From the NCBI RefSeq assembly GCF_032854445.1, contig NC_088295.1, forward strand, positions 83,124,644 to 83,188,643: a DNA stretch of 64,000 nt, given 5' to 3'. The position numbers and the translations under genes are program-made. Below the pieces are notes generated by a model, which saw only the letters and a program-made list of their open reading frames with translations, was not told the DNA's origin and ran no database searches. Positions 1-64,000 of this stretch are shown piece after piece; the stretch's first letter is position 1; each line of letters opens with the position of its first letter. This DNA comes from Liolophura sinensis. Its lineage: Eukaryota > Mollusca > Polyplacophora > Chitonida > Chitonidae.

Positions 1-1294
1 GTAAACCAAATATGATCTCCCTTTCTGTTAATAATGTATTATAACGTATTTGTAATTCCCAGCGATCTGTATGGTAGAACTGAAGGCACAGGGTAGGCTG
101 CATAATTACAACACAACACTGTGCCTTACATGTCAAAGTTTGCAGAACATCTCTCTTCTTCTGGACAACAAGGGGAGGTAACCCAGTCAAAAAAGTCAAT
201 CATAGGCCATGTTTCTACCTATAGCAACTTGAGTGAGTTGATGGTCGATGGAAAACCCCATATAAAAGTGAACATTGAATTATTCACTCAGTGACGTACA
301 TATCAGCAGATATCTGGAAGTCTCAACATTATGCCATCAGCGATACAGCTCTTTCCCTACCTCATTCATCTAAAACGTTGGTCTCATTATATAATTGTCT
401 GTTTGTACCCTGAACATTGAGATTGCAGTTTTCGCAAGTTCAAATTCACCTCCTGGTAGTTCATCTGTAGACTTTAAGGCTAGATGATTGTCAGGTACGT
501 GTACCAGAGACGGACTGTGTTTTACTCTGGGCTCACTGGTTTCTTCCAGGCTCATCAGTTTCCTCCACCCATCAACTTAACTCATGACTCACCCGACTCA
601 AGCCATCATATAAAGTGATGAACATGTGAAATTTTTTTAGTATGCCATTAAAAACCAAACAAGTAAATGGAGAAAAACTTTAATCCTGTAAATATTGTTC
701 ATGTAACATAAGATATGTTAAAAGTTTGTTAATATGAAATAATGGGTGGAGTAAAATTTGAATTACCCTTGCAATAAAAGAAATATTACACAGTGTGAAG
801 TACATGTATATGCTTTATTTGTGAAGAAAATTCTGATACTGTTCACTAAAAATGATACCAAAAAATCTATGTATTGACCATACATCTTGATTTAAATTTT
901 TTTTTGTTGCAAGTCATTTATTTTTAAAAAGGTCAAGACAGGAATTATAACTGGATATTTTATGCCTGATACATATATAGGGTATAACAGTATCAGTGAG
1001 ATTTACCATGTTTACCTGGTCGTACCTGTAGCTATAATCGTAATAGGGGCCTCCGTGCTCAGTTGGTTAGCGCGCTAGCGTAGCGTAATGACCCAGAAGT
1101 CTCTCACCAATGCGGTCGGTGTGAGTTCAAGTCCAGCTCATGCTGGCTTCCTCTCCGGCCGTACGTGGGAAGGTCTGCCAGCAACCTGCGGATGGTCGTG
1201 GGTTTCCCCCGGGCTCTGCCTGGTTTCCACCCACCATAATGCTGGCCGCCGTCGTATAAGTGAAATATTCTTGAGTACGGCGTAAAACACCAAT

Positions 1295-1331
<37 letters not shown>

Positions 1332-1705
1332 ATCGTAATAAAGTGGTATTAGAGGTATTATGCCCCCTATCCACCCATACATTAGGAATTGGGTTCACTG
1401 TAATTCTTCTTATTTTTATGGACATCTGGTCTGCTTCTTTTAAACAATATACATAATGGTAACAGGAATACACAATTTCTCTTTACTCACATGCTTTGTG
1501 ATGTCAGTCCATCTAATCAACAACATCGTCATGTACATATTTTTACTTTTCCAAAAAACTGAGAGAGTAGTGAAATTTTTTGCTTACTTAATTAATATTT
1601 AGAAGAATTACAGTATGTCATTTATTTGTAACAGTCATGTTTTTGACGTGTAGACAGACATGAACAGCCATTTTGGGGTGATTTATTGGAAGTTTTTTGA
1701 TGCAG
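1..1705. other. Intron (or 5' flank) of the HSPBAP1-like gene
   Basis: No coding exon could be supported here. The first recognisable exon of the HSPBAP1-like gene begins at 1706 in codon phase 0 and starts in the middle of the JmjC fold, so the N-terminal exons must lie left of the window, and this stretch is probably intron. It holds one young full-length SINE (1046-1328) and otherwise AT-rich DNA. A short acceptor/donor-flanked stretch at about 145-176 was considered and does not fit the family sequence. Confidence 0.5.
1046..1328 (+). mobile_element. Full-length tRNA-derived SINE (family A) with intact target-site duplication
   Basis: The element has a tRNA-like head with an A-box-like 'agttggttagcgc' and a B-box-like 'gagttcaagtcc' (about 1125-1136), a body shared with more than ten other copies in the window, and the conserved 3' end 'attcttgagtacggcg' followed by a run of about 35 A. 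It is flanked by a perfect 12-bp direct repeat, ataatcgtaata, at 1034-1045 and 1329-1340. Perfect duplication plus a long uninterrupted A tail suggests a recent insertion. Confidence 0.9.
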
Positions 1706-4700
1706 GCTGTCAGTTGGAAACGGTTTGGATTTGCTGGCCAGTCGGGTAAGGATAGTACCATCTGGCTGGGCAGTGAGCATGCCTACACTGTGGGACATTA
1801 TGACACTTATGGCTGTAACCTGGTGGCACAGATCTCTGGGAGGTGAGTCAGCCTTCAATACAGGCAGTATTAAGAACTCAAAATTAAGGTAATCAAGAGG
1901 AAGAAAGTCCAAAGTAATTGGTGTGAGGAAACTTCAGAATTCATGCCTGATGAGTATATATATATCGATATGTTGATCCATCCAATCAAATCAAGGCTTA
2001 TCAAGAGTCGTGAGTGGTGTATGAAGAAATGTTTTTGATTGTGATTTACTCTAATCCATTTGCAACTTCATACTCGACTTATTACTAACAAGCATCATTT
2101 CATGCTCTCACAAAATTTCCCGTGTTATTGTGCTAGTAACATTACCACATCGCACGTACACGCATGAGTGGGTTGTGGGTGTTGTGATTGATTTGGCATT
2201 AGTGTCTCAAAATTCATTGGATATTCTTCTCTTCTTTAGGGTATGATATTAACAAGATATCTGAAGTAAACACTTCAACAAGACCAGTAGTATAATACAA
2301 AGGGATTTTGTAGAAAGGAGGCAGTTTGCATAACCATGTGGAAAATTGATTATTATTGCAAATTCTTGACAGATGCAGGTGTGACATATGGCTTCTTACT
2401 CACACGGACTCCTCCCTGCTGTTGTATTAGAGAGTAATGCATGGATCTTTAATGGCATTCTTGTTAGGCGGCCCAGACATTTGTTGTCGATATATTTCCC
2501 CCTCAGTCAGGCTAGTACAAATACTTGTACATGTACTATTATACAAATACACTCATACAACAGCCTGAATGTAGTTCCCAGTCTGAACATAGATCCCAGC
2601 CTCAATATAACTCGTTGTTTAGCATGCTAGCACAGTGTAATGACCCAGGAGTCTCTTACCAATGAGGTTGCTGTGAGTTCAAGTCCAGCTCATGCTGGCT
2701 CCCTCTCTGGTCGTAGATTGGAAGGTCTGCCAGCAACCTGCCCGATTTCCACCCACCATAATGCTGGCTGCCGTCGAATAAGTGAAATATTCTTGAGTAA
2801 GGTGTAAAACACCAGCCAAATAAATAAACAAATCAATATAGCTCCCAGCCTGAATATAGCTCCCAGTCTGAATATAGCTCCCATATTGAACATAGCTCTC
2901 AGTCTGAGCATAGATCCCAGCCTGAATATAGCTCCCAATCTGAATATAGATCCCAGTCTCCTATACCTCTTTGTCAGGTACATGTACATATATCCTGGGA
3001 GCTCTAGAGGCTTCCTCCAAACTCTGACCTGTTTCCCTTACCCCAAAAAATTACTGTTATAAATATATTGCATATGACATACTGGTACAGTCAAAAAAGA
3101 AAAATATGGACCTTTTTTGGTTTAATCACTCATCAGCATTTTATTTTTCTTTAGTTTTTTTCTTTTGACATTTGGACATTAAATGATTGACATCAAGTTT
3201 TATTATACAATAATGATACTTAAAGTAAAATGAGAAAAGTAACCGGTGGTATTTGATAAATTTTTTTGCCCTGGTGTCATATCAAGGTTGAATTTTCAAG
3301 ATTAGATTTCATTTGTTGAGTTAGTTAGTGTTAGCAGTAATCCTTGTCGGGTGCATGTTTGTCTTTTATAGTGGGTGTTCACTCCAAACACGTCGATCGT
3401 AATATTTGTTGTGTTGTATAAGAGTTCATGGAATGTCTCATATGTATGGTGTGACCTTCACCCTGTCCCTGAGCAGTGTCAGGGCTGGCTTTGTTTATCA
3501 CTCTGAATAATGCTGACAGAGATGACAGCTGGTAGGATAAGACCACTGTGGGATGGGCAGCTTAGGCTCCTTGCCACACACCTACATATCTTCTTAATCC
3601 ATCACATTAACTTTGGCTCCAGTGTCGGTCTAGTCCATGTACTGCCACCCCACCCCTCCCCCTCCCCCCACCTCATGCCTAAGTCATCCATCTTTAATAG
3701 AGGTCAAACATTGTGAATACCTTTATTTCATTTCTCTTGTCATACGTTTTAGGAAAGGTCAAATTTTTAATGTTTCATTCATACATGTGTGTGTAGCATC
3801 TCACAATATTAGGTTAAATTGTATTTAGCCTTGAAATATTGAATTTTGATGATGTGATGTTTAGGTTCCTCTATATCTGGGGTGTACAGATTACTTGAAG
3901 TTCAGACAGATTCATCAATGTTTATTTGCCCCCAACAAATTCACACGTCATTTAATGTACATCAGAGAAATGATTTGTTGAGCATACTAATTATTTATTT
4001 CACAAAACAAATCTTAGTACAGATATCATTATTTGTTTGTCTTCAGAAAAAGATGGATTTTATTTCCACCAGAGCAGACAGATCACCTGTACCCAACACG
4101 AGTCCCTTTTGAAGAATCCAGTGTCTTCAGTGATGTCAACATTACAAGACCAAACCTTCAAAAGTTTCCAAAATTAAAGGTATTTATGTATAAAGATGTA
4201 TCCTAATCCAATACTGACATTCCCACCCTTTGTTCTAATTGGTCAAGTGTACAATTCCAAACATTCACTGATCCAATAATAACTTCCCACTTTATGAATT
4301 TAAGCCAAACATAAATTGAAATATGCAAAGTATGTCTTCAGTTTCCATGCTCATTGGCAGTTACTAAATGCATAATTTCTCTGAGATTGAGTTAAAGGCT
4401 TAACAGTTTGATGATTTGTGCATATTACTTCTGGACATTGACTAATTAATATCTCCACATTCCCTGGCCTCACATGTAACACTCAGTTTACACCCTTTAT
4501 GTCAGCAATATTCACAGCAAAATCACAAAGTGCAGAGCTGATATACCCCCTGGTATGTACCTAAATAAAATGGCTCTCAGAATAGTTAGTAGTTTGTTTA
4601 CATTAGCATGTATGTTACATGGAGTTACAGGTATGCACCACATTATGTGATATTACAGCATAATTGGTGTTGTGGTGGTTGGTCTCTGATGACATGATAG

Positions 4701-5713
4701 TAACCCAATTCCTCAACCTTTTCACATATGAAAATGCAACTTTTAGTGAGGTTTATGCACCTCTTTACTTTGCTTTCAGAGACAAATTGACATTGGATGA
4801 GTTCACCAATTTCAGAATTTCACGAAAAGTTTAATTTTTTCATCTATGCAGAATAGTGTTCTCAGAATATGCTTGAATAAACACCTTGCAAACATGTTAA
4901 GAGGTTGAAGAATTACAGTGAAGTATATTTTGTTGTTATAGAAGACGACCCCATACCTAGTAACCCTTGAGGCTGGGGATGTATTACTGGTGCCCAGACA
5001 CTGGTGGCACTTTGTGCAGTGCCTAGAGCCAGCTGTCAGCATTAACACATGGATAAATCTGGTGAGTGGAAAGACTTTAACCATAAAAGTACTGTATTAA
5101 CATTCTGAAATTAATACCAGTCAACTCATGGTAAGGTGCCTTTGTTCAGTGATCTCATCGCCGTATGACAACACTAGGGCTAATCAGTGTATTTTAAGGT
5201 GAATGGGTATAAATTTTCCACAGAAGTTGATTTTTTCAGTCATCTAAAAATTCTTTACACTAAATATTTCAGGAGGTGAAAGTCGAAGGTGAAACGATTA
5301 TTAATTATTGTACACATGTAATTTAAACCTATCCATGTTTAACATACATTGATTAACCAGCCATTGCTGTAGTTTGATGATGTTATAGGACAAAAGTATG
5401 TGACTGAGATGTCGTAACACTGAACAGAGGTTGTGAGAAAGTAGTGTGAGAAAGTATGTGTGTATGACACAAGAAAGTACATGTAGCATGAGAGAGTCTT
5501 TTTGTGAAAGAAACTCTGATGGGAGAAGTCTGTGCTTTTTGAAGGTCTTTTGAGTATAAGAATGTGTGTGTTTTGTGAGAAAGTCTTTGACGTTAGGATG
5601 TATGTGTGAGAATTTCCTTGTGGTGTGATAATTTCTTTATGGTGGGAGAAACGTAGGGTGGTTTGAGAGCCTAATATATGGTGTGAGAAAGTCTGAGAAT
5701 TCCTTGTGGTAAA

Positions 5714-5772
<59 letters not shown>

Positions 5773-8700
5773 TAAATAAACAAGGCTTTGCTATCAAAGT
5801 AAACGGGTTTACTGGAACTGGCACATGTAAATGATCATGTATTATATTAAACAGTCTGTGGAGTATATGTAGTTTCTCTCCTGCTGTAATATTTCTACAC
5901 CCCTAGCCTTGCCCTCATGTTCAACCTCCAGCATGTCCCGACAACACATCAATCTGTTTTGTCTTCTAATGCTCAGTTTTTCAAGTGCTTTGATTGGTGA
6001 AGGTAACTGGGGGTTTGAATACTAATGATCTTCTGTTGTTAAGATAGGGAGGATGTTGCTGGGTGGTCAGCTGAAGAGCCATTCGCCTCTGCAATTGTTG
6101 ACCTGTCCTCTCACAGTACCATCATTGTGTCTTTATAATGCATCAATATTTGATCTGATTGAAAAGGTTAAGCACATAAGTCACGCTGTATTAAACAAAT
6201 CTTCCGGTTTGTCTCCGCTATATGACACAGATGTGGGTTAAGTCTGAGAACAAGAATGGATTTTTGTCACAAGGCTTTGACAAAGCCTGCAAGCTAAGCA
6301 GTTTGTACAACAACACCAGAGTTATACATTGTCGTTCATGTGTACTTACATAGTGAAAACTGTTTTGATGAGATTCAATAAAGTTTTGAATTATAAACTG
6401 TTTTAAACGGTAGCTCAGTTAAAGTGAAAGACAGCACCTGACTAATGTTCATGTCCTCTGAAAGACTACCGTTCATAGTATCTTAAACTGGGGGTATTAT
6501 ACATATTTCTTAGAATTTTTTCAATCCAGTAAAAGTTTAATGAAACTCCTTCTCAACACAGCTTCAGCATGTCTCCATTATGAAGGGCAAGGTGATGTCA
6601 CATGTATTCTAGCTGTCTAACATGGAAGGTATTTTCAGCATAATAGTCTAAGCAGTAGCCTATGACAGATACAAGTTGTGGACTTCGGCAATGAAGGCCC
6701 AAGTGATAAATTACATGTACATGTATATCACTGTTGATACGGTAGGCCTACCATATCACTTACATGGAACTTCAGCGACCCTGTTAAAATTGCCTGGCTG
6801 CAGATGCATGGCCGGGGTATTTTTGGTTCAGGTCATGGCCTCTGGAGGGGTAGTGCTTGTGATTTTGACCCCAATTAAATGTTTCCTATTGTAATTAAAT
6901 TTAAATTACAATAGTATTGTTGTACAACTAGATTCATGCTCAATTCTGAAACAAATGGAAATAATTTTAAGTAACAATGAGACTGATCTAGGTATTCGAC
7001 TGTCCCTGGATTTTATGCTTCAATTTGGCACCAGTGGCTTCTAAGATAAAAGCAGTGCTGACCTAGATATCTCGGTCATCAGTGAAGGGGCCTCCGCTTG
7101 AACACGGCATTTCCATAATTTTACTGTATTTTATAAAAGAAAAAAGATTACAAAATACCTATTGTATGCGAGAGACAGAGCAAAATTCAAATTCTTTAGT
7201 TGTAATAAATTCAGAGAAAAAAATTTTATCATTAATCATTTTTTTTCATCATTTTTAATTAATTTTAAATTGATCTTCTAATTCCCATAAACGTTCGGCT
7301 TTCCTAATGAATTGTGCACTGACTCTAATACTTGTTATGTATGAACTGCTGACTAAATGCTAAAATGAACGACAATAAAATATGTTCGGATAGATGAAGG
7401 TTGTTTGGGCCAAGACGGTATGCGACTGTCTGACATAATTTGTGATACCATTGTTGAATATTATACATCTTGTAAATCACCTGATTTTATGTCTGTGGGG
7501 GTTCCTAAGTGATAAAGACCTGCCCCACAACACTTTGTAAAATGGTTCTTCTAAGACATGTAACCATATCGTTGTAAACTATCTCAAAAAGATGTCTTAT
7601 GCAGTAGTTTTGTGTTGTCATGTCACTGCGTGGAGTAAATGGGTAAAGACTACGTCAGTCTGATATCAACGTGTTTGATTGGATAAAATTCTCAAGATGG
7701 CTGCCACAAATCACACCCGCCATTTGTACAGTATTGTCATTTTGTTCTACATGTTATTCAATGAAATCTCATTAAAGTAATAAAGTATGATACTTTTTAG
7801 AAAGCTTGACTAGCCAGGTGCTGTCCTGTCCTATAAAACACTATTTCTGAATATATCTGTTCAAAGTTAAGTATTTTGACAAATATTTTTCAGTCACTAC
7901 TAGAATTTGCCCTCAAGTGTTGGTTTAAATTTACACATTGACAGTAGACTTCAAATTAAAAAATTAATTTAATAGAAAAAAAGATTTAATCTGCAATAAA
8001 CTGTTTTTTCATGTTTTTCGTAGCCACCCATTTTGGATACTGTGAACATATATACATTATAATATTTAATTTACTCGTCCACGTTTCATTTCTGAGCTTT
8101 TCCTTTTATTTAGCCTTTTATAATTGTGTGAATTTGAAGCTTATGAGATTATCCAAATGTGATTTAAAAAGTGTTACTATTGAACTGAGGGAAGTTGACT
8201 ATGAGTACATATGCACTCACTGTGCTGAAGGCCATGGTCCCCTTCCCCTTCTTAATCCTAAACTAATCAATGAATCTGAGGATCAGTCAGCAGTGGTGGA
8301 GAGAAAGAGAATTTCTCGGGCAAGGGGAAGCAACTCTGTATTTAAAGCTTCATCATACATATAAAACTAAATATTTCTCAATATGTGATTAATGTGTAAC
8401 ACCAACCATAATGTCAGTAATTGTTTTATTTCTCCTCAGGTTTTCAAGAAAATTTCTTCAGAATTTCTTTACCTGAATTAATAATTGTTCTAATTACTGT
8501 TTTTGTGGCATAAATTTGTAATCTTTTGTAAAATGGTGTAAACACAAAGCACCCTCAGTGACCTAAAATTTCATCCATGACTAAGTTGCTGATTTTTCCA
8601 GATTCTGGAAGTTCATTTGTTTTAGAAAGGTGCTTTGAGAGATTGTTGGAAGGTAGAATGACATCCTACTGAGAAAATGTAAGCTTAAGCGCCATAAGTA

Positions 8701-11700
8701 ATATCTCATAACATTTATTTGCCTCCAAAAATGCACTTTGTGGTTGAATATTTAGGTCATTTTAATAGGGTATGTTGAGACCATCAAATATAAACAGACT
8801 ATGCTGGATATTTTTGACAAAAAAAATCAATCACCAAATGTCACAAAGTTTGTGTCCTGTTACATGCTTAAAAATATGGGTAACGAGGCCAGTGATTATA
8901 ACATGAATGTTAAGGCTATTACTAAATATACTTTCTGGCCGCTCAATCCCCGCCATCTGCACCAACACCCTCTGGGGTCACTTAGACAGTGTTCTGTGTA
9001 CACACAGCTAGACATCATCAATCATGTTGATTCACCACTCACACATTTGCTTTGTTTCACACATCAAGTACAAGTCTTGTTTTTTGGGCAGATGTGACCT
9101 ACATGTACATATATGCATAAGCCTAGTTGTCATTGCAGAGTGTCTTGCTAAAGTGCGACTTACAAAAACATGCAACTTCCTGTGAAATTGTTATTATTTA
9201 AATCGGTGAATCAGATCTGTTATAGACAGAGCATTGGGCTCAGACTACATCAGTTTAACAGATAAACCCATAATGTTAACACAAATACTTTGACCAGTAT
9301 TTCACCAGTCTCTATGTTTGTCTTGATGATTGAAAACTGCATCATTTGCGATGACTTCAACATACCCATAGATGTTTGTAAATAACTGATCTGTGAATGT
9401 TTTTCAATGTTTTGCCTAATCACCTCACTCCTAATTAGGGGCCTCCATGGCCGAGGGGGGTAGCACGCCAGCAAGGCACCATGACCCAGGAGCCCCCCAC
9501 CAATGTGGTCGCTGTGAGTTCAACTCCAACTCATGCTGACTTCTTCTTTGGTCATACGTGGGAAGGCCTGACATCAACCTGCAGATGGTCAAGGGTTTCC
9601 CCTGGCTCTGCCCAGTTTCTTGCCACCATAATGCTGGCCGCCGTCGTATAAGTGAAATATTCTTGAGTACAGTACAAAACACCAGTCAAATAATTAAATA
9701 AAATAAATGTAATAAAGCATTAAAACAAGATTATACATTTGACCAAGTGGGGGTGTAGTGTTCAAGATCTGATCTTTGCTTGCTCTCACCTGTATTATGT
9801 GTTTATACATTTAGTTGAGTTGGCAAGTTTTAGTAATTTATAACTAATTCTTAGCACATGCCTCAGGTATCATGAACTGATCGGCCCACCACTAGTACAA
9901 CCAGGTCACTGGTGAATAAGTGTGGGCAAATCTACTCCCCCTAGTTTTTGCCTTTCTCAATATGATTCATTGTATTCAACTAGAAAACCTCTGCTCATAT
10001 TTGTTATGGTGACTATCTGTGTCAAGGTAGTGCTTGCCTTGATATGTCTTGTTGTAAATCATAAACTATGGCTAAGTGAGGCACTTGTGTCCACTCAATC
10101 TGCAATTAACTGACACCTGCTTGTGATTGTTAATCACTTTGTCATCTCCACCTGGTTTGTGGTCGTTAACCTCTGATCACTTACACGTGGCATCATTAAA
10201 TCTTGACCACTGGTGACGTCTTGCATTGTCGAGTGTAGTGGGTTTGAAAAGTCCCTTTTTAAACAGATTTTTCTCTCATGTTGTAAGATTACCAGTTACA
10301 GCAGAGTGTTTATAAAGTATTACAGAGGATTAGAATGATAATGGCTCTTTTAGCATAAGATTATGCATATAAGATTGTTCAGAACATTTTATGAAGATAT
10401 GTAAATGAATGTTGTGAGCTGTACATATGTCGTCTTGTGCTCTTTGTCGAATTAGATAAAGGCTGTGTTATCCTCACTTGTATAGATTTTGGTTCAGGAC
10501 TGGATAAAGTGGAAGTTGACTGCTTAAAGTTAATGGTGGGTCTATGGATCACATTGACAATAATGCATGTCAGTGATGTAAAATCTTGTTTTTACTGCTT
10601 TTATTTTCACTTTCAAAAAGATAGTATGAAGAGCAGACCTATAAATTGTGTATGTTTTTAGTCTAATGTTTGTTCTTTGTGTGTAGTCAGACATAGTAAT
10701 CAGCCTATCTGTCTGTAACAGGATGTTGACCATGAGGCCAGAGTACAGGAGGCTCTAACACAGACCCTGGTCTGTGCTGTGCTTGCCAGCGACCCTAGGG
10801 AGGAGTCAAAGATCCTCAACCCTAACCAGGTAATCACTGTGCTGAAAACAACCTTTATGACCAGGTAAACGCTGTGCTGAAAACAACCTTTATGACCAGT
10901 TAAACACTGTGATGAAAACAACCTTTATGACCAGGTTTAATATTATTACCATACTGGCAACAACCCTTGTAAGCTGGTAAGGAAGCAAAAATCTTCCTTA
11001 CCAGCTTACATAAAAAGCTTAGCAAAAAGTTTTGTTAGTAAGTAAACACCATGCTGGCAACAATCTTTATAAGCAGGTAAACACTATGCTCGCAACCTTT
11101 ATATGCCGGCAAGCACTACATGTATACTGACAACAACCTTTATATGCCAGTAAGCACTACACGTATACTGACAACAACCTTTATATGCCAGTAAGCATGG
11201 CATGTAAACTGACAACAAGCTCTGTATACCAGTAAGCACTACATGTATACTGACATCAACCTTTATATCCAGGTAAGCATGACATGTATACTGACAACAA
11301 CCTTTATAAACAGGTGAACATTGTGGCAGCAACCTTTATATCCAGGTAAGCACTACATGTATACTGACAACAACCTTTATATGCCGGTCAGCACTACACA
11401 TATACTGCCAACAACCTTTGTAAACAGGTAAACATTGTGCTGGCAACCTTTATATGCCGGTAAGGACTACATGTATACTGACAACAACCTTTATATGCCG
11501 GTAAGCACTTCACGTATGCTGACAGCAACCTTTATAAACAGGTGAACACTGTAACGAGCTAAACACTATACTGACAACAGCCTTTACAAGCAGGAAAACA
11601 CTAATCTTGTAGGGGATGTCTTGCTCTTCATTTTTTGGAAGAGATTTACGGAATATATCTGTTGCAGGATTTTCTCTCACTGGAAGAAAATAAGGAAGCA

Positions 11701-12234
11701 ATCATTGGTGCCTTGAGAGAACAAATGAAAGCTAAGAAGGAGCCTGGGGGTGTAAGAAGCCTGGGAAAGGACGATTGCAGGTCTAACCCCCCCTCAGGGA
11801 AACTTCACACCAATGTGAAAGCTAACAAGAGAAAATGTGATGTTGAACTATCTACAGAAAGGAAAAGTTTAAAATACAGTGTAAGTAACAGTTGTCAAGA
11901 GGGATCAAATAAAGAACTGCATGAACAAATACATGTAGCTGACAAGGACACCATATGGAAGCAGCCAGAGGTAACACCCATTGAACCTTCAAGCTTCCAG
12001 GATTATTTGACTTTGATGAAGACTGATCAGATAGTAGGAGAGACGTCAGACTTCCCCACAACAAACCCTTATAAACCTGAACCAGTAGCAGGCTGTGATT
12101 CTTCTAGGCCCACACACAGCCCCCTAACACCGTTTAGTATCTCAACCAGAACTTTGCTCAATTGTTTTACTCATCCGCGTGTGATCTCTATGGTTTCAGA
12201 TCTTCTCCAGGACAGTGTAGATATCAATGTTTGA
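1706..12234 (+). CDS. HSPBAP1: HSPBAP1-like JmjC-domain protein (3' part of gene; five exons)
   Basis: Exons 1706-1842, 4047-4179, 4942-5061, 10722-10829 and 11668-12234 join in matching phases with GT-AG introns, giving 354 codons to the TGA at 12232. The sequence resembles vertebrate HSPB1-associated protein 1, a JmjC-fold protein related to FIH-type 2-oxoglutarate/iron dioxygenases. The first exon has the metal-binding HxD triad (GHYDTYGCNL), the second the RKRWILFPPE and YPTRVPFEESSVFS blocks, and the third the distal histidine region VPRHWWHFV followed by SINTWINL. The last exon is a long polar, probably disordered tail ending in a conserved helix-like block (FSISTRTLLNCF...VSDLLQD) that matches the family's C-terminus. 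N-terminal exons are outside the window. Because all three metal ligands are present, catalytic activity is plausible, but no substrate can be inferred. The 5.7-kb intron 5062-10721 carries AT repeats and a SINE; the last intron is a minisatellite. Confidence 0.88.
2561..2962 (+). repeat. 18-bp minisatellite split by a SINE
   Basis: Degenerate 18-bp units of the type gctcccagtctgaatata occur at 2561-2613 (about three units) and 2835-2962 (about seven units). The two blocks are one array separated by the SINE at 2614-2834. The array lies in the first visible intron of the HSPBAP1-like gene. Confidence 0.85.
2614..2834 (+). mobile_element. SINE family A, inserted in a minisatellite
   Basis: This copy starts inside the tRNA-like head (gttgtttagcatgct) and runs to the conserved tail and an AAATAAAT-type end. 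A 10-bp near-perfect target-site duplication, aatataactc at 2604-2613 and aatatagctc at 2835-2844, is itself part of the 18-bp minisatellite unit. Confidence 0.85.
4720..4915 (+). repeat. Interspersed repeat shared with 53300-53490
   Basis: The segment ending 'cagaatatgcttgaataaacaccttgc' (about 4862-4888) has a diverged second copy at about 53433-53469. Similarity continues upstream through a 'tttatgcac' block. The copy here ends about 30 bp before the 3' splice site of the HSPBAP1-like exon at 4942. Family identity is unknown. Confidence 0.6.
5390..5770. repeat. Degenerate GTGTGAGAAAGT repeats ending in an (AT)n tract
   Basis: From about 5400 to 5700 variants of 'gtgtgagaaagtatgtg' recur with irregular spacing. 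They are followed at about 5717-5770 by an uninterrupted AT dinucleotide tract of about 50 bp. The whole block is intronic; the open frame on the reverse strand here is a product of the repeat. Confidence 0.75.
9438..9705 (+). mobile_element. SINE family A, near full length
   Basis: The copy begins with the head 'ggggcctccatggccgag', has the B-box-like 'gtgagttcaactcc', and ends in the conserved 'agtgaaatattcttgagtac' block followed by an AATAAA-rich tail. It is more diverged than the copy at 1046 and sits in the HSPBAP1-like intron 5062-10721. Confidence 0.85.
10826..11600 (+). repeat. Minisatellite of ~32-42-bp units carrying donor-like CAGGTAA
   Basis: About nineteen units share the core 'ctgacaacaacctttat' followed by a variant of 'ccaggtaagcact'. 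The first unit begins at the real 5' splice site of the exon ending at 10829 (AACCAG|GTAATCACT), so the exon boundary lies inside the array. Several later units keep a good donor consensus (for example near 10863, 11274, 11345 and 11427). The array fills almost the whole 838-bp intron before the last exon and is interrupted by a hairpin at 10968-11010. Confidence 0.88.
10968..11010. repeat. Perfect 18-bp inverted repeat (hairpin)
   Basis: The arms 10968-10985 (tgtaagctggtaaggaag) and 10993-11010 are perfect reverse complements separated by a 7-nt loop, caaaaat. The hairpin sits between diverged units of the surrounding minisatellite. Confidence 0.9.
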
Positions 12235-12379
12235 TAATATTTTATTGTGGACAAAAAAATATTAACTGCTTTATCACTGATCAGTGTGAGCTAAAAAGGG
12301 TAAAGCACTAGATTGCAGGGATTGTCAGACTTGTGATTAATGAAGTGTGGTAGAATCAAGCTATCTCTGGTTTTAGGCA

Positions 12380-12535
12380 GTGGCATTATGCTGTGATGTT
12401 TGTCGGGAAACTGGTGAAGGTTGCAGTTGGCGAGCACTCCGTTTCCCTTCACCCATAAACCTGACCATCGTCATACAAAATTCTTATGTGCTGTGCCAGA
12501 CACTGTTGAAATAAATGAATAAATAAATAAATCAG
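12380..12535 (+). mobile_element. Degenerate SINE-like 3' end
   Basis: A block ending 'ccataaacctgaccatcgtcatac' and then 'gaaataaatgaataaataaataaatc' resembles the 3' half of the SINEs in this window but is strongly diverged. It lies about 150-300 bp after the HSPBAP1-like stop codon, and its AATAAA words could serve as the gene's polyadenylation signal, because no better signal was seen closer. That role is inference. Confidence 0.5.
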
Positions 12536-12564
12536 AAATATTCAGTCTCTGCTTCCTCTGCTTC

Positions 12565-12650
12565 CTCTGTTTTCTGGCCTCGAAGTCGGGAGACCTGGGA
12601 AACCTTGGTCGGGTCATACCATAGACTTAACAAATGTTTCATGATGCTAC
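12565..12650 (+). mobile_element. tRNA-derived SINE fragment (family C)
   Basis: The block 'ggcctcgaagtcgggagacctggg' recurs in opposite orientation at about 61419-61470, where it is joined to an A-box-like 'tggcctaatggttagaac' head. It is best read as the tRNA-related part of a second SINE family. Confidence 0.5.
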
Positions 12651-13384
12651 CTCGTCCATCACTCAGCACTGAGAAGTTAGAGCAAAGATGGTTGGCCCGG
12701 TGTCAGTATAATGTGACTGGGTGGGGTGTCGTCTCTGATGTTTTTAGCATGATGCAGTTTAACTCAGTGACGGCAGCACTTTGACGTCATGCCCTATCGC
12801 AACCAGTACATGAACCTAAACCCCAAGCATACATATATACAAACTTTATTACATGCATACTTACATGAAGTTCCTTGGATATAACATATCGTACACATAG
12901 AGCAGCAGATGCCTGTCCAAATTCCGGCCGCTCCGGCCTCACCCATCCATGAAATTGACCTCTATCAGGACAGCTTTGAACTCCACTCATCAAATCAAAT
13001 CAGCCTATGTTAGTAGGTGATAGCACCGGGTGTGACTGTTGTGTTAAATACAGATATACATGTCCATGCAGTGTGACTATAAGATAGACTGGTCTCGTGT
13101 TGTTTGCAATTAACATGATGCTTGGGGTAGGAAACTCGGTGGCTATGATGGCCTTCAGACTGTCAATACTGTCAAACAGCAATTGATATTAAATCGAAAG
13201 TATGATTCAAAATTGTGTTAGGAAATCAGAAGATCAAGTTTACATCAGTTTGTGTAAAGTACAGAATGATGGAAATTACTTTTGGCAATCACATTTTCAA
13301 CATTAAGTATGTATACATATGCCGGACATGATGAAAGTTAATACAAGATTGTAATAAGAATTACCCTATGTATTAAGAGGGAAA

Positions 13385-13535
13385 ACATCAATGCGATTGC
13401 GGTGAGTTTCATGCTGGCTTCCTCTCAGGTCATACGTTCTTCCAGCAACTTGCGAATGGCTCTGGGTGCCCTGTGCTCTGCCTGGGTATCTTCCCACCAT
13501 GATGCTGGCCGCCTTCGCACAAGTGAAATATTCAG
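13385..13535 (+). mobile_element. SINE family A, 5'-truncated and diverged
   Basis: The sequence runs from 'aatgcgattgcggtgagtttc' through 'catgctggcttcctctc' and 'cttcccaccatgatgctgg' to 'aagtgaaatattc', the usual order of the family A body. The head and tail are missing. Confidence 0.8.
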
Positions 13536-13783
13536 CGGTTAGGAAACAATGCATGAAAATAAGATACTTTCATCAACTAAATAGCTGATGGAATATCAGC
13601 TATTCCAAGAACCTGTAATTAATGTAACTCCACAAAATCTTTAAAAGTATAATGCTCATGCCTCTCGGATGTTCCTTGAATGTTCAGCGTAAGCTGTTCC
13701 AGGTTTATTGCGTAAACGAAAATGAGTGTGAGTGCGAGGCAATTTTGTTTTGCTGAAATGCTGCAAGCTTAAATGTCATAAGC

Positions 13784-13793
13784 TATATATATA

Positions 13794-13858
<65 letters not shown>
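13784..13858. repeat. AT dinucleotide microsatellite
   Basis: A nearly uninterrupted AT tract of about 70 bp. Confidence 0.95.
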
Positions 13859-13861
<3 letters not shown>

Positions 13862-13943
13862 TTTCTCAAGAGCATCTGTGAAAGACGATGACTTTAAGAT
13901 TTGCGCTAGCCTCTTTTCCTGCTCCATGTAGTGTCTGGCCTCA

Positions 13944-14390
13944 CTATTGTGCTACCCTGGCTTTAAGGCATATACACATATCAACCCTGATATCAATCAT
14001 GAAGTGGGTCAACTTCAGCGTAATGACCGGGTTAACGCAAGCTTTTGTCAAAGCAGTAAACTGATCAGGGAATTTCATGAAAAGGGAACCCACATCAGTA
14101 TACACAAGGTATTCTTGGGTTGTCCTAAAGATGACATCAAAACGTTTACAGAGGGCGAAAAACCAGTTCATGACGTCAATAGAGACAATGTCAACCATCC
14201 GGGACAAAGCATTGTGGAAAAAAGAATCTGTGAACTGACGGATATTAAATCGAGTCGTAAATATCACGCAATGGAGATGCGAACCCGATACCAGATGTGT
14301 TTCTGTGGAATCTGGAATACCACCTCACGACATCAATGGGCACTTGGATGCATCATGTGCTCAGTGCTGACAACCGTAGACAGTAGATAG
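13944..14390. other. Segment open on both strands, unknown
   Basis: The plus strand is open for 147 codons (13947-14390) and the minus strand for 107 codons (14267-13944) over the same DNA. GC content is higher than in the flanks. The minus-strand product is the more protein-like by eye (for example EYLVYTDVGSLFMKFPDQF), but neither frame was recognised and no flanking exons with consistent splice sites were found. It could be a decayed gene or a transposon fragment. Confidence 0.3.
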
Positions 14391-14639
14391 CCCCACAATT
14401 GCAGGCCTACCATCTCAGTCTCCCTATCTCTTTATACTGATCTGCTAAACATTCCCATCCATCCTATGTAGCAAACACTTCAATTTTGACTATATATATT
14501 TTCTCTTGAAAGGACAAATACATACACAAGTTGTATCCATCACCCTGTGTACACCTCCCATCTTTCTCAGTTTCTGCTGTGGCTAGCTGAGTTTTTGTCT
14601 AGAAAAGATATACTCGTGTAAAGCTTTTACTCTCATTTA

Positions 14640-15060
14640 ACTCCTGTAAGTTTCTGTTCTATTTTGGTTAACGAAATTTCCTCTTGTCTGGATATGATTC
14701 GCCTTTCAATTTTAGCGTTCTTGTCGTGGCGTGTAGTTTATAGTCTGTTCTGGCAATCTAAACTTCCATTGGCAAAGACATGTACATCTCAAATACTTTG
14801 ACATTCTGTTCCGACTACATCTAGTTAAGTGTTGTCTTAAACCGTTCTATTGTAACTGAATATACGCCTTCATTGCCATGAACCCGAACGTGTAATTGAT
14901 ACTAATTGTCACCGTTTTGTTCTGGCTAACTATCAGCGTCCATTAGCAAATGCATGCACGTGTTCTAACCTTAGCCGTTCTATTAAGGCTACTTAACCTT
15001 TGACAAGAGCGTACCTATCTTTTACCGTCACTCTTCTATTGCGACTCGCAAAGTTTAATC
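14640..15060 (+). repeat. Highly degenerate tandem repeat
   Basis: Four or five blocks each contain a variant of 'ccgttctattctggctaact' followed by 'cttccattggcaaa', spaced roughly 80-105 bp. Similarity is weak, and the period is an eye estimate. Confidence 0.45.
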
Positions 15061-15565
15061 TTGAGGGACAGGTACATGTCTTTCTGATGAATTTGATGTT
15101 TGAATGGGCCAATTGTTATGTAGTATACATACTATATCACAGGTTGTTCGCCACCAGTCTGTATCCGCATCAAAAGCCACACCCGTTTCAAACTTAAAGG
15201 AGGAAAGCAGTTAATGGCTCGCATCCCTATCGTCTATCGCATCGTTTATCGTTTTTCTTGCTAGCAGTTTTTCCCCACGGTTGGAGTCGCAGTGTAAAAT
15301 GGTTGTGTCTGTAAACGGAGGAATAAATTGCCCTTAATTCTGTATACCAGACTGTTCAATACCAAACACCTGATCGTACAATTTAAACTTCATTTTGTAA
15401 AACCGGGTTGCAGATATGAAATGGAGATGAAATGTGTTGCAAGTCTATAAGCTATTCTGATCATCGTAGTAGGAACGCATGCATTTGAAGGGTTGTACTG
15501 TTGTATAACTTTAGACTTTGTTAATACGTTTAATACATTTGCACATACGAATAATTTCCTCGCAG

Positions 15566-15715
15566 CTGTCTGTTAGGCGCTGTGGCGATAATTTGCAATT
15601 CTCACCTGAAGAGGCAGAGCAGCTGAATGATAAGGTCGAGTACATAGAAGAATCCTTGCATAACGTCATTAATATGTACGTGTCTGGCCATAGTCTGAGC
15701 TCTAAAGACGTATGA
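15566..15715 (+). CDS. Orphan terminal exon, unknown protein
   Basis: A good 3' splice site (ataatttcctcgcag) is followed by 49 codons and a TGA. The peptide is strongly charged and helix-like (SPEEAEQLNDKVEYIEESL) and ends in SSKDV. This looks like the last exon of a plus-strand gene, but no upstream exon was identified and the family was not recognised. It could be a remnant of a lost gene. The start given is the acceptor boundary, not an initiation codon. Confidence 0.35.
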   Translation: MSVRRCGDNLQFSPEEAEQLNDKVEYIEESLHNVINMYVSGHSLSSKDV

Positions 15716-18700
15716 TTCTAGAAGTTACTTTGCACTCGCTTCACCTATAAAAGGCTTGACAATTGTGCTATTTAATACAGAAATACATTGGCCATTAAAC
15801 GAAGGATCTTCACACTTGAACGTTTGCGCGGCGATAGCTGTATTGTGTCTGTGGGCATTCAGCATCAAGTGTTTGCAAGGTCATTCTTGAATAACATGTA
15901 TTTCAGTAATTTCAATTGCGCGATTCCCTGAATTCTTACCCAAGCTTTTATAAAATGCTTTGCCTGTTGGGAAAGTTTTATCTTTGTATAGTTGTATTTA
16001 TAAAGCATATATATTTTATCGTGGCAGACATGTCTGGTCTAGGCACGGAGACACCTAAAAAGCCAGTTAATATATAAGGCGAAAGCTATATATAGCCTGC
16101 AGAACGAAGTCCTATATTTAGCTTGATGATATCTTTTCCAATGTTTTGGTATAATATCCTATATTTCCTTTATATATTTTTAACATAAAATAATTAAAGA
16201 CGAACAGCACAGAAATATGGCTTTTTCAATATTTTCTCCAATTTTTAACATCAGATGTAGTATTTGTGAGAAATTTATTTATTAGGTGAAACATTCATAC
16301 GATATGCTCTTGTAGAGGCGCTTCTAGCATCTTTATAAATTTTGGTGAATCTCCACTCCAGTGGTAAGCCTACCCTCAAAAAATTAATCTGTTAATTTTA
16401 GCATAAAGTTTGTTGTCTGAGTGATGCTAGAATATATGCTGTTATTATAATATAATATAATATAATATTCGGTCATATTCAACATAATATCCTGTTAGTG
16501 TAGTAGAATTAATAGAGTACGCGCTGTAGCTTCTACAATAGCAGAATAAATTTTAGCATCCCCCAGAGAACAGACTCGCTGTTAAAAATAAAACATTTCT
16601 TTAGTGTATCCAAAATGGACGTCATCAGAAAATATTTACTGACATCTGACAATCAAAACGTCTCATGTCAAAATTCATATTTGCTTGTAAACATGTATAT
16701 CCATAACTAAAGAGCCATATGCATGGACACCGCAAACATGCATCCACTTAAAAATCACCTAGACAGGATAAGCTTGTCTGGACCTCTTGCACAAAGTGAT
16801 TGTTGGCTAATATAATTACAACGTTAAACACCTATGTGGCCATGAAAATCTACACTGTACCTCCAAAAGTGCTGACCCACATCTACAGGAGTTCCATACT
16901 TTGATTTACTGCTTTATTAGATCTTGTCGCCGCGCAAATAACACTAACAAAGCTACTTACTCCGGTCTTAAGTTTATGTTTGCCTCTTTAGTTCTGTGGG
17001 AGAACATGTGTCCTGATGCGCCATAAAGCATTAGCTAACATGTTTCGTTTCGCGCAGATTTTTTTTATCTTGTTCAGATCTCCCCAGGCTGATAATTGTT
17101 TGAAGTCCCGAGCCTATTTAGAGCATAAAAATAGACATTGTGACGAAAATACCCTTCACATATATTCTACATTACATTGCAAGTCATTCACGTTATTCTG
17201 TCTTCACCATACATGTGGTGAAAAAAGAAACAATGGGTAACAAAATTGGCCTCAATCGTTTAATTAAAGTGAACATAAAGTCAGCCACTAAAACTGAATT
17301 AATTAAACGTTCTAAAAATATTTAGGAAGTTCTACACTGCTTATCAACAAAGTAAATAGCAAATAATTGTCAGTACCTCATCGTTTCGTGCCGCCATTTG
17401 GTCATTTTATAGCTATCTAGAGTGACGTCATAAAACCTAGTTGATCTGCCGTACCATCAGTACTAAACAATGTGACGATGAGAAAATACAAATAGAAACA
17501 CCTGATACCCAACCAAAAAGCATCACCTTTGTTCCGTGTTCAAAGGGTCGATATGTCAGGGCGATGTTCGTGGATACAAGCGTCGTGTTTTAGCAGCCCT
17601 GTTCGTCCTCGTCCTGCATGGATGTAAGCATTTGGCCTAGCTGGCTGTACCGACTTCAGGGAATTTACCGAAAATAGCAAGACCTTCTGATTGATAACAG
17701 ACCCTTTCATTCAGAGTTTGGGAAGATATTTTCGTAATAAATGGACTTTAGGGAAAATGATGTGAAAGTACAATATTTTACTTCAAGCAATGACTTGAGG
17801 CGGGTTTTTTTTTTTTTTTTTGGCCAGCTCGCCCTGACAAGTTTCTCGAGTATCCTGCCCAATATGTACACACGGGCAGCCGTTCTCAGTTCCCTGCTCA
17901 TAGATGTGTGGTTTAAAATGTATCAGTTTAATACCTACACTAACCGCAAAATCCAATTTTTGTATCGATATCTGTGTATCCACTATACGAAACCACAGTG
18001 ACAATCGAGAGCTAATAGGTTTTTGGACGTGACAGCCAATTATCATGTGACGCTTTCAGCGCTTGTGATTGGCCAGTGCCACCAGTGCTTTTACAAGATG
18101 TCTACTCGGAATGAATTGTCCGTCAGTGCAATGTCCCCAGTGCTGAACTTCATCTCCATGGTTTTGAAAACTTTATCGAATTTTTTACATATTTTTCTGG
18201 GATAACGGTGTCCTATATCATTTTTTCCATGTATATATAGTGGCAGACTTTATGTTCACTTTAACCCTCATCTGTAAAGATAAGATGAAAATCATTTCTG
18301 CAGACATTTCTTTATTTAGGCCTAATAGTGCAAGATGATGTTATTTGTCAATTTGAGTCTGTTTTACCATCCATTTGACACTTGTAGTGTTAAGTTGGTC
18401 AGCTGTATGTAGAGTTTTCTCAACATTTCACGCCGTTTTTGTAGTCTTCATTTCACTCATGGTCCATTAGGTCCGCATGACTTATTTACAAATGACGGTG
18501 TTTCGGTATATCGGAACAAAAGGCTTCTCTTACCGCCGCATTCAGCAAGCAACACATCGGAATGTAATGTTGTGGAATAGTATGCAACCATCGACATATA
18601 AATCCTGGTAACGTAATAGTTACTTTAGAAAAGGTCTTTGAATTTGAACTTTGATATGGAATTCATCCTGGAATATTCATTGTCTGATCGGCATCATTGA

Positions 18701-21272
18701 AAACTGATGACCGCTTCTCTCTTGTGTGTTACCGGCTTTATTTCTTATTTGTATAATTTCTTACATACCTTTGTCTTCGGGAGTTAGTGTTAAACGTTGT
18801 TGTGGAAATGGATCTTGCGATTATCGACCTGGAACGCCCTTTACGGACTACGAATGGTATAGAAATGTCGGACTTGACACTTATATTTGAAGTGTTTAAT
18901 TATATTTAGGCCACCGAAGCTACCACCGATGCGTATTAAAAGACATTATTTATCATGAGATTAATTTTCTGCCATATAGTGTTCGTCTGCCTCGTAAGCG
19001 CGGGATACCTACCATTTACTCCTGATTCTAGTCATACCTGATATTTCAAGATGGGCAATCTTGGAACCACGCAGGCTTGGTGATCAGCTCAAGGGAATGA
19101 ACAAGGTCTGGTTTGCCCCGTAAGAACATACTCTCACTTGAAGTAAGAACAGATTGACTAGTGTCACTGAATTGCAGAGTTTATGGCCACATTTTGATTT
19201 TATGATCTGGGATCACCCCACCTTCAGAAACACCTTATCACAGAAGATACTTGATCTCCTTGCGCTCGCAAACTGAAGGTACAAAGCTTGACCTGCTCTT
19301 GTTAGTACTATTATGAGACAGGAAATCTTGCTTGGTGTCAGTACTTTTAATTCAGAAAGTGGATGGGAAACCTTGGCGTAATCTATGGATGTTTGTGACT
19401 TTTTGTCTGGTGGCAGTACTATAGTGACTGGGTGCAAATTCTTGCCTTGTGTGAGTACTATCCTGTACCAGGGGGAGACATTTTGTTTAGTGTATAAAGT
19501 TTTGTTCTGTCACTATATACAGAATCTTGTCTGATGTGCTTGACTGTATGGGATTTCGGAGCATTATTCTGTGTCGGGCGTCAGAACTAATCTTTTAATT
19601 TTCTAACATTCCGCTTTTTGAATATAGATTGACAGTTTACTTTTATCAAAGGTCAAACATATAATGTTTAATGTGAACGCTATGAATTCCAGAAAGAAGT
19701 GGAGAAAGGCTTTGAAAAAGATTTAATGAATGAGGTTTTCTGCAAATATCAAATAGTCAGAACTGATGTCTACAATTCATGGACTCACCAACGCGTGTCT
19801 TTCTTGTTAAATGTAAACAAAATAACAAAAAGTCTATATTTGTTATCCGCAAAAGGGTTTTTCCTCATGCATTGCCACCTCACTTATTCAGCCGTATTCA
19901 GTGCTGGACAGACGTCTCGCTAAAGGCGATAGGCCCTTGATCTGTGGGGTCGCCAATTTATGAGCAGCTCTCGTTGGTTAGGTGGCGGCTTACATAAGAC
20001 GGTTTTACAGGCACCGGATAAAGGCCGATGGATTTCAGCCGGTCGACATTATGTAAGTGCAGTATTCTTAAGAATTGTGTTGCACCCAAATAAAAGAAAA
20101 ATTAAGCAACATCGAACTTAATTCAGAAGTCTTTTCACTGTGTTTTTAAAGGCCCATACTGTGCAAGCATTGCAGAAACCACCCCAGTTAATTCCTTCAT
20201 ATTTCAATTACAAAAGTTCCATTGTAGCCTGGCTGAAAAGAAGCACTTAATTTGGCATGTCTAGCCTTTTTATTACGTGGACGTTTCCCTGTATGAAAAG
20301 ACTTAAAAGTGGTTAAATATAAAAAAAATCACATGTACCTTGCCCGAGGCAAATGACACAACATATAGTATACAGTCTTCTAATTTTCAAGAGGTTCTTT
20401 TGTGAGCATCAACGCTAAGTCATGTAATTGTACATAAATAAGTACATGAAATCGAAAATAACTATAGAAGGCGAAATCAGATATGTCGCTTGTTCTTTGT
20501 CTAACCTTAAAGCATGCATTTTTTATAGCTATATTTTGTTTGGATCAGTATTGTTTTGAGAGAAGTAATTGTTAGGCCTCATCAAAGACGTAGTGCATTT
20601 TTCTGAAACTGGCACGCTTAATACGCAGGGGCATTTATAAACCCTGCAGGTATGAGGGATGAAGAAAAACATACACGGCTGTATATATGAATGTGCCGTA
20701 CATGCTTATATCAGTATTTTAACAGGCCGAACCTGTAGAGGTTGCTCAAAAGAAATGAAAAGTGTCACTTTAAACTTAGCTTTTGACTGCCTATATTTAT
20801 GTCTCATCAGTACTGTTATACTAGGTAGTCAGTCATTCTCGGCTCTTACCATGTCGCAACTTGTCATTCCTGTGGGTGACAATGAAATCGCCCAGATTTC
20901 AAAATCCACCAATCACATGAGTCTCTATTTCCACTGGTGTGGGTGAATGAGGGCAGATTTCTTGTGAAGTTTCCCATGGCTTTAATTGTCGCGGGAGCAT
21001 TCTACCGTGAAGTCTCGTCACAGGATGTTAGCCTTATTACTAAGCCTGTAAGGTGTTCAGTGTACAGGTGATCCATCTCGCTATAGGCCCCACCCCATGG
21101 GACACTGATCTACAAATCACGACCGAGAGACGCCCAGCCGGCATGCCTACTGTAGCGGAAACTGCAGGACAGACTTTTTTTCCTCCGTTGTCCAGTTGTG
21201 TGTAAAAGAGTTAGGTTTTCCAGAACATACTTGTTTTAGTTTTATACTTTGGAACCAGAAACAGGTGTTTCA
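15716..21272. other. Intergenic and upstream region of the aquaporin gene
   Basis: No coding exon was supported. It contains a MITE copy (16415-16575), an ATAAT-type short repeat inside it (about 16446-16470), a degenerate repeat around 19250-19560 built on variants of 'cttgtctggtgtcagtact', and AT-rich unique-looking DNA. A CRE-like TGACGTCA occurs near 17423. The 5' untranslated exon(s) of the aquaporin gene may lie in the last kilobase, but this could not be shown. Confidence 0.5.
16415..16575. mobile_element. MITE-like element with terminal inverted repeats, copy 1
   Basis: The left end 'gtctgagtgatgctagaata' and the reverse complement of the right end (gtctg...gatgctaaaatttattctgctattg) match over about 30 bp with gaps. 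The internal part is AT-rich, with an (ataat)n stretch. A related element lies at 24338-24522. It has no coding capacity. Confidence 0.65.
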
Positions 21273-24200
21273 ATGCCCTGCCCTACGAAGAGCAGAGACT
21301 ATCCCTCATCCGCTTGTACTGTCCCCAGTTGGTCTGATATCATGGCAGTCATCTTTGATGACTTAACCAAATTTCACTTCTGGAGGGCTGTAATAGCGGA
21401 ATTTCTCGGCACCATGTTTCTGATCGTGGTGGGTGTTGGGGCTTGCTTCGTTTGGCACCCTCACCACGCCCCCACCCCTACCCACATCGCTCTTCACTCG
21501 GGGCTGTACATCGCCTTCATCATCTTAGCCACTGGTCACATCAGTGGAGGACTCGTTAATCCTGCTTTATCCATTGCCTTTGCGGCTACCAGAAGGATCA
21601 GTGTTGTACGAGCGCTGTTGTACACAATCGCACAATGTGTGGGTTCTGTTGCAGGAACAGCTCTGCTGAAGGCGTTAGTGCCAGAAAGCATCCAGGGAGA
21701 CTTTGGTACTCTGAAGTTGAACAAACTGGTGACCGAGGCGCAGGGGTTCGGGATTGAGTTCATCATTACCTTTGTTCTTCTCTTCGGAATATTCGCAGTC
21801 ACTGACGAAAATCGTAAAGACGTTGGAGGATCTGTACCTTTAACCGTTGGACTAATCGTTACCATCAACATTTTCTTTGGTGTAAGTATAAATTAACACG
21901 GTCTCTTGTTTTGTGTTTCAGAAAAGATCATATGCATATGACACACAGAAACGTACTGAAAAAGCATGTTGTAAAGTTTGATTGATGATAGCTAGCATAT
22001 ATGCGTACACGCCCATGGAAAGTATTTTTTGTGAACAAGTCTGAAAGGTGATACCACTTAAAGCATTTGTCCGCCGTGCCACGTCAAGGCACAGAAATCC
22101 TCTTACTATACATGATAGAGTGTATGTAAATAAGGTCTGCTCTAATGTGGCATATATTTTTACTGTAATATCTTAGGGTAGAAGTAATATACACTCCATA
22201 TATACTATAATATACGCACTGGGGGACATTTTATTTACACTGCCCTTCGGACGAACTTGATCACTCACACAACTGTCACAACAGTTTACGCACATCTGCG
22301 AAACCTCACAGACATTGATCAAAAGTCCACCGCATGCGGGGAAGAATTTTTGTGTTCTAACAGACAAATACGTGATTTGTCTCCACTCAGTTGTTGTTAT
22401 TTATACAACTACAAATCAAAACAGGAGATGCTGACATGTAGAGAGCCCCCTTAACTTACAAGTACACAGCTATCACACTCAGTGATAGGATCTAGCACAA
22501 TTTCAGTGGCAAATTTAATGGGGAATAAGAGAGCGTTAACACAAGTCAGTAGCCTGCGCGGAGATCTGGAAGGCTATTTATTCTATTAATAGACCTTATT
22601 CGCCGTACTGAGGATTATTTCACTTATACGACAGTTTTCGCTGTGGTCCATTAAATGTTCGTGTCCAAACAAAAGGCCTCGAATGAGTGCATTCGACGCT
22701 AGCGAGGCAAGTTGCTCTTAACGCCATGTGGCATACCCCTATGACGGGACAATCCACCTATAATCGTAACCTTTACATCCAAAGCCGCATGTTTCTGTGG
22801 TGATGTCAGTAATAACGGGATCATAGGCGTTTTTTAGATCAATATTCATACGATTTACGCCACAGTATGTATCTGTAACACAATTATCTTAAAATTCGTA
22901 CGTGTTCGAGTTCAGCCCCAATACAGCGAAATGTAATTAAATAATTATTACAACAACATACGCCTTCACTGGTCCAATTATTTTGATTCTTCGTGGTGTT
23001 AAAGAAGGAAAGTACACAGTCGTATACCGAAAGTCGTAGATTATGGAACAGGGATTGTCCTTGGATGATGATATAAATTGCATCGTGTGAAGGCATTTTT
23101 TGACGTGGAGTTGCTCGGCGTATATTTTTAAAATGCTTTATTTCTGTATGTCGTTTTGTGACTGAAAGTACTTAGTTTCTCCAGTAACATTCGCCACTCA
23201 GACATAGAGGGTGGCCCCGCTTTTCAGCGTAGAAGGGCGACACAAATAGTTGGTGTTAATATTTAGGTATCGCTGCTTCTACTTCTCTTATGTCAAAGAA
23301 TGTTTAACTAAGTATGTTCAACTTGTTCACGTTCATTTTTCTCGACCCTAAAGCAAAGTTGGTCTGTTCCTCTCTGTATAGTCATTAGATTATACAACAC
23401 GCATGCCCCTCAACTGAAGGAGTTGGATTTAGCGGTAGAAGGGAGACGGCAGAAGAGAGATTTTACTGAATGCGTCGAAAGATTTTGACTCTAACTTGGC
23501 ACAAAATAGCCCTTAAGTGGTCTCCAGTGACAACGCCCCGGTTCAGGGACACAAAAGGACCTGTTTTACTGACACAGTGCTGATTAGGCAGGATGCATTC
23601 TACACAATGATATAAGGCCACCCCCAAGCGGTCAGTCACGATAGAGGAGTCCGTGGAAAATAGCAGTGAGGAAGATTCCTGGAAACGTAGATTTCAGGGC
23701 AACAAAAACTTCAAGAAGACTGGAACAAAACTTGCACATAAAAGGCTCTTGATGTTGTAGAAAGGAAAACTGATCTCTCCCATCTGGTTGATTCTTTGTA
23801 TCTTTGTACAGGGTGTATAAACGAAACATCGACACCAGACCTGTGAGCCGAGCGTACGTGGATTCATATCGCTATGTATTGGATACTATAGTTAGAAGTT
23901 AAAGTATAAAGAAATATATAACTTCAACTGAATCAGCGCAAAGTTAATTGTTGCCATTATTTGCTGGACAAAAATAAATGAATTTAAATATTAGGGAAGG
24001 ACGAATTTGTCCTCAGTTTTATGTTCTCAATGACGCAGGAGAAATTCCATCTTCTTTAATGTTCCAACTTCAGATTAGCTGAGCATGCAATGCATTCGGA
24101 TTTACTGTCATTTGGTCATTTTTATCTGTTCCTAGATGAACTACACAGGGGGAGGAATGAATCCAGCCCGGCAATTTGGTCCATGCGTGTTCTCCGGGAA

Positions 24201-26303
24201 ATGGGAACATCACTGGGTACGTACATATACAAGATGAGCACAAAATTCCACTCTGTATTCACATTCAGTTTAATAAGTTCAAATGTACACCATCTACACT
24301 CAAATAGCAATCTGTCAATTGTAATAGAAAGGTTCTTGTCTGAATGAAGCCAGAATATATTCTGTTATTATAACAAAATACTGAGTCATATTCAAGAACC
24401 TGATCTAATACAGTCTTTATGCTGAGTAAATAGAATATGTGTGCTATATTTAACATAAAAATCTGCTGCAGTGAAAGAATGATCTGCTGCAATAACAGAA
24501 TACATTCTATCATTACTCAGACATCGCATTTTTTCTAAACCGAAGATTATTTTTGAGTGTCTGTAGTGCGGACCACTATACCCCGTAATTAGTCAGGGAT
24601 TTGCTCCAGCTGTTTTGTTGCTTAAGGCTTTCACTCCCTGTCTGTGAGCACTTGGTCCGAATTTATTTATTTATTTCATTGTTGTTTATATTCAGGAATT
24701 ATTATTGTATGTGTGGTTTGATAAAGATCGAATATGTATATATAACTCGTACACACCAATATTTACGAATTGGGTACATTGAGAGCGTTTGTCTTAACCC
24801 TGATGCTGGCCTTTTGTCTCGCTTGATGAAGGCATTCCACCTATTCAACGCTTCACAGCAGGAACCTCGCTATGGCTTGACATATGACTCTCACATAAAA
24901 AAGGGATATAAATTAATCTTATAGCGCCACTTCCTTGAGGTCGTCTGCATACTGTAGCTCCACTCAACCGTCAATGCAGGGCCAGGCCTAGCATTGACAT
25001 TTTTTACACTCATGATAAAATATAATAGCCACAGGAAACGAATGACTATAAATCTGGCTAGAGGGTGCATATGCTGGTGTGTTGACTGTTTTTGTAGAGA
25101 AGAACCACTAACTTAAAGCTCTGTGTATAGTCAACTGTTGTACATGTATGTGGCCTTGCTTGACTATAGGTCCAGGAAATAACACTGATGCCTCCTCACC
25201 TCTTTGAAATAACCGAACTGCCCCGAGCCTGGCCATTTCAACGCAAAAATTTGGATACTGGAACGGTTATGAGCCAATACTTAAAGCTAGTAGGACTGCT
25301 TATACCAAGAGGTCAAACTTCAAATAACATTTCTGTAGAACTGAAAATAAAAATTTATTGGACAACATTGTCACACCCGGTAACACCAGATTACAGAAAA
25401 TTAAAATCTCAAACTGTGTATACCGGTACTTAATTTACGAACAGTGTGACACATGGTATAACAGTGCATTTGCCCCTTTTGCCAGCGGACAGTGTATCCC
25501 ATGCTTTTGACACACTGGTGCCTGGATATTTCTTAACATAGGATCCGTCATCGACACAGTGACCCATTTACATAACCATCTTGTGTCCTCATTCAAGGAA
25601 GAGGCACGTATGCTCTATAATTTTACACTGCCAGTCAACGACACTGTATCCCACTGATTTTATCTGAATGGAAAGACAGTTTATCCAGTGAATTAATGAA
25701 TGATTATGGCTTAACGCCACGTTGGCAATATTAATCGTGGCGAGGTTTATGCAATGAAATGGACGCTATGTTTTTTTTTTCTATTATAGTTAATTTCTCT
25801 TTCTGGAGGGCATGCTAAAAGAAAGCAAAATGTTTATAAATGCGTGTCCCACAAATGAACACAGTTTGTGGGCTTAAATAAAAAAATGACCACTGAAACT
25901 TCACAAGCCTAGCGATACCTTGATTTGCCGCGAAGCTTCAGGTATTGTGGAGACACAAATGGCCTGGTTTTTTTTATTACTTTTGACGTAATAGAACGCG
26001 CAGCTTCTAAGCGTTATTTTCTTTATTTTGGTATCCTTTTATCACATCTGGTTATACTTTTTATATTCTCCTCAGATCTACTGGCTGGGACCTATCTCCG
26101 GTGGGCTAACTGGAGCCCTGCTTTATAAATACGTTTTCGCAATGAATGCATCCTTCCAAGAGGCAAAGGGGTGTATCACTGGGTCCGGGTCCTACGATTC
26201 TGTCGCTGTGGTAGAGAATGAAGACAACAACGAAGATACTTCCGATTTGTATCCTGGAAACGATAAGAAGAAAATCTCTATGGAGATTGTATCTTCAATT
26301 TGA
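21273..26303 (+). CDS. Aquaporin / MIP-family channel (three exons, 305 aa)
   Basis: Exons 21273-21881, 24136-24216 and 26076-26303 join in phase 0. The protein has the six membrane spans and two half-helices of the aquaporin fold: span 1 (about 38-61), span 2 plus first NPA (NPALS, residues 96-98), span 3 (about 114-134), span 4 (about 151-170), span 5 (about 186-203), second NPA (GMNPARQFGP, 212-214) and span 6 (about 231-251). A polar, acidic, then lysine-rich C-tail follows. It should conduct water or small neutral solutes across a membrane. By eye alignment with AQP1, the aromatic/arginine filter residues F, H, C, R become S76, I200, G209 and R215, a wider and less polar-aromatic filter, and the usual mercury-sensitive cysteine is absent. 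Loop A is rich in His and Pro. The chosen ATG is the first in frame; the ATG at 21342 is an alternative start. An AATAAA at 27113 is a possible polyadenylation signal. Confidence 0.9.
24338..24522. mobile_element. MITE-like element with terminal inverted repeats, copy 2
   Basis: The left end (gtctgaatgaagccagaata...ttctgttatt) matches the reverse complement of the right end (gtctgagtaatgatagaatg...ttctgttattg) over about 33 bp. It lies in the second intron of the aquaporin gene and is related to the copy at 16415-16575. Confidence 0.75.
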
Positions 26304-27112
26304 TAGATACACACGCTGTGGGACTGTACATCTACAGGCTGCAATACTTTCAAGAACACGATCTATATAAGCTATAGGTACGGCATCTTCCATAGGTAAC
26401 CATTATTGTGTTACTGATTGGCCATACTCCGTCAACCAGGAAGTGGCTTTGGTATTCATATGCAATTTACCTGTATTATGTGAGAGCAACCACTTTCTTG
26501 TATGTACATGACAATCAGCCAGGGTAAGGATATGAACAGACATAGCCCTTTCACCCATATAGTGGTAGTGGCTCAGGCCAGGTCAGAATATGTAGCGGTG
26601 TGTCTAAAGCGTCATAGCTTGTAGCGGTAGAGGAGGACAGCGAGATTTTCAGGAGTACATCGCTGGTGCATTCTTTACAAACGCGGCCAGACCCTGTTTG
26701 ATATGTTTAGAAATGGTCAATGCTGCAACCAAATGTGACAACATATTCATTAACCAATCCCCAACCATAACTATTTGTTTGGGGTTGTTTTCGTGCTCTT
26801 GAGAACTGCAAATAGGCCGCATAAGAGTTATTGACATCTACCTTTCTGACAACTTAGTGAAGCGCACACCTTTCGTTAAACGTAGTGAATGCTTGAATGA
26901 TGCAATATGCCCTTTTCGGTATATATATGACCTGTAAATAATTGTTACATATATTGTTATGAGAGGATATCAAAATGACCAGTCAATTTGCGACAGAACA
27001 CCTGTATACAAGCTCGAGAAAAACACACGCAAAAATCACTATTTTACGAAAATAATGTTAACACTGTTCTGTTTTGTAAATGAGGTTTATTGTTTTCAAA
27101 CTATGTGCACAG

Positions 27113-27118
27113 AATAAA
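27113..27118 (+). terminator. Possible polyadenylation signal of the aquaporin gene
   Basis: An AATAAA hexamer 810 bp after the stop codon. It is one of few canonical hexamers on this strand before the convergent gene begins, but the assignment is tentative. Confidence 0.35.
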
Positions 27119-27704
27119 TATTTTGTTATATGTACACCGATAAAAACATTCTTGTATTATTAATGCTCTTAACAATACATTTGCACGAAAATGTGATATT
27201 CCATCTATTTAAGACAAAAAATATAAACAAAGCCATTTCAGAAGAGGAGTCCATACAGATCTAATGGTACATGGCCTTCCTTTAAATTCTTACCTGCTTG
27301 GTAATTCTATAAAATCCCCTTTTAATCCGGAATTCTTACGAGGGTATGGGATATGCCAGTTTAGCGAAACCGGAAATGCTATGTCGCGTCACCCGTGTTC
27401 TACGCTCTTCAGTGTTAAAGGCGAGACACTCATTTGTAGTTCGAAGTGCGGTCCCCCCTTGTCATTACACGCGAAGATCACGCATTGTGGCCTCCTGCTT
27501 GAGACTCTCGCAAATATTGCCGAACGTATTCCACTACCACTTCCTCGTTGAAAATATCTTTACAGTATAATCAGAATTTTCTCGTAAATCAGAAGGAAAA
27601 CAGCTGATTTAACACTACTTCTAAAGGCAAAATGGTGAACTAGGAACGGGTGACGTCACAACGGAATAGCTCTTCTCAGGCATACCCCTTACAGCTTATG
27701 TGTC

Positions 27705-28060
27705 ATTCTTTATCTTTCGCTCTGCATCCCTGCCACCAATAGACAACCTTGAGCTTTGGAGCCTGTGAGATGCACGTAGGCTTTAGGCTTAGCCTCATCA
27801 CTCAACTCCTCCCTCCGAACTATTTAGTCAGCGTTCATCAAAAAAACCTGTTTCAGGTGTTGGTTAGAATCATATTGTACACACTTTAGATAGAAAGAAA
27901 GAATGCATATAAGCCATTATTAGAGGCAACCGTTGAGACTGATTGTTTGTGTTTTCTGACGTCATTTCCTGCCTCATCACCGTGATCCTAGTGACCTCGG
28001 CGTTGTTCAAGATTTCTGTGCAAAATTTGCCATTCGTGGCAGTGATGTAAAGCGAAAGAT
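27705..28060. repeat. Diverged inverted repeat
   Basis: The stretch 'ttctttatctttcgctctgc' onward to 'ccaccaatagacaa' (about 27707-27747) is similar to the reverse complement of about 28017-28058 (ctctctatctttcgctttac...). Identity is roughly 80 percent by eye over about 40 bp, with a spacer of about 270 bp. It may be a decayed fold-back element. Confidence 0.45.
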
Positions 28061-29295
28061 AGAGAGCGATGTATGGGCTCTAAGGAGTACGCTTCTCCGG
28101 TGGTAGAAATATCTCGCCCTTGATTGGCTTAAGCCGAGAGCATGGGGGCCCGGTTATCTTACATCACAAAAATAAAAATTGACTTTTTTAAAAACTTTAT
28201 CGATACCACCATATACATATATACATTTGGTCTTGTGCTCTTCTTTTCTTTTAACAGTATTTACATAACGACCCTCATTTCAGCATATAATACTGGCTTA
28301 GTAGTCTAGGCCACTAGCCACTGAGCACTTGGTCACGTGCTCGCGAATACAACTCCAGTGGCTTCACGCTCCACCAGGAACCGTTCTTCTCAGCTACATC
28401 TTCACCCACACGCGTAGCATACGAGATATAAATGGAATGTTCTTAACTACGGCGTATAAACAAATCATTCTGATGGGTATAGGATAACCCAGAAGGCACC
28501 CCAATTTAGAGCGCAAACCTCCGACACAACAGAATGTAGAAATTCTAGCATTCCAATTCGGATCACTGCACAAATTTAACAGATTAATCCCTTTTATCAA
28601 GGCCAACCTGTGCATAAAACTTCATCCAACCTGCAAAACTTTTTGCTGCAAACTTGCCGACACACGCACAAATAGATCTAATCAAAAACATTACCTTCTA
28701 TGCGAAGGTACATGTTATAATCTAGAAGAACATCAATATATTCTGCACGTTCAAACTTTCATTTGCATGTATACGCCAAAAATGTATACCACAAATAATT
28801 GTTTCCCCAAATATCGGGCGTCATTGTAAATTTCTGGCGTACATACTTAGAAATCTCCCGTAAAACTCTATGCTACTCCTGCCTGTTTATCTGTCACTTT
28901 AAGAATAACTCGACCTTATCCAAAAATATTGTTCTCGTATGTAATCTGATTTTTGGTGTAACTGCAAAGTTTCTTGAAGCATGGAGTATAGTGCTGGCCT
29001 CTTTGGTAAACACATTTTTACCAACTTTGCGAAAACGTTTATACAAAGCAGCGAAGGTGTATGGTCAACGGAAAGGTCGTTCATTCGTTACTTCATTTGT
29101 CGCTTGAACATGTCACTTCATCACGGGAATGCAACGATCTTTCAGAAGACAGAGGCATGTTTTACAGCTGGTTCCAGAACAAATGTTGTATTGATAAGAC
29201 ATCACAAGATGTAAACTTATTCCACCTTGTGTGATTTCTACAAACTGTAGATCTACATAACAGCCCTATACAAGTTTCTGACTGCCGTATTAAAT

Positions 29296-32200
29296 CTACA
29301 TTACAGAGCATTTTTCTCCTTTCTGCGCTATCAGTTTCTCGTACTGTTTCACGTCCTCTATGTAAGAAAGAGGCGGCCATCTTTCCTTCTCTACGTGCTT
29401 TTTGTTTTCTCCGGTCAGATGCTTCCACTCCGGTCGATTCATAAAGGGTTCGTAGTTTGAAGCGATGAAATGAAGGCACCATTTAGACAGCTGACTAGCG
29501 TTATGCATCTGAAGTCAAACAAAAAAAAAAGAAAAATAAAGCATGTAGACTAAATATATCCCGCATCAATTCATTATATGGTGAATGTCTCCTGTTGTCA
29601 ACTTTTTTCATATATTTGACGGCTGTCTCGGTTATGGTTGGTGGGGGTGTGGTGTTGGTATGGTGGGGTTGCTAATGAAACGAGTTAAACCACTGCAACA
29701 CCAGTTACTGGAAAAATTTTCTTACTTAACGCCGTGGTCGAAATTTCCAAGAGTTTCATTCATGAATGAAAAGTTTCATTTTCGCATATTTGCCTCATAT
29801 ATCAAGTGTTGAAAATAATTTGCATTAGACAAAAATATGAATGTACTTACATCGGAAAAGTTGAGCAAGCCAATAACATCAATGTCAGCCTTCTCTATGT
29901 TTTGGATACACTTTTTATCCACCTCTTTGCTAATGTATAGTTCACACAAATTAACTAGACGTGGTTGACCATATTCGTCCGCTAAGGCAAGTAGTTCCAA
30001 TGCATCGCTGTCTTCAACTGGGGAATGATCCGTGTACAAATACTCCAAGAACGCAAGAAAACCCTCCATACTGATATCCGTTAGGCTTATCTACAAATTG
30101 AAGAGTTATAGCGATTGTTAAACTAGAATGATAAGACAAACAGGTATCCGTGAATTTCTCTCAATTTTATGACTTGTCCCTTAAACTCATTACCGTAAGT
30201 ACTGTTAGCCGTATCACAACGCTGGTGCAAAAAGAAAATATCGTTGAGAGTTATCTCCCTTCATGAGTTGGCCCGGTACCGTGAGAATGACGGATTCAGG
30301 TTTAACATCAGATGCAGACCAAAGCAAAACATTTTCTTCCACTGGTTCAGTCGCAAGCGACGTCTTGTTTTCATTTATTTTTTTTAAGTTAAATAAATTT
30401 TAATATTCTATTTTTGAGAAAGCATGACTATAAATGATCCAGCTTACCTTGCAGACATCCTGAGCAGTTTCTGAGAATCGACCACTGAACATAGCGGACA
30501 TCACCTCACATCTGGCGGCGAGGATTGCACGGTGGGCGTAAATCTGATCACCTGCAAATTGCTATAAAACATTTAACACACTTCCCAACGTTATTATTTA
30601 TTTTATTCACTGGATTCGTGTTTTACGCCTTACTCCAGAATATTTCATTTACATGTATATACGACGGAGGCCAGCATTATGGTGGGAGAAAAGTGGGCAG
30701 GGCCAGCAGGAAATTGACTATTATCTGCAAGTTGCTGGCAGACCTCCCAGGTACCTGATATTATTATAAGGCTCGCAATTGTGCCGACAAGCTACCTAGT
30801 AATTAAATGACAATACACAAAGTATATAGACACACGCCTGTACAGGTAAAAGGGTCATTAACAACATACTTGTGTGTTCTGATTTTTCAGGTTTGGTGCT
30901 TTGCTATGAATTTAAAATGAATTCACTGCATGTAACATTGATTGTTTTTTATCCATATCTTTAAAGGAGAGTGGACGCGCTATACCTTCAAATTTAAAGG
31001 AGAATGGACGCGCTATACCTTCAAATTTAAAGGAGAATGGACGCGCTATACCTTCAAATTCAAAGATAACGTCTGCTAGTGAGGACTGATTCAGGAAAAG
31101 CTCCTTCATCCTCTGTCCCGTCTCGTCGTTCAGAAATGTACCTATACTTGGGTTAAGGAACTCTTGCTCGGTTTGAAGGTTTGAGCAGATTGTTTCCAGC
31201 TGAGACAACTTGAAAATGTTGGCTACTCTGGCAAGTTCTATGATGCCCTCGTCTGAAATGTCGCTAGGCAGATCTGGAACTCCTACAGCAAAATCAATAA
31301 AGTTGTGTTCTTGTTAGAATGTACATGTATTGTGGAATATATTTGGAACCCAGAATGCTGTTAGCACATAAGAACCACTGTTTTCATTAACGAACCATGA
31401 GTGCTACACAGCCTCGTAGTTCTCGTTTTCAAGATCTTTCAAGAGCGAGACCCATGTGTATACTGTCTTAACATTTTATTTACAGGTACAAGCATTTAGA
31501 CTGGCAGTGACCTGACTTATTCTGACTTCCCTTCCAAAGGGAAACCACAGGAAAACAGGGAATTCTTGGCATAAATCTGTGTCTGGTTCAGCTGGAACTG
31601 GGCTAAATGTATGACTGTGTGTTTTTACGCCGTATTTTTTAACACATCACGGTCTGCCTTATCGACATGAGACGGATCAGCGACTGTTGGGTACAACCTG
31701 TAAATGGCTATAAAAATCAGTCAATTCTTGATGGATCAGCAAGTGGATACCCAATAATGATATATACCAGTGTAAAGAAACTCCAGGATGTGAACGAAAG
31801 TGGCGGCCTTGATGTCTGAGCAGATCTCAATACAGGTGTGACCGTGCTGATTGTCGGACTTCCGGTCGTATACTGCGGCTATACCTTCGACCCTCCCACA
31901 ATTCAGGTCTTCTAGTGTGAAGTTATAGCCAGCTTTGATCTCCTGTAGTTGGTTACTCTGAGAACGGGAATATATAGATCAAAACGCCTTGCCTGAATAG
32001 ATATACCGATATAGCACAACGATAAACTCTCCAATATATTTGAATGAAAGTATTAGTTTTACGCTCGCATAAAGCATACATATGGACTTATACACATAAG
32101 CATACAAATGTCCTAGACATTCCTTCCTTGGGTCTAGTTTCAATTGGATATGCTGGGTTATAACCTACATAACATTCTTTTCAAGCACTTTCAGGGCGTA

Positions 32201-35200
32201 TATGTTCAGTATTACCCGATGGCCAATTGTGTCCACCATACAGAGTGCACAATTTTCACAAGTTTTAATTGTTTATGGAACTTTATACATCTAATCGCTC
32301 GTTCAACATTCAAAACCAAGAAACCAACAAAAAAAAAAAAACAGACTGTGGAGTAAATAGCAAATGAAAAACATGCATTAGGAGAGCAATGTTAAACTTC
32401 AACAGTTAACAACACCCATCCGTTTTATCTAACCGTTATAACAACCCTTAGCTCCTCCATCTCTGTCATTCGCATTACCTCCTTGATCAGACGGCGTTTG
32501 TGTATATTTTGAAAGATCAGCCGAATAGAATTTCATCGTAGATTTGTTACCTTTACTCTGTAAGCCCAGGCGGTTTTCCGAACCAGTCTTCCTGATCGCC
32601 CTCACATAAGTGAAATATTCTTGAGTACCGGTAGTTATTCAGCTGATTGCTGTATATCTCAATACTCAAACAGTCTTCACTTATAAGATGGCGTATAGTT
32701 TTGGGGGAGGATCTTTGATAAACAACCGGCCTTTACCAAGTTACTGAACTTTACAACGTGTGCCGTACATGTACCATTGGGAACACCATCTTGATGTAAG
32801 ACGTTAGACTTGGCAGCGTTGTCGACAGTTTGTTGCCACCAAGGCCTGAAGAAATGAGAGCGAGAGAATCCACGAATTCCTTCCACGGCTGGAAAAGACC
32901 AAACCTTTTCACCATTCGGCCATGACCCGCTTCCTACGTGTTCGTGAACACTAGATAAACCATACGCTGCCCTTATCAAAATCAAATATTGTGGTTTGGG
33001 CCAGTTTTCTGCATGACTAACCTTCACAGAGGCCGAGATGCCAAAGATTCTGGAGAAGAATAGAGATGCCCCAGAAAGGATGATTTTGTGGGCATCTATG
33101 CAATGGACATCTTCGACAGTAAAAGTGACATCAGCGTGATGGGGTGATCTTAATAGGGCGTGGAACTCGTCAGCAAACACCGATGTCTCCACCTCAATCC
33201 AGGGAGCTTTGCCTGTAAAAATCAGTCATGAGTGTGAAACGGACTGGAATATAATAAGGCTTACATTCAGAATTACTTGTAGACATTAATTTGATTCCTT
33301 TGAGAAAGTAAATTAGACGACAATTGAAGAAAATCGGTTCTAAGGGCAACATTACAATAATTTTAAACAAGAAAGACTGTAAGAAAATGTATTTATCAAT
33401 GTGTTCTTTAAAAGAGACTTACTACACAATAAAAACAATAAAAACTTGATGCGGAAGGATAAATTGTCATTTAATCCCATCGAATTTTAGCCCATCTGAT
33501 GTTTTTTGAAAAAGCACTTTTACGGTCACATCTAGATCCCATGTAGAACTCTAGCTTAGTGAAAGAATGCCCAAGTTTTTTAACAAAGTCTGTGTGGTAA
33601 GCTGAAGTCTGAAAGCAGCATACAATCGTCAATTCAAACCGCCACATCATATACAGAGATTTGTATTTTTGTATTACACGATGGCGATACAGGAGGAACT
33701 TGCAAACTTACAGTCAATACAGCATGACATTTATTTATTTATTTCAGCGCTCTGTATCACTTGTCCGTGAGAGGAAGGTTACAGCTCTACCGTGATAGTC
33801 ACCGAGTTCAACATAGATTAATGCGGTAGATAAATGATTACTGCTTAAAAGTCATGTACGGAATAACCAAGTAATCGCCATATTGCGATAAAGTAACAAG
33901 CTCAAGAATGTTTTCCACCATAACATTGCTAATATGATGATATGGGTGGAGAGGGCTGGTCGTCATATATAGGAAACGTGAAGGTTATTTTTTTTATTAT
34001 TACACGATGGCAACCTTTTGCAGTTAGGACTTGTGTATCTCACCAGCTGGAGGCATCACAGGAGGCTGGGGACCCAACTTTTTCTTCCTTTTCTTCTTGG
34101 GGTCGTGGTTCAACACCTCTCTAATCTGAATAGATTACAACACAAATATTACTCAAGCCTAAATAAATCTTGCGGTATTGAGCGCTAAAACTTCTTACCT
34201 CCCACCATAACGCTGGCCGCCGTCATGTAAGTGAAATATTCTTAAGTACGGCGTAAAACACCAATGAAATAAATAAATAAATAAAACTGCATCTCGCACA
34301 CCTCAATGTGGAGCATCCAAAGGACCTGTTTTCTTGGTACGGGACACATTACATTGAAGGACATTACATCCCCTTGTAGCTTATTTCAATAACACTTGAC
34401 TGTGAAATAAAAACGAAACTAAAAATGTTAATAATATTAATAATGGACATGAAAAAAGTTACCATAAGGATATTAAAAGTTACTTTTCATTAAAGCATGT
34501 GAATATTACGATATTTTCTTACAGCATTGTCAAAGCAATCCTTCACTCCTTCCTGCGTTAACGCACTCGTCTCATAATAGGGCAAACCTAATTTATTCGC
34601 CATTTCTTTCCCTTCCTTGTATGTAACGATTCGACCATCGCTGCGTTCTGTTAGTCTTAAATCTGCGTAACAGAAAAGTGTTCATGTCACTGCACCAAGT
34701 CGTAAACCAGGAAAGTCACGCACAAAGTGAAATTCGTCATTTGCAAAATTCTCATCACAAACGGTAAAACTAATCTCCACCCTCAAAGCATTCCAAAAGC
34801 TATGCATGATATTTTGTTATTCTCCTCATATAGTAGGCCTATAAGTGGGTCACTCATTCGGGTGTTTGTAAGCTTATAAAAACATTCATGAGAGGGTCTG
34901 TACACAAGCACAGCAGCAAGAAGCAATGTGCTTTTATTATCATTTGGAACTCTTCCTTAGCTATCTGAACAATGAACCACTCAGCAGTTTTCAGTGATGT
35001 CTGAGAGTCTTGGAGAAACCTCAAGCATTCATTCATTCACTCATTCATTCAGATGCCGTGACTGTTACAAAACACAAAGAGACAGAAGCTGGTGAATAAT
35101 GCATTTTCTTTTACACTAATATTATCATACTGATAAGTTAACTTTCGCTTTTCTTTAATATACATAGAACAATTAATTAATCTATATAGGAGTGTGTCTC

Positions 35201-36073
35201 TAGCGCACGTATATCAGAGGTCACACAGCGAAGGCTAGATTCGAGCCAAAGCCTTCCCCAGGCGCCAATCACATGCGTCCATAATTATGTAGTTTACATC
35301 ACACTATATATGCGTATGATATGCTAAGGAACTCTTACCTTTCTTACAGCCCACGAGTATAACTGGTACTTTGGCTTTGTCGAAATGCTCCAATTCTGGC
35401 AGCCATTTTTCAGCTACGTTTGAGAGGGAGTTTCTGTTATCTATGGCGAAGCAGATGAGAAAAACGTCTGTTCCTGGATAGGCCAAGGGACGTAAGCGGT
35501 CATAATCTTCCTGGAAAAGACATACAGCCACTTGAGAGATAATGGAAGATATCTTCCCATTAAATAGTGCTAGACATTATGTGTAGAATTCTTTTTTACA
35601 AAGTGACGACCATTTTAATAATATTCAAATAACCAACAGGCTAGGCCTTTAACTCAGCTATACTCATATACTCTATATTGTTAGAAATTGTATAATTGTG
35701 TGGTTAATTATATCATCAAAATGAGGTGGGTCACTACGGGTACAAATGTATCCCATTTATAAATGTTTATAGTGTGTGCCAAGGCTACGAAGCTAAATGA
35801 CCTTGTCTGTAAAACACACACAAAATATACATGTAGTGTATTGGCGAGGAGTACATGGATTGATGCCTACAACAGCCCACCGTAACTTACCTGCCCCGCT
35901 GTATCCCAGAGCCCCAAGGAGACGGCTTTACCGTCCACCATCATCGAGGCAGAATAGTTATCAAACACGGTGGGAACATACTCGGACGGAAATGAACCGG
36001 TCGTATAGGAAATGAACAAGCAACTCTTCCCAACGCCTCCGTCCCCAACGCAGAGAAGTTTGATGTTCTGCAT
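29296..36073 (-). CDS. RacA/RhoBTB-like Rho GTPase with two BTB domains and CAAX box (581 aa)
   Basis: Ten coding exons (descending): 36073-35891, 35510-35339, 34662-34523, 34125-34044, 33212-33022, 31957-31768, 31282-31052, 30551-30448, 30090-29851, 29508-29296; every junction keeps phase. Residues 1-165 form a Rac-like GTPase: P-loop GDGGVGKS (10-17), switch [11 protein letters not shown], switch II DTAGQ (57-61), a CKKD guanine motif (116-119) and ETSAL (149-153). A basic and proline-rich linker (about 166-195) leads to a first BTB (about 200-320) with an internal insert, a second BTB (about 363-460) and the RhoBTB C-terminal region ([24 protein letters not shown]). The protein ends KCSVM, a CAAX prenylation signal. 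In the RhoBTB family the BTB domains bind Cullin-3 ubiquitin ligases, so a membrane-attached, GTP-regulated Cul3 adaptor is plausible (inference). Unlike human RhoBTB1/2 the GTPase motifs look fully canonical. The Rho insert helix after DLR is nearly absent. Confidence 0.92.
30590..30758 (-). mobile_element. SINE family A fragment in Rho gene intron 7
   Basis: Read on the minus strand, the family A body (tgccagcaacttgcag) leads into the conserved 3' end with 'ttctggagtaaggcgtaaaac' and an AATAAA-type tail. The head is missing. It has the same orientation as the host gene. Confidence 0.8.
30963..31061 (-). repeat. Three tandem 33-bp units spanning the exon 7 splice donor
   Basis: The units 31061-31029, 31028-30996 and 30995-30963 are almost identical; I saw only single-base differences. 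Each contains the sequence TTTGAAG|GTATAGCGCG. The family alignment suggests that the first donor (exon end 31052) is the normal one, but the same donor recurs with exon ends at 31019 and 30986. Because 33 is a multiple of three and no stop codon lies between, use of the second or third donor would add 11 or 22 residues ([11 protein letters not shown] type) just inside the second BTB domain. Confidence 0.9.
32565..32632 (+). mobile_element. SINE family A 3' fragment
   Basis: Only the end of the body and the 'aagtgaaatattcttgagta' block remain, inside the Rho gene intron 33021-31958, antisense to the gene. Confidence 0.7.
34196..34284 (+). mobile_element. SINE family A 3' fragment
   Basis: The copy retains 'cctcccaccataacgctggc', the conserved 3' end and an (AAAT)n tail. 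It lies in the intron between Rho gene exons 3 and 4, antisense to the gene. Confidence 0.85.
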
Positions 36074-36095
36074 CTAAACAAAAAAAAAAAAAACA
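36074..36095 (-). promoter_or_regulatory. 3' splice site placed directly before the Rho gene start codon
   Basis: On the minus strand a run of about 14 T followed by 'gtttag' abuts the ATG of the Rho gene with no bases between. Together with the donor at 38130 this indicates a non-coding first exon and an intron ending exactly at the start codon. Confidence 0.7.
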
Positions 36096-36474
36096 GAGAG
36101 GTTTGACGTTCAACATCTCAACACACAACACAGACGTTTCACGCTCTACATCGAAACAAAGAACATGTAGAGAAATTTTGAACTACGTCATAATTTTAAA
36201 GCTTCAATAGGTCCTATAATATGGAGTTTGCGGAGGTCCTCTTGCCTTCCAGGAACTATTTTCAATGAACACGGTAATATATAGCATATATAAGCCTAGC
36301 GTATATAGGCCTAGAGAAATATGACAAGTACGCCTATGCTGTAGTTGATTAACTGATTCATTGATCGTCTGATTTAAGTTATTGTTGCTTACGGCAGTAC
36401 TCCCTGATTGGTAAATCACCGACAATATACAACAACGAATTTTCCCCATACGTGAATTACAGATATACACGTCA

Positions 36475-36476
<2 letters not shown>

Positions 36477-36526
<50 letters not shown>
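36477..36526. repeat. AT dinucleotide microsatellite
   Basis: An uninterrupted AT tract of about 48 bp in the first (5' UTR) intron of the Rho gene. Confidence 0.95.
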
Positions 36527-36531
<5 letters not shown>

Positions 36532-37552
36532 GATGAAAGACCAGCGGTCTTCAAGGAATATTACACAGCCCGAGCAAGCATCATCAGCAGTGCACCTGGT
36601 CAATTCACAGTCAAAGGGCGGAAATGAGCCTGATCCTTGTATGTCAATTACATGGTTGTGTCTGGTTAGACTACCTTTTCGTGTTATTGTACACACATTT
36701 TATTTCACTGACCAAAGCCAATGAAACCTACTTATGCAGGATTTATCCATTTTTGGAAATGTTCTTCATCCACGGTGTTTGCAGTGCACGTAGAGATGTG
36801 CACTTATACATATATGTGTTGGTCGGGTCTGTTCTTGTTCATCGACTGTCATTGGCTGTTTTGTTTTTGTATATAATGTCGGAAATGATGACGAGGTGTA
36901 TAAGCTGGTCTCCCGTTCGTGTGTATATGTTGGCCCTATGCAGAGATACAACTACGAAAGTATAGCTACGTGCATTTCCGTTTCTATAATATAAATACCT
37001 ACCCATTCCACCAGCAAAGACGTCAGTACTGTAACAGTGTTCTAAATAGTGTACACTGTATACGATTAGTTAATACATATAGGCCTATATGATCTGAACT
37101 CCACATTTTATATCGGCCGACTAGATATAGCTCATAATTTTGCTTGCCCACATGATAAATGGAAAAACTTGTTAATGCCACATGTAATTGCCTTTCTTAT
37201 TTTTGGAAAATTTCCATGTTGCTTTGCATTGACGTAATCTGCGTAGCTTATCATGGGCCTAAACATAAACGGGTGTTTTACGGTAGTCGTAAAGACAGCT
37301 GAGGGCGGGGGCTGGATACTACGTTCATCGCTTACAATATCCTAATGTTTTGTGCGACTTGTAACATTAATGTATGCTATGTCCATAAAAGAGAAAGACT
37401 ACGCGTACATATAGACTAGCCTCAGTCCAACCATAATGAACTTATCCATCAATCGGACATTGTCCTATTCTACTGATTTATAATCATAAGTGCACTTACG
37501 GCCTATGCCTGAATGTTGAATAAGCTCGTTATGGTTGCAATGTGATTGCAGA

Positions 37553-37590
37553 CACCCCCCCCCCCCGCCCCTTGCAATCCCCCCCCCCCC
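37553..37590. repeat. C-rich homopolymer tract
   Basis: Two runs of about 12-13 C are separated by 'gcccc ttgcaat'. On the minus strand this is a G-run pair that could form unusual DNA structures. It lies in the 5' UTR intron of the Rho gene. Confidence 0.85.
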
Positions 37591-38129
37591 GACTACGCTT
37601 CCTATGTAATGTAGACGTTCATTTACATATAAAAGAAATGTCATTCACTCACAACGCACCGTATATATGCACGCGTTGCGAGAAGTGGAGGTTAAACCAC
37701 ACAGATGACTAGAATTTGTAAATCGAAAGCTACACGTGCTATTTGAATATCAGAATGAGATAATGTCCAAATTGTCTTAGTTAGACCTTAATATTATAAA
37801 GAGTTTTAATTATTTAGTAATAGCTTAATTTACTAAACATTTTAAATTAGGCTTATAAATGTTACGACGTTTAAATGGGATGTACATATTTATAGGTCTA
37901 ATATATAGGGGCCTACATATTACTAGTAATGGTATACAATCTACGAAAGGTCAGTTTACGTCATAAATTTGTTCCTGTAGGCTAATGACATCACAGAGAG
38001 GCCTCCTTGTTTCCAACGAGTAACTAGCCTATTATGAGGTTGCTGAAAGAAGCCAGAAAAACACGCTCTAATTTTGTTCTATAGCCTACGTCAGACAAAA
38101 ATTTAAAAATTCATAATCCGATCACTTAC

Positions 38130-38205
38130 CTTTACTCAATTGACAATCTCTTGTTAACTCTCGACCATATCGAATCTCTGAATGAACGTCGAAAGCAATT
38201 GCTGC
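38130..38205 (-). other. Predicted non-coding first exon of the Rho gene
   Basis: On the minus strand a strong donor, AAAG|GTAAGTG, ends this segment at 38130, and a TATA-like sequence lies about 30 bp beyond its assumed start near 38205. The matching acceptor is at 36074. The start position is an estimate from the TATA box. Confidence 0.55.
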
Positions 38206-38387
38206 TATCTTATACTCGTGCCGGAGTGGTTATTTATAACCTCCAATCAGGAACTGGCTATTTTTAGAACATCGTCAGGAGACGGGATATCCATCGCTTT
38301 CGCCGATAGAGGGCGCCGTTAGAGACAAGCATGGTTGTCATTATCGGTCAAATGTTTGACTGCTTATAAACAATTTTCGACATTACA
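38206..38387. promoter_or_regulatory. Compact bidirectional promoter between the Rho gene and metaxin-2
   Basis: On the minus strand, TTATAAATA (38239-38231) is preceded by the inverted CCAAT box ATTGG (38247-38243), a correctly spaced core promoter for the Rho gene. On the plus strand the metaxin-2 ATG follows at 38388, with TTATAAA at 38364-38370 probably too close to the ATG to be its TATA box. The two genes therefore share less than about 200 bp. Confidence 0.6.
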
Positions 38388-41300
38388 ATGACCTCACTCG
38401 TATCTCAAGCGGTTTCAGTAGAATTAGGACGTATGTATATGTATTTGTTTTCTCGTGTGTTTAAATGCTTTGTTAGGAAGAGAACTTCGCGGAATCACTT
38501 CACCTTGACACTGCCACAACAACAACAACTGTCCTCATACCTGTTAGTCCATCTCCATGCATTTTATGAAATTCTGACAGTCATCGTAGCACTGAGTCTA
38601 TCAACGCATCCCCCCAAAAAACATGGTGCGGATGTTTCATCTTCTTGCCAAGTATGGCAATCTAACTCACCTCCTCTGTGTACTTATATGTTGTTTTTAT
38701 TGTGGAATCTCCAATACTATCCTCTTAATTTGCTATGCTCACCTATGCAACTAATTAACTCGCTGCATAGTGACTGCTAGAATTTCGGCGGTACAAAGTA
38801 CCTCGCCGTCGACAGCCATTTTGAAGTGTCACGTGATCTACTTTCGGGTTTGAAATGCAACTGAGTTTTGGTATTGAAATTCTCCAGAAAACTGTTTTAT
38901 TTCGATTGCTGTCTGCATAAACAACTGCAACCCTCGTAATTCAATCCAAAAAGGGCATAAAAAAAGAACTTGTATTTTTAGTGCAGTTAAGTTTGGGTGC
39001 CATGAGTGTGGACCTCATTGAGATCAGCTCCAACAAGTCGGAGTGCGCAGATGTGCGGCGATTTGTTTGAGAGGTTGATGTCTCAGTGTTGTGATGAATG
39101 TCAGATGTTCTAAAGCACACTGAATCCATCTAGATGGGCACCAATGCGGTCGCTGTGAGTTCAAGTCCAGCTCATGCTGGCTTCCTCTCCGGCTGTACGT
39201 GGGAAGGTCTCCCAGCAACCTGCGGATGGTCCGTGGGTTTCCCCCGGGCTGTGCCCGGTTTCCACCCACCATAATGCTGGCCACCGTCGTATAAGTGAAA
39301 TATTCTTGAGTACGGCGTAAAACACCAGTCCAAATGAATAAATAAATCTAGATGGACTAGATACCTGTTAAAAGAACATTAAATAGAATTACCAAGCAAT
39401 CAAACTTTTTCCGCAGTAATTCAGATATTATTTAATTGAGATGAATTGTAAGGATTAGGTTGATGCATGTGATGAGTGAATTCATTTAAGAATCTCCTTA
39501 TTAAATTCATAGTTCGACACCTGGATTCCTGGCAAGGAGCAGGAGGTGATAAATAACATGGAGGGAAATGGGTGAAATGCTGATTTTGCTGATTTCTAAA
39601 GTTACAAGTACTACAACTATTCCAGAAAGAATTTCTTACTAAAAGCTAAAATTTTCATTTTTTATGCCAAAATCTACTTCATTGAATATCTAACTTGGGT
39701 TAATTTCTCTTTGTTTTCACCTCCAGTACTTTAGTCCCGTGACCAAGGAGTGTGCTGATGATTGGCTCAGAGCAGCTATGGCATTGCTGCAAAACTACGA
39801 ATAAGCCAGAACTGCTCCATTGGTTACTCCAGTGATGTACATACCATCGCATTTTACCCAGCTCAATGCTGGAAGTTTGTCCCCACACCTTTCAGTTTAA
39901 CCCGGGCATTGCTGTTACTGAATAACAAATGACAACTTTATATAATGAATGCTCCTTTACTACAGGGAAACGAATGAAACTGATATCACATGATAGGACA
40001 CTAATAGTAACTGTCATTCTATTCTAAACAACATTCCTCGTCATCATATGACTGAAGAATTGTTAAGTACGATGTTAAACCCCAAACAGGGACCTCCGTG
40101 CCTCAGTTGGTTAGCACGCTAGGGCAAGCGTAATGACTCAGGAGCCTCTCGCCAATGCGGACGCTGTGAGTTCAAGTCCAGCTCATGCTGGCTTCCTTTC
40201 GTGGGAAGGTCTGCCAGCAACCTGCCGATGGTCTTGGATTTGCCCCAGGCGCTGCTCAGTTTCCTCCCACCATAATGCTGGCCGCAGTTGTATAGGTGAA
40301 ATATTCTTGAGTATGGCGTAAAGCACCAATCAGATAAATAAATAAATAAACCCCAAGCACTCACTCACTAAACAACATTTCAGGGCAAGGGAATCATACT
40401 TTTTGTGTATTACTACTGTAACTCATGAGGACTAGGGCTTCACTGGTGTTTCTGAATTGCATAAAGTGCTGTTTTAGCCAAGCCTAGGATAAACTGGAAA
40501 GTCTGTGGACAAACTTCCAGTTTTGAACCGGGACATATTTGCTATTATGGTACGTACATTAGGTTCGTAACCGTCAAAGCAGTTTTTGCTGTTATACAGG
40601 GAGCCTCTGAGAAGTGGGTTAGCGATCAACAAAAGCAACAGTTACTGCAAGGTTGATGCCTTTGTTGGTCACCAACCCATTTCTTAGATGTTAATTGTGA
40701 AAAGGGGATTCCTCAATGAATTCACTTCACTCTAATAAGCGACAGAAAAATACATGTAGTCCTCACTATGGCCATAATAAGGTTATTTCAGAATTATTTA
40801 GCATGCTGAACCTGATCTTGCATGTAATGTAATATTGTAGTCTTCCTTTAAAGTCTTTTAGATTCTTAAAAAAATGTTGTATGCTGATATCTGAGTGTCA
40901 TTTTGTCATTTAGTCTTCCAACACTATTTTGAACACTATTACAGTGTATATGAAACTGTTACAGTGTATAGTGTATATAAATAGAAGACCATATGCAAGA
41001 GTCAGTGACTTGCAAAAATAGAGTAAAAGGGTGATCAACACCTAAAAATATAATATAGTTTTTAATAAAACAGTTGTTATTGTCTTGTACAGGTGTATGC
41101 ATACCAATCCATGAATGTTAATCTATACCATTAAATTTTAGCTCAAGTGCCTTGGCCAGAAAATGTGTCCTTCTACCAGCCCTATGAATGTAAGTGGTCA
41201 CGTACTTATCCTAATTGACACCATTTTGACTAGTAGTAATATTCTGTCATGGAGGTGTACTTAGTTATGTTTACTGTGATGTTAATGAATTGTTTTATTG

Positions 41301-44300
41301 CTTATAAATTTTCTTCCACGTGGAGATGAATTGTGGCAGTTATAGGGGATGGGCATACATCATAAATGAATTACTGTATTTCACCTAAAGGTTAACATTT
41401 CTTGATTTACGCATTTTGCTTGTTTCTAATTGATTATCAGGCCGAGTAACAGAGGTTTGTTAAGCATTAGGCTCAATGGTTACCTTCAGTCAGAAACCTG
41501 GCCACAATCACAAAAGGTAATAAGTCTTAATCTACAGTAAGAAATGCAGTTCAGATAAACACATCACTCAAGAAACTACTAACAAAGCCTGTCTATGTAC
41601 AGATACAGTGTATTTGTGTTCAGTGCAGGACAAATATTCATGTAATAACATATGAAATGTTTTCTTGTTTCTTGTCCAGCTGACCAGATCCTGTTACCAG
41701 ACTGTGCCAACTGCTTAGCTGTAAAAACATTTCTCCACATGAATGGCCTGAACTTTTTGGTGGAACTGAGGACCAATGCTGAGGAAATGTCCCCTTCAGG
41801 TAGAATCATAAAGATAGGCTCTCTGTCTGACAAGAACATATTTTACTACATACTAACATGGGCCAAACACCGTGTACAGAAGGTGCCTCAGAGTGATGCA
41901 TTTTCCCTGATCTCAGTGAACAACTGAACTAGTCGAACGTGACAAAAACTTAAAACTTAAAAAAAATTACAAAAAATTACAAAATTAGAGTGGAGTTGAA
42001 TCCTGGTCAGTTACCAAAGTGTCAGTGTTTGTAGTCATATAAGGCCATTTATGACATGATTGACCCATTTTGAACATGAGTACTATTTATACGCTGTCCA
42101 GGTAAACTGCTATCTGACTTGTAACTGTTTGTTCTCCTAATTAGAAAATCCAATAAATAATACTTTGTTACCTTGATTTCAGGGCGAGTACCGTTTATTC
42201 AAGTTGGTGCTTTCCTGATATCTGAACTTGACCCAATCATTGCTTTTGTGAATACTAAGGTACGTTAGCGCGGCGCAATTACCCAGGAGCCTCTCGTTAA
42301 TGCAGTCGCTGTGAGTTCAAGTCCAGCTCATGCTGACTTCCTCTCGACTGTATGTGGCAAGGCCTTGCAGTGGATGGTCATGGGTCCTGCCAGGCTCTGC
42401 CCGGTTTCCTCCCACCATAGTGCTGGCCACTGCCGCATAAGTGAAATAATTTTTGGGTCAAGAGTGTAAAACACCAATCAAATAGAATAAAAGAAATAAC
42501 TATGGTAGGTTAATAAAGTAATTTGCACTACTTATGTTCATGCAATTTTCGATCTGTACATATTTATGTACATTTAAATGTGTAGTTTGTATAATCCTGA
42601 GATCAGCACCAATCTACAATAATTTCATTTTTCTGTTTGTTGTACTTTGACTGTCAATACCTGCTTTAAAGAGGACTGTGCTATGCGATGGCTTACGTGT
42701 GTGTCAATCCCTAAAATGTTGTTGTTTTTTTTTTGGAATGTATTAATCTGATTGTGAATTCCAGGGCTTTAACTTGAGTGAGAACTTAAATGAAATACAG
42801 AGATCTGAAATGAGGGCCTATATGAGCCTTGTGGAAAACATTCTCGTCAATGCAGAGGTGAGTTATCTCCCTTGTTTATGTTTCATGAGTCTTACCTTAG
42901 TATGGTAAGCGAACAAGCGATGCTTGTTGGGTGCTATTAAAGCAGTCCACATAATGATGCTGCCATTGACTTGTTGTTTACTTTTGTTTTCTGAAACGTA
43001 AAGCTTCACTGATGAAATTCAGCAGTTGCACACATGTTTAGGAAATTTAGTGGCGCAACATTCTGCGCATAATTATGAATACTCCTGGTATGTGTCACTG
43101 TCAGTTTGGTGCATTTAGTTTACAGCACATTTACAAAAACACCGAATGATGGGGAGTTTGTCAGTGCAGAAAAAAACTGCGAATCTCCTCACAAGTTAGG
43201 TTTCTTTCAAATCGCCATGAGGCTTGCCTGCCTGAGCAGTGGGAATTTGGTTGAAAAACATAATCAATCTGTTCAGCTGTTATGTAAACAAAAATAAAAT
43301 ATATGTATTGTGGAGTGACCTTTACTCCAGCTAGGATGACTAGGCGAGAATCCTCCATTGAGTTTAATTTGAGCGACAGATTTGTTGTCACTAGTCCAGT
43401 GATGTAACAATGTGTTGCCGCCACCTTTGTTTTCTTACACACTGTCTAGGAGGATTAAGGTTTGTGCTCTTCAAAATACATTATTCCATAAAAAAAGTAA
43501 AGCATTATTTGCACACTCTTGTCATGCAGGTCTAAAATTCGCCTTTCTTGAAGATACTCTCGAGTTGCAGATAGAGCAGTCGTAAATCACTTTACAAGTG
43601 ATAATATTCCAATATTTCAAGTCTGTTGCGACATTTATTTTTATAAATGTTATTGTTTTCATAAACTGGGTAGCTCAATCAACATAAGTACATGAAATTC
43701 TTGTGTGCATTTTGTATCATACCGTACAACTGTCGTCAGTCACTTTCAGAATTCTGCCTATTCCTGCCATTACAAAGTATCTCCTTTGTCAGGATTCGTT
43801 TTTGGGCGGATTTGATTATAACATGATATGAATTTTTGGTGTCATTGCTATAAACTTATATTTTCCAGCCAGATGCCATTTTAGATTTTAAACAAACCTC
43901 AAAACTCCCTTCTAAGATAAATAGACCTGTCTCCATGTAAAAAGGAGAAACTGAGTCAGGGATAACATTTGAGGTCAAATACAGTAAATACTTGTTAATA
44001 TTACAGACTGTGCTGTAATTGTTTCAGTTATACATCTGCTGGTGTGAAGATACAGTTTACTCTCAGGTAGGAAACTGTCTGCTTGAACTTGAGCATACGA
44101 ATACATGTATTTTGGTGTAATAGATGATAAATAAATAAAACTGGACCCCATATAAATCAGGTGATAGCAGTGTGGCCACATCTCATTTCAGCTACTTGTG
44201 TGACTTTGTATAGTAGTCTCTACTTTTTCAGCATGGTCAGTCACTTTAAGCAAACAGAAAACTAAATGGAATTATTTCACAAGGCTAAGTTAAGGAGTGG

Positions 44301-45323
44301 ATATGAGAAGTTAAATTGAATTGATTAACAATTGTTCTGATTTTGTGTTGGACATACATGTACATATGCCCTAAGTTTCACACTGAAGTAATGGTATCCA
44401 TTCAGCCACGGATAACAGAATTTCTATGCAGTTTCACGTTTTGGTTAGGATGTCCATGTCGGACTGATTTATTGATTTATCTTCAGGTGACCAAGAAACG
44501 ACATGGATCCATTCATCCCTGGCCATTAAATCATTTATTACCATGGAAACGGAGACAGGAAATAAAATCTCGGATGAAGTCCACAGGATGGGGGAAGAAG
44601 ACCATGAATGATGTAAGGAGGATGCAGCTGTAGATTACTAGAGACAACTAAGGTATAGAGGCTATACATCTCCAGGCAATGAAATAATGCTATAAGTTTG
44701 GGATGATGTTAATGTCACCATTCACAAAGAACAGGATCCTGCACATACATTATTCTAGCCGGCCCCTGGACCCTCACCTTATTTCACAGTTTTTTTTCCA
44801 GGTGTGTGACAAAGTCTTCTCAGATATGAGCAGAGGCGCTCATAGATTAGTGTCATTCTGTGTTTCAGGTATGCGATGAGGTAATCACATGTTGCCAGGC
44901 TCTTTCAGAAAGATTGGATAGACAGAAATTCTTTTTTGGAGAAAAGTGAGTACAAATGTATTGTGAATTTTATATATAAAAATGTCTTAATATGAATTGA
45001 CTGCTTTATGGTATTAGTACAAGAAAGTCCTAATGTGGAAAATAATAAAAAAAAATTGTTAAGCATTTTGCTTTAAATCATTCAAATTTAAGCATGTTGT
45101 GTATTCATGGAATACATATGGTAAAAAAAAAATCATCTTGTTTTTTGTTTCCAGACCAACTGAACTAGACGCTTTAGTATTTGGACACTTGTACTCAATC
45201 TTGACAACAAACCTACCTGTTACTAGACTGGCAGAAATAATCCGTGGCTACCCTAACCTGGCTGAGTTCTGTCGCAGAATCGATGAAACTTATTACAGAG
45301 AGTCTGACTTTGAGGAAGTTTGA
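38388..45323 (+). CDS. MTX2: Metaxin-2 (nine exons, 263 aa)
   Basis: Coding exons 38388-38430, 41142-41189, 41680-41799, 42183-42259, 42765-42857, 44028-44066, 44487-44612, 44869-44945 and 45155-45323 join with every phase consistent and give 263 residues, the same length as human metaxin-2. Diagnostic blocks include [12 protein letters not shown] near the N-terminus, [17 protein letters not shown], the [15 protein letters not shown] block of the thioredoxin-like half, [13 protein letters not shown], and the C-terminal GST-like half [18 protein letters not shown] followed by [10 protein letters not shown]. Metaxin-2 lies on the cytosolic face of the mitochondrial outer membrane and works with metaxin-1 in the import and assembly of beta-barrel proteins (SAM complex). 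The first exon is short and was chosen because its donor (GTATGT) and phase fit the next exon. An AATAAA at 45471 follows the stop by 148 bp. Introns contain three SINEs, one of them at the exon 4 donor. Confidence 0.95.
39138..39345 (+). mobile_element. 5'-truncated SINE family A with target-site duplication
   Basis: The copy lacks most of the tRNA-like head, beginning at 'gcaccaatgcggtcgctgtg', yet is flanked by a perfect 10-bp duplication atctagatgg (39128-39137 and 39346-39355). It was therefore truncated when it inserted. It lies in metaxin-2 intron 1. Confidence 0.9.
40020..40375 (+). mobile_element. Family B repeat split by the SINE at 40086
   Basis: The block 'tcgtcatcatatgactgaag' to 'gttaaacccc' before the SINE and 'gcactcactcact' after it are one element. 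An uninterrupted relative lies in reverse orientation at about 58640-58715. Confidence 0.75.
40086..40346 (+). mobile_element. Full-length SINE family A nested in a family B repeat
   Basis: The element starts at the head 'acagggacctccgtgcctca' and ends in an (AAAT)n tail. It is flanked by the perfect duplication taaaccccaa (40076-40085 and 40347-40356), which belongs to the interrupted family B repeat. Confidence 0.9.
42264..42498 (+). mobile_element. SINE family A inserted at the metaxin-2 exon 4 donor
   Basis: SINE similarity begins at 42264 (gttagcgcg), four bases after the exon 4 boundary (AAG|GTAC), and ends at the A-rich tail near 42498. The imperfect 10-bp duplication actaaggtac (42254-42263) and actatggtag (42499-42508) contains the splice donor itself. 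Bases +5 and +6 of the donor come from the SINE. Confidence 0.85.
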
Positions 45324-47950
45324 CCCCTGCCACTGATTACTGCCACACATAGAGACTTTAACTAGGTTTGTGTTTGATCCTGTCCATGTACATTGATCAT
45401 AGAACGGATAATATAGGATTTACTTATATAGCCTGGAGGATGCATGAAGAAACAGATGTCCAGAAAAGAGAATAAAGGTGATTTACTCAGCGGTAAAAAA
45501 TATGGTCTTCTCATTATTCTTGGATGCTAATTTGATCATAAATTAAAGTATTAAAGTCAGAAATCAGGAACAAGCTGATGTGTGTAAGGAAATAAAGTGA
45601 ATAATGAAGAATTTAATGAGAAAATCTGTCAGATTCATGTGTTGAAGCCATAACTGGTGGTGCATCCTATATGGTGAGGGGTGGAGACATATGTTCAAGT
45701 TTTCAGCCTTCAGCTTTAAAATCAGCAGTCTGATACATGAGCTTCCTTGACTTACAGAGATAGGCTAAGTACTGGTCGCCATATCGTCTGTGTACAGTGA
45801 GTGACTGGGACAGGTCAGGTGTTACAGCTGAAGGAGATACCATTGTGATATGATAGAATTCATATTCTTGAGTACAGCATGAAACACCTATCAAATAAAT
45901 AAACCCCAAGGAAGGAAGGCCCGCTTTGAGAATGAGAGTCAACTTAACTAAAGGGAAGACAACTCTGCCTCTTTGGGCACATCTATATCCATGCATGTTA
46001 AAACCTCCTGAAACAAGCTATACACAGATCAACATTCTTTGGAAACCTGCAGATTCTTGATAGTTTTAACCAGTTTTTAAGAGGCTGTCACAAGCTTAGC
46101 ATGACCTTTTCCTCGTCGTTTCTGGTACCTCTCTGACACCAGTGTAATGAGACGTGTGAGATACCTGCTGATTTGCCTCTTGTGTCGCATAAATATATGT
46201 ATTTGTGTGTAATGCTCAGAGAAATATCTGTAACAGTGTGCAACACAAATATTTGTTTCTTGCCAAGTATACTTGAAATCAAACAATCTGCTCATCAGGA
46301 ATGCATGAAAAGTGGATATGCATTTTTCCAAAAATCTAATCCAAATGTGTCTATTTAAAATGATTTGAAGACAGAGGTGAATCATGGCATTCACTTAGTA
46401 AATGTAAAGCATGTACGTTTGGCATCTGTCTATATTTTTTATGATGCAACTAATTGTATGTCATCAGTGTCATCAGAAGTAGTAAGGCACTTCTCATGGG
46501 GAAAAAAAATAAATATGTAAAATCAAAAGAAAAGTCAAACCACTTCAGTGGAGGCCAGAAAAAATGAAAGCTCATGCACAAACATGCACTAAAGACTGTA
46601 AATGTCATAAAACCACAATGGATCTACATGTATGTGGAGAATAAAAACCCCGTAAAATGATTTCAGGGCATCTTCAGCGATCTAGAATCCCAAAGCTACA
46701 CTTGCCTTTTGTGTTGAAATAGTCAACCGTTGGGTTTACCACTTTCAAATTGCTTTCGAAGCGCCTGATCATAGTAAATGTTTGGAAGTTTTGTTTTATG
46801 AGGGATCAGTTATCAAATTGAGTTCTGAACGCAAAAGGCATTCAAGAAGTACTGGATGTTTATTTCTGCGTAGTATGGCAATGGTAAGAATATATAACGT
46901 TTGTTTTCCAGGGGTATGCCCTGAACGATGGCACTCAAAATAACCGTTGCAGCTTGTTAGCCCACATGACTAATGCTGAAGTAAAATTAGACGAGCTACA
47001 TGTAGCATTCAAACCAGATTGAGGACTGAACAGTTTATGTGAAGTCAATGAACTTTCAGTTGGATGACAATAAAGCAAGCTATCAAGTCAATCCATACTT
47101 GTTACTGTATAGACAAAAGGGACAAGAGGTTTAACAAGATGTACTGAACTTCTATGAAAATAAATACCTATTTTTTTTTTTTTTTTGGAAGTTTATGGGT
47201 AACATTTAGGTGTAAATGTATGTTTGACACTTGGCATGGCTGTCCATGTAAGTGCACAAAATCTTGACAATTACTTACACAATTCATACCAAAAAAAAAA
47301 TGTCAGTGTGGCAGAATCCTCTTAAACATTACTAACAAACACCATTCACACCTATAGACAACTTCCTATAGACTAGTTAGTTGTGTCCGGAAAAGATTCA
47401 GGGGGAAAGCTGAACATAAAAATTAATAGTCATCATGAAGAGCACCATTTATGATTACAAATACAAGGTATCAATGCACAGACATAAGACTTTCACAGTC
47501 ACAATTCATTTGGCTGATAAATCGTTAATTCAAAACTAAAGAGCACAATGATTTGTAGAAGTCAAATAGATGCATAGGTATAAAATACATGTGTATGGAA
47601 TACGATTAAATAACTTGTATGATAACATATGTGTATGTATATACATAAAATGTTGGAAACAATCCTTTCATAACTATGACTACGTGCACAAAATAGCCCA
47701 TTGTAAAAGATGACGATGCACAAGACATAAGCACTGTGATCAACAATTGAACATGCGCCACTTGTGTAGAATATTAGATTCCCACACTACCAATGCGTGT
47801 ACATGCAGGTGTAGCAGGACACAAGAGTATTGCACTGGGGATACAGGTGTCGAAGTAGGCAGTTTTGGGGTCTGATCTATGACATTTACCCACAGTTTTA
47901 TATATTACTTCAGAATATACATTGTGAGAAAACACTGGATGACAAGCATC
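45324..47950. other. Convergent intergenic region between metaxin-2 and the SKAP gene
   Basis: No coding exon was supported. It should contain the 3' untranslated regions of both genes. A short SINE 3' remnant lies at 45863-45903 (attcttgagtacagcatgaa). A TTTATT at 46859-46864 is a distant candidate polyadenylation hexamer for the minus-strand SKAP gene. Confidence 0.6.
45471..45476 (+). terminator. MTX2: Polyadenylation signal of metaxin-2
   Basis: A canonical AATAAA, 148 bp after the stop codon, is the first on this strand. Confidence 0.65.
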
Positions 47951-50900
47951 TTAATCAGTAACTCTCTCATATGCCTCAACAAGGTACTTCTTAGGAACCA
48001 GCCCAATGTTTCCTTTAAGTTCAGCGATCCACCAAGATTTAGCATCATACTCTTTGCTCAGTACATGGATGATGTCCCCTTGTTTGAAGGCCAGTTCATT
48101 GTCTGCATCAGCTTTACAGTCCCACTTGCCATAGTACATGTTCATGTAATCATTGGCCACTCCGATTTTCCAGTTCTTGCTGTCTGGGAGATCACGTTTA
48201 GGCTCAGCAGGGGGTGGGCGTCTATCCCTGGGGACGATTTCTGGAGGCTTTATTGGGGTGGATGTGGTGTTACCGACAGCTTCCTCATAAATAGAGCTGG
48301 GTCTGAATGAATCGTCAGAAGAAGGCTCATACCCTGTTGAAGGACTGGAACTAGGTTCAATGATATGGTCTTCTATTGGTTCATAAATTTCTGAAACAAG
48401 CCAGAAAACAGGATGATTGTGCAATTACAGACTCACTATAAGCATGACAATTAGCATACCTCATGTCCTGCTATTTGTTTATTTATTTTTTATTTGATAC
48501 ATTGGTGTTTTACACCATACCCAAGAATATTTCACTTATACTATGGCGACGGGCATTATGGTGGGAGGAAACCAGGCAGAGTCCACGTGGGAAACCCATC
48601 ACCATGAGCAGGTTGCTAGCAGACCTTCCCATGTATGGCTGGAGAGGAAGCCAACATGAGTTAAACACACTCTCACGGTGAGAGGCTCCCCTGTCAATGC
48701 ACTGAGCTTGCACACTAACCACGCAGACCACCATGTCCTGCCACATGTGCATTTACCTCATAACAGAGCAGGTTAGAGTCATGACAAGTCAGTAGCCATA
48801 CCCAAATAATACACAGATTACACGTTAATTGTTCTCAATCACCCATCAGATATTTCTCTCTTTGCTTATGAAATGAACATCCCTAAAAACCTGTTTTCAA
48901 CGTATTGTTACCAATTCACAGTTAAAAACCTATTCCTGGTATCAAAAACTGTGGATCAAGTATTGTGGCTTTTAGGAATGAGGATATTTCATGGTTTCTT
49001 CTCTGCCTGAAATTTAAACATTTCTTACAATGTTGACATGGCTACAAAATAAAATATTTCTAAACTACACAAAAATTTTCATTATCTGAACTGAAGTGAA
49101 AATTTGTCCACATCACTTCTAACACTCTTGACAAAGCCATGTTTCTGTATCTCCCCCATTATGTTTATATGGTACTCCATTTGGTCTCAAACAAATTTCT
49201 GTCATCAGCCTAGTTCAAAACTAAATTCGTCACTAATTTAAAATAAAAAAGCAATACACCGAGCAATAAAATATTGATTTATTTTACTTATTTTATGGGT
49301 TTTTATGTCATGCTAAGAATTTCTTCCCATTTGACAGTTATCTGGGTTTCAGGTTGATTTATACCCATAAAGCACTGTTGCCTATCAGGTACCTGACAAA
49401 TACCCTTCCTAAAGCGACAGCTGGATTTGAACCTGTGACGTCACTGGCCATGGTCAGACCAGATGTAGCGAGATTAATGATTTGGTCAAAGGGACCGTCA
49501 AGAGCCCAGTAATGAATATTTGCTTTCACAAGTAAAATGTCTATGTAATTTTAATAATCCAGACATACCATCATGATCCTCCATATGTGATGATGTGTCT
49601 TGAACAGCTGGTGGTGTTGTGTTGGCTTTCTCCTTGATACTGCTCTCAACAGCCTGTTTCCATTCTTCCATGTCCTGCTTACTTGCTGCTAAGAACTACA
49701 ATAGAGCAATGGCTTTTAGTCAGTCATCAAGTATAATTATTCATATATTCCCCTGGCTACAACTATCTGATCATTCATAACATTTATTTACTTGATTGAT
49801 CGCACTCCAGAATATTTCACTTTTACTACGGCAACAAGCATTGTCGTGGGAGAAAACCAGAAAAAGCCTGCAGGAAACCCACCTTTTTTTAACATCCTCT
49901 TACAGTTGGGTTGTATCGTTGTTAGAGCGTCTAAGGAAATCGCCTGGAGCCCAATCAACTCGGCAGAAAGTCCTAGCTATAGCTGTGTTTTGAGATTTAT
50001 CAGTGCTGAGTGTTTTTATCGCAGTACTTGGTGTCCCGTTCGACCATACATGTGACCGGGCAGAACCCTTGCCCAAAAAAAACATTTGAACTTCTGTATT
50101 GTTTATGAATTCACATGCATCCAAAGTATCCTCCTGTTCCGATTTTTGGGTGGATAGGGGTGGAGTATGAGGTGGGAATATGTGTGGCCTATCACGAGGA
50201 GCTCATTACATAAAAATAACACCACTCACCAAAAAAGGTTCATTTAGTTTGAATTCTCAAAACCTTGGCTACTAAGGGACCTGGTTATCAACTTTTTTAG
50301 AAGATGCGTTAATTAAATGTAACAAATCTAACCTGCACTCACCTCATAAGTCCTATTGCCCAAGCAATACAACTGGAAACTCAGATCTTTTTTATTTGCC
50401 TCCTTCACCAAATATGGTGCCTCTCGAAACTGGTAACCTGGGAATGGTGTGACAAATTACAATGTCCTAAAACTTAATTTCGTGAGACAATCTTCACAGC
50501 TGCCACAGGTTCGTATTTCAGAAGTAATGATTGTTTCTAGAAATACCAACAGGTATCCCTTAACGTCACAGAATTAAGGTTACGTAATTGTCATCTATAG
50601 CATGGATATCATATATAAATAATCTGTTAAAATATATTCTTTAAACAAACCACAGCATATATTAGCTCTGTAGGTATGTCTTGATCCATAAGCTTTCCTT
50701 GAAAACCTCTGTACTTCCCCCTCCAATACACTGCTGTTGGCCGCCAAATAATGTGTCTGGCTGTAGTCAAAGTCGTCTCAGTGATCAATTCCTGCTAGGC
50801 GTTCCCATGTGTCTTCACTAATAAATCCACAGGAGCATGAAACTAGTGGAAACAGGATAAATTCAAACTCCAACCGCCATGTTTGAATGCATACTCCTCA

Positions 50901-53900
50901 CAGCCCATACAAGGGAGATAATTCATGGCACTACTGGCAATTATAGCATATTTTGTACATGTTGTTTGATCTTTACTTTAACTGTCTGAGACATTCTTTA
51001 GTGATCAATATTGATTATGAGTTCCCTGTAACTCATTACTGTTGCGGCTGATCCTCAACAGTGTGTGTCAAGACTAGTCTAATAGTAGTAGTGGCAGTGA
51101 TTCCCCTCACTGTGAGGAGTATGCATTCAAAGATAGCAATTTGAGTTTTAATTTATTCTGTTTCCACCAGTTTCATGCTTGTCAGGATTTACTAGAGATG
51201 ACACACAGGGACACCTATTTGGAATAGCTGAGACGACTTGACTACAGCCAGACGCATTATTTGGTGTCCAACAGTAGTGCAATGAAGCCAGCACAGGTGG
51301 TACACAGAGGTGTTCAAGGTAAGCTTATGGATCCAGACAGGGCTGTGATAGTATACGTTATCACAGCCCAACAGAGCTAAGTATATATGTACCCTTTTGG
51401 TATATTTGACAAACAGAAAATAATCACACTGCTAAATATCACAGGTCTAACATTCTGTCTTATAAATTGCCCTCACCTACCTGCAAGAGAAAATGCTCCT
51501 TTCTGCTGTTTGTCAGATGACTTTTCATAGTAATAAAATATGTTGTGTTTTATAATACACCATCTCTTCTGGAAAGGATTCAGTTTGGACCTGAGATCTA
51601 TAATCACAGACAAAAACAGACGAGAATAGCATATAATATTGCACTCTTTAATCACAGAAAATAGTACTAGATTATGATATTGGTTACATTACAACTCAGA
51701 TTATCATATTCTTGCATTCTGAATGAACGAATGAAAAAAAATCAAGCCATGATAAATACTATTTTGACTGGTAGAAGCAAGAGCAGTGTGTCATAAATAC
51801 TTATTAAAACAGATTGATATCTCCATGTCGATTGCAGTGAACAAAGGTGAAGTAGAGACTATTGGGAGAAGGCAGGAGGATTTGGGGCAATTTTCTTAAC
51901 AAATTCATCGATGACGACTCGCTTTTGTATGTGGAAGCTTGTGGTAAACCACTGACAACCTTTCCTATGTATGATGTACAGATGTGCACACCAAACTGGT
52001 GGAAGACAATTGGTCTTCAGCGAATATTATATTGTGCTTTCACCACACAGGCATTGTCAACCACTTACTGTCTCCTCAAAAGGTTTCACAAACAGTGAGA
52101 TTACAGTTTGCTACAGGATGCATCTAGTCAAAACTACATTATATTTAGTTATTTTTGTGAATCAAGAATTTTCTGACTTGTCAACTGTTTGTCACCAACA
52201 CCCCGTGACAAAGCGAGAGCAGGAGAATGTACAAATTCCCTGACCTCACACATTGTGTAAAGCCCTCCCACCCCACTTAAATATATATTATTAAAGTGTA
52301 TTACAGATATAAGGCGGTTACCTCCAGCTTTGCGTTTCTTCAGTAGCATTCCACTTCTTGTGCAGCCAGCCAATGCTTCCCCAGCAGAGAGATTGGCGAT
52401 ATCTATAGGCAGACACCACAGCACATATAATATATCTGTGTTTCCTTTAAGAACATTGTAATTTCTAGCACATCATGGAGGTGGATCATTACAACAAACA
52501 ATTATTTATATGTCTGAAATTATGAACATCTGCATGATTTAAAGTCACCTTTGTGGTCACCTTGGCTCAATTTGAGATCATCATTTTATTTTGAGCTCTT
52601 GGGTGAATAACCAATGAATTCAAACTCTGTAACCATGAGTAGGATAATACCATACCAATTTAATTAATTAATTTTTCAGATACACCACTGTGATAATTTT
52701 TCGCATGATCTTATTAATACTCATTAAATGTTTCCCCATGCCCCCACCCACCCAACCTCTAACAGAGAGTTATTATTTATCCATCTTACTGTCAAATTTT
52801 TAGCGCAACAATATGGCAATTTCTCTGTTACAGTTCAGAGAAGGGCCATACATGGGATGGTCTGCCAGCAAACCTGTGAATGGTGGTGTGTTTTACTCGA
52901 GCTCTGAGTGGTTTCTTCAAACCACAATGCTGGCAGCCATTGTACAAATATTCTTGAGTGCGGCGTAAAACACAAATCAAATAAGTAAATAAATAAAATG
53001 TAAACTACTGATAAATCTGGTGGAGTTGAAGCCTGATCTGGGTCCCTTCTGACTAAATCATGCAACATGTAGGCTACACTGTAAATCATAAGAGGAAGTC
53101 CTCACTTTCGCTGTATGCTGATTCCTCTCCATCCTCCAAACTACTTCCTGTGTTACCAGAGTCATCATCTGAAACAGGAAGAGGATGTGATGTATCATAG
53201 ATTAACAACTCTGATGTATCTGGTGACAAAGGTCATAGAACTTCACCATGTGTCTGGGGGTTTTACAACAAACACGCACAAAATGTATGGACCCTAATTG
53301 CTCAGCCTTTTACAATATGAAAGAACAACTTTAAGTACAATTTATGCACATTTTCAATTTGATCTTGGTGACAAAACATCGGTTGGATTAAGGGCTTCAG
53401 AAAGAGTATGATTTTATCAGTCTATACAGATTAATGCCTTTAGAATATGCTTAAATAAACACCTTGCATACATGCAAAAAGGTTGACTTGAGTTACACTT
53501 ATTTATGGTTGTGGGCTTAACGCCGTTGGAATTTCCCTTCAGTTCTGTTGGTAGAACACTGGGCTTTGGCTGCTGAGACCAGAGTTTGAATCCTGGTGTG
53601 TCCTGCAGAGTATAATCCTTCAACCATTACATGTGTACATATTCTGTGTCTTCTTGTGGGAGGGCAAGTCCTTGCCACCATAGTGCTGCCACCACTGAAG
53701 TATCATGCCACAGACCCCAAACATGACACCCCACCCAGTCACATTACACTTACATTGGGCCAACCAGTCATGTTTCCTTGCTCTAACGTCTTAATGCTGA
53801 ACATCAAGCAAGTCAGCAACAAGTACCATTTTTAAAGTCTTTGGTGTGACCCGACCCAAGTTTGAAAAGTGGAATGAATGAACAAAACTATCATTATACT

Positions 53901-56180
53901 GTAAAAATACATCCATACAGTATATATTTTAACAGTGCAGCAGAAAAATGTGCAAATCTTACTAGTGGTCTGCACTACATTGTAGTATATGATGAGGCCT
54001 AACATATACATAAACTACAAAAAATTTTATCAGATTTCCTCTGAGACTGTAAAAAAGGCTGTGAAGTACAAGTTTTATAAGGCCCCAGCCATGCAACCTA
54101 CTATGTCAACATCAACAGTGATAGCAGTCAAAATAGCTAAACTGCCCCTGCATTCCTGGTATGTTGAACTATGACATTATTTCCAAATATTTCTGACCAT
54201 GGATTGAAAATATGCATGAAACACAGGGGTTATAAAAAAAATATAATATAAGCCTCAATACTTCTTTTTTTTTTGGCATACATGTATCTTTCTTCACATT
54301 CCTTTAACCCATACTCTTCGATTTATATTATCTTTTCATGGATCTTTTCAAGGGTCACTTGCTATCTATTACAAATATTTATATACATGACAAACCTATT
54401 ACCTGTGGTTGTTTTGGGGTTAACTGGCCCTGGCTTGGCTGGCAAAAGATTGGGGTACTCCACTCTCAGAACATCCAACTTGTCTAGAATAGACTGTTTC
54501 TGTTTCTCTGCAGATTTGGATAATGCCACAGACTTGATGCTTTCCACAAGAAAACTTTCCACTTCTGAAAATAGGTAAAGACAACATGTTTGTTAACAGC
54601 CAAGAATACATGGTTTGACTGGTCAAATGTCACTTGGTGGTTCCTGAGTACTTCATCACAATACATTATATTGTAGATAAAAAGTATAAGAGACTGTTAA
54701 TGAACTTTTTTGTTCCACAACGGCAAAACAATTTTTTTCTTATTTCTTTTGTCTTCGGCTTCACTTTATTAAATTACATTTAACATGCTGAGTTTTGAAA
54801 TATAAAATGGGCCATATTTAGGCCAAGTCAAGGACAACATGCATTTATATTTTATTTATAAAATGTGAAAGACAAATCTTGTACGATCATAAAATTTTTT
54901 TATACCCATTATGATGACCATGGATGAATCTTTCAAGACAAATCTGAACTCTGCATACGTTTAAGCTATGTATGATGTAGATGAAGTGATATGAACACTT
55001 GACTCCAAGCTGGGCAAATTCATTATGGATAATTTGAACAGCATACAAGAACAGGCATTATAAAGCAACAGAAACAATTTCTGGTTACACCTTAGAATAA
55101 AAAACATTTTACAAATCTTTCTTTAATTTAAATCATTTCTTAATTCAATTATCCATTTACAGTTTGTGTGATTCTGTTTAATTCTTTGCACGGGCTTAAT
55201 TCCATTTTCAGCGTTATCTGGGTCCTATCATTGCAGTGTATCCCTATAGCAGGCCGGTTTTAATGATAATATATTTTGAGTACACAGAGAGCACTGCAAT
55301 GATGTGAACAAATGTGTGAAGGTCTTGTTTTGTTTTTTTTCCCTTAAATATTCAAAATATCTACATGTCTGACACATATGCTACTTTGACAGGTGGTTTT
55401 TGCAAGTTATGCTTATATCGGGACAAGTAAGGATGTCTAGGTTTAGGTATTTATGTGAAATTTTCCACACATGACAGTTACACTGAAGTTTCCATTCAGG
55501 TCCTGTCTCCTTTTGTCTGACTACAATGGGCCATCTCGCAGACTGCTAATTATTACTATAGGCCTACACATTAAATCATCAGCGAAAATTAATTTGTTGG
55601 TTACAGCAGTCATGACCAAAATGTGTTTGTGTCAACTGTAAAACTGTTGACTTGATGCGCCCTGGGAATTTGTTGTTAGCTTGATGGCTATGTCACTGCA
55701 TACCTGTGGACAAGCGCATCAGTTTTTCTGCTTGCATTTCTGTGCACCTGCTAACTGCACTGTTGGACACTTCCTGATTCAGTTTGAATATATTTATCCC
55801 CCACTATAATAAAACCTTCTACCTCCAAAGTGTTAGCAGTTACAATTAAATAGGCCTAAAGTTGTAACAATAATTATACAACATTTATGCATACATGTAG
55901 GTCCATATCTTTAATTTAAGTATTGTTGGAATCTCTTTTCATTCTTGTTCTACTCATATGTAGACCTGTTTCCATTCAATCTTGCAGACACTTGACGATT
56001 TATCTGGGATCATATTAAAAGCACACAGGTAACATTGAATGGACAGGTGCATGTACGACAACGTAATTGTAAGCCTACTGCAATACTATTACTAGTACCT
56101 GTATTAGATAAAAAATTTACATCCTGGTAGCTCAACTTACCTGTTAGTATGGCCTTGATATATTCGTTGTATTTGCTCAT
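47951..56180 (-). CDS. SKAP-family adaptor with PH and SH3 domains (374 aa)
   Basis: Eight coding exons (descending): 56180-56141, 54564-54403, 53168-53106, 52402-52322, 51597-51481, 50437-50343, 49695-49569, 48390-47951, all phases consistent. Residues 1-67 match the helical N-terminal dimerisation region of SKAP2 (VESFLVESIKSVAL). An acidic Ser-rich linker (68-95) precedes a PH domain (about 105-205) with the family signature FQKRWCIIKHNIFYYY and SDKQQKGAFSLAGY. A Pro-rich region with tyrosines in acidic settings (EIYEPIED, Tyr231; SSIYEEAV, Tyr262) leads to an SH3 domain (about 312-368: GKWDC...DELAFKQGDIIHVLSKEY type, SWWIAELKGNIGLVP). Human SKAP1/2 are Src-kinase-associated adaptors linking immune-receptor and integrin signalling to actin via phospholipid binding; here a haemocyte or adhesion role is only inferred. 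The invertebrate protein probably predates the SKAP1/SKAP2 split, so no paralogue symbol is assigned. Confidence 0.93.
48472..48731 (-). mobile_element. Full-length SINE family A with target-site duplication
   Basis: Read on the minus strand it runs from a tRNA-like head (tggtctgcgtggttagtgtg) to the conserved 3' end and an (AAAT)n tail. A perfect 10-bp duplication, catgtcctgc, flanks it at 48462-48471 and 48732-48741. It lies in the last intron of the SKAP gene, in sense orientation, about 80 bp upstream of the final exon. Confidence 0.9.
49290..49490 (-). mobile_element. Diverged tRNA-derived repeat
   Basis: On the minus strand a B-box-like 'ggttcaaatccagctg' (about 49424-49439) is followed downstream by a body without close relatives in the window. 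It is probably an old SINE of another family. Confidence 0.45.
49785..49883 (-). mobile_element. SINE family A 3' fragment
   Basis: The conserved 3' end (agtgaaatattctggagtgc) and part of the body are visible on the minus strand, in SKAP intron 6. Confidence 0.75.
50657..51388. mobile_element. Large fold-back (inverted-repeat) element in SKAP intron 5
   Basis: The left arm (about 50657-50940) and right arm (about 51080-51388) are reverse complements over some 250-280 bp with small indels, about 75-80 percent identical by eye, around a spacer of about 140 bp. Matching landmarks include 'gatccataagctt' (left) with 'aagcttatggatc' (right), and 'gcatactcctcac' with 'gtgaggagtatgc'. The right arm carries an extra perfect hairpin, gggctgtgata/tatcacagccc (51340-51350/51359-51369). 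No intact coding frame spans it. Confidence 0.8.
52842..52998 (+). mobile_element. SINE family A, 5'-truncated and diverged
   Basis: It runs from 'catgggatggtctgccagca' through 'accacaatgctggcagcc' to 'attcttgagtgcggcgtaaa' and an (AAAT)n tail. It is antisense in SKAP intron 3. Confidence 0.8.
53300..53490 (+). repeat. Interspersed repeat shared with 4720-4915
   Basis: It contains 'agaatatgcttaaataaaca' and 'ccttgcatacatg', close to the copy next to the HSPBAP1-like exon at 4942. It lies in SKAP intron 2. Confidence 0.6.
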
Positions 56181-56360
56181 CTTGGATCTACAGAGATCAC
56201 AACACAACGGTATCAAAACGGATTTCCCGTTTTATGTGTAAAACCGTTGTGATGTGACCGTAACACAGGACGTCTGCCTCACCTTTTACTTCTCTCTACT
56301 TCCTTGTTCCTAACTGACAGCTCCAGCCAGTCAACTTTTTTCATTGGCTGATTGGCTTTG
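56181..56360 (-). promoter_or_regulatory. Promoter and 5' UTR region of the SKAP gene
   Basis: About 160-180 bp upstream of the ATG, the minus strand reads AAAGCCAATCAGCCAATGAA (56359-56340): two CCAAT boxes in tandem, typical of NF-Y binding promoters. No TATA box was identified. The transcription start is not defined. Confidence 0.5.
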
Positions 56361-57327
56361 AGTGACACTCGTACATTGTCGAAGATGGCATCACAGAGTG
56401 ACGCCCCCTTGATCTGGATTTCTCTGATTCCATGTTCAGTCATACTTGCTTTATAGGGTTAGAACTTAATTAATATCCGGGTCACCTCATTTCGGGAGAA
56501 ATGTTATACGATCAGGATTCATCATGCAAAACGTAACTGGGCATATGGACAATGGGAATAACTAAAATTTTAACATAGCGAAAAGTGCAGGAAAAGAGAA
56601 TAGAGACTTATAAATCTTATAAAAGAGAATAGAGAGTAAACAGTTACAAGTTACCAGTTCAACTCCTAACTTCAAATTAGAATAGATAAACTAATTGTAG
56701 TTTGAGTATATAGGGCTTTCAGATGTTGTAATTGTACCGGTACATACAGTGCAGAGGCGTGAGGTTGTCGTCATCTGAAAACCTGACCCTGAATACATAC
56801 CCGTGATAATAACATATAAATACTAGAATATCATTGCAATATAAGGTTGTAAAATACAGTCTTGTTTCCTCAGCACAAAACGTTGAACGAAGATATTCAA
56901 AGAAAGGCTTCTAGCATGGCGCAGTATTATACGCATTTTTACGGAATTTTCTAAAAATAAACTATCAGTTTATCTGAGTCAGGTAAACCCAAGAGAAACC
57001 CACATCTATCCGCTGTTTCAGCCAATGAAACCAACATAGATCTATGTACATAATTAAATCATATCCAGGAGTGACACATTTTGGAAGCAAAGGCGCATAC
57101 CCAAGCAGACAGGCCAAATCGAACAATCCTTGCCTCAAATGAATGTTATCCTCACAACTCAGACGCCTGCAGTCAATAAATTAATAAAGTACATACACAA
57201 TGATGTGTAAATTAACGATTTCCTCGAGATGATATACAGAATGATTTGCAGGTCTTACAGATGAACTTCATCTTAGACCACATTTTGGACGATGTAAATA
57301 GCGGAACGCCGATGTCGGCTACCAGTC

Positions 57328-57331
<4 letters not shown>

Positions 57332-57360
<29 letters not shown>

Positions 57361-57406
57361 CATCATCATCATCATCATCATCATCATTATTATTATTATT
57401 ATTATT
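57332..57406. repeat. Trinucleotide microsatellite (TTA)n(TCA)n(TTA)n
   Basis: About ten TTA units, about eight TCA units and again about six TTA units follow one another without interruption. Confidence 0.95.
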
Positions 57407-57980
57407 TAATAACCCCTGGAAAATTCGACATTTACGCTGAAGAGACAAATGTTGTCTCTCGATTTTTATCAACATGCCGGTTAGATTTGTTTCGATCAAC
57501 ACATGTTCACCATATATACGAAAACGGACATGTATATGACGACAGTTACGACACACTACCCTAAAAACCTCTTTCGAAACGCAGATTTCGCAACCAATTC
57601 AAATTGGGCAATAAATACACATTTTATAGAAAACATAAACATTTTTCATGATTTCATTCATTATTAAGAAACTTATGGTTCAGTTGTAAGAATTTTGTTT
57701 TTACATGAAATGCTTTGTGTAGGCTGTAGGTATAGGTCTACACTGGTAGACTAAAAGCAACCAACGTTGTTGCACTAAATTTAGGACTCAGTTTTCTGAT
57801 ATATTTAGGGTGCCCCCACCCCAACCAACCGGACTCCGGTACATTCTTTGTGTGGAGTAGGGTCTACCTAGGAAAACGATAAAAAGCGAATTATCCTCGT
57901 TCCACCAGAATTATGTCTTAGTATTGAGATAGGGGTCAACCGGTGGGTTACATGGGTTATACTGAACTATGGATGGAGCT

Positions 57981-58318
57981 CATTTGAGCAGTCTAAAACT
58001 ACATTTGTACAGGCTAAAACTACATTTGTGCAGTCTAAAACTACATTTGTGCAGGCTAAAACTTCATTTGTGCAGTCTAAAACTACATTTGTGCAGGCTA
58101 AAACTACTACATTTGTACAGGCTAAAACTACATTTGTGCAGTCTAAAACTACATTTGTGCAGGCTAAAACTTCATTTGTACAGTCTAAAACTACATTTGT
58201 ACAGGCTAAAACTACATTTGTGCAGGCTAAAACTACATTTGTACAGACTAAAACTACATTTGTGCAGTCTAAAACTACATTTGTGCAGGCTAAAACTACA
58301 TTTGTACAGTCTAAAACT
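57981..58318 (+). repeat. 21-bp minisatellite, 16 copies
   Basis: The unit is ctacatttgtgcagtctaaa plus one A. Sixteen copies are present, with one 3-bp insertion near 58105. Units ending cagtct and caggct often alternate, giving a partial 42-bp higher-order repeat. Because 21 is a multiple of three and the unit lacks stops in several frames, long open frames appear on both strands, but no gene context supports translation. Confidence 0.95.
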
Positions 58319-58423
58319 AACCATCCTTGTTTTAACAATTTAGAAATACACGTGTGACTTATTTTTGAAACACATGTAGGGGTCTATTCTGGTAGTCTAC
58401 ATGCTGTGTAAGCTGCATGTATA

Positions 58424-58588
58424 TTTATTTAGTTTATTTATTTGGTTGGTGTTTTACGCCGTACTCAAGAATATTTCACTTATACGACGGCGGCCAGCAT
58501 TATGGTGAGAGGAAACCGGGCAGACCCCGGGGGAAACCCACGACCATCCGCAGGTTGCTGGAAGACTTTCCCACTTACGTCCAGAGGA
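58424..58588 (-). mobile_element. SINE family A, 5'-truncated
   Basis: On the minus strand the body (gtgggaaagtcttccagcaa) leads to an almost consensus 3' end and an (AAAT)n tail. The tRNA-like head is missing. Confidence 0.88.
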
Positions 58589-58639
58589 GCTACATGTATA
58601 AGTATAGCGACTAGGACGAACAACCCTTAATTTTTCCAC

Positions 58640-58715
58640 TGGAGTGAGTGAGTGCTTGGGGTTTAACGTCGTATACTTAACAATTTTTCAGTCATATGAT
58701 GACGAAATTTTTCTA
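58640..58715 (-). mobile_element. Family B repeat, second copy
   Basis: On the minus strand it reads 'gtcatcatatgactgaaaaa' to 'gtttaac...' and ends 'gcactcactcactc', the same order as the element at 40020-40375 without the SINE. Confidence 0.7.
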
Positions 58716-58747
58716 CTAGAATTCTGATTAATAACTCGGTGTGGGTA

Positions 58748-59056
58748 TCAGATATACGCCAACAAGGACATAGGGAACCTCGTTTCCTTTACTCCATTAA
58801 TTAATATTTGATGTTGTTTTGAGTTCATCGACCGGGACGTTATCACGTCACCTGGTTGGAGGAAGGATGGGAATTTAATAGACATCATAATCGGTACATC
58901 TGCACGTAAACTTCCGATACCAGGCGACTCACGCGAGATCTCCTTCAAAACCCAATGAACACCGGCTTCGTGGATTACCATGCGGAAATCCGTTCGTCCA
59001 CGACTAACCAGGCGAGTCCAAGCTCGTCCACGGCTAACCAGGCGAGTCCAAGCCAC
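58748..59056 (-). other. Open frame of 102 codons, unknown
   Basis: It starts with ATG and contains a perfect-phase 10-residue duplication (AWTRLVSRGR twice) caused by two 30-bp units at 58995-59024 and 59025-59054. No family was recognised, and there is no promoter, splice or polyadenylation context. It may be a chance frame or a transposon remnant. Confidence 0.2.
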
Positions 59057-61378
59057 TCAGAAGAAGACATTGCTTAATGGTTGTGAGAAGCGGCTTGGAG
59101 GTCGAATCGATCGATTCCTATAGACACAGAGAGACGTCACTCCGCTTCCCTACTTGACTCTCTAATGAATGGATCAATGTTCTTGGTCCCTTTATGACCT
59201 CTGTAGCTTTAAACACATCGTTGAGTAATGGCAAGCTACAGTTACGGCTGTTTTTCTAAAACAAAGCAGTATGTGTTGAACAAGATTTATACATGTAACT
59301 GTGTGAGCTGCTGTTTTACTTGAAACAACCGTTAAACTTTTACGGTAAACCGGACAACATGATGATCATTACCGGTTACTGGAGGGTTTGTATGGAATGT
59401 GATATTGAGCAAAAAGAAATATACATATATTAAGTATAAAAACAAAATATGTAAAATATCAAAAAAAAACATAATTCTTTTCTGTCTTCTTTTTTGAGAG
59501 CAACGTGAAAGCCAAATCGTAGTAACAAGAAACCACAATTTTTTGTTTGCCGATGTTCTTGCTTTCATGCTTACCAGTCCCATTATTGTATTGCTATTTG
59601 CAACTTTCACGAAATGGTAGAATAGGCCCTGACTAGCTCGCCCGTTAAAAATACCCCATTATCGGACATCTCTGATATTTGACCATCGAAGTTGAGTGTT
59701 CAAATATGGTTGATGCTTGTTCGACTGTGACCGTACGTCAGAATTGATTTGACTTGATGTTTTTGCTGTTCAACCGCATGACACAAAGAGTATGTGTTGT
59801 CAGAAGATGTCAGGCACATTGTTCTTGATGAGGCATGGTTGTGCCGTCCACATTGCTCTGCTCGTCCTAGCACGGTCATCATATAAGGCCCTCATAACAT
59901 AGATGGAAGAAAAAGGTTGACTGAATAACACTCGGTAATCATTTAGTCTCATTGTATAAGAACCGATGGTGCAAAGACGAGCAATAGATAACCTTAAAAA
60001 TGCAATATGTACATGCAGCAATAAATAAGCTACTGGGGTATACCCAAACTGAATGCAGCCGTCATATGTAGTGCGTCACTACACTTCCCAGAGGTATTTG
60101 CAAATACCTGGGATTAAGCGGAATTAGATATAAACCCTGAAGGTTTCAAGGATCCATCTCACTATTTTCCAGAAAGTGCAATAAATCACCGATTCGGAAG
60201 TATGTGAGGTCAAATTTGGACACTTCTCTTGGTAATTTTTCTGGTAATGTTTTGAGACGTGTTTGAAATGATGTGCATGTACAATGATCAAGCACTCCAG
60301 CGTACGTTACTATCGGCAAGAAGTACAGACACGATAGAAGCAAGGACCCATCAGGTGTATTGCTATTATACTAATATCAAAGTTACAATGATCTCTTTAT
60401 TGGTATTATCGACAAAAATTGATGCATTAGTCGTTCCCATGAGCATACACATCCAGATATAAGCCGTGTCATCTGAGACATGTATTATCTTGTTAAGTTC
60501 GTGTTAATCCGAGTGAACATAATCCACTTCTTGGTTTATAAATGGACTTACTGCTACAAAGCCGTTCTTAGTATAACCTTTTGTAAACAGAAAATAGAGG
60601 ACTTTAGCAGGTAGATTGTTTTAGAATTGTAGAAGTATAGACGAGTCGATATATATGTGAGTAAATGAATGTCTCTGTACATTCGGTATAATGCAGTTTG
60701 TGCCGGTACGCATACGGATACCTAAATGTTGTAAGTGCATTGAGCCAGAACATTGATTGATACGCTATAGTGACCAGAAAAACGGAAGCAATCAGATTAT
60801 TAAATATATTGAATTATCTGTTCACGTGCAAAAGAGGTACACAGATATTCAAGCAATTATAGGTGAATGCACATTGCGATGGAATTGTCCGTTCGGTCAA
60901 CCATTTTGTATTATTCATAAAAGTTTTACTGCGCAGAACAGAGCCATACTTAGCTGTAAATATCCACGCTATAGCTACCAAGGGGCTTTGTTTTGCGCTT
61001 TTAGAATTAATAATAAATGTGACCGTACACTGTGTTATGTTCTATACGTCCATTTATACGCACAGTATAGTGTTTCATACCTTAGAGAATTTATCTTCTT
61101 TTACACATGCCCATCTGGTATAGAAACAGTAAGCAACCCTTATTAACTCTTGCATGCACCATATAGTAACAATGGTGCAAGTAAAAAATGTCACTAGCAT
61201 TTCAACAGTTCACATAAAACTTCATGTTTGGGTATGTGGAGGATCGTTTGGTTAAGGCTTAAGGAACTGTTTGGCACATGTTAGCTCAACCCATCGACAA
61301 AAAAACAACTAGATATAGTTTATGACCTCATTTAAGAGCGTTGCAGTGGAGACATTACGGGAGAAGAGCTGCCATGGC

Positions 61379-61411
61379 GTGTGTGTGTGTGTGTGTGTCT
61401 GTGTGTGTGTT
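61379..61411. repeat. GT dinucleotide microsatellite
   Basis: A (GT)n tract with one TCT interruption. Confidence 0.9.
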
Positions 61412-61418
61412 CTAACAT

Positions 61419-61475
61419 CCAGGGGTCTCCCGACTTCGAGGCGGACGTTCTAACCATTAGGCCACCGAAGCGGCC
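61419..61475 (-). mobile_element. tRNA-derived SINE head (family C)
   Basis: On the minus strand the sequence has an A-box-like 'ggtggcctaatggttagaac' followed by 'gtccgcctcgaagtcgggag'. The second half matches the plus-strand fragment at 12565-12650. It lacks a full cloverleaf and so is not called a tRNA gene. Confidence 0.55.
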
Positions 61476-63385
61476 GGTCCTCATGTACAATGCGTAAATG
61501 TTACGTAATGCATATAATATTACTTCTGCTACAAAGCAGGTGAGTAAAAATGATACATGGTATCCGAAGTAACACGAGTCACGTGTACTCGATTACAGCT
61601 TTTGTACTTTCTTGTTATTAAATGCCCATCTTTAGGACCTGCACCTTTCAGTCTGCAATAACTTCCCATTCTCGGTGATATCTCCAGTCGGCCATTCGTC
61701 AACATTTTAAAGGACAATGGCGCAGCCTGTTTCTTCCAGATGAATATTTCGTAGTTCATAAAAGAAAAGGGCATGCCCAAACATGTTTTTATACTTGCAA
61801 CTATACATGCAAAGACAATAGATCATACCGGATGTACTATTCATTTATACTCCAACATATCGTTTGCTTCATATCGCCTTTACTTCATAAATCCGTTTGA
61901 AAGAGAAGCTTTTCTTCACAAACAAATTCTGCTGAGAAGGATTTGTTTGACTACTTTCATTGGTACTAAGCCACTAGTTTTTAATAGTTTGGGCATCACT
62001 GGCTTGAAAGACGTGTTATGAAGCATTAGAAATTCTTTGTGTATAGTAAATTAAACGGTCGGTGAGATTGAAATGCAGAAGAATGAAAAATCTCATACTA
62101 TGTAGCATTAATATACAAATACCATGCGCCTCCTATATACATACACTTTCCATCAGAAGACAATGATATACGATACGTTTAGAAAAACATGAGGTAAAAC
62201 ATGACCCTCGAAGTAACGGAGTAAGTCCACGTAACGGCTTTTTGTCCCAGTGTCACCAAATGGTCGCAGTGTTACCAAATGTTTCACAGTAAACAGTTAA
62301 AATTTGTCTCATCTACAATTTCAAAATGCTTGTTTATATTAAAGTGTAGCCAGTGCTGATGTATTGTTTACAACATAAGAACTACAATGAAAGAAAAGTA
62401 GACAGTAAAATTGTGGAAATGTATAAAATATTTAATAGGGATTGACTTGGTATAGGAAAGAAAAATGCCACATATAACGGACCTTCATGAATTATAGAAC
62501 ATTGTCTTTTAACCTTTCTGTAAGAAGTAAGTTAGTCAGGAGTACACGGTATAGACCTATAAGATACAAAAGCAGCAGTGGGGTTGTGCATATTATATGT
62601 ATATAAGAGACATAACCCACTTTCTCCAAATTGCCTGTTTGCTTGTTACAGCTGTAACGATTTCCTGTCCGCAAAAAGGATTGTACAGGAAGATGGCTTA
62701 TTGGTTCGTCCATATCAGCTCAGAATGGCACGCATACATGGGTAGGCTTACGTATATGACATGATGGAAGTGGAATGTCTTTATACAAACCCAGCAGAAT
62801 AAAATAGCTGCTTGACGGTTAGCGCCGGTTGATCTCGATATCAACCTTACGTCATGGCCACCGAAATCTTCGCAGAAAACCCATCTAAGCCTTTTTATTC
62901 CCGGAGGCGATCAATCACCGAGGCATCATAAAACAATGACTCCAGGAGCTGGATACGAACTGAGGCCACGGCTTCATGGATATGGAACAGTTTTACGCAA
63001 CATACGTATTAGCTGTTTGCGTAGAACCATTAGGCGACTGTGTCCTGACCGAGTAGAGTCTGCAGGCAAGTCTTTTGGCAGTTTGGCCTCGGTCTCATTG
63101 GATTAATGACAGTGTGATGGATTTGATATAGATCTACAGTTCAACCACTCCGTGCATATTTCCGACAGAATCTCTTGAATATTGCATATAACACATACAT
63201 AACGACGGTAGACAGCCAATAAATCCCCGTCTAACTATACAAAGACAAGACGTGCTGGCCACCATGAAATACATCTCGATGTGAATGGAAATTATGAGAC
63301 TAAGGTTTGCTAATGCCTAAACCAGACCACTCGTCGAAACCATGGGAGCGGTTTTGTGGCATTAAATAAAAAGCTTATGACTTTA

Positions 63386-64000
63386 TTATATTGATATAGC
63401 ATAAAAAAGAAGAGCGTTAAGAGATTCGTAATCCTCCTTGTTGTACTTGAATAAACAGACTTCGTGTCTGCCGCTATAGTCTGCCTGTGTCAGGACGAGT
63501 TGACCTAAGGGGGAGTAGGCAATGCACTTGGGTGAAGTCAGTCCGTCTAGGGGGGTGAGGATCTCCCAGAGCCGACCATTCCGCGCCAGTATGTACACCG
63601 TGCTGTTACACACCAAGATGGTGTTGCCGTCGGGATCTGAGCACAGCCCGTACAGATTGATTATCTGGCCTTCCAGCAAGCGGAAATCCTGCCAAGAAAA
63701 GCACCGAAGAAGTCTACCTTCAAAATGGAAGAGTTTTATGCAGCCGTTGCCTGAGTCTGTGACGATGATTTGCTTGTTCCTGTTGACTGCTACAAAGTAA
63801 GGATGGTCCAGCTGCCTTGTACCCTCGCCGTAGGAACCGAAGGCATGGCTGACCCCACCGCTGGGGTACAGCACAGTCACACTGTGCTTCGAAATATCCG
63901 TCACCACCAAGAAATTTTCCTGACTGACGGCTAATCCGTAGGGAAATTCGAACACTCCATTTGTTCCGTACTGAGTGATGTATTCCCCATTCAAGTTAAA
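63386..64000 (-). CDS. NHL-repeat protein, C-terminal part (TRIM-NHL type), truncated by window edge
   Basis: The frame is open from the right edge of the window to the stop at 63386, about 204 codons. It shows at least four blades of an NHL beta-propeller, each with the pattern P-x-G-hydrophobic-A...IIVTDSGNGCIKLF: FPYGLAVSQENFLVVTD, LDHPYFVAVNRNKQIIVTDS, INLYGLCSDPDGNTILV and LTSPKCIAYSPLGQLVLT. The last blades of TRIM2/3/32/71-type proteins and Brat end this way, close to the C-terminus, so a RING/B-box part is expected beyond the window, but it cannot be seen. NHL propellers bind RNA or protein partners. The single long exon without introns is usual for molluscan TRIM-like genes. Confidence 0.8.
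   Translation of the reverse strand, partial: FNLNGEYITQYGTNGVFEFPYGLAVSQENFLVVTDISKHSVTVLYPSGGVSHAFGSYGEGTRQLDHPYFVAVNRNKQIIVTDSGNGCIKLFHFEGRLLRCFSWQDFRLLEGQIINLYGLCSDPDGNTILVCNSTVYILARNGRLWEILTPLDGLTSPKCIAYSPLGQLVLTQADYSGRHEVCLFKYNKEDYESLNALLFYAISI

Follow-up and report, generated by a model that had tools for sequence, protein, structure and literature searches.

The host gene and its exons

The window (the whole 64,000-nt stretch of Liolophura sinensis DNA that was analysed) contains a gene on its minus strand that looks like a RhoBTB/RacA-like GTPase in its predicted domains. Nine coding exons were located, and all of them are open (Table 1). The predicted protein begins with a Ras-superfamily GTPase domain (Pfam PF00071 Ras, 7.8e-52), which was assigned to the Rho branch by eye. 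The second BTB domain (BTB2) matched PF00651 (5.6e-29 for the isoform made from donor 1) and is followed by weak BACK-like matches in Pfam. The start of the first BTB domain was recognised by eye alone, in exon 4, and exon 5 gave no Pfam BTB match of its own. The C-terminus, KCSVM, is CAAX-like.

The excerpt of PMC8305917 describes the RhoBTB/RacA architecture as a GTPase plus BTB domains, and the excerpt of PMC4669188 attributes nine exons and a CAAX box to the RhoBTB genes of bivalves. As far as these excerpts go, the gene resembles the former in its domains and the latter in its nine coding exons and CAAX-like end. Its final CSVM sets it apart from RacA and mammalian RhoBTB1/2, which have no CAAX according to the same part of PMC8305917.

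The exon 3–4 junction is out of phase. The putative end of exon 3 is in phase 0 and the start of exon 4 in phase 1, and the two cannot be joined in frame (34523-33213). A small exon may be absent from the model between them, which would mean one more exon. At the border discussed below, the phases agree on both sides. The sequence-only reading had called this border exons 7-8; it is the same junction, but it is numbered coding exons 6-7 here.

Table 1. Features of the RhoBTB-like gene and of the repeat array at its intron 6 border
Feature	Position	Strand	Remarks
Exon 1	35891..36073	-	From ATG; GTPase domain
Exon 2	35339..35510	-	GTPase domain
Exon 3	34523..34662	-	GTPase domain; end putative
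Exon 4	33022..33212	-	First BTB domain begins here (by eye)
Exon 5	31768..31957	-	Holds AAG|GTATAG look-alike at 31885
Coding exon 6	31052..31282	-	Terminates at donor 1; translation GVPDLP...; flanking phases consistent
Unit copy 1	31026..31058	-	Holds donor 1, last exon base 31052
Unit copy 2	30993..31025	-	Identical to copy 1; holds donor 2, last exon base 31019
Unit copy 3	30960..30992	-	Holds donor 3, last exon base 30986
Dispersed SINE-like repeat	30591..30754	-	In the intron, between array and acceptor
Exon 7	30448..30551	-	Acceptor ...TTTGCAG|GTGATC
Exon 8	29851..30090	-	Remainder of BTB2 and beginning of BACK-like region
Last exon	29296..29508	-	C-terminus KCSVM

A minisatellite across the exon–intron border

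The 3' end of coding exon 6 lies within an array of three head-to-tail 33-bp units (minus strand, 31058-30960). Each unit corresponds to the final 7 nt of the exon plus the adjoining 26 nt of the intron and reads TTTGAAG|GTATAGCGCGTCCA(T/C)TCTCCTTTAAA, where the bar marks the donor. Copy 3 differs from copies 1 and 2 by a single T>C at unit position 22, which is position +15 of donor 3. Between -7 and +26 the three donors share every base but this one, and all three 9-mers are AAG|GTATAG. The sequence-only reading had described a recent triplication with three identical splice donors. Its sequence and coordinates were recovered as given, its donor ends and the acceptor at 30551 were all correct, and a recent origin agrees with copies that are 100% and 97% identical.

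Tandem Repeats Finder (TRF) reported a period of 33, 3.2 copies, 97% matches and a score of 198, the third highest among the distinct arrays of the window. With head-to-tail units of 33 bp, the array falls within the range of minisatellites (about 10-100 bp).

The window occupies 83.12-83.19 Mb of contig C1, and a 251-bp query spanning the array matched one place in the 609-Mb, 632-contig assembly. When the first 21 nt of the unit were searched with up to three mismatches, at least three exact matches were found, all of them in the array. Elsewhere in the assembly the same pattern occurred in at least three places, each with three mismatches, and the reversed pattern used as a control had at least seven matches. 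By this search, the array is not a product of chance. Derivation of the unit from a dispersed element was ruled out, as no second copy was found in the assembly (the counts are lower bounds). One scan each of viral_contigs and genome_contigs yielded no homologue, as is expected of viral and prokaryotic collections. The neighbouring SINE-like repeat had 11 more matches in the window (self and unit hits excluded) and was present in 14 of 17 other 10-kb stretches.

A triplication could also be seen if the assembly were wrong here or if the sequenced individual carried a private variant. Copies 1 and 2 are identical, and a single place in a single assembly was available, as such a reading would have it. 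Against this, the array takes up ~100 bp on a 96-Mb contig and would be spanned by a long read, copy 3 has a base of its own, and comparable arrays are common. We regard an artefact or a private variant as very improbable.

The window holds 6 arrays with a period of at least 10 and a score of at least 100; another 170 kb of the assembly held 43 of them, or about one per 4 kb. The latter sample comprised 17 stretches at round coordinates, 15 of which held at least one array. If the six arrays of the window were placed at random, the probability that a splice border is covered would be 0.27 given 17 borders and would rise to 0.67 given 60. With minisatellites this dense, an array on a splice border is unsurprising. 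The reading frame was assessed in the same manner: a 33-mer drawn at random with the base composition of the window lacks a stop with a probability of 0.48, and a unit is a multiple of three in one case out of three. The joint probability is ~0.16, which makes the in-frame property weaker evidence. Border-crossing in-frame minisatellites should therefore recur in this genome. One sampled stretch (L034, 6183-6281) held another 33-bp array of three copies. In the window, a 21-bp array of 16 copies (57981-58319) has more than one open frame, with both strands represented; one of these frames reads as TTFVQAK repeats.

Reading frame, BTB length and donor properties

Joining donor 1, 2 or 3 to 30551 gives FEFEG-DQIYAH with 0, 11 or 22 additional residues and without a stop. 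All three donors are in phase 1, and FEG|DQIYAH is restored at each of the three junctions. Two further claims of the sequence-only reading were borne out, namely that any choice of donor preserves the frame (+0, +11 and +22 aa, stop-free) and that the additional residues fall at a turn of the second BTB domain, which is the beta1-beta2 turn.

The isoform from donor 1 scored 101 bits against Pfam BTB, with 104 residues on 104 profile positions and no net gap. It also aligned to SPOP (4j8z) without a gap across the hairpin. The longer isoforms scored 92.3 bits (donor 2) and 91.5 bits (donor 3). Both are far above the Pfam cut-off of 20.5 bits, so the insert need not destroy the BTB fold.

The genome has a second RhoBTB gene (C6:42323540-42325714), whose hairpin, DITFEVDDGTVSAHK, has the length of the donor-1 form. 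This gene has no intron at the hairpin position where the gene of the window has one. Of the 17 BTB hairpins that could be read in this genome, 14 have exactly the donor-1 length (the rest are +1, in a poor alignment, +2 and +4), in a sample that was selected by alignment score and is thus biased toward gap-free matches. The sample covers 16 loci (15 of the 53 matches listed and the C6 locus); 15 hairpins were taken from the alignment and two by eye, and 2 of 19 alignment rows fell short of the hairpin. By these comparisons, the usual BTB length is the one that donor 1 alone would produce. The BTB2 introns of the two RhoBTB genes are both in phase 1 and lie 7 codons apart, that of the C6 gene directly preceding DITF and that of the window's gene falling at FEG|D. 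The difference may be due to intron sliding or to separate gain and loss.

All three donors might be appreciably used, in which case the gene would make three BTB2 isoforms (+0, +11 and +22 aa), possibly with a repeat number that varies among individuals. The near identity of the donors from -7 to +26, their common phase and the stop-free units are in line with this. The same is true of the rebuilding of FEG|DQIYAH every time, of the scores of the longer forms, of the +4 hairpin in another BTB of this genome and of the competition between adjacent donors in known genes (PMC5585400, in the part of the text available). The conserved BTB length, however, fits donor 1 alone, and the donors are weak and structured (see below). 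The sole difference between the copies lies beyond donor 3 and is uninformative. We consider appreciable use of all three donors possible but rather unlikely.

The donors of the array score 4.35 bits each on an approximate human donor matrix. On the same matrix, the donors of introns 1, 2, 4, 7 and 8 reach 7.7–12.7 bits, that of intron 5 has 3.65 bits and that of the putative intron 3 has 4.6 bits. At least as high a score was found for 399 of the 3855 GT sites of this strand. The array donors are weak. The same AAG|GTATAG 9-mer occurs in coding exon 5 (31885), in the same phase and as part of a shared GAAGGTATAGC. Splicing from this look-alike would cut out 117 nt in frame, and it is presumably not used as a donor. 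The weak score and the identical 9-mer inside exon 5 mean that the donor motif alone is no proof of use. Homology of the unit with the look-alike was considered because of the common GAAGGTATAGC, which was taken as chance or convergence.

A stronger donor nearby could make the series irrelevant, but the best other GT in exon 6 has 3.8 bits. Stronger GTs in the intron (6.1 bits at 30870, 6.5 bits at 30755 and others) all lie beyond an in-frame stop at 30912-30914. Micro-introns between the copies, or recursive splicing at AG|GT, were rejected as well. Such introns would be 33 or 66 nt long, and the protein would be the donor-1 form. Animal introns are usually longer than 33 nt, and 66 nt is borderline.

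The ends of the unit form an 8-bp inverted repeat (it begins with TTTGAAGG and ends with CCTTTAAA), whose one mismatch is a G-U pair in RNA. In the window, 48 of 63,967 33-mers have 8-bp inverted-repeat ends with at most one mismatch, the array's own counted; the frequency is 0.37% if 2 bp of phase uncertainty is allowed, for a feature that was noticed after the fact. One unit copy is already predicted to be able to place the donor in a hairpin. For the RNA of the three-copy array, a folding energy of -45 kcal/mol was predicted (z -3.58, 0 of 200 shuffles as good), a z value that is inflated because shuffling breaks up the repeats.

The predicted cost of opening the nine donor bases was 6.6 kcal/mol for one hypothetical copy, 8.7–9.2 kcal/mol for two copies and 8.3–9.5 kcal/mol for three. 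With three copies and 80-nt flanks, it was 9.5 kcal/mol for donor 1, 8.3 kcal/mol for donor 2 and 9.4 kcal/mol for donor 3. Among 150 random GT sites, the 90th percentile was 7.3 kcal/mol and the 95th was 8.15 kcal/mol. The other donors of the gene cost 1.5–5.1 kcal/mol (introns 1, 2, 4, 5 and 8) and 8.4 kcal/mol (intron 7). Hence, the triplication is predicted to bury all three donors further. As the strong donor of intron 7 costs 8.4 kcal/mol, burial by itself does not forbid use. Accessibility was dismissed as a predictor of the chosen donor, the differences among the three being too small. The sequence-only reading did not mention the weakness of the donors, the BTB length that fits donor 1 alone, the hairpin or the density of minisatellites.

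These predictions bear on whether the array chiefly harms splicing. Weak donors buried in hairpins would then lead to intron retention or exon skipping and to less RhoBTB protein. Retention past donor 3 would run into an in-frame stop 24 codons after the glycine codon at that donor. The folding of the array RNA and the rise in opening cost from 6.6 to 8.3–9.5 kcal/mol, above the 95th percentile of random GT sites, speak for such harm. The comparable cost at intron 7 speaks against it, although that donor is a much stronger site, as do the inflated z value and the nine exons, which are all still open; the gene is thus not evidently decaying. A mainly harmful array seems improbable to us. The folding could also act as a splice ruler that depends on the repeat number. 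Among identical, mutually pairing donor hairpins, the fold would decide which donor is free, and the repeat number would thereby set the proportions of the BTB hairpin lengths that a RhoBTB ubiquitin-ligase adaptor has in a natural population. We give this little credence.

Origin of the array and choice of donor

We favour, with moderate confidence, a young local minisatellite. On this reading, the main working mRNA would come from donor 1, with donors 2 and 3 as its cryptic competitors. The ancestral state would be a single segment, TTTGAAG|GTATAG...CCTTTAAA, lying across the 3' end of the exon and the 5' end of the intron and bounded by the imperfect 8-bp inverted repeat. This segment would have been duplicated twice in place. 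We infer that fold-back slippage was the likely route; the left flank, CTTTGAA, resembles the unit end, CTTTAAA, and could have primed it. One weak donor would in this way have become three, all in frame.

Donor 1 would most likely give the main mRNA because it retains the ancestral exon side and with it the conserved length of the BTB hairpin. With donor 1 in use, copies 2 and 3 would be harmless parts of the intron. The other two donors would be used at a low or variable level, adding the 11-residue segment once (donor 2) or twice (donor 3) in the beta1-beta2 turn. Against this preference, donor 1 has no advantage in predicted opening cost, and the most upstream of several identical donors need not win. 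The winner among them is not predictable from the sequence: PMC5585400, in the part of the text available, reports activation of intron-proximal sites by SRSF1 and of intron-distal ones by hnRNP A1, so donor 3 could win. DOK7 intron 4, described in the same excerpt, is like the array in that neighbouring donors share one acceptor and the choice is open to control by SR proteins and hnRNPs. In DOK7, 11 nt separate the sites, which are unequal and shift the frame, and their use was shown in RNA. The donors of the array have a spacing of 33 nt, are identical, preserve the frame and are predicted only.

In a published case of duplication over an exon-intron border, splicing signals were likewise copied. 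There, as far as the excerpt goes, the copied border was that of a 3' splice site, and the event created a new intron; in the present gene, the 5' border is concerned and a new intron is not required. Literature searches, none of them combining RhoBTB with splicing, turned up no paper that describes such a triplicated donor. Human introns reportedly arose from tandem arrays (a 2007 study by Zhuo et al.). There too, a tandem array reportedly multiplies splice-site sequence beside an exon; in the present gene, the extra sites are putative donors.

The triplication is probably an ordinary recent mutation. If donor 2 or donor 3 is used, the gene would be a clean natural case of three identical donors in a near-identical context with one acceptor. 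It would then be a test of how a choice is made among equal 5' splice sites, and would present a protein length that evolves through a minisatellite at an intron border. If donor 1 alone is used, the locus would show how a minisatellite-rich genome tolerates arrays at splice sites. Given the density of minisatellites, a genome-wide survey of arrays at exon–intron borders would be more informative than this single case.
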